64,000 nucleotides of DNA from Cliona cf. orientalis (taxonomy: Eukaryota > Porifera > Demospongiae > Clionaida > Clionaidae), in assembly GCA_963930775.1 (NCBI GenBank), contig OZ005704.1, positions 4,092,001 to 4,156,000 on the forward strand, read 5' to 3'. Every line of letters begins with the position of its first letter. Positions within the stretch are counted from its first letter, which is position 1. The translations under genes and the position numbers were made by a program. Below the pieces are notes generated by a model. That model was given only the letters and a program-made list of their open reading frames with translations. It made no database searches and was not told the DNA's origin. This document shows positions 1-64,000 of this stretch, piece after piece.

Positions 1-226
1 GAGGGCCGTGCCACGCCCGTATGTTGAGGCCTCGAGCCCCATATCCCAGCACAGCATAGATGCCAAAGAAGGCTGTTTCAGGTGGACAAGTAGCTATGAG
101 ACTCTAGTAGCTATCATTTATTTTATCGACTATCTATCACTGCTGAGCTGGCTGTTATGCCGACTGCTGAGGGCCGTGCCACGCCCGTACGTTGAGGCCT
201 CGAGCCCCATATCCCAGCACAGCACT
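1..226. repeat. Edge of a ~168 bp tandem (satellite-like) repeat
   Basis: A block of about 56 bp beginning GAGGGCCGTGCCACGCCCGT occurs at 1-56 and again at 169-226 with one visible substitution, giving a period of 168 bp. The array is cut by the window start, so copy number and true unit cannot be judged. The open frame through it is a by-product of the repeat, not a gene. Confidence 0.7.
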
Positions 227-249
227 AGCCTCTAGCTAGGTTCACCCGA

Positions 250-815
250 GTTCGTAAATTAAAAATGCGCGAAAATTTCCCTTGGCCACACGACTGGGTA
301 CGGGTATACGCGTACACTAGCGGCGGTGGCGTGCGCCACTGACTACTGTCACATGACTTCACCATGGCAACATATTATGAGCATGCGCATTATATGACGA
401 AAATGGCGTATCAGACACACCCTTTTCGTTAAAGCGCCATACACGCCCACCATTACGTAACTGTAGAGATAACGCAAAACTAGCGTGTCATGGACCTGCG
501 CACTACAAAATGGAGTGGATTTATACTCAACTAAGATGAGAGGTCAAGGCAGTCTTGAGTTAGCCCTGGTAATGAAAAAGATAGAAAGAAAGAAAGATTG
601 ACAAATGGCCTATTTTTTGAACATCTGGATCTAGCATGTACAATTGTTTTGATGAATGATCTTGGTCTTGTTAGATGCACAATTTGCTGGAGATTCTGAT
701 TTTGACACTTAGAAATTTCACAAAGTTACCTGTTTTGAGATATTTGGGTATTTGTAATGTATTATGTATATGGAGTGTCCGGGCCACCCCTACTTATAGA
801 GTCTACCGACTCTAT
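250..815 (-). repeat. Dispersed repeat R1, copy 1 (truncated)
   Basis: Read on the minus strand this matches, over several hundred bases with scattered differences, the starts of the copies at 33,485-34,500 and 60,598-61,650. All begin with a word like GTAGACTCTATAAGTAGGG and run through a CTTTCTTTCTTTCT tract and a GATACGCCATTTT word. The part corresponding to the other copies' last ~500 bp is missing. No coding potential was recognised. It is probably a non-autonomous element of unknown class. Confidence 0.7.
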
Positions 816-2640
816 GATAGTATACATAGCATGCTGTTAGTAGTATTTAGTCACATTATCCCATCTTCTAGGTAAGATGTTCACATGGACAGGTAAGGTC
901 AGCTTATTCCAAGCCAAGTGAGGTCTATACTCAGACTCGAGAGTCGTAGTATGGCTCCCAGGGGTATATCTCACATGCATCTAAATTTCTTCTTTACTCT
1001 CTTCAGCAACTCAGGCCATATCGCCATGTGCTACTGAGTTCAGCAGGACTATGCTTACCGTGTTTTCATACCCAAAAATGATCGCACCTTTTTGGCCCAA
1101 AGTTGTTCATCCTGTCATTGATGGTAAAGATGTTGCTAGACCTGGCTTGTCAATTGGCCTATTCTTGGCTTCATTGTTTCCTAACTGACGACACCATGGA
1201 TCTCCTTTGGTTGCTAATGCTGCAGCATAGACCAAATGCACCACTCCCTTATCACATGATCTGCATGTGCAATTAACTTTAGCGCACGCACATGAATACT
1301 TGTTCAATCTCAAAGAGGAAGTTCAATATAGGATATTGGCATAGTGGCTCGCTGAGCAAGGACTGCCATACAAAATGTAACTCTAGTCTAAAATTGGGTG
1401 TGGCCGGTTATAAAAAGTGGGGGGAGGGCATCCCCCCGGGTGTGATGCCTATGAGCGGCATGTCGGTCTGATTCAAATAGTACTGGCTTGAAACTACACC
1501 CATCATGGGTCATCAGGCAGGAGGCATTTGCTTCCCCGCTTTTTACCGGAGTTATTACATACTCTACGTTATTATTTCCCACTGTATAAATATCAGTACC
1601 GAGTTTTGTAGTCTTCAGAATCGGCAACGTTCATAAAAGGCTGATCATAAAGCCCTTCCTTCTGAATTAAACCTTCGAGCAAGCGGTGCCTTGTCTCGTG
1701 TTTGATAAATTCAAACGTCACGTTCAGAAGGGTGTGGCCACTGTAATTTGACCTCAGCTATGTGACCACGTATAGTAGAACAGCTGAGCTATTTCATTGT
1801 CCTAAGCACTGGAATCCTGCCTGTAAAGACAATTTACACTTGATAAGTTCTTCAAGAGAACTTCAGAAGCTACTGCTAGCTTAAAGTATTATTGGAGAGT
1901 GATAATAATAGAATTATTGGGGAAATACACAACATCACGAGGCAAGCCTGAGCAGCAGTGAGCATATTTATGTTACACCACGCCCAACTAATTTATTATT
2001 AGAGAGTGATAATAATAGAATTACTGGGGGGGGGGGAATCCAACTATAGGGCTTTAGGAGACATGCTTGTTGGTTGGCCTCTGCCTACTCCTACTCTATG
2101 GCTAGTCTCTCGCATTGATACGCACTCTTTTCCAGTACTCTAGACTCTCTCTTTTGCTGACTCCGCAATGAGTACATCACATCTTCGTTCCAGGGATTAT
2201 TTCTGAACACTCTGAGCAGAACGTCTACTTTTAAAATAGTTCCTAGTTCTGTGTCTTATTATTGGCCACTATTGAGCTGAGGCTGCGATTGACAATCCCT
2301 CCTAGAGCCTCAGTTCTTGCTGGTTTATGCTTTGTTCAGTGGTTGTATTGGTTAGCTAAAGACAAAGTGTAAGTTTATAAGTCACTGAAATTGAATAGCA
2401 TATATCGGAATGACCAACATTGGGCAGGGTGTAACTAAGGAAGGACTGACGTACATGCCATTATATACATACATCTCATTCATGCAGTTTATTCCAGTTT
2501 ATGTGGGACTCGCTCAGGCTTGCTCCGATCAAAACATTGATTTTACACTGATGTACACGTACAGCAAAGCTGACAATCCAATCTCAATCACTATCAACTT
2601 TGAAAATGGAGATGTCAGCCACCCCCACTCCCACATTCCT
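816..2640. other. No gene recognised
   Basis: I see no coding sequence. Local features are a direct repeat of about 36 bp (GAGAGTGATAATAATAGAAT near 1,893 and 2,004, period ~110 bp) and a 12-base G run near 2,028. The small open frames (for example 1,388-1,627 minus and 2,410-2,706 plus) show no family motif. Confidence 0.5.
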
Positions 2641-2739
2641 GGTTCAGATCCAGATATCAAACTGATTCCCTCCCTCCATCACCAAAGCAGCACATATCAA
2701 GCCTGAAAAGTCCACAGTAGTTACGGAAATCGATGAAAC

Positions 2740-3730
2740 TGACTTGACCAAGAAAAGAAATACTTTGACAGATAGTGAGAAATACAATTCTTATTGCGGT
2801 CACTCCCACTGTTGATTGCAAGTCTCTAGTGACATCTTTCTCAGTTGCTATCTGCATGCAACAAATGAAGTTTCTTTGCGGACAACATAGCTGTTCAGTA
2901 AAACTTGCCGAAATTTCGACTTGATGTTCTTTTGCCCTGAGGATGACTAGAGCATCTAGTCGAAATGTCGGTAAGTTTTACCTAACTGTTAAGTTGTCCA
3001 CAAAGAATCTTTGTTTGTTTCATGCAAATTTCTACATGAAGGTGGCTATAGCTTTCTACATTGGTGTCTGATGAGGTACAACTGGTTAGTCTCTACAGCA
3101 GGAAAGACAGTGGTGGATACTGTCTCCCTTGCATACTTTTTGCTAGGAGTGGTGACATTCAGAATGTAAGGAAGTGTTTGTTGAGACTGCAACTTCAAGA
3201 AGGTGTATGAAGCTTGTGATTACCATGCTGACTCAACGAGGAATACCATAAGTCTGCTGTTGCTGCTTGTGATACCTTCGTGGAATAGATGAGTAGTAGA
3301 CACAGTTTATGAGAGTGCAAAAGATCTTTCAACTGTCTCAAAGGTGATCACGGAAACAGGAAAGCTTTATGCTATAGATTTACCACCGAATATTTTGTCA
3401 CTCAAAAGCAAGATTCACAACTGTTTCACAAAGTGGATAACTGAGAACATCATTCGCCTGCACTTCATTCTCCTCAGCACTACCACAAATCTCTGGATTC
3501 TATCCAAATAGCAGAGTGCTTGTAGCAGTTTTCTGTACTCTCCCTGTGACCTCTCGTAGGTCTTTCAGTGGGCTCAAGCATGTTAAAACTGGCCTTAGAT
3601 ATAATATGGGCAATGAACGCCTCTCTAGATTGGCTGTGCTTCACATGCATCAAGGCATTGCAGTCAACGTTGAAGAAATAATCATTGATGAGTTTTCTCA
3701 ATGTCATCCTCAATTGTGTGACTCATTATT
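2740..3730 (+). pseudogene. Decayed hAT transposase, internally deleted copy
   Basis: Broken fragments match the better-preserved hAT at 5.7-8.8 kb in the same order. Around 2,770-2,815 lies the DSEKYN start of the zinc-finger region, at 3,090-3,300 the GGYCLPC segment and what follows, and at 3,345-3,715 the C-terminal dimerisation region (S-RSFSGLKH, NERLSRLAVLHMHQG, DEFSQCHP). The catalytic middle (DEVTD, YDGASNM) is missing and stops and frameshifts are frequent. A hairpin-forming insertion lies at 2,899-2,980. I see no TIRs of the CAGGGGCG type at its edges. Clear relic, not functional. Confidence 0.8.
2899..2980. repeat. Inverted repeat with hammerhead-like core
   Basis: Arms of about 32 bp (2,899-2,930 and 2,949-2,980) pair across a short loop. 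The right part reads CTGAGGA, a 6 bp stem GACTAG/CTAGTC with loop AGCAT, then GAAA (2,937-2,965), which resembles the catalytic core order of hammerhead ribozymes found in Penelope-like elements. Stems I and III were not identified, so catalytic activity is not claimed. It interrupts the decayed hAT copy. Confidence 0.45.
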
Positions 3731-3747
3731 CTTGCCTTTGATTTGCT

Positions 3748-4849
3748 TACAGTCAATTGCAGCACGTTTGCAAAGCTAAAGTGCTAGGTCCCAAACCACA
3801 GCATGTAGCACCCTAGACATTGTTTACACAAATACACAGCACATGACAGCACTGTCTATATATAGGCAGTCCTGTACTATATTTAGCATAGTTTGCAAGA
3901 TACCTCTGAGTCTAGCTGGAAGTTATACTGTGCGGCCTACTGTGAAACGAAGAGTAGCTCTACTCTTGCTGTAAGCAGAGTTTAATACAGACCCCCGAGA
4001 TGTCTGGAGCAGGATCGGGCACGGGCACCAGCCAATGCGAGTCACAGGGACAGTTTGACATCAGTTGGCGCCATTGTCCTCCTCAGCTGATGTTTCCATA
4101 GGGCTACCCGCCACAGTCTCCCATGTTTTCCAACCCTGGAGTGTCGCGGTATTCGTATCATGGCCGGTATTCTAGTTGCAAGTGCTCAGGTAAGAAACAG
4201 TCTTTCTCCTTGAAAATCCATGCTGCTTGAAAACTCAGCAAATGGTTGATGTACTAACAGTAGTGCCTGTTGACTAGAGAATTAGTTGTTGCAATTCATT
4301 AAGATAGGCTCCTGGATTCTCTAAAGTGGCTTCAATAATAACTAGCTCTTCATGAGTGCTCAGTTTTTTGTGGTTTTATCATGATGACCCTGAATGCTTA
4401 GAACTTCACCAGTTTCTTCAAACAGTTGGACAATTCTTTGCACTGTAGAAGGGTCAACATTCCACCTTTTGCCAATTTCAGGATATGATATCCCCATCTG
4501 ACATCTTTAGTATACCATCCTCCACCACATGTCACTGGAATAGGCCAATAAATGTGAGCTCAACCGGCAACAATCAGATTTATCGGCAAAGAATATAATT
4601 AAAAAAAATCCTAGAAAAAAAAGGATCACTTTCCTTTTCTTTCAAATGAATAAATTGCACTGCAGCCCAGCCTAGTCAGCTCAAATTCAAATTTACCGGT
4701 GTAGCATACTCCATGTGTAGGGTATGCCCATGCACTGTGACCACACTCACGCTCTAGAGTAAACTTATGCATACCAAAGTCTAGCCATAGTAAGCTGGTG
4801 GTTTGGGACCTAGCACTTCAGCTTTGCAAAGGTGCTGCAATTGACTGTA
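3748..4849. mobile_element. Tc1/mariner-like element remnant with ~51 bp TIRs
   Basis: The ends are inverted copies: 3,748-3,800 starts TACAGTCAATTGCAGCAC and ends CCCAAACCA, and 4,798-4,849 is its reverse complement with about 2 differences. The outermost TACAGT is typical of Tc1/mariner termini, with TA as the target site. A transposase N-terminal fragment is inside on the minus strand. It lies next to the end of the decayed hAT copy, so it probably inserted into or beside it. Confidence 0.75.
4205..4503 (-). pseudogene. Tc1-like transposase N-terminal helix-turn-helix fragment
   Basis: Read on the minus strand the frame gives GISYPEIGKRWNVDPSTVQR followed by a second helical segment (QLFEETGEVLS). 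That is the pattern of the first paired-like HTH of Tc1/IS630 transposases, which binds the TIRs. The following segment (LENPGAYLNELQQ) continues the homology across stops and a frame change, and ends near KQHGFSRRK. No DDE catalytic domain remains between here and the TIR, so the element is an internally deleted relic. Confidence 0.65.
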
Positions 4850-5496
4850 TGTTATTCATTCACTTCTCAAATTCAAAACACTCAGTCTCAATCTATATCT
4901 CCCTTGTTTTGTTTATCAATGAAATGGTCACCACATCCCTAGTAGCTCCATTGTATATGACAAAGGGTCATTATACGTTACGTAATCGTCAAATGCTTTA
5001 ATGTGGCATAGCTTGAATGTGAAAACAGATGACAATTTTTAAATTATTTACAGAACCATTTTCCATATTCACCTGTGTCTGCCAAATTTGATGATTTGAT
5101 ACCTTTACTGGGCAAATATTTGTTTCAGAAAAGTAAAATTGCTACTAAGGATGTGGGCATGGCTTGCAGACGCTCAAGACATGCACTCATGTTAGCTTAT
5201 AGTGGTAATGTCAGAAGACACAATGACAATTGCATACTGACATCCCTAGCTTACATGCTCCAAGCGGTACACACCAATGGCGACTTATTTTCTGTCTAAT
5301 TTATTATACTCGAATGAAAGAAAATATCTCCTGTGAAAGCTGCATGCACATGGCTTACACATGAAGCATGTATTCCACATTTAGGTTGTGGAGCAACCAC
5401 AAGAGAAATGAATGCACAGGAGTGCGGAACCCTCACCGCTACATGCATGCATATATAGCATGGCTCACCGTGTATAATGTTCAATGCCAGGAGTAT

Positions 5497-5578
5497 TGAA
5501 CTACATACCCTGCACCTGAACAGGGTTGTGGTACTACTGAACTACATACCCTGCACCTAAACAGGGTTCTGGTACTAG
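5497..5578 (+). repeat. 41 bp tandem duplication
   Basis: Two units beginning TGAACTACATACCCTGCACC start at 5,497 and 5,538 and differ at only a few positions. No coding context. Confidence 0.85.
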
Positions 5579-5666
5579 CTATTCTCTTTAGAGTCAGTGA
5601 TCTAAGAGTTGGGGGAAGGCACCTGGCTATGCCACTGTATAAACTGAAAGCCTCCATGACATACTT

Positions 5667-8600
5667 CAGGGGCGTAGCCGGGGGGGCAAAGGGGGCACTT
5701 GCCCCCCCTTTTTTCCTGTCGGGCTCCGCCCATCAATAGTATACAGTGGCTCTCAGACTACAAATGTTTTAATAGGACTTCTTACTTTGTTTGCAGCGAT
5801 TTGTTGTCCACATAGAGTACTCTGATAAAGTTCAGCTTAGCTGTAAAGTTGGTATTCGTTCACGATCTTCGCGCTAACTATTGTAGCCTTGTGGCATGGC
5901 TCAAGGTCAGAGTTCGACATGCATAATTATTGGGCGTGGCCGGAAATATAATACAGCTATACATAATAGCCTCTCGCGCGCGTGCGGTATGCATGTGGTG
6001 CAATGAACAGTGCTCTACTTGACCACAACAATGCTATAACTGCGACCACGTGGATTGAGCTCTAGCCTGCCTAAGAATGTCTCTGTATAGGTATTTCAAG
6101 AAAGTTTCAAGACCATCTGAACACTCCTCCGGGTAAATGCATAATACTATTAATATTATAGAATAGATAAAAGGTCATAAAATTTACAATAAATATTAAT
6201 TATTCAAGCAGCGATACTGAAAATCCTGCCACCGAGTTTCCTTCTGCTGCTGAGCTCCCTAGCACCCCGTCTCCTGAACTCTGTCCGTCTGATTCTGACT
6301 CTGATTTGAGTGATCTTGGCAGCCCAGTCCCGAAGCAACCACGGATCGAGAGAGAGCCTGAAGCATCAATGGCCAACATTGACGTAGCTGACGTGGTTAA
6401 GCAAAGGGGCTCTATGAGTGATAGTGAAAAGTACAACTTTTACTGCAACCACTTTAGCCCTGACGATGATCCACCAGTGAAGTCCCATAGCTTCAGGCAT
6501 CAGTACTTAAAGAAGTACAAGTGGTTGATCTACAGTCGGCAGGAGAATGGCGGATACTGCCTTCCTTGTGTTCTGTTTGCTAGGAGCACTGATGTACGTA
6601 AGGGTAAGGGAGCACTTGTCGAGTCTGCCTTCAATAACTTTAAGAAGATGTACGATGTCTGTGACACCCATGCCAGCAGAGAGTACCACAAAGGTGCTGT
6701 TGCTACTTGTGAAGCCTTTGTCCAAGTGATGAGTGGTAGACAAGAGAGTGTAGCGGTTCAGTTGAGAGAGGGAGCGAGAGAGACCATCCAGAACAACCGG
6801 AAGAAGCTCCAATCCATAATCGAGACGATTATGCTGTGTGGTCGGCAGAATATACCTCTGCGTGGTCATCGTGACAGTAGCACCAATTTGGAAGGTCCAC
6901 AATCAGACAGCACCAACCATGGCAACTTCTGGGCCTTGCTCAACTTCAGGATCTGCACTGGAGATACCTTTTTGAAAGACCACCTTCACAGTGCTGCTAG
7001 AAATGCCATGTACACGTCTCCAGATATCCAGAACCAGCTTGTCAAGATTCTCGGAGACAAAGTTCGTGACACGATCTTGAACAAGATTCGTCGCAGCCTC
7101 TGCTACACTTTGATAGTGGATGAAGTCACTGACTGTTCTAATAAAGAGCAACTGTGCATTGTGATAAGGTATATTGAGCCTGATACCAGCTACATTAGAG
7201 AAGACCTTGTCACATTCTTGGAGTGTGACAGTGGTGTGTCTGGTGAAGCTTTGGCTGAGAAGATGCTTGGTTTTGTCACCGATCACTTAGATCCATCCAA
7301 GATGCGTGGTCAGGCCTACGATGGCGCCAGTAACATGTCTGGTAGGAGAAATGGGGTAGCAGCTAAAATATCGTCTGTGTATCCCCTTACCCTGTACACT
7401 CACTGTGCCTCCCATAGTTTAAACCTTGCAGTCGTAGCTTCTTTTGAGGAACCTAGCGTACGGAATATGATTGGGGTGATTCATCGTGTGTCCACTTTTT
7501 TCTTTGCTCACCCTAAGCGACAGAAGAAGCTGGAGGAAGCAATTCAAAATACTCAGCCAGGCTCCAATGTTGTAAAACTCAAAGATCTATGTAGGACACG
7601 GTGGGTGGAGCGTATTGATGCTATTGATCGCTTCAAACATCTGCATTCCTCAATAGTAGCTTGTTTCGAGAGCATCTCAACAGAAGGGTCTTCCCTATGG
7701 TCTTCAGATGCCGTGACAGATGCCAGTACTCTCTTGCTAGCTATCACCACCACAGAGTTCATTAGTGCTCTAGTGATCACTAATGAATGTTTACAGTACT
7801 TTTTAGGCCTCACCCGCAGCCTTCAGCAAGAAGCAAAGGACATTGTCCAGGCAGTGTCAGAAGTGACGACACTAACCTCAACGCTCGAAGAGGTTAGGGA
7901 GAATGTTGACTCCTACCATAGTGAGTGGTTCAAAACAGTGCCTGACGTGTGGAGAGGTAGGAACCACTCCATCAATGCCCAGGATATGCGGCCGTCAGCG
8001 ACACAGAGCGAGTACCCCAGCTTCTAGTCCTTCTGAGTACTTTCGAAGGATCATTACAGTCCCTGTGCTTGACCACCTGCTAGCTGAGCTTAACACTAGG
8101 TTCAGTTCTCACCAGAAGACAGCTCTCCAGGGTTTACATCTAGTGCCATCACTGTTGGTGAAAGAAAGTCTTGCCACTGTGACCAACAAGGTATTGGAAG
8201 TTGGACAGTTGTACGAGGTCGATCTCCCGAGTGTGTCTGCACTTAAAAGTGAGCTTCACAGCTGGTACACCAGATGGAAGTCTATGAAGAGAGAGAATGG
8301 CAGTGCTGCACTTCCTTCTTCTCTCGCTACAACTCTGCCGAAGATCTCCGATTTCTACCCCAACATCAAAGCTCTGATCACGGTGTTGTGTTCTCTCCCA
8401 GTAACGTCTTGTAGCGCTGAGAGATCGTTCAGTGGTCTGAAGCGCATCAAAAGCGTTCTTCGCTCTGGTATGACCAACGAACGTTTGTCGGGCCTGGCTT
8501 TGCTTCACATGCACCACGATATTCCTATTGACGTTGAAGAAGTCATAGACGAGTTTTCTAGGCGTCATCCCAGGCGACTTCAACTGTGAACCTTCCTTTT

Positions 8601-8821
8601 TCACTCCTTTTTCGTGCTTCTTCATTGTTTACACTCACTCTAACTTATACGTATACGCTACACTGTTAAGTATTATAGCTGCAGCGCGATTGTCAACAAT
8701 GCAACCACGTGACGCGCTTAATTAATGGGGCGTGGCTTCCGGTATTCAAAATTTTTTTCGCACGCTTCACGCGCGTTATCTCTTTTGGCCCCCCATTTCT
8801 AAAATCCTGGCTACGCCCCTG
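5667..8821 (+). mobile_element. Autonomous hAT transposon, nearly intact
   Basis: The left end CAGGGGCGTAGCC (5,667) is inverted at the right end GGCTACGCCCCTG (8,821). The direct flanks are TACTT on both sides (5,662-5,666 and 8,822-8,826), a perfect 5 bp target-site duplication. hAT elements usually give 8 bp duplications, but smaller ones are known in some clades. Inside is one transposase gene on the plus strand. The 400 bp before the ATG and 230 bp after the stop are presumably promoter/UTR and subterminal binding sites. Several short elements in the window share these termini (58,219; 52,228; 50,734), so this type of element is the plausible source of mobilising enzyme. Confidence 0.9.
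6077..8587 (+). CDS. hAT transposase with TTF-type zinc finger, one frameshift
   Basis: Cut-and-paste transposase. I infer a first exon at 6,077-6,132 (MSLYRYFKKVSRPSEHSS) joined through a 76 bp GT-AG intron to a long exon starting at 6,209; the codon GG|C is kept in phase. The open frame runs unbroken to 8,027, but homology switches to the next frame at about 7,930-7,970 and ends at 8,587, so one indel disables an otherwise complete protein of roughly 800 residues. Visible parts in order: acidic S/P/D-rich linker; TTF-type zinc-finger/DUF4371-like region (YNFYCNHF, GGYCLPCVLF); catalytic D in LIVDEVTD; second D in YDGASNMSG; CASHSLNLAV and RTRWVERIDA; last acidic residue in SCSAERSFSGLK followed by the C-terminal dimerisation domain (NERLSGLALLHMHH). 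An alternative is a second, unusual intron at the frame change. Decay seems recent. Confidence 0.88.
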
Positions 8822-9026
8822 TACTTCAACTGAATTATGCACTTGAGAGCCATTGCCTGTTTACTCTGTCACTGCATTGATAACTGACTAGCAAAGCACA
8901 GAATGGGAGTTGATCATGTAGTTGAGGTAGGTGCCATGTAAACACAGGCTGGCAATTTGCAACAGCTGTACACTACTACTCCACTGGGCAGGACTTATCA
9001 TGACCACTCTTCCTTTATGCTACATA

Positions 9027-9490
9027 TACCGTATGGCTGGTAATTTTCGTGGGCTGCTAATTTCGTTATTTTCGTGGTTGATTTGGCAGTTATGAAATTT
9101 TCCCACCCATGAAAATTAATGCCTTCGGTGATATGGTATTGTGCGAGTCCATGATGATGGGCATGGCCACAAACATCGTGGCAGTGCAGCCAATACTTCC
9201 CAGTATTAGCAAGCAACAGTAGCCACTGTCATCCAGCTGATAGCGTCTTCGACACTAATATTCTTCTATCTTGTGCTATTTGTCCAAGTCTCTGTAGGTA
9301 TGGTTTAGTAACGAAGATCGCGAGTGAGATCGCAAGCACGTGTGTTGATTACATCATCGCTTTTGTAGCAATGCCATGCCCCTGGACTGTTTGCTGTCAC
9401 AAAATTTAAAACCACGAAAATTAATTTTGTGGACCTTAATCAGACTTTCCATGAAAATTAGCACCCACAAAAATTTCGCGCCATGCGGTA
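9027..9490. mobile_element. MITE, TA-flanked, TACCGTATGG ends
   Basis: Left end TACCGTATGGCTGGTAATTT is matched in inverted orientation by the right end (ATTTCGCGCCATGCGGTA), with TA at both borders. Subterminal words 'tgctaatttcg' and 'cgaaaattagca' extend the symmetry to about 45 bp. It is 464 bp long with no transposase. Probably a Tc1/mariner-type non-autonomous element. Confidence 0.8.
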
Positions 9491-9529
9491 CCTAGAATAT
9501 GTACTTTTTCTATGGCGACGACCCTTACC

Positions 9530-9640
9530 ATTTAGCAAAGGAGAGTTGCGACCGACGGACGGACAGACAGAAATTGCCAAACAATTGCAGTAACCCTCTG
9601 CCAATGCTTTGCGGCGAGGGTTGAAAATAATGCTGTGATA
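9530..9640. repeat. GGAC/GGAT-rich tract with CAGTAACCCT word
   Basis: GACGGACGGACAGACAGA followed by AGTAACCCTCTGCCAATGC resembles, in inverse orientation, the start of repeat R3 (37,525 and 62,070). It is probably an R3 end fragment. Confidence 0.5.
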
Positions 9641-10404
9641 TCCCATTTGACACCTATGTCTTTCGTTACACTTACTTAGTCTACTTGTGGGTGAGTGTTT
9701 CATCTTAGGAATTCTACCTTCGCCAGTGACCATGCCGCTTAAGGAGCCTGTCTGGGACTTCTACATCGGCAGCTGTGGTGGCACCACCAGATCAAAGGCT
9801 ATACATGCAGCCCATCCTAGCAGTAGCTCACGCATCCTTGTGTAGCTAAGACCTCATAGCCCAACTCCTTTAAATTGATTGCTACATTCACTTCCTGTTT
9901 TGGTACAAGCTGGGCTGGCCCACTAGGCACTTGCAAAAGCTAGTTGTAGCCTGGGTGTGGATACTGGTTTTCTGTGGCTTGTAGATGGTCACCAGTGACT
10001 TGACCTCTGAACACATCCCATCACCACTTGAGTGGCTAGACCTACTGTAAGCTATGGTTAGGTAGCCCGCCCTACAAGTGCTTCCAGTAGTACTAGCACC
10101 CATACCACAGTACAGAGCTTGCTGCCTAGCACAGTACACAACTGCAGGAAGTGAATGGAACAGAATGGACAGTGCTAGTGTGCGTTTGCAATCCGTTCCT
10201 GCTCCATTTTGCAAGTGTACAAATGGTACGGATGGCAGCGGAAACGGCAACGTTTTTTTGACCGCTACTGTACATCCCTACGCTTGCTTTTTGAGTAGGT
10301 GCAGGAATTAGCTAACTACCCAATCAAATCAAAACTGATTATTCCCCACATGCATTAGTTAGTATGAGGACATATAGCACCAATGGGTGACCATCAACAG
10401 GTGC
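9641..10404. other. No gene recognised
   Basis: No coding sequence or TIR pair seen. Near 10,262-10,292 a fragment of the short module R4 (ACATCCCTACGCTTGCTTTT) is present. Overlapping open frames on both strands (for example 9,888-10,250 minus) have no recognisable motif. Confidence 0.45.
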
Positions 10405-10495
10405 ATGAAAAATAAGCGTAGGGATGTATAGTGGATGTGGTTATCCCTACAAATCTTGTTTGTGTACTTTTTGACCCTGCCATCCCTACTTCATC
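10405..10495 (-). repeat. Short dispersed module R4
   Basis: About 90 bp containing AGCGTAGGGATGTATAG, TTATCCCTACAAATCTTG and GACCCTGCCATCCCTACTTC. The same module, direct or inverted, is at 34,423-34,497, 61,555-61,640 and 61,770-61,835. In the two larger R1 copies it forms the distal end, so this is either a solo R1 end or an independent short element. Confidence 0.65.
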
Positions 10496-11406
10496 TTTCA
10501 ATTACATTGTTTTTATGCTTGTAATATATATATATATTACATGCAGGGGCTGGGAGCAGTTAGAAGTCACTTGTAACCCACGTCTGCTTGACAAGAACAA
10601 CATATGGAATGTTGAGGGAAATGAGAATAATCAATGTGAGACAGACAATTTCCTTCAGCTTATCCCATTGTTAGCTATTTCTCTTTTATTTCAGTACCCA
10701 ATGTATCATTTGATTTCTACAAGCCATCGTATCTTTCAAAGTTTCTAGAATCACATGTGGTTATGGCAGAGGTAAGTGCAATATGCATATATATATATAC
10801 CACCCATGCCTGAATAGAAGCCTCCCCAACGCAACACAGTAAATGCTAAATGGCCAGTTGCCTTCACGGGCCCTGTAGCTATAGACTGTCATTGCATCAC
10901 CATGTATAGCCTAACTGTAGCTACACTTCTGTATACGGTAGTAGTACAAAGTTTGAACCAACTTGCGCTGCAGACTGACTATGGTTTGATGTATAGTAGT
11001 ACTAATATAAACTGTTACCTACAAAAAGCACTTCAAGCAATTAGTTGTGGCTGTACTCAACCGCAGTGCTCAGCTTTTGCTCTAGGCTAAGCCTGTACGT
11101 GTCCACACAAAAGAACCTTATGCTCAGACGTGTGTGCACTGCGTACAGAATATATCCAATGTCTGACCATTATTGCAACCCTTATTCTACATTCAAAAAA
11201 ACTTTCCTGCAGTATGAAGGTATGCTTACTGGTGGTGTGGCCAAATATAGGCATGCAGGTATTAATTCAATACAGCATTTACTATGCAAAGGCTTTCTTC
11301 AAAGGCATTGCATGGGTTTAGATTGTAAGAAGACAAAAGTATTAGTTTGGCTCCAATCCCTGTATTCTGCATTCATTTCAGATAGTTAATACATGCATGT
11401 ATTGTT
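10496..11406. other. No gene recognised
   Basis: AT-rich sequence with two (TA)n tracts (about 10,525 and 10,788). No supported coding region, and no paired terminal repeats were found. Confidence 0.45.
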
Positions 11407-11569
11407 TACTGTAGTGTCCCCATGGGTGCTTAAACATAAATTGTGATTTTCCCCCACTTACTAGGGTCATAAATTTCATATACGTTTATGTAGATGCTAC
11501 ATTGACCTATTGATGAGCAGTACATGGGCGTTTACCTGGGAAGGGGCACTTGCCCAGGACACTACAGTA
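11407..11569. mobile_element. 163 bp MITE, TACTGTAGTGTCC ends
   Basis: TACTGTAGTGTCC at 11,407 is inverted at the right end (GGACACTACAGTA, ending 11,569). A related 167 bp copy is at 38,930-39,096; both contain an ACATGGGCG-TTACC word near the right arm. The target is probably TA. Confidence 0.75.
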
Positions 11570-12083
11570 GTACTATGACTGAGTGGAAATGCATGTCATC
11601 AAATGGTAGAGCGAGTGGGAACAAGCACTGGAACGAAATTCCAAATTTCTTTCATCAACACTATCTGACAGTGCATATTCATCTTCATTGCCACTGGTGA
11701 TTTGCAAGTAGCCATGTACCTCTCTCATACATTGGTATCGGAATCCGGAGGGCCATGACCCTCCCCCAACCTTTTCGGTGGACACATTCACTCCAGACCT
11801 GTCATAATATTGAAACTTTTCTGAGAGTGAGATATGGCATGGTTTAGAGTGAGATTTTATTAAAAAACATGAAATGTGCTTAGATCCATGATCATGCTGC
11901 TTAGTTAGTGCAGATCTGAAGCACACAATTGCATGATATTCACGCGATCGACATGTGACATGAATTTACATGGGCGTGGCAAGCCCATCCTTCCTAATTT
12001 GCGCTATTGAACTCTGCTAGTAACTATCTGCCACCTTTGACTTGAGCCGTGAGCTATTGAGACCACAAAAGACGTGAGATTAA
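11570..12083. other. No gene recognised
   Basis: Contains a minus-strand open frame of 117 codons (11,573-11,926) without any motif I recognise, and a GGGCGTGGC word near 11,971. Nothing else supported. Confidence 0.4.
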
Positions 12084-12273
12084 CAGGGGCGTAGCCAGGA
12101 TTCTGAGTATGGTGGGCTTGATAGTGCGCACAAAGCGTAAGAAAATTTCGCCTTGGCCACACCCATTAATTAGGATCACATGATTGCACTATTGATTATT
12201 GAGCTTCGAACTCGAAGCTAAAGTATGGTGTACTAAGCTTGCACGAGTTCTTATACACCGCTGTCCTTTAATC
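12084..12273 (-). mobile_element. Solo hAT end related to the 5.7-8.8 kb element
   Basis: CAGGGGCGTAGCCAGGATT and the following ~110 bp (a GGCCACACCCATTAATTA word, then a CACATGATTGCA word) align with the reverse complement of the right end of the autonomous hAT (8,700-8,821). No matching second terminus is seen. It stops where another element begins at 12,274. Confidence 0.65.
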
Positions 12274-12780
12274 CAGTGGCATAGGCAGAGGGGGGGTGGG
12301 GGGACTTTGGGGGCTCTAGCTCCCCCTTTATCATCAGCCATAGTGGGCGTGGCAACAGTTAACGTTAGCTTCTTTGCAGTATTACATGTAGTACTCTATG
12401 AATACTGCATTGTACTGCTTGAACTTACATCTTAACAATCCATTTCACCTGTAGAAATCCATACCTTTCAGCACTTACGGTATTAATAGTGTGAGATTAT
12501 GGATGAAGGCGCGAGACAAATGTATGAGAGTTGACCGGTCTGCCGCTCTTGCCTTATGCTAAGCATAAAACAGTAAACTAGTTAATTTTGCTTATCTGCA
12601 ATAACCTTTTATCACCTCTGATTAATAATCATGCTAGTTTCTTTGCTGCTCTCCTTAAAATCAACCACTTTTGCCAGTTACCCATCATTGTTTCTTTGTG
12701 CGTGTGCTTCGCAAATTCCATTTGCGCATGGACTGTACTACATTTTGGCCCCCTCACATTAAAAATGCTATCGCCACCTA
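12274..12780. mobile_element. Possible hAT-like non-autonomous element
   Basis: CAGTGGCATAGGCAGAGGGG at the left and AAAATGCTATCGCCACCT at the right are imperfectly inverted, both adjoin GGGGG/CCCCC tracts as in related elements, and the flanks TAATC and TATCC are only partly alike. The pairing is plausible but the termini have decayed, so the boundaries are uncertain. Confidence 0.4.
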
Positions 12781-12954
12781 TATCCTATATCCTATTATTA
12801 GTTGTAGTCAGTGAACATGAGTTTGCATGCCTCTGAGCATGTATAGGATGCTCTTGCTGATCCTGTCTCATCAATCTATTCCAATATATCAGGATTGTAC
12901 ATGGAAATCCCAGCCATAAACTGAATTTCGAGTTGCTCACTCTGCTATAGAGAT

Positions 12955-13065
12955 AACAAGCACGGGCTAATGGTGATATGCTTGAAACAATAATCCTTTG
13001 AACTATTTCATTTCCTTTTTGGGGACCGACCATTGTCACTGATCAAGGCAGACAGTACTCTTTGG
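12955..13065 (+). pseudogene. Possible retroelement integrase scrap
   Basis: A short stretch around 13,015-13,055 reads FWGPTIVTDQGRQYS, like the second-Asp motif region of Ty3/Gypsy-type integrases (ITTDQGRQFE pattern). Neither neighbouring integrase blocks nor LTRs are seen, so it is a tiny relic or a chance match. Confidence 0.3.
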
Positions 13066-13778
13066 TGAGAAAACATGGACTTCAAAACTGCTATAACATT
13101 CAAGGCTGAAGTACTTGTCAGTAGCGTGAAAAATAGAACGTGATGGCATTATCCAGCAGCCATCACATATAATCAGATACCTGTATCTCAGGAATGGAAA
13201 TCTGAGCTATGATCACCATTCTTGTGCTGACTGGTAGCTCTAGTCAAATGCTGATCACATACCAAATCCAAAGTCTCTGCGATAAACCACGTGTGAGCTA
13301 GAGACAAAAATGTTCACCCGTCTGATTAAAGCAACTAGCTACCAGACGTTTGTGCTACCTTCTCCCAAGGATGCTTGGGCAGTTCTGAATGAAAGAGTCT
13401 CTTTAGATGGTAGGGTGTTATCTTACATTCTGCTATACAAATTTCTCCATATCTTGTGATGCTCCATCCCACCACACAAAGTCTGCAACAATGATATCTT
13501 GATGGTCACTGGATTTTTGACTTGGCTTCCTTTCCAATTAATTGAGGGATAATTCTTGAACCATACAGAAAGATGTTTTGATTGAGGGTTAAAGTGGAGC
13601 AAAGTTTCCTGACTGTGCCTTTGATTAAAGCTTGGATGGCATCCTGTCTTGCACAACTCAATTTTTTTTAACGTTATGAGTCTTCAGCTTGCACTTTACG
13701 ATATGCTTCCAGGTATTCATCACCAGCTGGAAGGGATTGGATGGCTAAATCCACAAATTTCTCAACCTCCACTGCTGC
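13066..13778. other. No gene recognised
   Basis: No conserved motif or paired termini found. Minor open frames only. Confidence 0.4.
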
Positions 13779-14096
13779 TACCATATTTTCTCGTCTGCAT
13801 GCTTGCTAGAGCAGGGTACCAGCCTTTTCAAGTTAGTCGAAATTATGATGGCTACAGTCGATTCTCGGGCTTTTAAAGCAGCGGTAGGTCCATTTTGAGC
13901 ACGTCAGAGTGTAGTAACGTGCAGCATGAATGATCATGCAATCGATCAAGCAACTGGCCACGCCCCTTAAATATGCCCACCGACATGCATGCGTATTTGG
14001 ATGTAGGTATTTTTGTTAGGTGTACCTTGCTATTAAGCATAGTTTTCCTCCTGTGGAGATATAAGCGCATGCGCTTAATAGCAGGAAAATACAGTA
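13779..14096. mobile_element. MITE family M1, copy 1 (318 bp)
   Basis: Left TACCATATTTTCTCGTC and right GCTTAATAGCAGGAAAATAC(AGTA) are inverted counterparts, bordered by TA. Its interior (TTCAAGTTAGTCGAAAT, then GGCCACGCCCC and CCTGTGGAGATATAAGCGCA) is shared with copies at 17,306-17,735 and 59,349-59,770. This copy lacks about 110 bp found near the left end of the others. Confidence 0.85.
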
Positions 14097-14240
14097 ATAC
14101 AGTTGCTGATTCTTCTCTGTTGATCAGTGCTCTAGAAAGAGTGTCAGCAAGATACAAACTTTTGCCAAGTAAGTAAAAAGTGTTTTACTGGAAATGAAGA
14201 AGTCAGAGTCGAAAAAGGACTCTTGGAGGGAGCGATCCAG

Positions 14241-14351
14241 AAATCTTGTGACCTCCTAATGTGGGCATGAGTGGTTTGTGATTGGTTTCCAGCTGCATCC
14301 TGGAAACCACTCACAAATCACTCATGCCCTTATTAGGAGGTCACAAGATTT
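14241..14351. repeat. Foldback hairpin
   Basis: Arms of about 50 bp (14,241-14,293 and 14,301-14,351) beginning AAATCTTGTGACCTCCTAAT are near-perfect inverted copies separated by about 7 bp. It is most likely a small foldback element or cruciform-prone remnant. Confidence 0.85.
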
Positions 14352-14660
14352 ATCAAGGATGTAGCTACAAATTTTCTCACAGGACCTTGTGAGTGCCAGC
14401 ACTTCATTCATTTCAAAGGCTTAACGCAATTCATATTTGTCTTTCCCTGAGGCTTTTGGAATCCCCATCATATCCACACACCACTCAGTAGATTCACTTA
14501 CCTTTAAAATTGCTCCTAGCTCCTCCATGCCTGAGTTATTTCTATTTTTCAGAGGTAGTGGAACCTTTCTTGGAGTATAAATGGCATATGATACTACATC
14601 TGGTTTGAGGCAGATGGTATATTCTGTGAACGTTCCCAATCCAGTGAAGATATCCAAATA

Positions 14661-15314
14661 TATGACCGGTTTTGGGAAAAGCCTCCGTAAGGGATCCGTG
14701 CGCGGTTCGCGTAATGCGTGTTTTTAGTAGCTCAGGTCGAAAATTGTCCAAGTTCAGATTTTGTCATATACATGTTGCACAACCCTTTTTCTAACTATTG
14801 ACATCGTCTACGGAGGCTAGTTGTGCTATACGAATGCGAAATAAACCTTTATTTTGACCCACCTAGTCGGTACAGCTGCCGTACCCAGAGCCCGTTGCTG
14901 TGGGCGCCAATTAGAATTCTCGCCAGCGGGCTATCTAGATACAGCTAGATACATCAAACTACTGTGAGTTCGCTCACCTTTTAAGCTTCTTGGGCATCAA
15001 AGAACAATCGGCTGTCGTTTTGGACAATGAAATTCGACCCTTGCTCAATCTTTACGTTCATTTCGAATGGCCTTGCCCAGGGCCATTTAATTGATTTCCG
15101 GTTCACGCATAGTATGCGGAAACGCCATACACATGCATAGCAACACCTTTAGACCATAATTTCTCGATTATGGGGGGTGTGGTGCGATAGCAAACAAAGC
15201 ACTGTATCTCCATAACGAAGCGCGCGATCTGCCTGAAACTTGAACGAGTATGATAGAGCTTGTCAGCCATACATCAAATTCATTACGGAGGTTTTTCCCA
15301 AATCCGGTCACATA
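14661..15314. mobile_element. MITE family M2, copy 1 (~654 bp)
   Basis: The ends TATGACCGGTTTTGGGAAAA and (inverted) TTTTTCCCAAATCCGGTCAC lie in a TA context. Shared inner words (GTCGGTACAGCTGCCGTAC, AAGCTTCTTGGGCATC) tie it to 34,755-35,429, where the interior is in the opposite orientation, and to the truncated copy at 36,024. No transposase; see the exon-like segment noted under the second copy. Confidence 0.85.
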
Positions 15315-15479
15315 TACTCCTTGAAAATGTCATTATTCTGGACACTATCGACATACTGCAACAAACTGAGGGCTTTAATTGCAAATAAGCCCAGTAGATT
15401 ATTGGGAAGACCTTTCCCTGGATAGAGCACTTTTTAATTGATCTCAGATTGATATCAGCTTCCCCTATGATTTGTAGAA

Positions 15480-15695
15480 GTTTGCCATCTGCGTCACAGA
15501 GGTTTTGTGACTTCCTGCCTATGCAGTTAATCTACCTTGGAAAACAGCACGGTGGCTGCCCAATTCGGGTTCCACCGGATGAGAATGTAATACATTCACC
15601 AAAGCACTGGTCCAACAAAACCAACGTGATCCAATACTTACTATCGCCTACATCGACAAAGTTTATTAATCCACTGGAAGCAGAACAACCGCCGT
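15480..15695 (+). pseudogene. DDE-superfamily (pogo/Tigger-like) transposase fragment
   Basis: The frame gives FLPMQLIYLGK, then DENVIHSPKHWSNKTNVIQY. This matches the part of pogo/Tigger-type DDE_1 endonucleases between the second catalytic strand (the PMQLIY-GKT motif) and the W-N-E region before the next Asp. Only about 70 residues survive, the frame breaks on both sides, and the catalytic Asp residues are outside. Assigned by motif memory only; it could be another DDE family. Confidence 0.45.
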
Positions 15696-16871
15696 GACTG
15701 CAGCCTCTAATGGGAGGAAAGTGTAAACTATGATAGTGAATCTAACCGGCGATGATGATTGGGTATAGCCCGCTCTATATGTACCGGTAGTGTAGACAGC
15801 TAGTATTTGTATAGTATTGTATTTACTGTACTTCTACAAATTCGGCCCTTCTAATTATTTGGTATCCTGTATCGAATGATTTTTGGCAAAGGTCATCACA
15901 CGTATATGCTACAAGTGGGAATACAATGCACACGCAGATGGACTGTTGAACATTAACCTCTAAAAATTCGTCAAAGCTCAAGGAAAGTACAAATAGGAAA
16001 TTAATCTTCTTGGAAACTTTCGGATATCCAACTGCTGATGTGAGCTCTGCTTTTCTTTGGACTAGCCATTTAACTTGCCTCGTTCGTATAAGAGCCATGC
16101 ATGGTATTAATCACTACATCAGTTATTGAATTCCTGTGTGAGCATTACATATTAATGAAGCATTCACTTGCCCTAGGAAAATTGCATTAAGATGTGTGCC
16201 ATCAATATCGCATACATCCTCGTACAGAAACTATAATATAAAGGATCACATAAAAATGAAGTATACATGACTGCCAAGATTGTCCACTGACTCCCAAGGC
16301 ACAGAATATCTGATATCCTAGCCCTTTCCAGAGAAACTCTTCCAACATAAAAGTGGCAGACGCATTGTTGGAAATACCCACTTTCAGCTGACTGCTTAGT
16401 ACTAACATATCCAAATACATCACATATAGTTACTAAGGTTTGCTGTGTATATGCACTTGTGTTATTTATGTCTACTCAGGTACACTAAGATACGGGAGTA
16501 CAATTTCATGTATTGGCCATTTCCACTCATGAATATCATTTGCATCTAATTTGCATATCAGTAACGAAACTACCTTGCAAAGTTGGAAGAGAAACTAAGG
16601 TCATCTTCTGCTCCAGAATTTGTGATTTTTGTTTGTAAATATCATGTGCCGTTTTTGGTTGCCACACCTACAGGACTGGTTGCTATGGTAACCAATTTGG
16701 TCCTAAATTAGATTAAGGTGCCAACAATCATAAAACCAAATCTGACATACGTATTTCAAAGAGTTTTCCAGGTACAGTAAGTTTTGTATCGCTATATTTT
16801 TGACACAAAATTGCATGTATGTCCCATGCCTTAATGCACCTGAGTAGGTTCAGTACTTACTATTAATTCTA
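15696..16871. other. No gene recognised
   Basis: A minus open frame at 15,823-16,098 begins MALIRTRQVKWLVQRKAEL and is not obviously repetitive, but I recognise no domain and no splice context supports it. The rest is AT-rich and featureless to my reading. Confidence 0.4.
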
Positions 16872-17221
16872 CTGAAAATTTCGGTCATTGCCTTCACGTG
16901 CACTTAGATCGAGTCTCCATCTTTTAATCTCAGAGGGTGAAGCTTGTGTCTCAACTCGTTGCCCAACTCTTCTTTGAAACCGATCCACTAACTTTTTTCC
17001 AAGCTACAACAGGGTCCTCCAGGTCACCAACAAGATAGAGCAATGCTGGATCCACTGACGTCGATAATCTCTAATGTGAGCTCAGTTTTTACGAGCAGCG
17101 TATTTATCATACTTATGAGGTGGAAGACATTCAGTACCAAATTCTCCCTCATGAGTGCCATCTGCATACTGCACTGAACTTTCCATGTAGGATAATTTTT
17201 ATCGCTAAAAGGAGCAACCAC
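16872..17221 (-). pseudogene. Ty1/Copia gag fragment
   Basis: On the minus strand the frame from 17,221 gives PFSDKNYPTWKVQCSMQMAL, the typical N-terminal start of Copia gag (UBN2/DUF4219-type). After frame changes come LYLVGDLEDPVVAWKK near 17,010, then LRLKDGDS and VHVKAMTEIF near 16,880-16,930, the expected downstream gag blocks in correct order. Several frameshifts and stops show it is long dead. No protease, integrase or RT of Copia type follows, so it is a truncated relic. Confidence 0.7.
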
Positions 17222-17305
17222 GATAGTCGTCCTTGATTCTGCCGTAGTTTGTCAACTCGAAAAAATGTCACAGCACAATTCAACCTATCGCTAACTCTAC
17301 CAGAC

Positions 17306-17735
17306 TACCGTATTTTCTCGTTGTTAGGCACATCTCATTTACAAGCGCATATTCATTATTAAGCGCATGCTATTTTCCTGACCCAAGTACTCGCTGTTAG
17401 GCACATTTTGCGTATAAGCGCATATATGACCCTTGACCTCAATATGATAATATTATCTGCACGCTTTCTTGCTAGCCCAGGGTTCCAGCCTTATCAAGTT
17501 ACTCGAAATCACGATGGCTACTATCGATTCTCAGGTTCTTCGAGCTATGAGCGCCATTTCGAGCTGGGCGGAACGCAACAACACGAATGATCGTGCAATC
17601 GATCGATTGGCCACGCCCATAAACGATACCGCGAACACACATGCGTTCTTGGATATAAGCGCTTCTTGCTATTAAGCGCAGGTTTCTTCCTGTGGAGATA
17701 TAAGCGCATGCGCTTAATAGCGGGAAAATACGGTA
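17306..17735. mobile_element. MITE family M1, copy 2 (430 bp)
   Basis: TACCGTATTTTCTCGTTGTT at the left and its inverted counterpart AATAGCGGGAAAATACGGTA at the right, TA-bordered. Many internal AAGCGCAT/ATGCGCTTA words. Open frames inside (both strands) are incidental. Confidence 0.9.
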
Positions 17736-17889
17736 TTTCACAGCTGCCGCCCAACTAGCCCATTGGCCCATAACCTGCATAAAGTACATACATGTATACA
17801 CACAGGTACATATATGCTACAGAACATTGTGGAAGGATCCATATGCATTAGTATAGCATGTGCAGATGAAAGTTCACACCACAAATAAA

Positions 17890-18552
17890 GCAAATACTGT
17901 ATGGAAACTAAAGCTCTGTAGAGCACATACCATTTGATTGCACAATCTGTAATTTGTGTGTATGGTTAAATTTATGCATTTAAGAAGAAATAGTGGAAGT
18001 GCTGCTTTCATTAGTTGTATGATGATGTCCGAGCCAAACATCCTGTCTCTGTGCCAGACCTAGACTAGGAAGATTTGAACTGCTACTAACCTTATCTACA
18101 TTTTATTGTGTTTATATTATATGGCTATCTATAATCTGATTCAGTTCCATAGGGCATCACGTTTCAGTCAGCAGATGGCTAGCAGCCCAGCCAAACCAAG
18201 TCACGAGCATTATTTGAAACATTCAACGATTTTTTCCAGTTCACATTACCAGGCCACTTGGTTGTGCACATGAGCAGAAATCACATGGCCTGATGTGTTA
18301 TGCATTGAGTAGGCACTGTCAATAAGCGTGGCTACGAAGGCTAGCTTTTAAAAGGTATTTATGACGCTCGTGGATTGTGTCCTTTGTTTCGAAGCACACT
18401 GAAGTCAGTTTTTTGCCAAATTTGATTTATTCATTGCGCTTACGAGTCACTCAGGTGCCTAGGTCTCAAGAAATGGTGATTTTGTGCTAACAAAGATGAC
18501 GACATGTCTGATTACTTTACCCCTTGCGCATGCACACGGGGCAATTGGAACC
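17890..18552 (+). repeat. Dispersed repeat R2, copy 1
   Basis: Shares order and words (AGCTCTGTAGA, CAGTTCCATAGGGC, ACATGAGCAGAAATCACATGG, CCAAATTTGATTTATT) with 39,985-40,455 and 57,380-57,780, and in inverse with 62,545-62,850. Ends in a GC-rich partial palindrome CCCCTTGCGCATGCACACGG. No coding capacity seen. Confidence 0.75.
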
Positions 18553-18781
18553 GAAAAGATTGTGCCTGTCTCAAAGGGGGCGCTTGAATTAGGTATTAAA
18601 ATATATACAGTAGGTATCTAGGAATTTAATTTCCTAATCTACGCTATGTTGTATGTATTTCCAAGAAAGTGCTCCACATCTGGATGGCTTTATCATATTA
18701 TACTGCTCAACTTATAGAGATGCATGTGTTCAAATTATTGTACATAACCTGTAATGGCTCCAGAGGTGCCCTTAGTTTTGC

Positions 18782-19386
18782 TTAAGGTTACGGTATACAG
18801 TTTAATTTCGCGCCGTGCGCGAACATTTATCTCCATACAAAGCAATGGACGGCAAGCGCTTAAAAATTTCACATCAGTTTTCGCGTAGTTAAAAACATAG
18901 GATACCGTATATATGGTCCGTTCTAATTCTGCAACAATAGAGGCAGGGCCACACGTTTCAATTTTGCGTTTAGTATGTTCGAGGCCAGAGCTATGGCCGA
19001 CTTTATGCGCAGCGGTTCAGTTCAAGGAGCCGCTCGCGCCAGCGCTTTGTGGAGTCTATCGAAAGAGGAACGGTTTTGAAGCAAAAACGCTACCTGTGGC
19101 CCTCGAGAGTGATGAAAGCTTACTGCTGAAAGTGGAGCCTATAGCTAGGCTGCCAATGTCTAAGCAAAAACTGACGTGAAAATTTGTGAAACGGTGGTGA
19201 AACTGCTCGCGCGGACCAAGACCAGAAGATATCGTTCGAGTAAGCTTTTTCTAGGCCAAGAGTAGCAGAAAGAAGTAAGGAGAAGGCTGGAACAGACTAG
19301 GAGTTTATAGCTAACTTTGTCTATGATATACAGAGTGTTTTATTGATCTAATTAATTATTCATGAAACTGTTGACCGTAACCTTAA
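18782..19386. mobile_element. TTAA-flanked non-autonomous DNA transposon (605 bp)
   Basis: TTAA at 18,782-18,785 and 19,383-19,386 borders inverted ends GGTTACGGTATACAGTTT and (right, reversed) GGTTACGGTCAACAGTTT. TTAA targets are used by piggyBac and Kolobok superfamilies. An 88-codon open frame inside (18,913-19,179) matches no transposase I recognise. Confidence 0.75.
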
Positions 19387-20329
19387 ATTGTCTCATAGAT
19401 TACCTCTTGAATAACTTGAAGATTACACTGTATGTTTGGTGGTTAAAAGATCAAAAGATTATTGTGGTTTTAAAACCACATTTAACAAAGCTGAAGTCAG
19501 ATAGGAGGGTGGCCACTCCATTTTTACCCTGGTTTGTCGTAATTTTTCTAATTCACAAATTTAAAAGGTATGTACAATACTCTATCATGCTCATAATCCA
19601 TACACTAACATGTATACTTAGTCCAACAATAACATGAAACCTAAGGAAGGAGAAGTAACATCAAAGCCATGGCATTGGCCAATTAATTATCAGGTAAGAT
19701 AACATTTTTGTACGATGCAGCAGTAATTACTTCACTAGGGATGGTTGCATCTGATGTTTCTTAGGCGTATGATATTGTTCCCTTAATAGCTGTTTTATGC
19801 CTAATTGCATACATGAATATTGTAATCATACAGATACAGTCAGTAATTAATCATTACATAAATATTGAAATGTTTACAAAGCACTCAGTACCTGTTCTTA
19901 CCATAGTTTTATATAGGTATTTAATTATATATACTATTATGCACACTCGTAAGGAGTATTTTAGGCGCAACTTGGGTTGCTGACTGAAGCTGGGTAACTT
20001 AGGAATGAAAATTCTAATCGAAGTCCCTAGGTTTGATTACAAGTGTAGTAGTCCTGCTGTTAGAGAGCAGTACCAACTAAAAAATAGGGTAGTACTAGCA
20101 TGGGAGTCCCAACCCCAACTGGCCACAGAGGGAGTCCCAACCATGAAGTCGAGTGCCAACCACTACTAGGGTGGTGACTTCCAGTGTTACAAGAAGAAAG
20201 ATGCTGGTATGACCATTAAGTTACAGGAAATGATCAACCACGCGTACCCAAATTACCCACTAGAGATGTATACCATTATGAATGGTGGTAGAGGTGGGTT
20301 GTGTGGCCCTCGCAATTGTTCTGACTGCA
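19387..20329. other. No gene recognised
   Basis: AT-rich. The part from about 20,170 may belong to the 3' untranslated end of the DIRS-like element that follows, but I could not define its terminal repeat. Confidence 0.35.
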
Positions 20330-21042
20330 TGTATCAGTGGTATGGAGGGTGTATGAATGTACCTCAAATATGCTGACTTCTCCACCTGCCGAAGGACTGA
20401 ATTAACTGGCCTGGGAGACCCACAGCAGCCACCATTGTAATGTGGAAACTATGGCTGCTGAAATGGGAGGGTTCCATACCAGCTGCAGCAGTGAGGAGAT
20501 TAAGTGTGTGAGATAGTGCTTCGCGAGTGAGGTTGTCGCCTGTATGCCAGTTAAACAGTGGGCGGTCTTACAATATGTGGAGCTAAGTTTTAACTACTGT
20601 GTCATGGCCCAGACTGGAATTGTGCGTGATACTGTTTATCGAAACTGATCCATTTTGATTGTGAATCACAGACAATTGTAGCTGATCACTACGTCGTCCA
20701 CTGAAAGATCTCGTAGTGGGTTGAAGTTGTGCAAGGATGAAGTGGTCAATTCTCCCCCTCTCAAGATGCCGCAGAAGGCCAACATGAATGCAGCCCACAA
20801 TAAGTGCTTGTAAAAGCAGTTGAAGTTGCGGTGGGCTTGAAGCTGAGCTTTGAGCTTATGCAGAATGGGAATTGTGATGGGTTCACGCTGGCGGGATTTC
20901 AAAGGTTGGGTGCCTGAGCGCTTGATTCCATTACTGGTATACCTAAGCATTGGAGCCTCCTTTAGGGGATCCTCAAAATTTTGTTCTAGATTAAACATTT
21001 AAAACTGCTGCGAGGTAGACCTTGATAGTCTGTGGAGATATA

Positions 21043-21719
21043 CCATATAGTGGGAAACGTTCGAGGGAGAAAACTTTCACGACTTTAGCGATTTTTCAGC
21101 CATCCGTGAAAGTTTTCTCCACAAAATTCTAGGCATGCCACACCCATTATGCGACCAGTTTTAACATTCCGCGAAAAGTTTCTCCGCAAAATGCTCCTTT
21201 CCTACCGATCCGCGAAAGTTTTCTCCCTCGAAAATTTCCCGCTATACACAGGGTTTCATTTAGGGGGGGGCGGGAGCGGTCACTCGCCCCCCCCCCTTGA
21301 GAGTAGCCACCATCCATACATGTAATACATGCACAAGTAAAAGATTTAAACAGTGAAAGTGTCCAAAGTGGCAATTTTGCTCATTTTTAAGCCATAAATT
21401 AGCTGAAGCTTCGCGCTATGCGCAGTAGGAGACTCATCCCACATCCTTGCAACATTTGACTTGAAATAGAGGGGAACCAGTGGATATTACTGACAGACTT
21501 TCCCCATCCGAGTGCTCAGAAGCCACCAGAAACAGTCTCAGAGGTTGAAACATTAAACATTTTCCTGGGGGAGCATAATAACAAAGTTAATGAGCACAAC
21601 GTCATTCTTCACGGGTGGAAAAATATACTATAGTCTTTGCCACCCCGTTAACTCTGGAATTGTCGCGTTTGCCCCCCCCCCCTTGACAAAAATCCTAAAT
21701 GAAACCCTGCATTACGGTA
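21043..21719. mobile_element. MITE inserted in DIRS recombinase
   Basis: TACCATATAGTGGGAAACGT at the left and GAAAATTTCCCGCTATA ... TTACGGTA at the right are inverted ends in a TA context. GAGGGAGAAAACTTTC and GAAAGTTTTCTCCCTC continue the symmetry to about 40 bp. The last 10 bases of the right arm are separated from the rest by the hAT-like insertion at 21,249-21,709. Confidence 0.8.
21249..21709. mobile_element. hAT-like MITE nested in the MITE
   Basis: CAGGGTTTCATTTAGG followed by a G run, and CCTAAATGAAACCCTG preceded by a C run, are perfect 16 bp inverted ends with the CA...TG form of hAT termini. It is 461 bp long with no transposase. A clear target duplication was not found (flanks ATACA and CATTA). 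Confidence 0.85.
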
Positions 21720-21849
21720 TGTTTGCTGAGATCGGCGATATGATGTTGGCTGCAGAAACTTTTGTAAGCTTTAATACCAGCAGAGTGCGTCTTTCTGGTT
21801 GAAGGAGCAATCCCCAAGTGCTGAAGGTGGTTTAACCAGGCACTTAGGT

Positions 21850-22290
21850 ACCAGTCGGACTGGCAGGGATGGGAGTAGCAGTAGGAGCTGCTAGTGGAGC
21901 CAGCTCTCGAAATCTTTCCATCTGCAAGCGTAAGAGAGAATCAGTAATGGAATTTATCACTACCCAGAATATGTTTGATGAGGACTTTCTCTTGGCTGCA
22001 ATAAAAAAGAGGGAACATACATATTTGATAAGGTCTGCAGAGTGAGATAGTTCCGAGTCCCGAACACTAGTGACTGCGTGATTGTCACAGTGAAAGAGCA
22101 CCTGCTTATCTGCCCAGGTGTCGCCCCATATGGTGCAGGGTATCACTATGGCATACAATTCCATCCAATTGATGCTTTTCTTTGTTAGTGTGGGTGGCCA
22201 AGTGCCACAAAACCATGCCTCTGCCCAGTACGCACCACATCCGATTGTACTATACACCTCTGTGTACAATTGAATTCCTCTGGGGTGTCC
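21850..22290 (-). pseudogene. DIRS RNase H domain
   Basis: The minus frame gives TIGCGAYW, then KSINWMELYAIVIPCTIWGD, QVLFHCDNHAVTSV and SITDSLLRLQM. This is the RNase H fold typical of DIRS pol: the E in WMELYAI and the D in HCDN are kept, and a D appears in ITDSLLR where family members have ADALSR. The domain degrades the RNA strand of the RNA/DNA hybrid. The first catalytic Asp (DAS in relatives) is not visible, and the link to RT is frameshifted. Confidence 0.85.
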
Positions 22291-22459
22291 AGCTTGGCTC
22301 TAAGATGAAGGCTCTACCATTCACTGGGATACAAATAGCAGCCACCAGTGTATGTCCAGTAGGGCCTCCTTGTTTACGTTATAGTAATGGTGGACAGAGT
22401 GGCTGTCTGAGGAATATGCGACCAGCTGGGACTACTTTGCAAGCAAAGGAAAGGTTCCC

Positions 22460-23240
22460 GATTAGGGAAAGGAGGTTGCGTTTGGAAAATTGTATTGTGG
22501 ATCGTGCTTTGTTTGAAACTCCGTTAGTTCCAACACCAGGGCCTGCACTTTGTCTTCAGAAAGTTGTGCTTTTTGTCTTACTGTATCAAATAAAATGCCC
22601 AGCAATGACCAGCATGTTTTTGCACCCACAACCATTTCTGGTTTTACAAGGGCTCCAACCACCCCACATAGGTGAATCCTATCCATCAATATCATCAAGC
22701 ATACATCTGATTGTGAAGTATCGGCAAAGAAAAAGTCATGTAAGTAGTGGGAGCAATATTGCTGAGAGCAGAGAATCCACTCTAGAACCTCTGCGACCAT
22801 ACTAAACAAGAACGAGGAAGATTAAGGCCAAATGGTAAGTATTTTTCCACATAGTACTGCCATCTCCATCATATTCCTAATAAGTGCCAGTCCTCTGGCC
22901 TTACAGGGCAAAGGCGAAACACACTTTTGAGGTCAATCTTTGCCAGTCAGGCGTCAGGACCTACTTTGTGACATATTATGATGGTATCGCATCATCCTAC
23001 AGTGCTATATTGTAGTGAATAAGTGTCGGGGTCAATGTAATCATTAATATATTGGCACTGATAATATGCCATCCACCGTTTTCTTAGGTACTACTCCAGA
23101 ACTGAACTTGGAAGTGGAGGACATTGGTATGGCCCTGCTATTCTATTTTCGCTCACTTCTTTAGCCAGCGCATCGCCAATCACCTCCAGGTGTAGGGATG
23201 CTGAGAGCAGGTTAGGGGCGATTAATGGACCATGCGGTCC
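22460..23240 (-). pseudogene. DIRS reverse transcriptase
   Basis: Fragments on the minus strand in order: LAKEVSENRIAGPYQCPP (about 23,170), INDYIDPDTYSLQYSTV (about 23,030), LAKIDLKSVFR and PVRPEDWHLLGI, PFGLNLPRS, LEWILCSQQ, then YLHDFFFADTSQS and a thumb-like LLGILFDTVRQKAQLSEDK. The catalytic YxDD box reads YLHD, so one Asp is lost, and stops and frame changes separate blocks. The gene is defunct; family assignment rests on the NDYI-D-YSLQY and DWHLLGI blocks. Confidence 0.85.
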
Positions 23241-23339
23241 ATTGTATCTGATGTCAAGCCTGACGCTAAAGACTGAATTAGCTTTGAGACGGAAAGCTTT
23301 GGTTGGGGTAGTTGCTTAATAGTCACACAAAATAAATGA

Positions 23340-24474
23340 GCGGTCGTAAGGGTGTACAATTGTATGTTGATTGATTGGGATGGCACTAGGTGCGATCAGG
23401 CAGGCCCGTTCAGGGGTGGCCTCCCTTACACTTCATGCACAAATTTAATGGAAGTAGGGGGATCTTGTGCCACAAAAACAATGACCCTTCTGGTTGAACA
23501 CTTTACACACTTTATTGTCTGGTATGATTGTTGGATCTGTTTGTCCAGCTCTAGGAGGCTTTTGTTGCCTCTGATTATTTGGAGCGCTAGCATGAGGAAG
23601 TTACATGGCCATTAAGATCGCAAACGGGGCAGCAAAGGCCTGAAGATTTGCTGGAGACTTTATTGGGGCATGTGGAAGCCATTTGCTCGGGGCTGCTACA
23701 AATAAAGCAGCTAAGCCTGGGTAATACTGCATCCGCCAATAATCATGTGGCCGTCAGTTCAGGGTCTGCCGTAGACCAAGACATGGTCGAATCAGAAGCC
23801 ATTTTCAGCCTGAACTGTGTGTCATATTGGAGCCGTACATATGGTTTGAAGCGGCGGCTGGTTAGCATAATGCAGTTGAGATATCTGAACAAATCTGGTG
23901 CTAGCTGTGGCTTTGTTACTGTGAGTACTGAAGCATACAAGCACCAGGCTTAGAGCCATGTCTCCAAACCCGTAATACCCCACTGGTTTCAACTTTACTG
24001 CTATGGTTGCAAAGTGTACCAGTCATGGCCATGTGCTCTGCTAGCGGACGTGACAAATCAACAAACTCTCCTCTCTTGATTGACTTACGGACTTTTTTAA
24101 GGATGGGAAGGCACTGCTTGACTGAGCGATGGAGTGTCGATGTCCTGTGGGTGACATGCCTATGACAAGCCCGCTGACTTAGGCGCTTGCGTCGGTGAGT
24201 CTTCCTAGGGCTGTAGGGAGGAGATCATCGACGTCATTTACACTCACAAGAAGAACTGAAGCTGCTGGATCCACATCAACGTTTCTTGGGACTAGTGGAT
24301 GGAGGTTCTAGTACTTGAAGAATTGGAGGAGGAGGAGGAGCTTGAACTCGAGGAGGTCGAGGTGTAAGTATGCTGACTCTTCTTAGTTTGATGCATTGAT
24401 CTAGACCTTGTGGATGGGTCAGATAAGGACAGGCTTGTGGTTTTGGAAATATTTACTATAGCTAAATGTACCAC
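23340..24474 (-). pseudogene. DIRS gag-like protein
   Basis: A serine-rich N-terminal stretch (24,292-24,474) leads into GEFVDLSRPLAEHM (about 24,060). Then PQLAPDLFRYLNCIMLTSRR and YDTQFRLKMASDSTMSW (23,940-23,750) match the conserved C-terminal block of DIRS gag. Beyond it, CKVFNQKGHCFCG and CKGGHP recall its Cys/His knuckle cluster. Frame changes and stops are present. The true start is unknown and could lie further right. Confidence 0.75.
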
Positions 24475-25219
24475 CTGCTGAAGTGCTGCCTACTGAGCTG
24501 CAGTGAATTGGTGATTGTCCTCTTCAACTGGGTCATTTCACGTTTCCTCATCCTCGTTGACCTGACCCTGGAGATGATCAAGATGGGCTTGAGCCAGGGT
24601 GCCTTTAATAACCCGTATGTGATTGATTACGCTTTTTCAAGTGTTCACGTAATACTGGCACTGATAATCCCATCAGCTTGTCCATTGTGGTGCTTGTGGA
24701 GAGGCTCAGTTACTGCATGCCTTGCCTTGCCTCGCCGTTGGTCGCTTTGGCAGCATCCTCTGGTGTCTGTGTTTTCACCATGGAGCTTCTTCTGCACTGC
24801 AGAGCTGGGATGTGCGTTAAGTGGAACAAAGCATGAGATTTATACTTATGTGCACATGCGCACCCTGCGTGACAGTGCTCTGGAGATGGGCCATGTGCGT
24901 TGGCATGGTGCAATTAACTCTAGTTTATTCCTGCATAAACATTTAACTTATAATTCTTTATTATAAGATTGGGACTACTTTTTAGCCACTTTTATTAACC
25001 TCAGCCTCAGCATCTTGGCTTATGTGTGAGGGGTGCATGTGTGTGAATGTGTGTCTGTTACCAGTTTAGCTTCTACACATAGATGAAACAAAGTGCCATT
25101 AATTAGGTTTATTTTCAAGATCGTGAGGAAAAAGCTTTGTTCAAGAGTTTTTGTGATGTGTTCTTCTAACTGTCATTGTATTACCTTGATGTGTAGTATC
25201 TGGATGAACTCGAACTCTT
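24475..25219. other. No gene recognised
   Basis: Lies between the DIRS gag start and the left LTR-like segment of the Gypsy element. A plus open frame (24,466-24,966) has no motif. It may include DIRS 5' sequence. Confidence 0.35.
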
Positions 25220-25224
25220 GAATT

Positions 25225-25372
25225 TTAAAACAGTTGAACTATTAATTGTAGGATGATGAAATGATATAAAAGCGTATGCATGCCATTTTTGGAGTCAGTG
25301 CTGAATTTTGCTGATTGTTGAACTCAGTGAAGGTAGTTTAATTGTGCTATCTGTAAGTCTGGGAGAAGTGCT
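25225..25372 (+). repeat. Gypsy 1 left LTR-like segment
   Basis: Similar to 28,990-29,140 in the same orientation (AGTAGTTTAATTGT, GCTGATTGTTGAAC). Divergence is substantial and the full LTR ends were not defined. Confidence 0.65.
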
Positions 25373-25389
25373 GCACATATGAAGTCATT

Positions 25390-26210
25390 GAGATCCCTCC
25401 TTGTACTGGCATCCTAATACCAAAGGTTCATCCCCTGTTTCTCCAAGATTGCCACCCCCTGCATGCCTTCATTTGAAAGGATGTCCCTGCCTGCAAAGTA
25501 GCTTTTTGCCAGTTGAAACAGTACCTTATTTCAGCTCTCATTCTTGCCTTTCCACAATTTGACAGACAGTTTTGGTTGGAGACTGATGCCTCTGGGGGCA
25601 GTACTTATACAGAAGCAGAATGATGGCCTTGTAAAACACGTAGCATTTTCCAGTCGTACTCTCCACCCACATGAAAAAACTACGGTAGTACCGAAATGGA
25701 AGCACTAGGAGTTACGTGGGCAGTGAAGCATTTTTACCATTGTTAGATCTATACTGATCATCAAGCTTTGAGATTGTTGTTAAACACACCACACCCTTCT
25801 GGTAAATTGGCAAGATGGGGGCTAGTATTTCATGCAGTGGACCTGGTGATCAATTACTATCCAGGCCTAGTGAACCAAAATGTGGATGCCTCGTCCGGAG
25901 AGCCTTTGTTGGCTGCCACTGATGCTAACAACTCCCGACATGCAGAGAACAGAACAGGAGACTGTTTTATATCTGACTGATGGTACCTTACCCGAGAATG
26001 AAAAGAGGGCTCAAGAACTTGATGTCATGAAATCTGAGTACACCCTTGCTGACCTTGTTTTGTACCATGTCAAGCTACATAAGGCATTCCGCTTCCTCCC
26101 ACCGAGTCAAAGGAAAAATTCTTTCAGTATGCCCACAGCGGTTCATATGGAGCTCATCTGCATCAAGCAAAGATCCACAGCCACCTTGCCCAACACTAGT
26201 AGTGGCCATG
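25390..26210 (+). pseudogene. Gypsy 1 pol: RT tail, RNase H and H2C2 region
   Basis: The frame pieces read KVAFCQLKQYLISALILAFP (connection domain), FWLETDASGG (first RNase H Asp), VAFSSRTLHPHEK, MEALGVTWAVKHF, YTDHQALRLLLNTPHPSGKL and VNQNVDASSGE (ADALSR equivalent lost). From about 26,000 come LADLVLYHVKLHKAFRFLPP and, in another frame, FFQYAHSGSYGAHLHQAKIH, the zinc-binding HH-CC N-terminus of integrase, whose Cys pair is cut off by an insertion near 26,212. Two or more frameshifts. Dead copy. Confidence 0.85.
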
Positions 26211-26211
26211 G

Positions 26212-26655
26212 ACTGGTACACTTTGCTCTCTTTTTTTTGCTGTCTTCAGTTAGAGCTCACCTATCAAAAATGCTTTGTGGTACTCTATACTTTGAATCAT
26301 GTATGCGCACAGCCACAAAATGATGCAAAGCCACTGCACCAGTATACTGAAATTTACAGTTTTTGATGGATGTGCTGTCTTCTGTGAGTGAGCAGGCCAG
26401 CCGTAAATTAGCCATTTTTGCTTCTTGGACTTTGTATGACTTGTGTAGAGCAGAGATACTTCGGAAATTCATCTTTTTGGCTACGTTTATAGTAGGGACT
26501 ACTTTTGTTCTGCTGCTATTGGTCGATAAATACACTGTGGTTGCCATTTTTTGTTCAAATGGTCATAGCAATGGGGCTATCCTAGAATGCAAACCATAAC
26601 ACAGAGTGTGTGTACACATTCTTTTGCTCACGTTAGCAATTTCCAAACCTGTTTA
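26212..26655. other. Unidentified insertion in Gypsy 1 integrase
   Basis: Integrase similarity stops near 26,211 and resumes near 26,670. The insert ends with GTTTACGTAGTCTATAATAT (26,651), exactly the right arm of the palindrome at 33,945-33,986, suggesting that this word is an element terminus. No second terminus was found on the left. Confidence 0.45.
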
Positions 26656-26669
26656 CGTAGTCTATAATA

Positions 26670-26988
26670 TCTATGGTTCCAAAAATTGTCTAAAGGAAAC
26701 TGCTATGCCATAGTTTTTGTAAACTATCTGACCAAATGGCCAGAGATTTTTGCATTCCATGATCTGGCAAGTATAATTGCAAGGCTGTTGGTGGATCACA
26801 TTGTTCTAAGACAGAGTCTATATGGAGCACTGTCTGACCATGGGGCGGTCTTTTCTGTCCAAGGTGATATGTGATTTTACAAGTTGTTTGGAGTTTACAA
26901 GTTCAATAGGAGTGAATCTCACTGGCTTGTTCAACATTTTGACAATATTAGCCAAGACAATGAAGCAGGATACGAACGATTGGAATAT
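26670..26988 (+). pseudogene. Gypsy 1 integrase catalytic core
   Basis: SKGNCYAIVFVNYLTKWPEI (the first catalytic Asp of the family's VDYLTKWPE is Asn here), IARLLVDHIVLRQ, GALSDHGAVF (second Asp, DRGAAF in relatives), then after frame changes VQHFDNIS / NILTILAKTMKQDTNDW, corresponding to the E-containing ERFNRTL-MLAKT block. The core is inactive by substitution and frameshift. Confidence 0.8.
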
Positions 26989-27269
26989 CAGTGGCAGATC
27001 CACGGGGGGTAAGGGGGGGTGCAAGTGAATGGAACCCCCCTTTCTGGCCATAGAACTAAGAAAACTCCTGCTATGGCTCACACATTGGCCTGACAGCTGA
27101 CACTTGTAGTATTCAATATCCATCCATAGATTTACAAACTGCAACAGGGTCTATCACAGCATCATGGGCAGTTTTGGATCCCTATTGAATAAAAGAAAAA
27201 GGGAAACCTCCCGGTGGATCCTTGCAAACTTGCTCAATAAGCACACAAAATGTATGGCAAGTGCATATA
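26989..27269. mobile_element. Left end of a hAT-like element, truncated
   Basis: CAGTGGCAGATCCACGGGGG is a CA-starting terminus next to a G run, as in the other hAT-like elements here. It sits in the integrase gene, but no matching right terminus precedes the next element at 27,270. Confidence 0.45.
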
Positions 27270-27474
27270 CAGTGGCGGATCTAGGATTTTTTTGAAGGGG
27301 GGTTCTAGTACAGTCTTGCGCGCAAAGCACGTGCGAATTTTTAGAAGCCACGCCCACTTCGGGGCGAAACCACGCCCATTTTGATCATTTTTTTTTTAGA
27401 CAAACTACCAGCCCTACCAGTCCAATCAATCTGTTTTCAAACAAATTTTCTTCTAAAGCATTCTAAGGTGGGAG
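27270..27474 (+). mobile_element. hAT-like element family H2, end fragment
   Basis: CAGTGGCGGATCTAGGATTT and about 200 bp following are an inverted copy of 31,870-32,089 (CAATCAATCTGTTTTC and TTCTTCTAAAGCATTCTAAG shared). Similarity ends at about 27,472, where Gypsy integrase coding resumes. Confidence 0.75.
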
Positions 27475-27909
27475 TTGGCCTGGACATGAAATAGGCCCAA
27501 AAACAATTGAAGGCTGTGCACGATTGTCTCACGAGACCTTTGGTCTTCCGATCTGGTAACCAAATACTTGTTTTTATGCCTGGCTCCAAGCAGGGAAAAG
27601 CATATAAATTTGTTTGCGCATTACAGAGTTCTTTTTGTGTGAAGGACGTTGTAGACACAAGAGTTATAGTCCAACCTGTTGATGGACCAAATGAGAAAGT
27701 GATTCAAGTGTCGATAGACAATCCGGCATTGTCCAAATCAGGTTCCAGACCACTCAGGCTAGTAAGACTCCGCTGCCACAGACCCCAAGAAGTCTGTTTC
27801 CTCAGCAACCTTCTGTGTCACTATCAGGTGAGATGCCTGTGTCCTCAACCCCTTCAAGTGTATGGGCAGGAAGACTCCGCGGCATTGGCCGAGGATGACT
27901 CCACGTAGT
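27475..27909 (+). pseudogene. Gypsy 1 integrase C-terminus
   Basis: LVFRSGNQILVFMPGSKQGK, then AYKFVCALQSSFCVKDVVDT and IVQPVDGPNEKVIQVSIDNP. This is the beta-barrel C-terminal domain of Gypsy integrases (GD-VLVFMP-KAYKF--GP-V--VEVRPVDRP--I-V). About 130 codons are open to the stop. It ends pol; the element's 3' region and right LTR follow. Confidence 0.85.
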
Positions 27910-28112
27910 AACCGTTCCCATTAGATTGATATCTGGCAGCCACTTTCATTCAGTGGTTGTAGTTTGCAGTAGCGGAACACAATTGGTCCAAAAAAGGCTG
28001 AACTTGGAACTGGTAGGTCTTAAGCTAGTGGCAAAAGATAGAGGTCAATCTATGGGATGGACGATAGTTGGCCATACCAGAGTAGCGAGGTAGTATACCA
28101 TGAGGAGATGTA

Positions 28113-28809
28113 CAGTGCAACCAAGCAAGAGAGCAAAACTTTTTTATTTCAGAATTTGAGCCTATTTTGACTCATAAAATAAACTCTTATAGATAGGAGT
28201 TTGAAATTTGGTACCAATCTTCTTCAACATAAACTCCACTTAGAATTTAAATTATGGGATGTAACCATGAATACTTCCATTTTTATGGCTTCATAAGATA
28301 ACACGGCTCTCCAAAATATGTTAGGCACATTAAATGAGTATTGTTTTTGGTTAAGGGTGTGCGCTCTACCCAGTCATGCACATCCATATGAAGTTAATTG
28401 GACATGAGTGTAGAGGCTGTGCAGTGCATTGCTAACCAGATATCCGTAAATCCCCTTCGGAGGGCCAAATATGTTAGGCACATTTTTTCCTATTTAGTTC
28501 CAGTTAAGGAATTCCACTTGGTGGGCTGATAGCACTTGTAATAAAGTTACTAAATCCCAAATTTGAAGTCTTGACTCCTTACCACTTCCAAGATATAGCC
28601 ACTTTTATCCAAAATTAGTGAAAAATCTATGAAAACTGGTCCGCACATATGTGGCTTCTGTATTAGCTACATATGGGAAATTTGTAATTTTGTAAAACAC
28701 AATAAAAATGATTGTTGTGGCCATTTTGATATCAAGTAGGTTTGTCTGTGTAATTTTTAACCCAAAAATATGGTTTTAAAAAGTTTTGCTCTCTTGCTTG
28801 GTTGCACTG
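28113..28809. mobile_element. 697 bp element with ~30 bp perfect TIRs
   Basis: CAGTGCAACCAAGCAAGAGA at the left is exactly inverted at the right (TCTCTTGCTTGGTTGCACTG), and the match continues through GCAAAACTTTTT. The CA...TG form and long TIRs point to a hAT-like non-autonomous element; the flanks GAGATGTA and GACCTATA agree at 5 of 8 positions. It is inserted in the 3' part of Gypsy 1. No coding sequence inside. Confidence 0.88.
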
Positions 28810-28989
28810 GACCTATAGCGAGCTGGAGTAGGCAGTTAAACTAATGGAGATACCAGTCCTCTTGCAACACTACAAAAAACTAAGTCCTAGCTTTATCCTT
28901 CAATGGCGTTCTGGAGTCTACACAGAGCACATGACAATACTAGATATATATTCAGTAACAATCACCACTTATATTGTGGCACAATGCCT

Positions 28990-29140
28990 TTAAATTTTAG
29001 AACTGGTGAAGTATTCATTGTAGGGTAATGTAATGGTTTAATAGAAAAGTGTATGCATACCATTATTTTTGGAGTCAGTTATGCATTTTGGCTGATTGTT
29101 GAACACAATGAAAGTAGTTTAATTGTATCTCTAAGTGTAG
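28990..29140 (+). repeat. Gypsy 1 right LTR-like segment
   Basis: Counterpart of 25,225-25,372, same orientation. Exact LTR edges not resolved. Confidence 0.6.
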
Positions 29141-29473
29141 GAAAAGTGCTGCGCTACTGATAGATAACAGATAGTGTAGGTAAGTGTGTTAAATCTAGCG
29201 TAGATAGTTGGTTTAGCGGCATGAGAATCAGTAGATAATAAACTTTATGCAATTTTAATCATAACTCTGTTTTACCATGATTTGTATAGTTAATTGTTTT
29301 CTTACCGACATTGTAAGTTGGAAAAAAAGCAATGGCATATTGTTTTGCAGCCTTTTCCATGTATGATAATTTGGGTGGACCATTACAGCCACTATAACAT
29401 TATTATATATATTTACTGTATTATAAAATTTGAATATGTCCTCTATAATAGTACATGTTGTGTGGGACGTGTG

Positions 29474-30151
29474 TACAGTGAAACCCCTCTATTCCAGACA
29501 TGTAGCCTTCGGACAGTTTCAAGTGTCCTGATTAAAGGAGGTGTCATCATTTCAGGGGTAGCTTTATGTACCGTACCCTCGCGAAAGAGGGCCCACTACA
29601 GAATGTCGGCCCACCCCCCACTTTGGGCTCAATTTCCTGCTAAGGTCTCATGTTTACTCGAATATGCGCCCATGTGTAGCTGTCCTTGAAAATGCAGCTC
29701 AAATGGCTGGTTTATGAGGACTGAAATTCGAATAGTCTATGTAAAATCGATAAGTAACGTGCTAAACAGCCGTAAAACTAAGCCTAACTAGCTTTATGCC
29801 ATATTTCAGCACAAATAAACGATCGCACACGGCTAACAATCGTAGCTATGCCCACTTAATACTGCTGCACTCAACGACACGCGGTGAAGTATAGCGGCGC
29901 CCTTGCTCTGGATTGGTAACCGTGCTTGAATAATGCTGAAATCAATAGTAGCCGCTGCTACTATTCAAATTATGAAGCTAGCATGGGTAACTTACCTGGG
30001 CGCTCTTTCGCATATAAACGCGATACTGATACCTCGAATATCGGCCCATCCCCCAATCTTGGCCCAATGTAAGGTGCACCGTCCATGGGCTCTCTTTCAC
30101 GAGGATACGGAATATGTAAGGGAGGTATCCTTATAGAGTGGTTCCACCATA
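29474..30151. mobile_element. Outer MITE, CAGTGAAACC-type ends, TA-flanked
   Basis: TACAGTGAAACCCCTCTATT at the left and TTATAGAGTGGTTCCACCATA at the right are inverted ends of the Tc1/mariner-like TACAGT(C)GAACCTCT type. A second MITE lies inside (29,569-30,112). Outside that insert only about 130 bp of the host MITE remain. Confidence 0.7.
29569..30112 (+). mobile_element. MITE family M3, copy 1 (nested)
   Basis: TACCGTACCCTCGCGAAAGA-GGGCCCA at the left and TGGGCTCTCTTTCACGAGGA-TACGG at the right are inverted ends. The interior (CTCAAATGGCTGGTTTATGA, TTTCAGCACAAAT, GTAGCCGCTGCTACTATTC) recurs at 56,058-57,016, 58,558-59,263 (reversed), 59,965-60,235 and 63,789-64,000. Confidence 0.85.
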
Positions 30152-30437
30152 TAGAATTTTCACAAGAAAAACAACCACTTCCTAGGCAGGAAAATGTAAC
30201 TTTAAAATAGCATTCAGACAAACTAAAATTAATAAGATATTTGCATATAATTATTGAAACAGTTATGTAGAATTTTACTCATGACATGCTGACTACTCAA
30301 AGGTTTCTTTTAGTTTCTTTGTATTATGTTTGCAGCATATTTTAGAGCTGAGTTAGTTTTTTCCTACTTGGGATGATGCAATGATAATTTTGGGAGAAAA
30401 CGAAATCCTATAGCTATGTCCCTGTCGATGAAATCCC

Positions 30438-30653
30438 ATACCTACCAACCATCCAGCTTTCTGCTTGATTTCAAGCAAAAATGGTACCCATCCCTCACAA
30501 AAATCACTAAATCCCTCATTTTTTGTGAGAACCTGACCCATATATGCTAATACACTTTGGAGAAGCTAGTAGCATTTTCAAGCAAAATGCCCCAAATCAA
30601 GCACATTTTATACAAATTTCAAGCACAAGATTATCCGCAGGTTGGCAGGTATG
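30438..30653. mobile_element. 216 bp MITE with 6 bp target duplication
   Basis: CATACCTACCAACC at the left and GGTTGGCAGGTATG at the right are inverted ends, flanked on both sides by AAATCC (30,432-30,437 and 30,654-30,659). CA...TG termini with a 6 bp duplication suggest a hAT-related source. Interior rich in TTTCAAGCA words. Confidence 0.85.
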
Positions 30654-30659
30654 AAATCC

Positions 30660-31535
30660 TGATTGGTCAAAGCATGCTATGAACTATACTTAAGCTTCTT
30701 GTACAGTCTGCCATACACATAAACTGTGTTCGCATGTTAAATATTTTCTGATTGTCTGGCTTATGCAAACACAAAGCAAATGCACACTATTAACGGTAAT
30801 GCGGTATAGGGTTTTTCCAAGAATTATTTAACCCAAGGAATTATCACGTGAAATATTTTGGACCCAAATACTCTAGTAGGCAAAACCCATGAGATTTCTA
30901 TGACATGAGCATTACATGTACTTTTCACAGCCTAGTACCCCATGATTTGTTAACATTTAAGAGGTCATGTTTCTTTGAAAACGCCATGATATTGCCATTG
31001 TTATGCTGTGAAAAGCAGACCAATGAAAATCCTGTGATATTTATGATTGATTAAATGCCATGAATTTGCTATAAAATATGTACCCATGAAACTGTTGGTT
31101 GTTTGATGGCGTTTTCATAGGATAACACAGCATGATTATGCTGTGAATTACCATGATATCTGCTAATTCCTATAGAAAATAATCCTCTGAAATTACTGTG
31201 ATATTCAGTATGATTATGATACTGTGCTGTAACCATGGTAAAAATAATGATAAAAATAGTAACAACATTGTGGAGAAAATTATAGGACAGTCACTAACTG
31301 GCGTACAAGTCCTTTAGCTCCGGAACAGTACCAGTGGTCAGTTCGTTGCTAGACATCGATCCTCACCTCCCATATACTATCATTATCTGTATACTACCAG
31401 GAGCGCATGATAAATAATGAAGAGGAGGAGGGGAAGGGAAGGAGCGAGAAGCACCCATGCGAAAGATTAAAATTTCAAATTTTTCCCACGGTAGTCGCAT
31501 TACTAAGTTTAGAACAATGGCGCAACGCGCATGGC
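30660..31535. other. No gene; AT-rich with recurrent CATGA/AAAT words
   Basis: From about 30,880 to 31,250 short words such as CCATGA, TGTGATAT and TTTCATAGGA recur irregularly, and similar words continue after the insertion at 31,536-32,089 (to about 32,480). This may be a very degenerate short tandem repeat. Confidence 0.35.
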
Positions 31536-32089
31536 GCTAACCAGCCAAATGCTAGATGAGTCAGCAATTTTTACAATGGACACGAGAAGCTGGTCACCGT
31601 TTTAGATGCCTGGGAGACTCTGTGGAACTTGTCTGCAAACCGAAAGAAGTAGCAGTATGCCCCGATTGTTCTGATTTAACACCCCCTCTCCAAACACGCA
31701 ATCGGACTCAACGAGTACATACTCTCTGTCTATCAACTATACGTACTTACTTTCTCTTGGTATGAATCAACTCGTTTGGTATGTGTACAGTACTAATAGC
31801 TTGCGATCGCGAAGCCAGTCTTGTCCACAGTGACTAGCTTTTCGTCCATTGTCCAACACAAAAATTGCTGACTCGTCTAGCATCTGGCCAGCTCACCTTA
31901 GAATGCTTTAGAAGAAAATTCATTCGAAAACAGATCGATTGGACTGGCAGGGCTGGTAGTTTGTCTAAAAAACAATAGAATTGCGTGGTTTTGCCCCAAA
32001 AGTGGGCGTGGCTTTTAAAATTTCGCACACGCTTTGCGCGCAAGACTGTACTAGAACCCCCCTTTCTAGAAATCCTGGATCCGCCACTG
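31536..32089 (-). mobile_element. hAT-like element family H2, copy with internal inverted repeat
   Basis: The right end CTAGAAATCCTGGATCCGCC-ACTG (to 32,089) and adjoining ~220 bp match 27,270-27,474 in inverse. A second inverted pair within this stretch (31,540-31,580 against 31,850-31,900; ATGCTAGATGAGTCAGCAAT) suggests a foldback-like left part. The true left terminus is uncertain. The open frame 31,556-31,765 is unassigned. Confidence 0.6.
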
Positions 32090-32872
32090 TACTGAATGCA
32101 ACTGATTGGCTCCTTTATTGCATGCATGTGAAATGCATGTTTCCAGGATATTCCATGCAGTCTTACAAGTATTACTTAAATCATAGGCAATTGCAAGGGA
32201 GCCTATGGTTTAATTTCATGGGTATTTAATGGATGTTCACTTGCTATTAATCATAGGATTTTCACAGCATATAAAATGCCTATTTCTTCATTCAAAGTAT
32301 GGCATTTTCATATATACTTATAAAATCACATGATTTTCTAAGCCTATGAAATGCATACTACACTCATAGCTATAAGTAATAGTAACATCAGGGCCTATGA
32401 AAATCATTTTACTATCCCTTTACTATGCCATGACACAAATTTAATTCCATAAATTTGAGATTTCATAACATCATCATGGGATTTACGTCTAATCGAGTGA
32501 AAATACTCTATTACGTAATTCCATACATTGCATTCATGTACAACCTTACTAACATTAAGTGTTGCTAGTGTAGCTCACAAAATGTAGCTACAGCTATTGC
32601 AGCGCACTACAAGTTGATGGTTTATTCTGATGTCTAACCACTATGAAGGGCATGAAAAATTTTGTTTGTGACAGTCTAGCACCAGAAAAGTTTTGTTGTA
32701 TACAATACAGGGCCAATGGTTTTCTGGAGGAGATTACCGTGTCTATTTGCTGGGAAATCCTGTAAGTTCATAAACTATGACATACATGTATATATCATAT
32801 TGGACCGAAAATAAGCCCCATCCCCTCTTTCATCCACAGGTGCACAGTTGTTTTTGCCTCATTTGTAAGCAC
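32090..32872. other. No gene recognised
   Basis: AT-rich, with the same ATTTTCATA/CATGATTTT words as the stretch before the H2 element. Nothing coding. Confidence 0.4.
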
Positions 32873-33118
32873 CAGTGGTGTAGCCAGGGCGGGTGCTCAG
32901 AGTGCTCGAGCATCCCCTTAGCTACTCCAAACCATCATCTGCCACTTAAAAGACAGTCAGAAATGTATCTTATCCCATTATTTCTTGAGCTAGCTCGCAA
33001 GCTATATTACAGAATGCGACAATTTGAACTTTGGCCTTACCTGTTATTAAGTGGGCATGGCTTAAAATTTGCACACGTAGTCCAGCACCCCCTTACTAAA
33101 ATCCTGGCTATGCCACTG
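32873..33118. mobile_element. hAT-type MITE family H1, copy 1 (246 bp)
   Basis: CAGTGGTGTAGCCAGG and CCTGGCTATGCCACTG are inverted ends. The interior (CTCGAGCA-CCCC, CCAAACCATCATCTGCC, AGTCCAGCACCCCCTTAC) is shared with 52,228-52,537. Flanks AGCAC and TCCAC are only partly alike. Confidence 0.85.
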
Positions 33119-33484
33119 TCCACCCCTTTCATGTAAAAGTTGCGCCTGGAGATTGACAGAAGTGCTGTTATTTGTAGTGTAGCTGTCTCCTGGTCAGCTG
33201 TTTCTACTGAAATCTCGGCAAAAGCATGGAAATTTAAGCTGTCTATTGTGTAAGCACACACTTGAGTATGTAATAATGCTGCTATTTGAAAGAGTAGACT
33301 TTGTACGATGGCCAGACACATTATATAGGCGGAAAGTGATGGAAAGCAAAGCCATCCGCTGTAGGGGGCGTATATTCGAGGTCTAATGCTGAAAAGGGAG
33401 GGCTTATTTTCAGGAGGATACAGCACATCCATATTTATTCGAATAAAAGCTGCACCCCAATTAGTAGCCGCCCTTGAATCATAG
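33119..33484. other. No gene; short fragment of M3/M4 MITE
   Basis: Near 33,425-33,475 ATATTTATTCGAATAAAAGC and AATTAGTAGCCGCCCTTGAA recall the ends of the MITE at 48,385-50,238. Otherwise nothing recognised. Confidence 0.45.
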
Positions 33485-34500
33485 TCAGTAGACTCTGTAA
33501 GTAGGGATGGCACGGATACTCCATATATGTAATACATTACAAATATCCAAATATCTCAAACAGGTAATTTTGTGAGATCTCTAAGTGTTAAAATCAGAAT
33601 CTACAGCAAATTATCTATCTAACAGGACCAAGATCATTCATCAACTCCATTGAACATGCCAGAACCAGATATTCAAAAAATGGCCATTTCTCATTCTTTC
33701 TTTCTTTCTAGTTTCCAGGGCTAGCTCAAGATTGCCTTGACCTCTCATCTTGGTTTGAGCATAAATCCATTCCATTTATTAGCTCGCAGTGCAGTGGCAT
33801 GCTAATTTTGCGTTATCTTGACAGCTACAAATAGTGGGTGTGTACAGCACATTGTCAACTGGGCGTATCAGATACGCCGTTTGTGATACAATTCGCATGC
33901 TCAGAATGTGTGGTGATTCCCTAGTGCTAGTGCTCTGCTGGATCATAGATACTATAGACTACGTTTACGTAGTCTATAATATCTATGGCTGGATCAAGGA
34001 TCGATCATGGATATGAAAGAGCAAGGCTCAAGAAACGGTAAGGCGCTAGGCATAGGCAAGCTACTCGCTAGCGCGTGCAATGCTAGTGCTCCGCTGGATA
34101 GATCATGGGTATATGAAGGCACAAGGCTTGAGGAGCGATAACGTACAGATCAACTGCTGCCAACAATAAAACTTAGAACTTGATTTTCTCCCCAAACGGA
34201 AGAGTCTCATCACTCTACTTCGGCTGCCTATAACTGCCTTCTTGCTTCATCAACTTAACGAGGGATGTGGCCACGAAATTTTGCACAGATACGCGATCTT
34301 CAGTACCTCCCATCTTCTACACTGGAATAATTATTGACAGCAAACCATGTAAGATAAATTATACTGAGAGCAAGAACAGAAACAAGTTTGAATAAAATTG
34401 AAGGATGAAGTAGGGATGGCAGGGTCAAAAAGTAGCTACATCAACAAGGTTTGTAGGGATAATCACATCCACTATACATCCCTACGCTTGCTTTTCATGC
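33485..34500 (+). repeat. Dispersed repeat R1, copy 2 (~1.0 kb)
   Basis: Runs from GTAGACTCTGTAAGTAGGGA to the R4 module (CTATACATCCCTACGCTTGC). Matches 60,598-61,650 over the full length and 250-815 in inverse. Carries a palindrome at 33,945. No conserved open frame. Confidence 0.8.
33945..33986. repeat. 42 bp near-perfect palindrome
   Basis: ATAGATACTATAGACTACGT then TT then ACGTAGTCTATAATATCTAT (19 of 20 arm positions pair). The right arm with the same following bases also occurs at 26,651 in the Gypsy 1 region. Confidence 0.9.
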
Positions 34501-34754
34501 ACTCTTGACTTATGTGTGGAAGATATTACTGTTTTTTGCACCCCTCAAAAAGCAAGTGTACTGTTCAATAGTGGTGTGATGCAAAAGAAGACGTCCTAGC
34601 TAGCTATCAAAAGACTGCCTGGGATTTGCACTTAAAGAAGTACTCAAGTTTGAAATGACGGTGTGTTGCGGTGCCATAGCTCAGGCCTGACCCAAAGGCT
34701 AGGATCGCACAAACATACTGAATCAGTGGTCCAGGTGTACCTACTTCCCTATAA

Positions 34755-35429
34755 TATGTGACCGGATTTGGGAAAACCCTCCGTATGGGATTTTTTTCAG
34801 AAAATTGAGTTTGATGCATGGTTGATAAGCTCTACCATAGGGCTAATCCGCGTTCAAGTTTTAGGCTGATCGTGTGCTTGGTTGTGGAGATACAGCGCTT
34901 TGTTTGCGATCACGCCACACCCCCAATAATCGAGAAATTACGGTCTAAAGGCGTTGCTATGCACGCGTATGGCGTTTCCGCATACTACGCGTGACCCAGA
35001 AATCAATTAAATGGACCTGGGCGGAGCCGTTCGAAATGAACGTAAAGATCGAGCAAGAGTTGAATTTCGTTGTTGACAACAACAGCCGATTGTTCTTAGA
35101 TGCCCAAGAAGCTAAAAAGGTGAGCAAACGTACAGTAGATCGATGAATCTAGCTGTATCTAGGTAGAGAATTCTAATTACCGCCCATAGCAACGGGCTCC
35201 GTGTACGGCGGCTGTGCCGACTAGGTCAATCAAAATGAAGGCTTATTTCGCCTTCGTATAGCACGACTAGCCTCCGTAGAAGACGGCAACAGTTAGAAGA
35301 AGGGTTGTTTGACATGTATATGACAAAATCTGGACTTTGACAAATTTCGACCTGAGCTACTAAAAACGCACATTGCGCGAATCACGCACGGATCCCATAC
35401 GGAGGATTTTCCCAAATCCGGTCACATAT
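34755..35429. mobile_element. MITE family M2, copy 2 (675 bp), with exon-like segment
   Basis: TATGTGACCGGATTTGGGAA at the left is inverted at the right (TTCCCAAATCCGGTCACATA), TA context. The interior is inverted relative to 14,661-15,314. At 35,037-35,116 an open segment begins ATGAACGTAAAG and ends AAG|GTGAGC, a good 5' splice site, in the orientation of the plus strand here. Confidence 0.88.
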
Positions 35430-35956
35430 TGTGTTATTGTTGGAGCACAGTTGGATGTAGCTTGGTCCAGAAAAAGAAATTATAGCTAGTTCTATGCATT
35501 TAATAACAATGAATAGGTAGCTAGTTTTATGCATTTAATAACCAACTACTTTCACTCTAGGCTGGCACCGACAATCCAGTAGAGTCCTATCATGGAGTCC
35601 ATGCAACGGGTTGATTAGATCAAGTCGAACTAAGCTTCCAAGGCTGATTAAACGAATATCATAATTATGTTTGGCTAGTACTACTAATCGGGAGAGTAGC
35701 TCTATCTGGGGTATGGTCAGTCCCTGGAAGGGTGCCACTCAGGTCATAGACACAAAAAACTTCACAAATTGGCCTGTAGGGATCTCCATTACCAACAGCA
35801 TAGGTGGTCTCAGAGGCTCACGTAATCTGTACAATTCGACTTTGAAAAGATCCCTTCCAGGTAACATCTGGGAATGGTTACCTATGATCCACAGCGTATC
35901 AGAGATTCCCATTTCTAAAGTAAGCCCCTTTCTGGGACTTCATCCCAGGAAACTTA
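35430..35956. other. No gene recognised
   Basis: A direct repeat TAGTTCTATGCATTTAATAA / TAGTTTTATGCATTTAATAA lies at about 35,488-35,541. Small open frames show no motif. Confidence 0.4.
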
Positions 35957-36018
35957 CCATATAGCCGGAAAATTTGGCGGTTTGACGGTCTATATAACAA
36001 CCGCCAAAATTTCCTACT
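35957..36018. mobile_element. MITE fragment, TACCATATAGCCGG end
   Basis: ACCATATAGCCGGAAAATTT-GGCGGTTTG is followed closely by the inverted CAACCGCCAAAATTTCC, giving a near-palindromic remnant of another TA-type MITE. Confidence 0.55.
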
Positions 36019-36023
36019 CGCGT

Positions 36024-36415
36024 TATATGTGACCTGATTTGGGAAAACACTCCGTAATGGGATCCGTGCGTGATTCGTGCAATGTGCGTTTTTAGTAAAT
36101 CGAAATTTATCCAAGTCCAAATTTTGTCATATACGTGACTAACAACCCTTCTTTTAACTGTTGCTGTCATCTACGGAGGCTAATTGTGCTGTACAAAGGC
36201 AAAATAAGCCTTCATTTTAACCCACCTAGTCGGTACAGCTGCCGTACCCGGAGCCCATTGCTATGGGCGCTAATTAGAATTCCCCCCAGCGGGCTATCGA
36301 GATACAGCTAGATTCATGGACCTACTATAAGTTAGCTCACCTTTTAAGCTTCTTGGGCATCGAAGAACAATCGGCTGTCGTTTTGAACAACGAAATTCGA
36401 CTCTTGCTCGATCTT
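36024..36415 (-). mobile_element. MITE family M2, copy 3, truncated
   Basis: Begins TATATGTGACCTGATTTGGG and continues collinear with 14,661 onwards, ending abruptly in the exon-like segment (GACTCTTGCTCGATCTT) at about 36,415. The second TIR is missing. Confidence 0.8.
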
Positions 36416-37524
36416 CAAAAGAAGCAGTCCCTGGGAACAAGGCTGTTATCAAGCTAGCTGCTACATGCCTGGTTTATACGTTGAAAGGAAGGTATTGTCA
36501 GGCAAAACCAAAACCACCATTTGACAAGGTATGTAGGAGTTAGCTTGGTAATAAACACACAGAACGACTACAGTAACCCTTGGCATGTGCCAAGGATTAA
36601 TAGTCTCAATTCACTGATATTTTTTATCAAAGGGACATGAAAAACCACATGATATCAGTACAAATGTATGTGGTTCATAATAATTACAACCTTTGACGTA
36701 TCGCACAAGTTAACAATTGGAAATTTAGTCCACAACACTATAATGCTGTCTCCCAACAGCATCATTCAATTTACAATTTTACATGGACAGTTTATGCAAA
36801 TTCCCATTATACATACCTGCTCAGCTGCACTAAGGACTATCCACACTTTAAAAATACAGGTTAGCTTGTAAATGGCCTGTTAGCTGTAACCACATCTGCC
36901 ATTGTGGCGCCCTCCAATAATTTTTGCATTACGCCTGTGTGGATTAAAGGTTAATTTCTCTGCTGACTCGGCAGAAATGACTCGAGTAATGGAGGAAGAC
37001 TGACTGGAAAGGCAGTCAGAAAAATGGTACTTCTACGTTACCTTGAGAGTGTAGAGAGGTTTACCATGATATAAATAGCTGATCTGCTGGATTGCTTCTA
37101 AAATAATCCATACTACTATATAGTTATGAGCGTATATAGCCCATACTTATTCTAGTCAAAACCATGTGTCATTGACATCATTCGGAGGGCGTGGTCAACA
37201 TTTTTATTTGAGAAGGGCTAATAGTTTTGTTGGTACTTTTACTTCATCTAGTTATCATTCAGAAGTGGAGATATCAACATCTAAAGTTATTGTCGTAAAT
37301 GGCCGGTGTGGTATAAGATAATCACTAATACTGACTCACACGTACAGAAATTCTAGGTATTTATACAAGGGCATAGAATTCAGAGCTGCTCTTCAGCTAC
37401 ACAACAGACAAAACACGAGACAGCAACAATGCATGCTGATCAACTAATGTTCAATAGCCACTCACGCTACAATACATAAACTGGTAGGGGGCACAAGAAT
37501 AAGCATTAGCATAAGCAACATGCG
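36416..37524. other. No gene recognised
   Basis: Short palindrome CCTTGGCATGTGCCAAGG near 36,578. Otherwise AT-rich without supported features. Confidence 0.4.
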
Positions 37525-37960
37525 TTACTTAGTAACCCTCCATGTGCATGTACTGGAAGGGTTATAGAAATTGTTCTGTCTGTCCGTCCGTTCGTCTTTC
37601 TCTGTTGCCATGAATATGCATTTCGCTTGCTACATTTTTACGTCGGTCTCATAGGGTTGTTTGAAGAGAGGCTTTTGCTGAAAGCAAGAGTTTTGGTGTT
37701 ACCTACTGGTCACTGCTGCTCCCTGGCAAGCTTATAGTGTTTTTAAGGTGTGGCTTTGCTGAAAATGCTTGAATTCTAGGGGGTCACCGCTGCTTTCTTG
37801 CTTCCTGGTGCGCTTTTAAAGGAAAAATGAGACCACAATGGCTTCTTTTTCAATTCAAAATGTATAATATTATATGCCTATAGATCCAACAAGACAGCTG
37901 ATCATAATACAGAGACAGGTAAGCTTTTTGCCTCCTGTGGCTCTGTGCATGCTAAAACTG
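37525..37960 (+). repeat. Dispersed repeat R3, copy 1
   Basis: GTAACCCTCCATGTGCATGT, then CTGTCTGTCCGTCCGTTCGT, then blocks (CTTGCTTCCTGGTG, ATGGCTTCTTTTTCAATTCA) shared with 62,070-62,410. Non-coding dispersed repeat. Confidence 0.7.
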
Positions 37961-38929
37961 CTATCTGTGAGCAACTTGCAGTAATTCGGGGTGAGCCTGA
38001 GTGAGCCCCAAATACACGAGAGATAGGAAGCGGTTTTATATGTATATATACTTGTATGTATGTTTGTGGGGTGCGTGATCATTTCAGTGAGGAGAGAGTT
38101 AAATTTTGAACGCGTAAGGTAATGGTCGTCATGCACATGCGCAAACGCCCGCACTGCACCATCGATCTGAGAGACAACTCGAGGCATAAAACTGGAATGG
38201 TGAGTGCTGTACCACTCTGGCAAAGCTCAGGTCCACGATCAACACCATGCACTGGTAGATTCCACTTTCCTGAGCATGAAGATGACTGCATGGAGGCTTA
38301 TCCCCTCAGGGCCTACTTAGACTCATGGTCATGGAATTACATTGTACTGTACACTACTAAATATAGTATGGGTGATCAACATTATTGGACTGTAGCTATT
38401 ATACTAGCAATATGTGATATTTTCACTGTCATGGTAGCTTCTCAGGCCTAGCTATTGGGGTACCAACCCCATGTGCGCATGCATTCCTGACAGTGTGTGC
38501 TTTCAAAGAAATCTTGTGACTTTTGCGAAGGCTCGCCCCACACAGATGATTTCAATCACCACTAGTAATATTGGACATCCAATACTGGTCACTCAGTGCA
38601 TTTATTAATTGCACTAATGTTTTTGCACTGGAATTAAGGCCTGTATTTATCTGGCACTCACAGGTATACATGTACCTATTTTGTCTTGTCAATATATGCA
38701 TACAACATTGAGCAGATAGTGTTCTGGAGTTGTGATATCCTGATGGTGATCTTTATCACAATCCTCATAACCAAATTGTTTGCTGACCAACGAGGAGTTG
38801 AATTTGAAGATAATCACTTTGAAGGTATCTATTAGGATAGTGTGAGAGTTGGAGTGATAGATCCAGTATATCTTGACAAATTTTCAACAAAATTTAATGT
38901 GTAGCACAAACCTGTCTTCTTAATCGTAG
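37961..38929. other. No gene recognised
   Basis: A 109-codon plus open frame (38,122-38,451) shows no domain. No terminal repeats found. Confidence 0.35.
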
Positions 38930-39096
38930 TACAGTAGTGTCCCAGGTAAAGGCCCATGAGCACTTAAACATAGCTCGCTATCTCAGCCCACATGGGCGCT
39001 TACCCAGGATCAAAATCCCATATGTTTGTATAGAAGCTGCCACAGTGAAATATGGTACATGGGCGCTTACCCAGGAGTGCCTGAGGCACTACAGTA
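38930..39096. mobile_element. 167 bp MITE, TACAGTAGTGTCCC ends
   Basis: Inverted ends TACAGTAGTGTCCCAGG and (right) GAGGCACTACAGTA, TA context. Related to 11,407-11,569. ACATGGGCGCTTACCCAGGA occurs twice inside (about 38,991 and 39,059). Confidence 0.75.
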
Positions 39097-39488
39097 CTAG
39101 TCTAGCCACGGGATGCTTTGTAGACTCGAAGTTCTCCCTGTGGATTGCCTATTGGGAACAATATCATGTGGCCAAATGTAAGACCTATTATACAACTTAA
39201 ACTAGCCAAGTATATTTTTGAGTGTGCAGCATCAATGCCAGATACCATTTAAGATTGGCACATTGTGAAGTTTACTATAAAGCAGGTTTTCTTCCCCGAG
39301 TTAACATGAATTAAATGCAATATTACACCAGTGGGATACTCTCTTGATACTGAAAGGTGTGGTATCTTAGCTATACACTCAAGGTTACCAACATTCCAGC
39401 TTAGCTCTGTGATTACAGTACTAGTGTGTGCTATATATGTTGGGTATTGCTGCAAGTACAAATTGCTAGCTGTAACTATAGCTCTGTA
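39097..39488. other. No gene recognised
   Basis: Nothing supported. Confidence 0.4.
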
Positions 39489-39874
39489 CAAGAGCGGAGA
39501 ACAGGTAGCAAAAGTGGGGTGGGGGGGGGGGGCTCAGACCGTTGACTGTGTACTGTAACAGCAGTTAGGTTGTGGGCATATGCCCATACTTCACCTAGGG
39601 GGGTCTGAGGGCATGCTTCCCCAGAAAGTTTTGGATATTTCGACTCTGAGAGTGTTTCTGATGCATTCTGGCAGCAGATTTGGGAGTGATTTAGTAGCAA
39701 TTTTTACTCGAGCACTCTTGCAAACATCTAGAATTATAACAGAACTACTGTTGTAATTTTGTAGTTATGGGTATATAATAAAATGGGGGGAGGGCTCAGC
39801 TCCCCTTGTTTCCAAAGTGGGGGCGGGGGGGGGGGGCTGAACCCCTGCTGCCCCCCCCTATTTCTCCGCCCCTG
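39489..39874. mobile_element. hAT-like MITE with G-runs (386 bp)
   Basis: CAAGAGCGGAGAACAGG at the left and its inverted partner CCTATTTCTCCGCCCCTG at the right, each beside a G/C run. Flanks CTGTA and CTTTA match at 4 of 5, in line with the 5 bp duplications seen for related elements. Confidence 0.7.
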
Positions 39875-39984
39875 CTTTAGATCACATACTCTGTGCACAA
39901 TCTGCATATTTACTTTTTGTGTGCTTGATTTTTGTGAATTACAGAGAAATAGAAATGTTGCTTAGCTGTATGATACCAGGGGAA

Positions 39985-40455
39985 CATGAAGCCCCCGATT
40001 ATCTCTCGGCCACAGACCTAGACTAGGAGAACTGCTACTACCTACACTTTTATTAACTAACTATAGCTATGTTATCATAGGGCATCTGTGATCCAGTAGC
40101 TAGCTGAACCAAATAATATAGTGCTATTCAGAATATTTTGACTATCTTCACCAGTTCATTGACCACTAATTAAGCACATGAGTAGGAAGCACATGGTCTG
40201 CATGCGTGCATTATGAATTAATTGAATAGGCACTCTTGATAGGCATGCTATGGAAAGGTTCTATTTATGATGCACATGGACCGTGACCCTCATACTGAAT
40301 CCAGTTTTCCACCAAATTTGATTGATTTATCGTGCTTACAAGTCTCTCAAGTGTCTTAAACTTGAGATAAAATGGCGATTTTTGTGCAAGCAATGACGGC
40401 AATGATGATGACACAACCAATTACTTTGCCCCTTGTGCATGCGCACGGGGTAATA
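39985..40455 (+). repeat. Dispersed repeat R2, copy 2
   Basis: Collinear with 18,050-18,550 (GACCTAGACTAGGA, CCAAATTTGATTGATTTAT) and ends with the palindromic CCCCTTGTGCATGCGCACGG. The Kolobok-type element begins about 20 bp further on. Confidence 0.7.
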
Positions 40456-40792
40456 ATGTACACAAATATGTATCTTAAGCCCCGTTTACACGTACCAAAC
40501 CAGTTTAAACGAGGAAGTTGGGGTTAAATATTGCAATACGCGAAAGTTTCCAATGCGCGATCGTTTGCGGACTGCGGGTATTTAAGGTGCGTGCCCAGGG
40601 CACGACCTTTGACCTCGCCGCCAAGATTCAAACTCAGCGAGTTTGCCATGGCTATGTAGCCATTCTCTTAACACTGTGAAGCCCTCACAATGCACTTTAC
40701 ATAGCATGCGCGGTACCATACAAGCGCGCCAAACAATAGAGATTTGAACAGCTGCTGTCTGACAGTTTCATAACAAAAAAACCTAGCAAATA

Positions 40793-41548
40793 ATGGCTTC
40801 ACAAGCAAAACTCAAGGTGAGCTAGCTGAATATCAACAAAACATAATAAATAATAACTAAATATCCATTAGCTTGAAGTATACTACAAGGAACAGCCTCC
40901 AAATGACTTCTTGGAGGAATTCAGAGTCTTGGTAGCCTCCTATCCAGGGATAGAGCTCTCTTCCACAAGGTGCATCCTTGACAGCTGCCAGTCTACCAGT
41001 TCCTCCAGTTCTTCTGCTACTGGTCAAGTCACTCTCCCACAGCAGAAAAGTCCAAGAAAGGTTATCCTGCAGTTACTAAATATTCCCACCAATATTTCCA
41101 GAGCTCTATACATTAATACAGTGGTAACTTATCTTCGTAGGTCCATGCGGGTACAATCCTCCAGAGCTCAATGGACCCAATGCCTGTCCGTACTGCCACC
41201 TCTCCCGTTGTGTAGTGAACCGACCACCCAGCTGGGTGAGGGGCTCCTCGGCACCCAGCCTCGCAAACAATTCCAAACGCTACGCTCTGTACAGGAGATT
41301 TTGGACCTTCCTGAATCAGCTGGGAGTGTGGAACCATCCCGAATATGCACACTATAAATCCACCAAGACAAGTGTACTGGACACCAGGGATGTGCTGCCT
41401 GCATGTGTAGTAAGGGTAAGTATAGGTAGTCTACAACCATAGCAACTTACAATAACAATAAGTGTGATCTTTTTAGGAGGTGCGTGGTCGGTTTCCCAAT
41501 CCACCCGGAGTCCCTTACACCGACTTCCAACCATCATCACGCTTCTAA
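40793..41548 (+). CDS. Transposon-borne protein with P2X7 C-terminal (ballast)-like domain
   Basis: My spliced model is 40,793-40,816, 40,872-41,022, 41,141-41,415 and 41,477-41,548, giving 173 residues in frame with GT-AG introns; the second intron's donor (41,023) is the least certain. After MASQAKLK and LEVYYKEQPPNDFLEEFRVL there is a serine-rich patch, then a Cys/His cluster (PNACPYCHLSRCVV) and RYALYRRFWTFLNQL, VLPACVVREVRGRFPNP and YTDFQ. The order RY-YR-F ... LP-C---R-RFP---G-Y--F is that of the P2X7 receptor intracellular domain, which binds zinc and guanine nucleotide in the receptor. No membrane segments are present, so this is not a channel. Its role beside a transposase is unknown; DNA- or zinc-binding accessory function is only a guess. 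Confidence 0.65.
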
Positions 41549-41627
41549 TATATAATCACACTCATATGTACACGTACTATTAGGCAGTTTCACACACTTA
41601 CATGTTGCTATATACAGTGTAGTTCAT

Positions 41628-44420
41628 TTATTCTTGCTGTTCCACCTCATCAAACTCATCCTCCGGTAAACCTTCCCCATCAGCCAATATATCATCCTCC
41701 TCATCACCCACATCCACATCACTGTCGTTCTCATCCACTTCCCTATAAGATTATTTATGAAAAGAAAAACACTGGGGTATACACTATGTCACTCTCTCTC
41801 CACCTTCAATATAACTTCAGGTTAAGATTCACTTAGAAGGGGGAGAAACCGAGGGAGCAAGGGCGAGATACATGCAAACATGCATAATACATGTACATGT
41901 ACATGCAAGTGTATGTGAACATGTGCATACACACAATAATACTGTACATGAAGTACCACACCATTATCCACCATACAAGATGCACTCACTTACCTGAGGT
42001 CGGTAACCTTCCAACGAGTGTATGTCCTCCAGATATCACCAACAAAATTAAAAGTTTTCTTGACTAGCACCTTCATGGGAGTTCTTCGGTCGGGTCTCCT
42101 CATATCCAAAACAAAATGCTCACTTGTGCTGGCTCTTTGTACATTCTCATTCTAGATATTAGTGTGCCGGGGAGGGGGGGGGGGTGAGAGTCAACATGTG
42201 TGAACACAATAAATTGTGAGCTTTATTATACCCAATCCATAACAGCAAGGTTCATTCTCATCTTGAAGGTGGTGGAGCCAAAATGAATACGTTTGGGAAG
42301 GTAAGTGAGCAACTGATGGTTGAACGACTCGATCCAGAAAGTATCCCGACACTAATGATAGATTAACTTGCTCAACACGTCGTAAAATCTTTCAAAAATA
42401 CTTACCCGACAGTCTGATTCCGCATTCTTGTAAATGAGAGTGGCCTTGAGTGCCTTCTCATATGCCTGTATTGCAGCAGGATCGGTGAGTCGCAACTTTG
42501 AGGGACTGTACCCAGAGCGTCTACAGAAGGATTCTTCGTGGCACTGGGAGTGCTTATTCTTTGTATAGCAAAAAGAATTGTGTAAAGTCATACATAAGAA
42601 GGGTACTCTATGCTTCTGACTCACCTGGTAGTGGCTAATAATGTTTAAAATGCTCTCCCTAAGCTTCATTGGAGACTGGGCACAGTTTTTCATGCAGTAG
42701 TACAAATGAACTTTTGTACTTTTGCCTAATTACATGTACATGCATGTATCATAATGGTGGAGATTCATGCGTTGGTAACTTACATTTGTCCGATAACTCT
42801 ACAAACCAAGATTTTCCTTCTGTCTTTTTGGTACCACATGAGATCTTCCTCATGCCCTTTGTTACATTCTTGGTACCTAATTAAAGCACACTGATCACCA
42901 TCACAAGTATTGGGAATCAGTAACTGTACCATGCCACGTGTCGTATGAGTTCAGGAGATGTAAATCCTCAGTGATGTAATTCTTGACTGTTGCTGCATTA
43001 TCATGCGCTACTTCCACAACCTTCAGATCTGCACACATGTATAGATCTAATTCAATAATCAATGTTCACATAAATACGTGAAATATACAATGTACCACCT
43101 TGTTCAAGGACTTGAGGCAGTACTGCTTTGGTGGCCTCAAGTTCCCTTGTTTGAGTGATGGCATGCTCCTTTCTGGATACTGTTGCACAGCCAAGAATTC
43201 GTTTGGTGCTATCATAATAATAAAAATACAATAACGTATGTGTACATGTAATGTATCATGTTCTATACACCTATTCACAACAACAATTGAACACATAATT
43301 ACCTTCCAGACAAGCAGGGGACAGTGGTATGGAAGGCATTGGATGTCGAGTCGTGTCGAGCATCAGTAATAACCCACTGTTGAGAGATACAATAAATTAA
43401 TTTGTAGCAGGGTTACAAATGTGCACATACATGTACCTCACCACTAGCAGCATAATTTGGCAATGCTTTCACTTCTGTGATAGCTTTCATCATTGATAAC
43501 TTGGCACAGGTGTTCACTACTTCCAAGTACCCACCACTTTTGTAGACTAGCAAATAGCAAAGAGTCAATCGACCATCACCCCATTTCTTTTGCAAACTCA
43601 CCCGAATTGATATACCATGGCCCCAGTGTGCCCAAGTTTGCATGAGTGGAAAAATGGATGTACTGGCTCGGCAGAATACCAGCACAGGTGAATGAATGCA
43701 CGATCCTGAAAATATTTCAGTACCTAGCTCTTGTAATGGAAAGTAATGGATACTTACTTCTGGTTAATAAGGTAGCGTCCTCCAAGTGTTCGTGAACTGG
43801 CCCACCGTTGCTTCTGTTTACACTGCTTACACTGAAACTCGACACGAAGGACATGTCCTCTCTGAGGTACACGCATAAACACCAACTAAATATTTGATAA
43901 GTTCACTTGAATGGGCCATTCACACCTGAACAGTCTTGATCATCTTCCGTGCACTAGCTTGGCACTGACATGGTTGTGTCAGCCCAGCGCAAAGATCCTC
44001 AAACGTCTTGCGCTCACAAACAAACAATGATTGGGCTTCATCATTGCCTTCATCACCGGGTACAAAGAATCCTAAGCACAATAGTTAGTTTGTTGTTTAT
44101 GACTAAGCTATTACGTGAATCTAATACACACCTGAGTTTTCCAGCATTATCATAGATCCTGTGGGGACTGTCTGGCTTCGAAACTGATCTCCAGTGCACG
44201 TGGTAGCAGGTGGAGGAGTGGCTTCAGCCAAATCCAATAGAGAGCTAAGTAGCTCGCGACTGTCCAGCGGCGGGGAGCCTCTGGGAGCGAGTCTCTGTTT
44301 AGCGCTCTCCACCCTCGACAAGAACGACTTCTTGCTATCTTCACTGGCGAAGTTCAGCTCCATAGTGTACCGAAATCCTAGTCTCGCGCGCTTCTTTCTC
44401 TGCTCGTTCAAAGTAGCCAT
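41628..44420 (-). CDS. Kolobok-type DDE transposase, 14 exons, 599 codons
   Basis: Minus-strand exons (high to low): 44,420-44,132; 44,071-43,926; 43,885-43,758; 43,705-43,602; 43,546-43,437; 43,376-43,303; 43,208-43,099; 43,028-42,930; 42,876-42,784; 42,725-42,625; 42,558-42,406; 42,351-42,232; 42,151-41,994; 41,742-41,628. All introns are GT-AG and the sum is 1,800 nt without an internal stop in my reading. The N-terminus is basic (EQRKKRARLGFRY); Cys pairs (CQCQ, QCKQCKQK) precede FTCAGILPSQYIHF. Probable catalytic residues are D in VITDARHDS, D in VAHDNAATVKNY and E in FWIESFNHQLLTYLPKRIHF; NSYDTWHGTKNVTK and CHEESFCRR are further family blocks. The tail is strongly acidic (DENDSDVDVGDEEDDILADG). 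It could mobilise this element. Alternative: a domesticated relative. Confidence 0.8.
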
Positions 44421-44960
44421 TTTTTTCCTTACAGGTGCCTTCGAAAAGGTGTCTCTGGTTGTCTCGCGCTTTCTTTATATTCGCGCTATGGCGCCAACGC
44501 TGGTTCGCTGTACTGTACTGTGTGTTTGTCATGTGTAAAATAGCTGGCGCCATTACCGGCATGGCAAGATAACTCGCGAATTTTTGTAATACAGCCATAT
44601 TGGCTCATGTGACAGATGTGGTAAAATAAACATTGCTTCCGTCCAGGGCGGGCCCTTTTATACCCCGCCTCCTCGTTTAAACTGAACCGGATTAAATCGC
44701 GTTTACACGCACGTGCTTGACCCAAGTTAAGGTATTCATAGCCCACTACTATGCACGTAACCCACTTCTAACCCACATCAGGATGTGGTTTACAACCTGG
44801 GTCAACTAATTCAGTTTACAAGTGGATTAGCGCATTTACACATAAGCGAGTTAGTTTAACACGGATCCTGACCCGAGTTAAGCCCTACGTGTAAATGGGG
44901 CTTTAGTGTCGGTCAGTAATAATTATTATAAGTACGGATAATTACATATATATATAGACG

Positions 44961-45327
44961 TACCATAGAATTCCGCAATTATGCCCCTTGCTGCATTTTT
45001 AGCTCAAGTTCCTACATAGGTAGTTTTGTCTTGTGTATAAGCCCCCTCTCGGAAAGTAAAATGTAGGTAGCAGAGTACATAAGCCAATAAAAACTGTAGC
45101 TACAGCTAGTAAACTAGCTATTTGTGTCATATTATGCCTTATTTTTGATTTTCTCAAGTTTTGACCATCAAACAGCCAGAGAAACTCTGGAGATCGCGCG
45201 CCAACGTGGAGTTCGAAGGTTGGTAATGGTCGTCACACAGAAATGTAATGATCCCACAAATAAGCCACTTTTTCCCAATGCTAGCATGCACAAAGGGTGG
45301 GGGGCGTAATCGTGGGATTCTACAGTA
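44961..45327 (-). mobile_element. MITE family M5, copy 1 (367 bp)
   Basis: TACCATAGAATTCCGCAATT-ATGCCCC at the left and GGGGCGTAATCGTGGGATTC-TACAGTA at the right are inverted, TA context. The interior (TTGTGTCATATTATGCCTTA, GACCATCAAACAGCCAGAGA) recurs reversed in 56,137-56,500. Confidence 0.85.
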
Positions 45328-45759
45328 ATAGATTACAACGACTGAATATCTCAAGAATGGAACAGTTTCAGAACTTTTAACCTTGACCATCATGTTCTCT
45401 GAGTAATTCCTTGTTTAGAAAGTCAATTGATATGCACTGAAGGGATGGTGATCGCGTTTGTAAACAAAACCCAAAGAGATAAAAATCAGCTTTTTGCAAT
45501 TGTGTAACTCAACTCCAAATCAAAATCATGAGCTATACTTTCAGGTCAATTTCAGTGTGCAAAATCCCAGCAGTTTTCATCCTCACTTCAAGAATCAAGT
45601 TTTAATTAATTATATACATACCCACAATCACATGCTGTTTGGACTGTAGCAATGGGCACCATGCCTTCCCTTGTGAGTCAGAGAAGATGCTGCTTTTGTT
45701 TTTTGTCTCCCGTTCCAATGTCTAAAATTGAATTTTTATATCAGATAGTAAGTACATAG
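45328..45759. other. No gene recognised
   Basis: Nothing supported. Confidence 0.4.
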
Positions 45760-46259
45760 TACCGTACTCGCTCTAATTATTCGAACATTCTAATAGCCCG
45801 AACGGCAAGTTTAAGTAATTTATTTCCTTCCTAATTCATCGAACATCTTGAATTTCAAGTTTTTTCATCCACTCTAAATCAACCGAACGGCCACACGGTA
45901 CGGCATGGTAGGAGCTCGAGACAACTCTTCCATATTCATCGAAGAGTGTGGCTACCACATCTTGGACAGCATATAAGAGCAGAAAGGTAACACAGACACA
46001 GACGGCGATCATTTTGTGATCGCTCCTGAGAGCACAGCGATACTGAGAACTCTAGAGCTGAGTCATAACGATAAACCGATAGTTGGACATCGACTGCTGT
46101 TTCTTCGTCGCTATATTAGTGCTTTCTCCATTTGCACCGGATCCGTTCTATTTACACTCGAACAAACCATTGCCCGAATTTATTTACTTTCTATTTAACA
46201 CCGAACGGCGATATTAATTATTATTTTTGGCCGTTCGGATAATTAGAGCGAGTACGGTA
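45760..46259. mobile_element. 500 bp MITE with 27 bp TIRs
   Basis: TACCGTACTCGCTCTAATTA at the left and TAATTAGAGCGAGTACGGTA at the right, with one difference over 27 bp, TA-flanked. Terminal GTTCGGATAATTAGAGCG is a common MITE terminus style for pogo/mariner-type elements. GAACGG words recur inside. Confidence 0.9.
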
Positions 46260-46533
46260 ACACGAAATGTAATGTGAGCAGAGTCGAGAAAAGGCCGGGC
46301 CCATTTTGCAAAACCTGGGAATTTTTGGCACTTTTCAAGCAGAAACTACAAGAACCTTAGACAGAACAAGTCCAACGTTAGAGGGTCTGGTTAAGCTCCC
46401 AAACACTTTAGTGAGGCATAAAACAGCTGGTGACTTTGGGTGAAAGGCTTGTCCAGTGTATGATCCACAGAGGAACTGGCATCTCCATGGCTCTCTTTCA
46501 ATAATTTTCACTTGGACTATCAAAATACTATAG

Positions 46534-46765
46534 TACCATATACGTAGAAATTTTCCCGTGGAAAAAATTCACCAATTTCACCACCTGCTCTAGCTTATTG
46601 GAAATAATTTTATCACACAAATTTTTGTCCTACATTAAAGATTGCATAGAGGATATGGCGATGTTTTCTGCATTTGAAAAAATTTTCCACAAGCTTTTTC
46701 TGTAATACAAAGGTAACTGGGCTTGGCAAAATTTTTGTCCAGCGAAGATTTCCGCTTGTATGGTA
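46534..46765. mobile_element. 232 bp MITE family M6
   Basis: TACCATATACGTAGAAATTT and AGATTTCCGCTTGTATGGTA are inverted ends, TA context. GGCTTGGCAAAATTTTTGTC near the right arm recurs at about 57,860 in a truncated copy. Confidence 0.8.
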
Positions 46766-47759
46766 TAGACATATTAATTTTATGTGCAATTTGCCCATTA
46801 TTGACATTGTGACCCATACCAATACTCGTAGTGGTTTTTATGCTGACACTGGACAATTCATCACTTGTGCATGTGCATGGGGTAATGAATAGCAACACCA
46901 GCATGTATCGTAGGTTGGGTTTTGAATGCGAGATTCTCTTGATTGCAAATTGCGAGTTTTTATACAAGATACAATCAAAAAAATTGCAAGATAAAGGATG
47001 CACAATGAATATTACACGTGACTACACCCCTTTTACTCAAGTGTGAGCATCTGTGCTCCTAATCACAAAGATGCACGTATTCTCGATCTCACGCATGTTC
47101 AATCTACTTGCATGCATGTACATACAGCTGTCAATTGTCGAGAATGTTTTCTTTAATTAATTCTCCAAATCAACTGTCAACCTGCCAACACCCAGTCAGC
47201 ACAACTATCTAGTATGGGATTCTGTAATAGTAGCCCACTCCACATGCAACCTTACAAGCCACACCTCTATAGCTAAGATTGAAGGTGTGGTTTTTTTAAT
47301 TTGCAATCATTAGGATTGTAATCTGGCTTATATAGCAGCATTCTTGTAATCGTTTAACTATGTATTGAAAACCTGACCTACAGTGATTAGGTGATCGAAC
47401 CACACATTAGACTAGGTAGTGTAAACAATAGTGATACCGTGGCGTCTCCAAGATTTGAAGGAGGGAGGTGCTAGGTCAATCATATGCAAACGTTTTAGCC
47501 TCACCTCAAAAACGTTGGTCACACCCCTCATTTACGCATTTTTGAAGATAGCTGGCTGTTTTAGGCCTAATGGCAGTGAAAAATACCGTTTAAGGAGCAA
47601 ATCTTTAGAGCACGGTAAGTTTATTGTTGGTAGGAGCTGCCAGTTAATTGACAATATTTGTGCTCTAGCACCCTGAGTTCCATGTTAGACACGCCCTGGT
47701 GATACACAAGTAAACCACACAAGATAGAGGAAGTCCGATCCATTCTTCCCTGTTGTCAA
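46766..47759. other. No gene recognised; R2-like fragment and possible degraded element
   Basis: A short R2 end fragment (TCACTTGTGCATGTGCATGG, about 46,860) is present. Between about 47,438 and 47,694 the words GTGGCGTCTCCAAG and TAGACACGCCCTGG are weakly inverted and may be element ends. No coding sequence supported. Confidence 0.4.
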
Positions 47760-48290
47760 CTTGGCTGTCAGATGACGACTTCTTCAGCCTGAACTCTAGT
47801 AGAAGCTGAGGTGGTGGGCTGTGCACGAGAATCCCAATGGTTGCTTCTCTCTCTGTTTTTTATTTGGCACCACAGTTCAACAAAACGACTAAAATTTCAT
47901 TCTTCAAGAGAGGGACCTCTGCATTGACTTTCATCAGGTAATCAAAAGTGTCCTCTTTGAAGCATGTGCGTTGATTAGTTTTTATGAACTTTAGGAAAGA
48001 AAAAAACCCTTTTGACCCAGCCATTGGTATTCAGAAGGCAAAACAATAATTTTACTACCACAGCCATGAAATTGCTCAGTTTCTTTGAATCAAATAATTT
48101 CCTACAAACAATCTTGTAATCATCTTGCATAAGGTTAATATACTGCTTTGAATAGTCAACTATGTCATCCCACTCTTCCTTAACTAAGGACCAATCAACA
48201 CCTGCTCTATCCAAAGGGGGAAGATGAAACCACTTACCTACTCTATTTGAAGCAGTACCATTGACCCAGGTTGTAAGCACATGAACCTAT
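47760..48290 (-). pseudogene. hAT transposase C-terminal fragment (second hAT lineage)
   Basis: The minus frame gives WSLVKEEWDDIVDYSKQYIN, VCRKLFDSKKLSNFMAVVVK, then LLFCLLNTNGWVKRVFFFPK, matching the hAT dimerisation domain (LL-CLP-SNA-VERVFS--K). After a stop, STHMLQRGHF and DESQCRGP continue the family pattern (an NTL-RDTFDYLMKVNAE-like block) across frame changes. It differs from the 5.7-8.8 kb hAT, so a separate lineage. The catalytic region is missing. Confidence 0.75.
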
Positions 48291-48660
48291 TTCAAAATCA
48301 TCCTAGATGTGCTTAAAAAATCCGTGTCTACAGTGTAGCTGAACGAAGAGTCATCACAATGCTCCCAACCATGAATACAAAGAATACCGTATTTATTCAA
48401 ATACTAGCCACGGCTACTATTAATTTCAGCCTTGCTGGAGTGCGGCTACTAATCGAGGGCGGCTTTTATTACTTTGGAGCGACACTTGTAGGTGATATTG
48501 ACACGATAGACTCGTGGACCTTCATCAGCAATAACATAAAATGCACGATGCAGTAGCTTTAAATATGAGTGGTGAGCGGAAGTGGGTTGTGATGTAATGG
48601 TAACTTCCTGATAGATGAAATAAATAAAATAAAAGAGGGAAATTTGAAATGAGTAAATTA

Positions 48661-49262
48661 TTTGTGGATGAACTGTGTCCATGTGTCACTGAGGGTTAGT
48701 CCACAATCGAGGTTGGCATTCTGTGGTGTCTTTTTGATCCAGATTGCTTCTAGCACTCGTCTCTTCCAGTAGTGGGGCTCGTTCTCCATGGTTTCTGCAG
48801 CATCCCAATCAGGTTGGTGATTGTTGTCCCAAGCATGCACAGCAATGCCATTCTTCCGGTTGTTTGTCTTCACTACGTACTTGTGTTCTATTAATCTCTT
48901 CTGTAGAGATCTCCCGGTCTCCCCAATATACACTGCATCACAGTCACGGCATGGGATCTTATACACTATCTCTTTCCTCTTCATGTCTGGAACTCTGGTC
49001 TTCACCTTCATCAATCTTCGTCTCAACGTTTCCTGGGACTTGAAAATGGTTCTTACTCCAATCTTCCTGCATGCTGTCTGGATTTTCTCTGACAGGCCCT
49101 GTATGTAGGGTAGGAAGAGGCTTGCTGGTTTACTGGTGGAGGTGTCTTCTGCTTCAGTTGGTTGTCTGGGTGGTGCACTGAGGACCCGTGAGACCAGTCG
49201 CTTTGGGTACCCATTCTTTACGAAAGTGTTTCTGATGTGGGTTACTTCCTTGTTGTCAACAC
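48661..49262 (-). pseudogene. Penelope GIY-YIG endonuclease with RT C-terminus
   Basis: The frame gives EVTHIRNTFVKNGYPKRLVS (end of RT thumb), LPYIQGLSEKIQTACRKIGV, MKRKEIVYKIPCRDCDAVYI, then GETGRSLQKRLIEHK and GIAVHAWDNNHQPDWD, ending WTQFIHK. VYIGETGRSLQKRLIEHK is the GIY-YIG nuclease motif with conserved Arg, and PC-DC the Cys motif typical of Penelope-type EN. It nicks target DNA for priming. About 200 codons are open and undamaged, but the RT palm is absent in this half, so the protein is 5'-truncated. Confidence 0.88.
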
Positions 49263-49690
49263 ATCTGAGCCACAAAAGCAAGGCACTAGCCTCCGCACCC
49301 TCGTCGCCCACCATGTGGCTCAGATATGTTGACGACACCTTCGTCCTCTGGCCTCATGGCGCCAACCGACTCGAGGAATTCCACTCCCACTTGAATACGC
49401 AACACCCCCAGATCCAATTCACCAAGGAAGAGGAGAAGGACGGCCAGACTAGTTTCTTGGATGTGCTGGTGAAGAGGGAGAACAACTTCTTCAAGACCTC
49501 CGTGTACAGGAAACCTACCCACAGAGATCGGTACACTCACTTCACCTCACACCACCACCCACGAGTGAAGATGGGAACCATCAAATGCCTGATGAGGAGA
49601 GCAGAGAAGGTCTGTGACGACGGGAACAGGGGATAGGAAGTAACCCACATCAGAAACACGTTCGTGAAGAACGGGTACCCAAAGTGACTG
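49263..49690 (+). pseudogene. Penelope reverse transcriptase fragment (YVDD)
   Basis: MWLRYVDDTFVLWPHG carries the intact catalytic YVDD. Next come QIQFTKEEEKDGQTSFLDVL and SVYRKPTHRDRYTHFTSHHH, the motif D/thumb blocks of Penelope RT, then RRAEKVCDDGNRG before a stop. EVTHIRNTFVKNGYPK follows, after which the endonuclease is deleted: at about 49,700 sequence jumps to the stop/3'UTR seen in the opposite half. A 5'-truncated, EN-deleted copy. Confidence 0.88.
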
Positions 49691-49840
49691 GTCTCATGGG
49701 TCCACAAATAATTTACTCATTTCAAATTTCCCTCTTTTATTTTATTTATTTCATCTATCAGGAAGTTACCATTACATCACAACCCACTTCCGCTCACCAC
49801 TCATATTTAAAGCTACAGCATCGTGCATTTTATGTTATTG

Positions 49841-49865
49841 CTGATGAAGGTCCACGAGACCGAAA
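49841..49865 (+). ncRNA. Hammerhead-like ribozyme core at Penelope terminus (hypothetical)
   Basis: CTGATGA (49,841-49,847), one A, a 4 bp stem GGTC/GACC with loop CACGA, and GAAA (49,862-49,865) give the core order of a hammerhead. Penelope-like elements are known to carry such ribozymes in their terminal repeats. The extra A and the lack of identified stems I and III make activity uncertain. The opposite half keeps only the first part. Confidence 0.4.
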
Positions 49866-50238
49866 TGTCCAAGATTTCCATGAAAATTTTTGCTATGCTA
49901 AGCTAAGTAACTCATCTATCATTCGAAGACATAGCAATGAACCTCTACCTACAACAATAGACTTGATTTTCGGGACTGATTTTCAAATTTTCGAGATAGA
50001 TATATAATCGATGAATAAGCAGCAGAACCAAGCCAAGGACATTTTCTGCCATGTTTTTACCTCGAATTAATGATCGTTCATTGCTTGTGACCATGGCCAT
50101 GCCCACTTAATTGTGTTCGCGCATGCATGCAGCTACTATTTGAGGGTGGCTACTATTTCTTTCGCATAGCTCTATGTGCGGCTACTATTCGAGGGCAGCT
50201 ACTAATCGGGGTGTGGCTATATTCGAATAAATACGGTA

Positions 50239-50733
50239 GTTATTGTATAAGCAAGCAGTTCTAATTCACTGGCTTGGGACTTCAAGCGCTTCAAAGGAAT
50301 AACTTTTACCCACTGGATAACATTAGACCTTAATACAATTGATAGCTAGTTCATACCTATTTATCTCTGCTGATTGGTAAATGACTTAAGTGCTGTCAGT
50401 ATCATGCTGAGTTCTTTCCAACACCTTTGCAGTGGGAAATTCTTCAACTGAGCTGCTTTCCATTGACTGTTTAACCTTTAACACACTCGATGGCTTGTAC
50501 CACACAATTTATCTTCCCAGAGAATCTTGCAGAGCTCTGCTATTGCTTCAGTGATCATGGAAGAAATCATACCCTATGTAGAACATTGAATTCAGCAGGT
50601 AGGCCTTCTCTGTTAGTGCTTCTAATTCTCTGTCAAAGCAGCAAAAACAGCACAGGTATGCACCAAACCTATCAACCAATCTCCCCGGTGCAGCTACTTT
50701 GTGAGCTACAAATGTAGTTCCATGCATGAACTG
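50239..50733. other. No gene recognised
   Basis: Nothing supported. Confidence 0.4.
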
Positions 50734-51034
50734 CATGGGCGTAGGAACAGGGGTGGCCACAGGGGCCAGGGCCCCCCACTTTTTGAGCTGACATAATTTT
50801 CATACCTGCAGCTCAGAATGAGATCCAATCCAGCTAGTCTGCAATGACTGAGTAAATGTGCCTCAATTGCTTTCCATTCGACTTACAGTTCATTTTTTCA
50901 TCGAGAAACTCGCGATAGCAGTCTCGATCGTGCAAAAATGGGCGTGGTGTAACACAAAGTGGGCGTGGTCGTAAAATTTTGCGCACCACTGGATATTGGG
51001 CCCACCCAACCTTCAATATCTTCCTACGCCAGTG
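50734..51034. mobile_element. hAT-like MITE with perfect 5 bp duplication (301 bp)
   Basis: CATGGGCGTAGGAACAG at the left and TTCCTACGCCAGTG at the right are inverted ends, flanked by AACTG on both sides (50,729-50,733 and 51,035-51,039). Contains two GGGCGTGGT words. No coding sequence. Confidence 0.88.
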
Positions 51035-52184
51035 AACTGGTCGGCTTCTTTCTTGTGATAGCATCTTTAGCCCAGTCATTTGACTTGAATGGGTGTGACA
51101 TATGTGCTCAGGTGACTTAAGGACTGCAACCACGCATGCACGTGCAATAATTGGTGGGCGTGGCCAGCATCAGTGGTATATCCGGCCAAGAGGACCTCTA
51201 ACATAGATTCCAAGGCAGAATACATGGACTATATGTGAAATAGAGCGTACAAGACGCCAAAAGGATTGAAGAAGGCTTCAAACTACACTGTTTCAGCAGT
51301 CTGCTCGATCAGCCACCTGCCTGGTCACGTGATTCTGCCACAACCATTCCTGTACAAAGTATAGGCAACCTAGTAGGGTGGCTCAATCGGAGAACAAAGA
51401 AGCCCCTGATGCCTCGCTAAACATTTTCTACAGTTTTGTTTGTACCTACCTGAAGTAATCTGTCCTTTGGCATTTTTGAAAAATTCGACAAACGGCCGTG
51501 AGGTAAGCTATTGTAGTTGGGCAGATGGCAAAAAAATCATAATTTAGGCTATAGCGCCTGAAGTAAGACAGCTTACAAAAAGCACGGGGCAATATTGTAG
51601 ACCAGGATGTGTAGATTCTTATGAATGCCCTACCATGATGCTAGCAAGGGTGCTTGTTCTCCGGATTTTGGCTTTAATGCTGTAATAGTGCACATACGAA
51701 ATCAGCCATGCCCTCCAAGGTGATGGTGGGCGTGGTTAATTAGTAAGCGCCTTTGATGTGGTAAAAGATTAACATTCATGTGGAGTTTGTTTCATGTCTC
51801 TGACATGCTCATAATTGGAGATCTAAGGCCTTGTATACAAGGGACTTATCATCACTGTTTTAGTGCTGGTCCCGGTCCTAACACACCTGAGTGGACAATA
51901 TTATGTGTAGATTTATAGTTACTAAATTTTTACATTATTCTATATAATTTAGTCATAGTCGTATTTTTCATTGTTACTAACTGCTATTGCAGAAACCTAT
52001 TCTTTTGTTAAGAAGGTTCTCAACCCTTTTGCTGCTATCTCATTACACCCCAGTATTTAAGTTCATGTTGTGTGTGTATAATGCTGTTCAGTGCATTGCT
52101 ACCCAATAACCTTCAAGTGCTGGGAAAGATCCGTGTGCTCTGGTGGGGGACATAACATTTTTGGTGACAAGGACAAACCGCCAG
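51035..52184. other. No gene; probable 5' LTR/leader of Gypsy 2 in the right part
   Basis: Nothing recognised to about 51,770. The stretch before the gag ATG (about 51,780-52,184) is where a 5' LTR should lie. TTTTTGGTGACAAGGACAAA just before the ATG resembles the primer-binding leader of some Ty3/Gypsy elements. No 3' LTR exists in the window for comparison. Confidence 0.4.
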
Positions 52185-53160
52185 ATGGCCACCTTTGGTA
52201 CCCTTAAGGAGTTTTGTCCAGCATTAGCAGTGGTGTAGCCAGGGGACTCAGGGGCTCGAGCACCCCTTTCTGCTCTTGGACTAGTTGACATGATCCAGAG
52301 AACAGCCTCATCCAGCACCCCAAACCGTCATCTACAATAGAAATGTAGCTTAGAAGACAGACACTTATCTTATTCAAACATTTGGCCGAAAATCTTAACC
52401 AGCTCCCTAGCTACGTTCAGAACGTGTTCTCTGTGACAAGTTGAACTTTGACCTTACCGGTTAATACGTGGGCGTGGCCTAAAATGTTGTGCGCATAGTC
52501 CAGCACCCCCTTACGTAAATTCCTGGCTACGCCCCTGATCAGACTCTATCAAGATATATTTGCAGCGTACAAAGCTCTACTTCATAGCAAACAAGGTGTC
52601 ACAAGAATTGCAGGTAGTAACTTGCTAACCTTGATAGGAGCCTCAACTTATGATCAGCTGTGTGCTTTGCTAGCTCCTATTGACACATACTTTGAAACGG
52701 ATATCAGAGTTATTGAAGACACATTTCAAACCTCCAAGAGTCGACATAGCACAGCGGCTTCATTTTCGTAAATGTGAGGAAGCACCAGGGGAACCTATTG
52801 TCGAATTTAACGCAGCTCGTTGTAAGCTTGCAACTCACTGTAATTTTGGTGCAAATTTAGAAATGGATTTATGGGATCAAATTGTGTGCAGGTTGCAGCA
52901 GGAGTCAATTCAGCGACAGCTTCTCACTAAAGCTGATCTAACCTACAAGAACACAATTGAGATGGTGAAAGCTGCGGAGTCAGCTGAAAAAAATGCATGC
53001 AGTTTGTGGACCGCGACAGCACCTGTGAACCAAGTGAACCTGCTTCCTTGCTCAGGAGCCTTACAGGATCAGAAAAAGGAGTGTTGTCGTTGGGAGGGGG
53101 GGAAACAATTCAGCGACAGATTGCAATAAACGTGGACACATTGCTCAGGCTCACATAGCC
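52185..53160 (+). pseudogene. Gypsy 2 gag with zinc knuckle remnant
   Basis: It starts MATFGTLKEFCPA at 52,185. After a MITE and one copy of its 5 bp target the frame resumes as DSIKIYLQRTKLYFIANKVS. Then LLTLIGASTYDQLCALLAP, a frameshift, LKRISELLKTHFKPPRVDIA, FRKCEEAPGEPIVEFNAARC, IVCRLQQESIQRQLLTKADL and TIEMVKAAESAEKNA: the retrotransposon gag domain in order. At about 53,080-53,130 a CCHC knuckle (C-CGGG-NNSATDC) is recoverable only across frames. Non-functional. Confidence 0.85.
52228..52537. mobile_element. hAT-type MITE family H1, copy 2, inside gag (310 bp)
   Basis: CAGTGGTGTAGCCAGG and CCTGGCTACGCCCCTG are inverted ends; flanks ATTAG and ATCAG match at 4 of 5. Deleting the element with one target copy makes the gag frame continuous (PALDSIK), strong support for the boundaries and a 5 bp duplication. 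Confidence 0.92.
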
Positions 53161-53223
53161 AAATCGAAGTCAAGTCAAGGGAAACAAACACTCACCATAC
53201 AGGAAGACTGGAAAGAGCCTAAT

Positions 53224-53537
53224 CCGCATAGCAAGTATGCTCGTTCTTGTTAAAGCAACATTGGCAGAATAGAATAATAATATTCTTGCTTACAGTTTCG
53301 ACTGCTATGCTGCAGTCTTGTTCAGGGCAATGATAAACAAGCAATACACAACGCTAGCTATATAATCAGTTGTGGGTGTGGCTTGTCCACGTCCACATGA
53401 TGGTAGACGCCAGCTAGTGTTGTGTATTGCTTGTTCATTATTGCCCTGTAGCATTGCAGTCAAATTTGTAGGCAAAAGTATTATTATTCTATTCTGCTAG
53501 TGTTGGTGTAACAAGAACGAGCGTACTTGCAATGCGG
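53224..53537. mobile_element. Foldback element with ~125 bp arms
   Basis: CCGCATAGCAAGTATGCTCG at the left and CGAGCGTACTTGCAATGCGG at the right start long, imperfect inverted arms meeting near 53,385. The left arm also holds, on the minus strand, CTGAACAAGACTGC-loop-GCAGTCGAAAC, like the hammerhead-type hairpins of Penelope ends. It separates the Gypsy 2 gag and protease. Confidence 0.8.
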
Positions 53538-53629
53538 AGTAGTATCTATTTACCCAACCAAGACCCTCGATATCTGAGAAGAGCCTGTCAAGTCAACCAC
53601 TCCAGTGGAGGTTTATGATCTATACCACA

Positions 53630-53960
53630 TGCAAGGAAAAACAGATGCCCCTATATGGTACAAGTAGTCATAAATGGAGCCCCACTGCAGATGAAGGCGG
53701 ATACAGGGACCTTGATATCACCGATAGCAAAATCAACGTACCTCAATTTGTGTGAAGTCCTTCCGAAACTGCAACCGACGACAAGGTTATGAACTTATTC
53801 TGGCCAACAGTTGACAATACTGGGGGCCTTGGAGGTTGTTGTGGAGTATGGAGAGCAAAAGATCACGCATTCGCTGCTGGTGGTGGAAGGAGCAGGTCCT
53901 AGCCAGTGTTTGCAGTACAGCACATGTTGTCGGGAATTACCTTGGGGGATCCACTGAGCA
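53630..53960 (+). pseudogene. Gypsy 2 aspartic protease region
   Basis: The frame near 53,660 reads VQVVINGAPLQMKADTGTLI, with the ADTG active-site signature (DTGA/S in relatives). The rest of the protease fold is followed only weakly through VEYGEQ and SLLVVEGAGP near 53,840-53,900 and is out of frame. Dead fragment. Confidence 0.7.
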
Positions 53961-54089
53961 AACATGATCCCCTGTTTCATTCCGAGTTGGGGGAGGCCAG
54001 GAACATTATAGCAACATTTTCCTTGAGCAGCAAGTTACTCCTCGTTTCTGCAATGCTCGGACAGTCCCTTATGCACTAGGAGAGAAAAT

Positions 54090-54720
54090 GAGCTGGAGCA
54101 GTTGTAAAATGAGGGAATAATTGAGCCAGTGCCATTTTCAGAATGGACAGCACCAATAGTGCCAGTAGTGGAGCAGGATGGCACTGTGAGGATTTGTGGT
54201 GACTACAAGCTCACTGTTAACAAGGTATCAAAGACAGAATCTTACCCAATTCCTTGGATTGAAGACTTGTTTGCAAGAGTAGCGGGTGGACAGAAATTCA
54301 CCAAGTTGCGACATTGCTCATGCCCATCAGCAGCAGGAGGAGTCAAAGGCATATTATGTTACCATAGATACCCACAAGGGATTATTTCATTGTAATCAGC
54401 TGTCATTTGTAGTGAGTTTAGCACCAGCGATTTTCCAGGGGGAAATGGAGGCATTGCTCAAGGACATTGCCGGTACCTTGGTGTGTATCGATGACATTCC
54501 TAGTCACAGGGAAAGATGATGAAGATTATCTGATGAATTTGGATGCTGTGATGACACGGCTGGAGATTGAGGGTTTCTTGCTGAAGTGTGAATTTTTGTT
54601 ACCCACATTTGAGTATCTAGCCCATACTATTACAGCCAGTGGTTTACAACCTTCAAGGAGGAAGACAGAGGCTATCACCTACACTCCAGCACCCCAGAAC
54701 ACATCTCAGCCCTGGGGATG
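54090..54720 (+). pseudogene. Gypsy 2 reverse transcriptase
   Basis: NEGIIEPVPFSEWTAPIVPV, EQDGTVRICGDYKLTVNKVS, SYPIPWIEDLFARVAGGQKF and TKL (motif A, where a frame change removes the usual D-S-AY), then HQQQEESKAYYVTIDTHKGL, VSLAPAIFQGEMEALLKDIA and LVCIDD. The catalytic box reads CIDD instead of Y-x-DD, still with two Asp. NLDAVMTRLEIEGFLLKCEF and VEYLAHTITASGLQ complete the thumb. At least two frameshifts. Confidence 0.88.
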
Positions 54721-55260
54721 ATCAACTATTCCAGAAGTTTTGAAACATCTATCCAGTCAACTCGCTCCTTTGTGCAACCTTCTGAAGAAGCAAAGTGATT
54801 GAAGGGGATGGTGGAACTCGGAAGTCAAGGCGTTTGAGCTGATGAAGAAACAGCTGGCTGAAGCCCCAGTTTTACAGCACTACAATCCTACAAAAGCCTA
54901 CAAAAGCAGTGTCGCTATCTTCGGATGCATCTCCTTATGTGGTTGAAACAGTTTTGTGTCGTGCTTGCTGATGGCACTGAGAAACCAATTGCATATTCCT
55001 CATGTATATTGAATGCTGTGGAGAGGAAATATCATGAACTGGATAAAGAGGCTATGGCAACAGAATTTGGAGTTAAAACATTTTCATCAATATCTTGATG
55101 AAAACCACTTCAATATCTGCTCAGAGAGTCCCGAGGTGTTCCTGTTATGGCTTCTGCAAGACTGCAATAGTGGGCACTGATCCTCGCTTCACACCAATAT
55201 ACCGTCTCCCATCGGCCAGGGAAGAAGATGGCAGATGCTGATGGTTTAAGTACCTCTGTC
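54720..55260 (+). pseudogene. Gypsy 2 RNase H
   Basis: LQHYNPTKAYKS (about 54,875), SSDASPYVVETVLC (first Asp), GTEKPIAYSSCILNAVERKY, HELDKEAMATEFGVKTF (Glu) in successive frames, then degraded sequence to HRPGKKMADADGL (ADALSR equivalent near 55,220). Multiple frame changes. Confidence 0.8.
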
Positions 55261-55358
55261 TCCAAATTCCACAGAAGTACACCGTCCTGGTAAAGGTAGT
55301 CTATCTGCTCCAGACCCTGCAGTTATCACTGATCAAAGCTGAGCAAATTAGACAGTAT

Positions 55359-55710
55359 ATGAGTAAGGATCCAATTCTGTCAAGGGTTAGGGAATTGGTG
55401 GCTAAGGGATGGAACGGGAATTCAGATGAGCAGCTGGCACCATATCAGAAAAAGAAAGATGAGCTAAGTTTGTTGGATGAATGCATACTGAGAGGAAATA
55501 GAGTTGTTGTGCTTGCAATGGGGAGAGCCCAAGTGTTGGATATACTGCGTGATGGTCATCCGGGCAATATCAAAATGAAGGGTATAACAAGACAAGTAGT
55601 GTGGTTAATGGTGATTTGACTTTGCAAGCAGCAGTGCGAAACGTGTCAAGTAAACCAGAAGTCTCCAGCAGTAGTCCCGTCGCATTGTTGGGAGTGGCCC
55701 CGATACAAAT
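55359..55710 (+). pseudogene. Gypsy 2 integrase zinc-binding N-terminus
   Basis: DPILSRVRELVAKGWNG, YQKKKDELSLLDECILRGNR, VLDILRDGHPGNIKMKGITR, VWLMVI, then after a stop CKQQCETCQVNQKSPA: the HH-CC region (H in DGHPG, C-x2-C in CETC). Sequence homology ends in HCWEWP, before the catalytic core. Confidence 0.85.
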
Positions 55711-56057
55711 TTGAATCAGCTTTACTGATCAATCAGATCCGAGCTTTGTTTCAATGCATGAAAATTGCCCAAAGTCACACACTTTTTTCTTCCTCGCAAG
55801 GGTGAGATTCCAATACATCCAAGTCGTGTGCTCTGTGACTTTTAAGCAATGTCATATGCGCACACTCTGCCTGGACCCATTTTTTCCCCAATTTTTTTCA
55901 CGCCCAGTGATACTGCGAAATGATTCAAGTATATAGGCAAAGCCACATTGTGGTACTGCAACATTTATAAATTAACCAGTGCACAGCTAATTAGAATATG
56001 CCATCAATAATATTTCTTCAAATTGATTTATTTTCAATAGTACTCTCTACTTCAATG
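55711..56057 (+). repeat. Degraded SINE 3' part
   Basis: From about 55,865 to 55,960 CTCTGCCTGGACCCATTTTT, TTTTTTTCACGCCCAGTGATAC and GGCAAAGCCACATTGTGGTA align with the body of the tRNA-derived SINE at 57,175. The tRNA head is not recognisable here. Confidence 0.5.
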
Positions 56058-56136
56058 TATCGTACCCACGCAAAAGAGGGCCCACTACGGAATATCGGTC
56101 CACTCCCTACTTCGGGCTCAATTTACTGCTGTCTAA

Positions 56137-56500
56137 TACCATATAATTATCCCCCCCCCTTGTGCATGCTAGCATTGAGCAAAAGTGGGGAGGGGGCTTA
56201 TACACGGGATCCTAGCATTTAGGTGTGACGACCATTGCCGACCATTGAATGCCATGTGGGCACACAATCTCTGTATTTCTCTGGCTGTTTGGTGGTCAAA
56301 ACTCGAGAAAACGACAAAATAAGGCATAATATGACACAAATAGCTAGTTTGTTGTGGCTACTGTTTTTATTTGGCTTATGGTCTGTAAGTATCTACATTT
56401 TACAGTCATATGCGAGACTAAACTACCTATGCAGGAACTCGAGCTGAAAATGCGGGGGGGCTTATGCGGAGGGGGGGTGTAATTGCAGGATTCTACGGTA
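56137..56500 (+). mobile_element. MITE family M5, copy 2 (364 bp), nested
   Basis: TACCATATAATTATCCCCCC and GGGGGTGTAATTGCAGGATT-CTACGGTA are inverted ends. The interior is a reversed relative of 44,961-45,327. Host MITE sequence (M3) continues directly on both sides. Confidence 0.85.
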
Positions 56501-56680
56501 TTTACTTGAATATGCGCCCATCTGTAGCTGCCCTTGAAGACGCAGCTCAAATGGCTGGTTTATGAGGACTAAACTTCGAATAGTCTTTGTAAGATCGATA
56601 ATTAACCTACCAAACAGCCGTAAAACTAAGCCTAGCTAGCTTTATGCCATGTTTCAGCACAAATGAATGATTCTGCACAG

Positions 56681-56806
56681 CTAGTGATCATAACCACACC
56701 CGCTTCATACGGCTGCCGTCAATGACATACGATGAAGTATCTCCTAGCGATCATAACCACACCCACTTCATACGGCTGCCGTCAATGACATACGATGAAG
56801 TATCGG
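56681..56806 (+). repeat. 63 bp tandem duplication in M3
   Basis: Units start CTAGTGATCATAACC (56,681) and CTAGCGATCATAACC (56,744). Other M3 copies have a single unit. Confidence 0.85.
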
Positions 56807-57174
56807 CCCGATAGCCGGCCGCCTTCACTCTTGATTGGTAATCGTGCTTGAATAAGGCTGAAATCAATGGTAGCCGCTGCAACTATTTGAATTATGAAGA
56901 CAGTTTGGGTAACTTACCTGGGCGCTCTTTCACATCTATATGCGATACTGGTACCCCCAATCTTGGCCCAGTGTAAGGTGCACCGCCCATGGGTCCCATT
57001 TTGCGAGGGTACGATATAAATAGCCAGCCAAAGTTATTCTCACTATTTCAAAGGGTACTTGGATGCTATAATGCAGCTCAATTCAAAGACCAGCAGAGAA
57101 TAAAATTTAAATGTTCCAGGATTATCAAGCAAAACGTCCTTATCAAAATATCAAAGCATAGAAACCAGAACTAT

Positions 57175-57360
57175 GCAGATGGTCTAGTGGTTAAGCACTG
57201 ACTTACAAGCAATGTCGAATGTGCGCACCAGTTCAAACCTGGTTTGGTTTGGGTCAAAATTTTTTTCACTGCCAGTGATACCGGGAAAGGCTGGGGTACT
57301 TCAAGTTTTTTAATGGGATTCAAGCAGGGCGAAGCCACTTTGTGGTTATATCATGTCAGC
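57175..57360 (+). repeat. tRNA-derived SINE
   Basis: The head GCAGATGGTCTAGTGGTTAA carries a pol III box A-like word, and ACCAG-TTCAAAC-CTGGT forms a T-arm with a box B-like GTTCAAACC. Between them an arm with CAA at the anticodon position and an extra variable stretch recall a class II (Leu-like) tRNA. Acceptor strands do not pair, so it is not a working tRNA gene. The unrelated tail (CACTGCCAGTGATACCGGGA ...) recurs at about 55,900, as expected for a SINE. Confidence 0.6.
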
Positions 57361-58218
57361 AGCTCCTGCAAGGCAAACTAGAGCTCTGTAGAACTCATAC
57401 ATACCCCATGTGCTAGATCTACTTTTTTGTGCATGGTAAAAATAAAATGTTTTTGTGGATTTAAGAAGAAAAGTAGTAGAAATGCTCAGGCTTGATTGTA
57501 GGGTCCTGGTGATGTCAGCCATAAAACTACTGATTCTCTCTGCACCTGATCTAGACTAGTAAGATATACCTATACCTCTACCTATAATATATGCTATCTT
57601 ACAGTCGGATTCAGTTCCATAGGGCTTCATATTTTACTATAGCGGATAGCAGCCAAACAGTATGGTCATGAGATGTCAACCATCTTTGCCACTTCATATA
57701 TTTAGTTACGTTATGCAGCTAGCAAGAAAACACATGCCTGTATGCGTGCATTGAGTAGCCACTGTCTGTAGCTTAACACAACTATACATCAAGGATACAT
57801 ATGTATATCAAATTTCACTACATTGGTGAAAATATTTTTCACCAAAACTTATTCAATACAAACAGTGGCAGGCTTGACGAAATATTTATCCAGCGAAAAT
57901 TCCTGCATAATCTAACCTATAATACATACACATACACATCACTCATAGCTCTGATCCATGAGTTCCTCTCATCAGGCTGTTGGTTGCTCCTTGGCTGGGC
58001 ACTACACTACCTCCCATTCTACCTGATGGGCCGAGTACTATATTTCCACCATTATTTTCCTGCACTAATCTTCTCGATAATGCTTGGAGGTATGATCTTC
58101 TAACTCATGCATGAGGTGTTATATTATTATATGAAATGTACCATAATATTCTTTATGATGTAATTATTATTGTTTCAACAGAAATTTGCTATGTAACTTT
58201 GTATTACAGTATCATTTA
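57361..58218 (+). repeat. R2 copy 3 (truncated) and M6 fragment; rest unassigned
   Basis: 57,380-57,780 follows R2 (GAGCTCTGTAGAACTCATAC, CAGTTCCATAGGGCTTCATA). 57,800-57,930 resembles M6 (GGCTTGACGAAATATTTATC). A 100-codon plus open frame (57,801-58,103) overlaps this repeat and is not supported as a gene. From 57,930 nothing is recognised. Confidence 0.55.
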
Positions 58219-58539
58219 CAGGGGCGTAGCTTCATTGTTTCCTTGTTGCCCGGAAACCCCCCCTGGCAGTCAGATTCAGTATTATCTTAGTATGATTTAG
58301 CTATCAGGAAACCCCCTTGGTTTCCAGATTCAATGTGCAGGCACTAAAATCTCCTAAAACTTAGCCTAGATCTCCTCCTTTTGTGCTTTTCTCTGCCAAA
58401 ATCTCGAGAATCAAGCAAAATCTTGCTGAAAATGGCGATTGTTAATTAGAGGGCGTGGCCAAAAAAGTGGGCGTGGCCTTCAATTTTTTCGCGCGCAACT
58501 GCTAGGAAACCCCGTCAGAAAATCCTGGCTACGCCCCTG
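58219..58539. mobile_element. hAT MITE, CAGGGGCGTAGC ends, perfect 5 bp duplication (321 bp)
   Basis: CAGGGGCGTAGCTTCATT at the left and AAAATCCTGGCTACGCCCCTG-type right end are inverted; ATTTA flanks both sides (58,214-58,218 and 58,540-58,544). Termini match those of the autonomous hAT at 5,667-8,821. Confidence 0.92.
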
Positions 58540-58557
58540 ATTTATAATAATAAAACT

Positions 58558-59263
58558 TACCATACCGTCGCAAAAAAGGGCCCATGGGCTGTGGTCACCT
58601 AGACTGGGGGTGGGGCCAATGTTCAAGGTATCAGTGTCAGTTAGACACAAAAGAGTGCAGGTCTTCATACCTTAAGGATACTTTGTTGTGGGTACTGAAT
58701 TTAGCAAAATTAGCTTATTTGCTCGATTTTCGCTAAAAATTGTATCTGCAAACATTTAACTTTTTCGAATAAATGACTACTAATTTGATAACTCACTAAA
58801 ATGAGTACCCGCTAAACACACTATTGCCAAAATCCACTAAAATTTGTACCCGTAAATAATCGTAGCTCTAAGGTATTCAAATAGTAACCGCAGTTACTAT
58901 TGATTACAGCATTATTCAAGCACAATTACCAATCAATAGTGGGGGTGGCCGGCCATCAGGCTGATACTTCACAGTGTGTCGTTGGCAGTAGGCGTGGTTA
59001 CAATTGCTATAGCCATGCATGATCGTTCTTTTGTGCTGAAATACGGCATAAGGCATAAGGCATATGGCATATGGCTAACTAGGCTTTGTTCTGCAGCTGT
59101 TTGGTAGGTCACTTTTTTATCTTACCTTGATTGGTTGACTCCACATAAACCAGTCCCAGGGCAGCAAGGTCTACCTACACATGGGCGCATATTAGAGTAA
59201 ACATTAATTAGCAGGAAATTGAGCCCAAAGTGAGGGTGGGCCCTCCTTTGCAAGGGTACAGTA
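58558..59263 (-). mobile_element. MITE family M3, copy 3
   Basis: TACCATACCGTCGCAAAAAA-GGGCCCA and GGGCCCTCCTTTGCAAGGGT-ACAGTA are inverted ends; the interior is reversed relative to 29,569. A stretch of about 240 bp (58,625-58,870) absent from other copies is probably a further insertion. A run of ~7 bp repeats (GGCATAA/GGCATAT) is at 59,045-59,074. Confidence 0.8.
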
Positions 59264-59348
59264 TGAACACAAGGTAAAATTAAAGTGATAATTAGCACCT
59301 GCAAGAAAACTTAGGGCATCTTTTCGTCTTTATTGAATTTCCCACTAT

Positions 59349-59770
59349 AATGTATTTTCTCGTTATTAGGCGCATTTTGCTTATAAGTGCATATTCGCTG
59401 TTAAGCGCATGTTATTTTACTGTCCTATTCACTCGCTATTAGGCGCATTTCACCCATAAGCACATGTGACCCTTGACCTCGATATCTGCTGCTAGCCCAG
59501 GGTTCCATCCTTTTCGAATTGAAATTACAAATGGCTACAGTAGATTCTCAGGCTTTTTAAAGCAGTGGGCTAGGTCCATTTCGAGCATGTCGGAGTATAG
59601 TAATGTGCAGCACAAACGATCATGCAACCAACCAATCAACTGGGCATGCTCCTTAAATATACCCGCTGATGCATATGCGTACTTGGATGTAGATATTTTT
59701 TAGGCGCATCTCGCTGTTAAGTGCACCTCCCTAATAAGTGCAGGTTTTCTTCCTGTGGAGATATAAGCGC
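59349..59770 (+). mobile_element. MITE family M1, copy 3, right end damaged
   Basis: AATGTATTTTCTCGTTATTA starts a stretch collinear with 17,306-17,735, up to CCTGTGGAGATATAAGCGCA. The right TIR after that is replaced by unrelated sequence. Confidence 0.8.
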
Positions 59771-59964
59771 AGTGGTTTAACTGCTTTTGGGCAATAGACA
59801 CCAAAGTTCAGGTTGCATCTGCACATGTGCGGTGTACTAACAGGCAATCTTGCATAGGCAGGGTAGACTATGTCGCTGGCTTAATGCTTTGTGAGCACAT
59901 GTACTGTTAATAGATGATCATGCATACTAGCCACATTATCTCATGATTGACGTTAACTCTTGTT

Positions 59965-60235
59965 GAGGTAAGATTGATAATAACCTGCCAAAGAGCCGCA
60001 GAGATATGCCTAGCTTTAATGCCATGTTTCAGCACAAAAGAATGATTGTGCACGGCTAGTGATCATAACCATGCCCACTTAATACAGCTGCCATCAATAG
60101 CAGATGGTGAAATATCGGATTCATAGCCAACCACCCTCACTTCGATTGATAACTTGAAAAAGGTTGAACTCAAATAGTAGCCGTGGCTACTATTCGAATT
60201 ATGAAGATCCCGTAAGTAGCTTTCCAGGGCGAGTG
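59965..60235 (+). repeat. M3 internal fragment
   Basis: TTTCAGCACAAAAGAATGAT, GCCACTTAATACAGCTGCC-like and GTAGCCGTGGCTACTATTCG words match the M3 interior; no TIRs. Confidence 0.7.
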
Positions 60236-60597
60236 AGTAGATACAGACTCTCAATGCAGGAAGCATTAATACTGATCTCAGTGCATACAGTGAGTAGCTT
60301 GGAGTCATCAAATTGACGATCAAGTGTTGACTTCAAGAAGGTATCCAAAAGGGAAGTGATAATGTACCCAGCAGTGGTTCCAGAGTTGTCGAATGAGTAG
60401 CTGCAACCACAGACGATGATATACCATACAGATACTTCAGCTGGTGTGGCAGTCGGTATTTCATTGTTGGTGTGTAGATTGTTTACACCTGTCAAGTTGT
60501 ATGGTAAGCTTGCTGGATCGAATTGTTTTTTTTTCACTTATATCTTGAATTGTGTGGACCAATTATGAAGGAGCTGGACTATAGTATATCATAAAGT
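60236..60597 (-). other. Unassigned minus-strand open frame
   Basis: From 60,537 downwards an open frame (MKKKQFDPASLPYNLTGVNN ... VWYIIVCGCSYSFDN ... STLDRQFDDSKLL) is compositionally protein-like but matches no family I know and lacks clear splice sites. It could be an exon scrap of a host gene or a chance frame. Confidence 0.25.
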
Positions 60598-61650
60598 CCG
60601 TAGACTATAAGTAGGGATGACCTGGATATGCCGTATGTGTAATGCATTACAAATTCCAAAATATCTCAAAACAGGTAACTTTATAAAATTTCTAAGTGTG
60701 ATAATCAAAAACCCCAGCAAATTATCTCTCTAATAAGACCAAGATCATTCATTTAGTCGATTGTACACACCAGAACCAGACGTTAAAAAATGGCCATTTC
60801 TCATCCCTTTCTTTTTCAATATCAAGACTAACTCAAGACTGTCTGGACTGCTCACCTTAGTTCTTGTATAAATCCACTCTATTTTGTAGCGCACAGGTCC
60901 ATGGCACATTAGTTTGGCATTATCTTGACAGTTACGTGTAATGGTGGGTGTGCACTGCACATTTCTAATGGGTGTGTCTGATACGCCATTTTGTCATTTA
61001 ATGCGCATGTTCTGAATGTGTTGCCATGGTGAAATCATGTGACTATGGTCAGGGGGCTGCCCACATGATGCAGCAGCGTAGCTACAATTGTACAATTACA
61101 ATATAGTTAGCTCAGTGCTCAGATACATTGTACTCACACTTGAGCTGAGTTCTAGCCTCGAGCCAGGTGCCAGGCTCCAGGCTCCAGGCTCCAGGCTCCA
61201 GGCTCTCCCGTGTGAGCTAAATATAGCTTAGTTAACTAGGCCAGTGCATGCTAAGCACTATACAGTGAACTAGGTATCAAGAGGCTCTGCCAATTCGCAA
61301 CTTGATTTTCTTCCTAACGGAAGAGACACACCGCTACCTGGGCAGCCTAAACCACCCTTCTTTATCGGCCACCTTGAAGGGCGTGGCTAAGGCTTTGCGC
61401 GAACTTCAGTACCTCCTATCTACTAGAGCTCTACTAATTACACTGGACAGAAGTTGAGAGTTGAATGAGCAAACCATGTAAGATGGCATTGATAAATTAT
61501 ACTAAGAGCAATAAAAAAGAACAGAAACAAGCATAAAAAACGAAGGATGAAGTAGAGATGGCAGGGTCAAAAAGTACACAAATGAGATTTGTAAGGGATA
61601 AGCATCTGCTATACATTCCTACGCTTGCTTTTTGAGGGGTGCAAAAATAA
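60598..61650 (+). repeat. Dispersed repeat R1, copy 3 (~1.05 kb)
   Basis: From GTAGACTATAAGTAGGGATG to the R4 module (TACATTCCTACGCTTGCTTT). Collinear with 33,485-34,500 apart from a short local expansion at 61,170-61,206. Confidence 0.8.
61170..61206 (+). repeat. 7 bp tandem repeat (CAGGCTC)n
   Basis: About five consecutive CAGGCTC units inside R1 copy 3, absent from copy 2. Confidence 0.9.
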
Positions 61651-61769
61651 TGCAACTGAATCAAAATCTACCATCTTGAACCATCATGACAACCAGGGAA
61701 TAACCTGAATGTCTCTCACATGCCGCACTCGACAAAAATGCCAACATTAATAGGTGCATAAAAATGGAG

Positions 61770-61835
61770 AAAAGCAAGCAAAGGGATGTATAGCAGATGC
61801 TTATCCCTTACAAATCTTGACCCTGCCATGGTTAT
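61770..61835 (-). repeat. Short dispersed module R4
   Basis: AGCAAAGGGATGTATAGCAG and CCTTACAAATCTTGACCCTG match the module at the end of R1 just upstream, in inverse orientation, so this end is present as an inverted pair. Confidence 0.6.
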
Positions 61836-62069
61836 ACAACGATCATTGTGGATTTTGTGCAGCGAATCACACCTTTCCCTCCGCCTGTGCTCTCAGGGTA
61901 GTTTTAAATTTCTACATGATAAATCTCTGATGACAGTGGTAGTGCTCATATACATTGGCTTTTTATAGCGTTTTCTAATTATTGTGTTTGCAAAACAATT
62001 TGCTGAGCACCTGTGCCTTTGCCATTTCTTGACAAGTTCTCCGTGTACAAAATATTCCCTTCAAGAAGA

Positions 62070-62410
62070 CTAGTTAACCCTCAGCACATGCACCATGGGG
62101 TTACGGTAATCATTCTGTCTGTGTGTCTGTTAGTACGTTGAAACTACTGTTCTTTATGGTATTTTCAAGATTTATAATATCATATGATTTTCGCTGAAAA
62201 CACTTTGTTCACGATTTCTGGCATCATTTGCTGGTGATTGCCGCCTTCCTTATTTCCTGGTGAGCTTTTGATGGACAAATAAGACGGCAATGGCTTCTTT
62301 TTAACTCAAATAGTATGTATGGCCAGTGATAGATCCAGCAACATGACTGGTTCGTCACAGATTGTAGCAGTACACTGGCAGATAAGCTTCTGTATGCTGT
62401 CTGGCACATA
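62070..62410 (+). repeat. Dispersed repeat R3, copy 2
   Basis: TTAACCCTCAGCACATGCAC, then CTGTCTGTGTGTCTGT, then CTTATTTCCTGGTGAGCTTT and ATGGCTTCTTTTTAACTCAA as in 37,525-37,960. Confidence 0.7.
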
Positions 62411-62544
62411 TGATACAGTTAGACATTGTGCATGCAATTGCCAGTAATAGTTGACTTGTCATACCAAACTCATCTTTAGTGTTACTGCATAGATCTTGCA
62501 TGGCACGTCGTTTCTACTATATGTGGTGTGTGGTCGGCATTATT

Positions 62545-62850
62545 ACCCCGCGCGCTTGCGCAAGGGATAAAGTAATCGGTTGCGTCGTCGTCGTTACCAG
62601 TAAAAAATTGCCATATCTCGAGATCTAGGCACCTGAGCAACTAGTAAGCACAATGAATCAGTCGCATTTAGCGAAAATTTAAAGATTGGGCTTCAGTGTG
62701 TTTCGAATCGAGGGATATGGTCCATGAGCGCCACAAATAGTGCCTTTTTGTTAGCTTTCGTAACCACGCCTATCGACAGTGCCCACTTAATGCATTATGC
62801 ATGCGGCCTTGTGCTTTCTGCTCATGCGCATAACATTGAATATTATGGAC
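62545..62850 (-). repeat. Dispersed repeat R2, copy 4
   Basis: Read on the minus strand this follows R2 from about the GCATTATGCATGCGG part to the GC-rich end (ACCCCGCGCGCTTGCGCAAG). Confidence 0.65.
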
Positions 62851-62898
62851 TGGTAAAGGTCGTCAAGGCACACGTTTGGCTGGTAAGCTGTAACTATT

Positions 62899-63004
62899 CG
62901 CAGACTGGAATGCAAAGCCCCATCGAATCAGAATGTAAGATACCAATATCTCGCAGACTGGAATGCAAAGCCCCATCGAATCAGAATGTAAGATACCAAT
63001 ATCT
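62899..63004 (+). repeat. Perfect 53 bp tandem duplication
   Basis: Two identical units beginning CGCAGACTGGAATGCAAAGC at 62,899 and 62,952. Perfect identity implies a recent event. The open frame spanning it is not supported as a gene. Confidence 0.95.
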
Positions 63005-63788
63005 ACCTAGTCTAGATTTGGTGCAGAGACAGCTAGTGGTGTTTTGGCTGATATCACCGAGAGCCCTATATTATACACCCAAGGGCTTATGGGGTCTATA
63101 AGCTCTAGATACAACCAAGCAGCAACAAAAGCAGATCTATAGATTGCGTAATGTGCGCGTGGGGTATGTGCTGTATAGAGCTCTAGTTGCATTCTTGCAT
63201 TACTCTAGCATGCATAATTTCTATATTACCGTGTTTATGGCTTAGTTTACAGTTTTAAGTGTGCAGCTTATGCAATATGCTGAGAGTTTTGCACGACTGT
63301 GCTTAATTTTGTGTGCTGTTTGATTGGTAGGCAGCAGGTCAGAGGTTGGGCATGATCATGTGTACACAAAAAGTGGGTGTGTTGCCCATACATAACACTT
63401 TACAAATTGTAAGTCATAATCTAAAGCCTTGAAGACTGTTTTATGTTACTATAGCGTAAATGTGCATCAAGTCCAAGCTCCTCTGGCAGCTGGTGTAGTT
63501 TCCACAAGAATCCCTGTCTCAAAATTTTTGTATTCCTGGCAATTACAATTGTATGGGACCAGTAGGTCTTAAAACTGTTTCTGTTTGCATAATATACTCT
63601 GCTTTATTTGCAGCCATTGTTGTGGAGTTTTGTGTAAGAATCTTGACTGTTTTGCTACCACCCACCTGGAAAGGAGTCTTCTACCATTCAGCAATGGCAT
63701 TAATAGTGTCAACCATCATAGGAAGGTACTCAGTTCATTGTCTTGCATCTAGCAATAATAAAAGTGAATGTTATTGTACTTTCTGTAC
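63005..63788. other. No gene recognised
   Basis: Nothing supported. The small open frame from 63,553 runs into the MITE below. Confidence 0.4.
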
Positions 63789-64000
63789 ATACCCTCACAA
63801 AAGAGCTCCCACTAGAAGGATTGGCCTAACTACCATTTAGGGATCAATTTCCTGACAAGGTCTCAAATCTATCCCAATGTGCACCCCTCTTGGTGACATT
63901 GACACAATAGACTCAGTTTTCAGTACTGATTTTCGAATATTCGAGATAGATGGTCGATCAATAAGCAGTAGAACCAAGCCAAGGACCATGTTTTTGCCTC
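63789..64000 (+). mobile_element. MITE family M3/M4-like element, cut by window end
   Basis: CATACCCTCACAAAAGAGCT resembles the M3 left end, and GACATTGACACAATAGACTC with TTTTCGAATATTCGAGATAG match the interior of the M4 element at 48,385-50,238. This links the two families. Confidence 0.65.

Follow-up and report, generated by a model that had tools for sequence, protein, structure and literature searches.

A divergent KolX-like gene beside the transposase of a TTAA-flanked Kolobok-like transposon in the sponge Cliona cf. orientalis

Results

The window, which is the whole stretch of 64,000 nucleotides of Cliona cf. orientalis DNA that was analysed, holds a copy of a Kolobok-like DNA transposon, 5'-ACGAGG...CCTCGT-3', of 4168 bp at 40509..44676, and these limits were drawn from a comparison of copies and from the rejoined flanks. 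On the left it is bordered by a TTAA target-site duplication at 40505..40508, where other copies open with TTAA|ACGAGG or a near variant amid unrelated flanks, and on the right by its partner at 44677..44680, where the junction CCTCGT|TTAA is present also in the copies L039 and L018, with unrelated flanks beyond. L019 has the same right junction, and there the end is repeated beyond it in inverted orientation. The terminal inverted repeats are imperfect and lie at 40509..40528 (plus strand) and 44657..44676 (minus strand). A search of the genome (217 Mb) gave 32 left ends of this subfamily with at most two mismatches, and the reversed-pattern control gave none. The TTAA duplication is that of the Kolobok superfamily, but the termini of the window element are 5'-AC...GT-3' and not the 5'-RR ... 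YY-3' described for Kolobok (PMC9587614); a left end in 5'-AC is also found in a second subfamily of this genome.

The transposon has been inserted in a MITE of about 255 bp, the two pieces of which remain at 40474..40508 and 44681..44906. Rejoining the flanks restores an uninterrupted MITE of 261 bases with a single TTAA, and among the best 40 of 275 candidate copies, one of which is the window's own right flank, at least 39 other places match across the junction at 94-97%. The ends of the MITE read AGCCCCGTTTACACG. An inverted repeat formed by 40474-40494 and 44886-44906 was considered as the terminal repeat of the transposon and rejected, since it belongs to this target MITE. The sequence-only reading had set the KolX-like gene within the terminal inverted repeats of a Kolobok-type element, and the gene does lie inside 40509-44676, but the outer inverted repeat is that of the MITE.

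Tail to tail with the KolX-like gene, on the minus strand at 41628..44420, lies a gene of about 14 exons for a Kolobok-like DDE transposase. Its exons were spliced by hand with approximate joins, and the relatives show that exon 4 is read in the wrong frame in our model. The motifs TDARHDS, EVAHD, DTWH and IESFNHQ are present, and on the alignment, judged by motif (TDARHDS, VAHD, DTWH, ESFNHQ), the protein has a DDE arrangement with C/DxxH between the second D and the E. The window model matches PF20700 (Mutator-like) with E=2.2e-5 and 24 bits, which is below the cut-off of 26.5, and its relatives P0011, P0012, P0015, P0016 and P0020 score above it. Identity to relatives reaches 56% in Halichondria panicea and 69%, over part of the length, in other database proteins; the relatives that are named to an organism come from sponges, namely H. 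panicea, Ephydatia muelleri and Amphimedon queenslandica. No THAP family is among the Pfam matches of the window model or of the five relatives listed above, and no piggyBac family is among those of the window model. Kolobok transposases usually have a THAP domain, according to the part of PMC6004289 on which we draw.

The KolX-like gene is on the plus strand and has four exons. Exon 1 (40793..40816) encodes MASQAKLK, a pattern that 11 of the 12 other close copies share. Exon 2 (40872..41060), delimited by the splice sites of the family, has 189 nt in the window and 190 nt in all 12 other close copies; it is thus shorter by one nucleotide and out of frame with exon 3, and the window copy is damaged. 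The translation of exon 3 (41141..41415) contains C-x2-C-x4-C, KRYALYRRFW and LPACVVR, including conserved cysteines. Exon 4 (41477..41548) contributes EVRGRFPNPPGVPYTDFQPSSRF and the stop, and its join agrees with the database proteins P0002, P0068 and P0089. The sequence-only reading had proposed a spliced frame of 173 residues. We enumerated several open splices of the window copy and could reproduce this one, but it relies on a donor after 41022 that is foreign to the family, which uses a donor after 41060, and we rejected it as the gene of the family. The motifs on which that reading was built are there: RYALYRRFW, VLPACVVR joined to EVRGRFPNP, and YTDF are encoded in this order within 41141-41548. 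Its Cys/His cluster stands as regards the cysteines (C-x2-C-x4-C), but a histidine after the cluster is not general to the family.

Elsewhere in the window, at 48658-49636, there are overlapping frames on opposite strands, with YVDDTF on the plus strand and DAVYIGETGRSLQKR on the minus strand. By its motif the former resembles a Penelope-type reverse transcriptase, and the latter a GIY-YIG-like region.

The genome has 24 distinct loci, the window included, that code for a protein similar to the KolX-like one with 66-96% identity, and 45 further, more distant loci with 32-48% identity (L033-L038, which overlap others, were left out of the counts). The profile of the family matches 92 database proteins, some of which may come from the same species, and in H. 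panicea a relative is a predicted gene. Among the 24 close loci, a convergent transposase is found at 21, a true left end at 20 and both at 19; one copy, L018, is internally deleted and retains the first 34 residues of the transposase. When counted from the ends, a KolX-like match lies within 2.6 kb of 25 of the 32 left ends of the window subfamily and is absent downstream of the other 7, and in the second subfamily such a match follows within the same distance of all 19 left ends. A convergent transposase accompanies at least 30 of the 45 distant loci among the matches listed, and L042, one of the remaining 15, was seen on inspection to have one as well. Stand-alone genes of this kind beside Kolobok-like transposases, for which the sequence-only reading had proposed a survey, are a recurrent arrangement in this genome.

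The second subfamily comprises L041 and 18 other places, and its left ends, TTAAACGAG, were found by comparing two copies. Its right end was not found, and a search of L041 and L054 for TTAA-bounded terminal inverted repeats gave nothing. Over 698 nt two copies share 99.86% identity while their flanks are unrelated, which points to recent transposition, and on these sequences the subfamily looks to have been recently active. For exon 3 of the KolX-like gene, a simple counting method gave dN/dS values of 0.08-0.21 in the 7 of 12 pairs that were computable, the synonymous distance being saturated in the other 5 and above 1 in 4 of the 7; exon 3 looks, with that reading of the values, to be under purifying selection.

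Against Pfam, P2RX7_C (PF20478) is the top family for the window model and for the database proteins P0089 and P0068, yet the window model (E=0.057, 13.7 bits) does not reach the gathering cut-off of 23.5, and neither do P0089 (E=8.1e-4, 19.8 bits) and P0068 (0.028, 14.8 bits). The profile match by which the sequence-only reading was to be judged is a leading hit below the cut-off. No P2RX7_C match was obtained for 20 of 23 distinct family sequences scanned; a set of 13 members gave none, and among ten others two matched, both short of the cut-off. A profile of 13 members run against PDB sequences gave no P2X7, its single match being a superoxide dismutase at E=0.62. In a profile-profile comparison of the KolX-like and canonical KolX proteins, hhalign gave 81.5%, with 92.2% and a score of 46.5 for trimmed alignments and 80% in global mode, and 40 column shuffles scored at most 18.6. 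The significant relation is confined to the last ~28 residues of the KolX-like protein, and its N-terminal part gave no signal above the shuffles in the profile comparison. Common to KolX-like and canonical copies are R-x3-Y-R-x-[FY] and P-x-C. With Foldseek, rat P2X7 accounts for three of the four chains ranked for the structure model of P0089; a second model gave no structural match, so that one of the two models lends support to a ballast fold.

Residues were counted over 97 family proteins, leaving out at each column the proteins that lack a residue there. The four cysteines of C-x2-C-x4-C and P-x-C are retained in 82/87, 85/88, 84/86 and 81/87, a fifth in 64/86, and the R and the Y of R-x3-Y in 86/95 and 93/94. 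Four cysteines would be enough for one zinc ion.

The same genome also contains canonical KolX, with 25 PF20478 matches that are all above the cut-off, and the canonical protein L006 matches P2X7 chains at 1.2e-14. It belongs to the element L052/L006/L053 (C1:1672159-1677410), where the genes for KolX and a Kolobok transposase run towards each other within terminal inverted repeats flanked by TTAA and the ends are AG...CT, this being the one canonical-KolX element that was followed to its ends. Open frames lie on either side of it, which we take to resemble SRCR repeats, and the element is perhaps situated inside a gene. The canonical copies L002, L004 and L005 have seven of the canonical cysteines, and L001 and L006-L008 have six. 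L001-L008 (on C1, C2, C3, C8, C11 and C17) have a cysteine-rich region ahead of the ballast, which resembles a CXC/tesmin-like DNA-binding module; Pfam gave a weak CSRNP_N match (E=0.022) for one of the two that were scanned. L043-L049 form a further canonical group, several with acidic N-terminal stretches, and their C-terminal block YRxYRFxAYRQ is on a separate open frame, which suggests an intron.

Discussion

Kojima & Bao 2022 (PMC9587614) have traced the ballast of P2X7 to KolX, a protein of the Kol0 lineage of Kolobok elements that is also represented in sponges, and have concluded that the receptor tail originated from transposon KolX. The main idea of the sequence-only reading, that the ballast is related to an accessory module of transposons, is for that reason not new; it agrees with the published work and with the canonical KolX of this genome, but the protein in the window on which it was founded is a divergent one that falls below the Pfam cut-off. 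Stand-alone ballast proteins across Metazoa are treated in the part of Rump et al. 2020 (PMC7016195) used here, and no word with the stem "transpos" appears in that paper. We found no description of the divergent KolX-like branch in the literature that was searched, supplements and subscription papers lying outside the search.

With KolX of Kol0 the window type has in common its small size and presumed accessory role next to a Kolobok-type transposase, the TTAA flanks and the C-terminal block. It differs in having four conserved cysteines, whereas the published protein has seven around two zinc ions (PMC9587614), in its Pfam score and in the element ends, AC..GT against RR..YY. With the P2X7 ballast it has the R-x3-Y motif and the block P-x-C ... 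[IV]R-x2-[YF]P ... Y-x-x-[FY] in common, but it has neither a P2X channel nor the second cysteine cluster, and 13.7 stands against 23.5 bits. The ZCD and Nanor-like proteins are also stand-alone, ballast-type and without membrane helices, and are known from sponges as well; they are host genes in the part of Rump et al. (PMC7016195) considered, whereas the window gene lies inside transposon ends. A few piggyBac families carry a KolX-like C-terminal part with most cysteines absent (PMC9587614), and these elements have TTAA targets like the one in the window, but the window transposase matches PF20700 (Mutator-like) and no piggyBac family in Pfam.

The most rational explanation, to which we give a probability of about 0.8, is that the locus is a damaged copy of a TTAA cut-and-paste Kolobok-like transposon with a convergent DDE transposase and a divergent KolX-like gene, the product of which is a putative zinc-stabilised accessory of transposition. 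For the rival reading, in which one copy picked up a host gene fragment by chance or the gene is an artefact of splicing, one could point to the window copy being out of frame, to the unshared donor of the 173-residue frame and to the 7 left ends without a downstream match. Such an origin is nevertheless highly improbable, as several subfamilies carry the gene, at dozens of loci in all, convergent to the transposase and seemingly under purifying selection, and as the relative in H. panicea is a predicted gene; for the family as a whole the linkage to all 19 left ends of the second subfamily refutes it. It is also rather improbable that the window protein is unrelated by descent to KolX and P2X7 and that a short zinc-binding C-terminal block has arisen by convergence. 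The significant similarity spans only ~28 residues, 20 of the 23 sequences scanned lack a P2RX7_C match and one of two models lacks a structural one, but the hhalign value of 92% is far above the shuffles, the position and orientation beside the same class of transposase are those of canonical KolX, R-x3-Y-R-x-[FY] and P-x-C recur in canonical copies, and rat P2X7 dominates the chains ranked for the P0089 model. We think that the window protein is a divergent, reduced branch of the KolX and P2X7 ballast family, as judged from the alignments and motifs.

What the protein does is a separate matter. Instead of acting in transposition, it could regulate the expression of the element or the way the host responds, for example as an anti-silencing factor or a repressor; we hold this to be the main alternative, though the less likely one. 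One canonical group has the N-terminal module that resembles CXC/tesmin domains, the Pfam match being a weak one to CSRNP_N at E=0.022 in one of two scanned, and this module ahead of the ballast points to DNA. A role of Nanor in transcription is a hypothesis cited in the part of Rump et al. (PMC7016195) considered. The retention of the gene together with the transposase is compatible with both roles.

We favour a role in transposition: the KolX-like gene is kept with the transposase in the subfamilies examined, and it therefore likely serves transposition. The transposase would cut and paste at TTAA and would need KolX, a small accessory protein presumably acting in the nucleus and stabilised by zinc; this need would explain why the gene is retained in those subfamilies. 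The most likely mode would be binding to the element ends or to the transposase, which would stabilise the synaptic complex, and for the KolX-like protein we put such binding at even odds. Its C-terminal block and four cysteines may hold one zinc ion, and it lacks the second cysteine cluster. P2X7 would later have acquired canonical KolX as its tail, as has been published (PMC9587614).

Conclusions

The data from this sponge genome are in accord with the connection, already published, of the P2X7 ballast to a gene of transposons, and the divergent branch shows which residues are nearly always retained. We hypothesize, tentatively and at somewhat less than even odds, that sponges harbour a separate lineage of TTAA transposons, with ACGAG... 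termini and a transposase without THAP, in which KolX has been reduced to a form with a single zinc ion. If this is true, KolX would be older than the split of the Kolobok lineages and not a speciality of Kol0, and what it shares with the tail of P2X7 as a functional core would be the C-terminal block rather than the dinuclear zinc cluster. The C-terminal block, R-x3-Y and the four cysteines make up a conserved core and the second zinc site looks dispensable, a distinction that gives a testable lead on the role of the ballast before it became part of a receptor.
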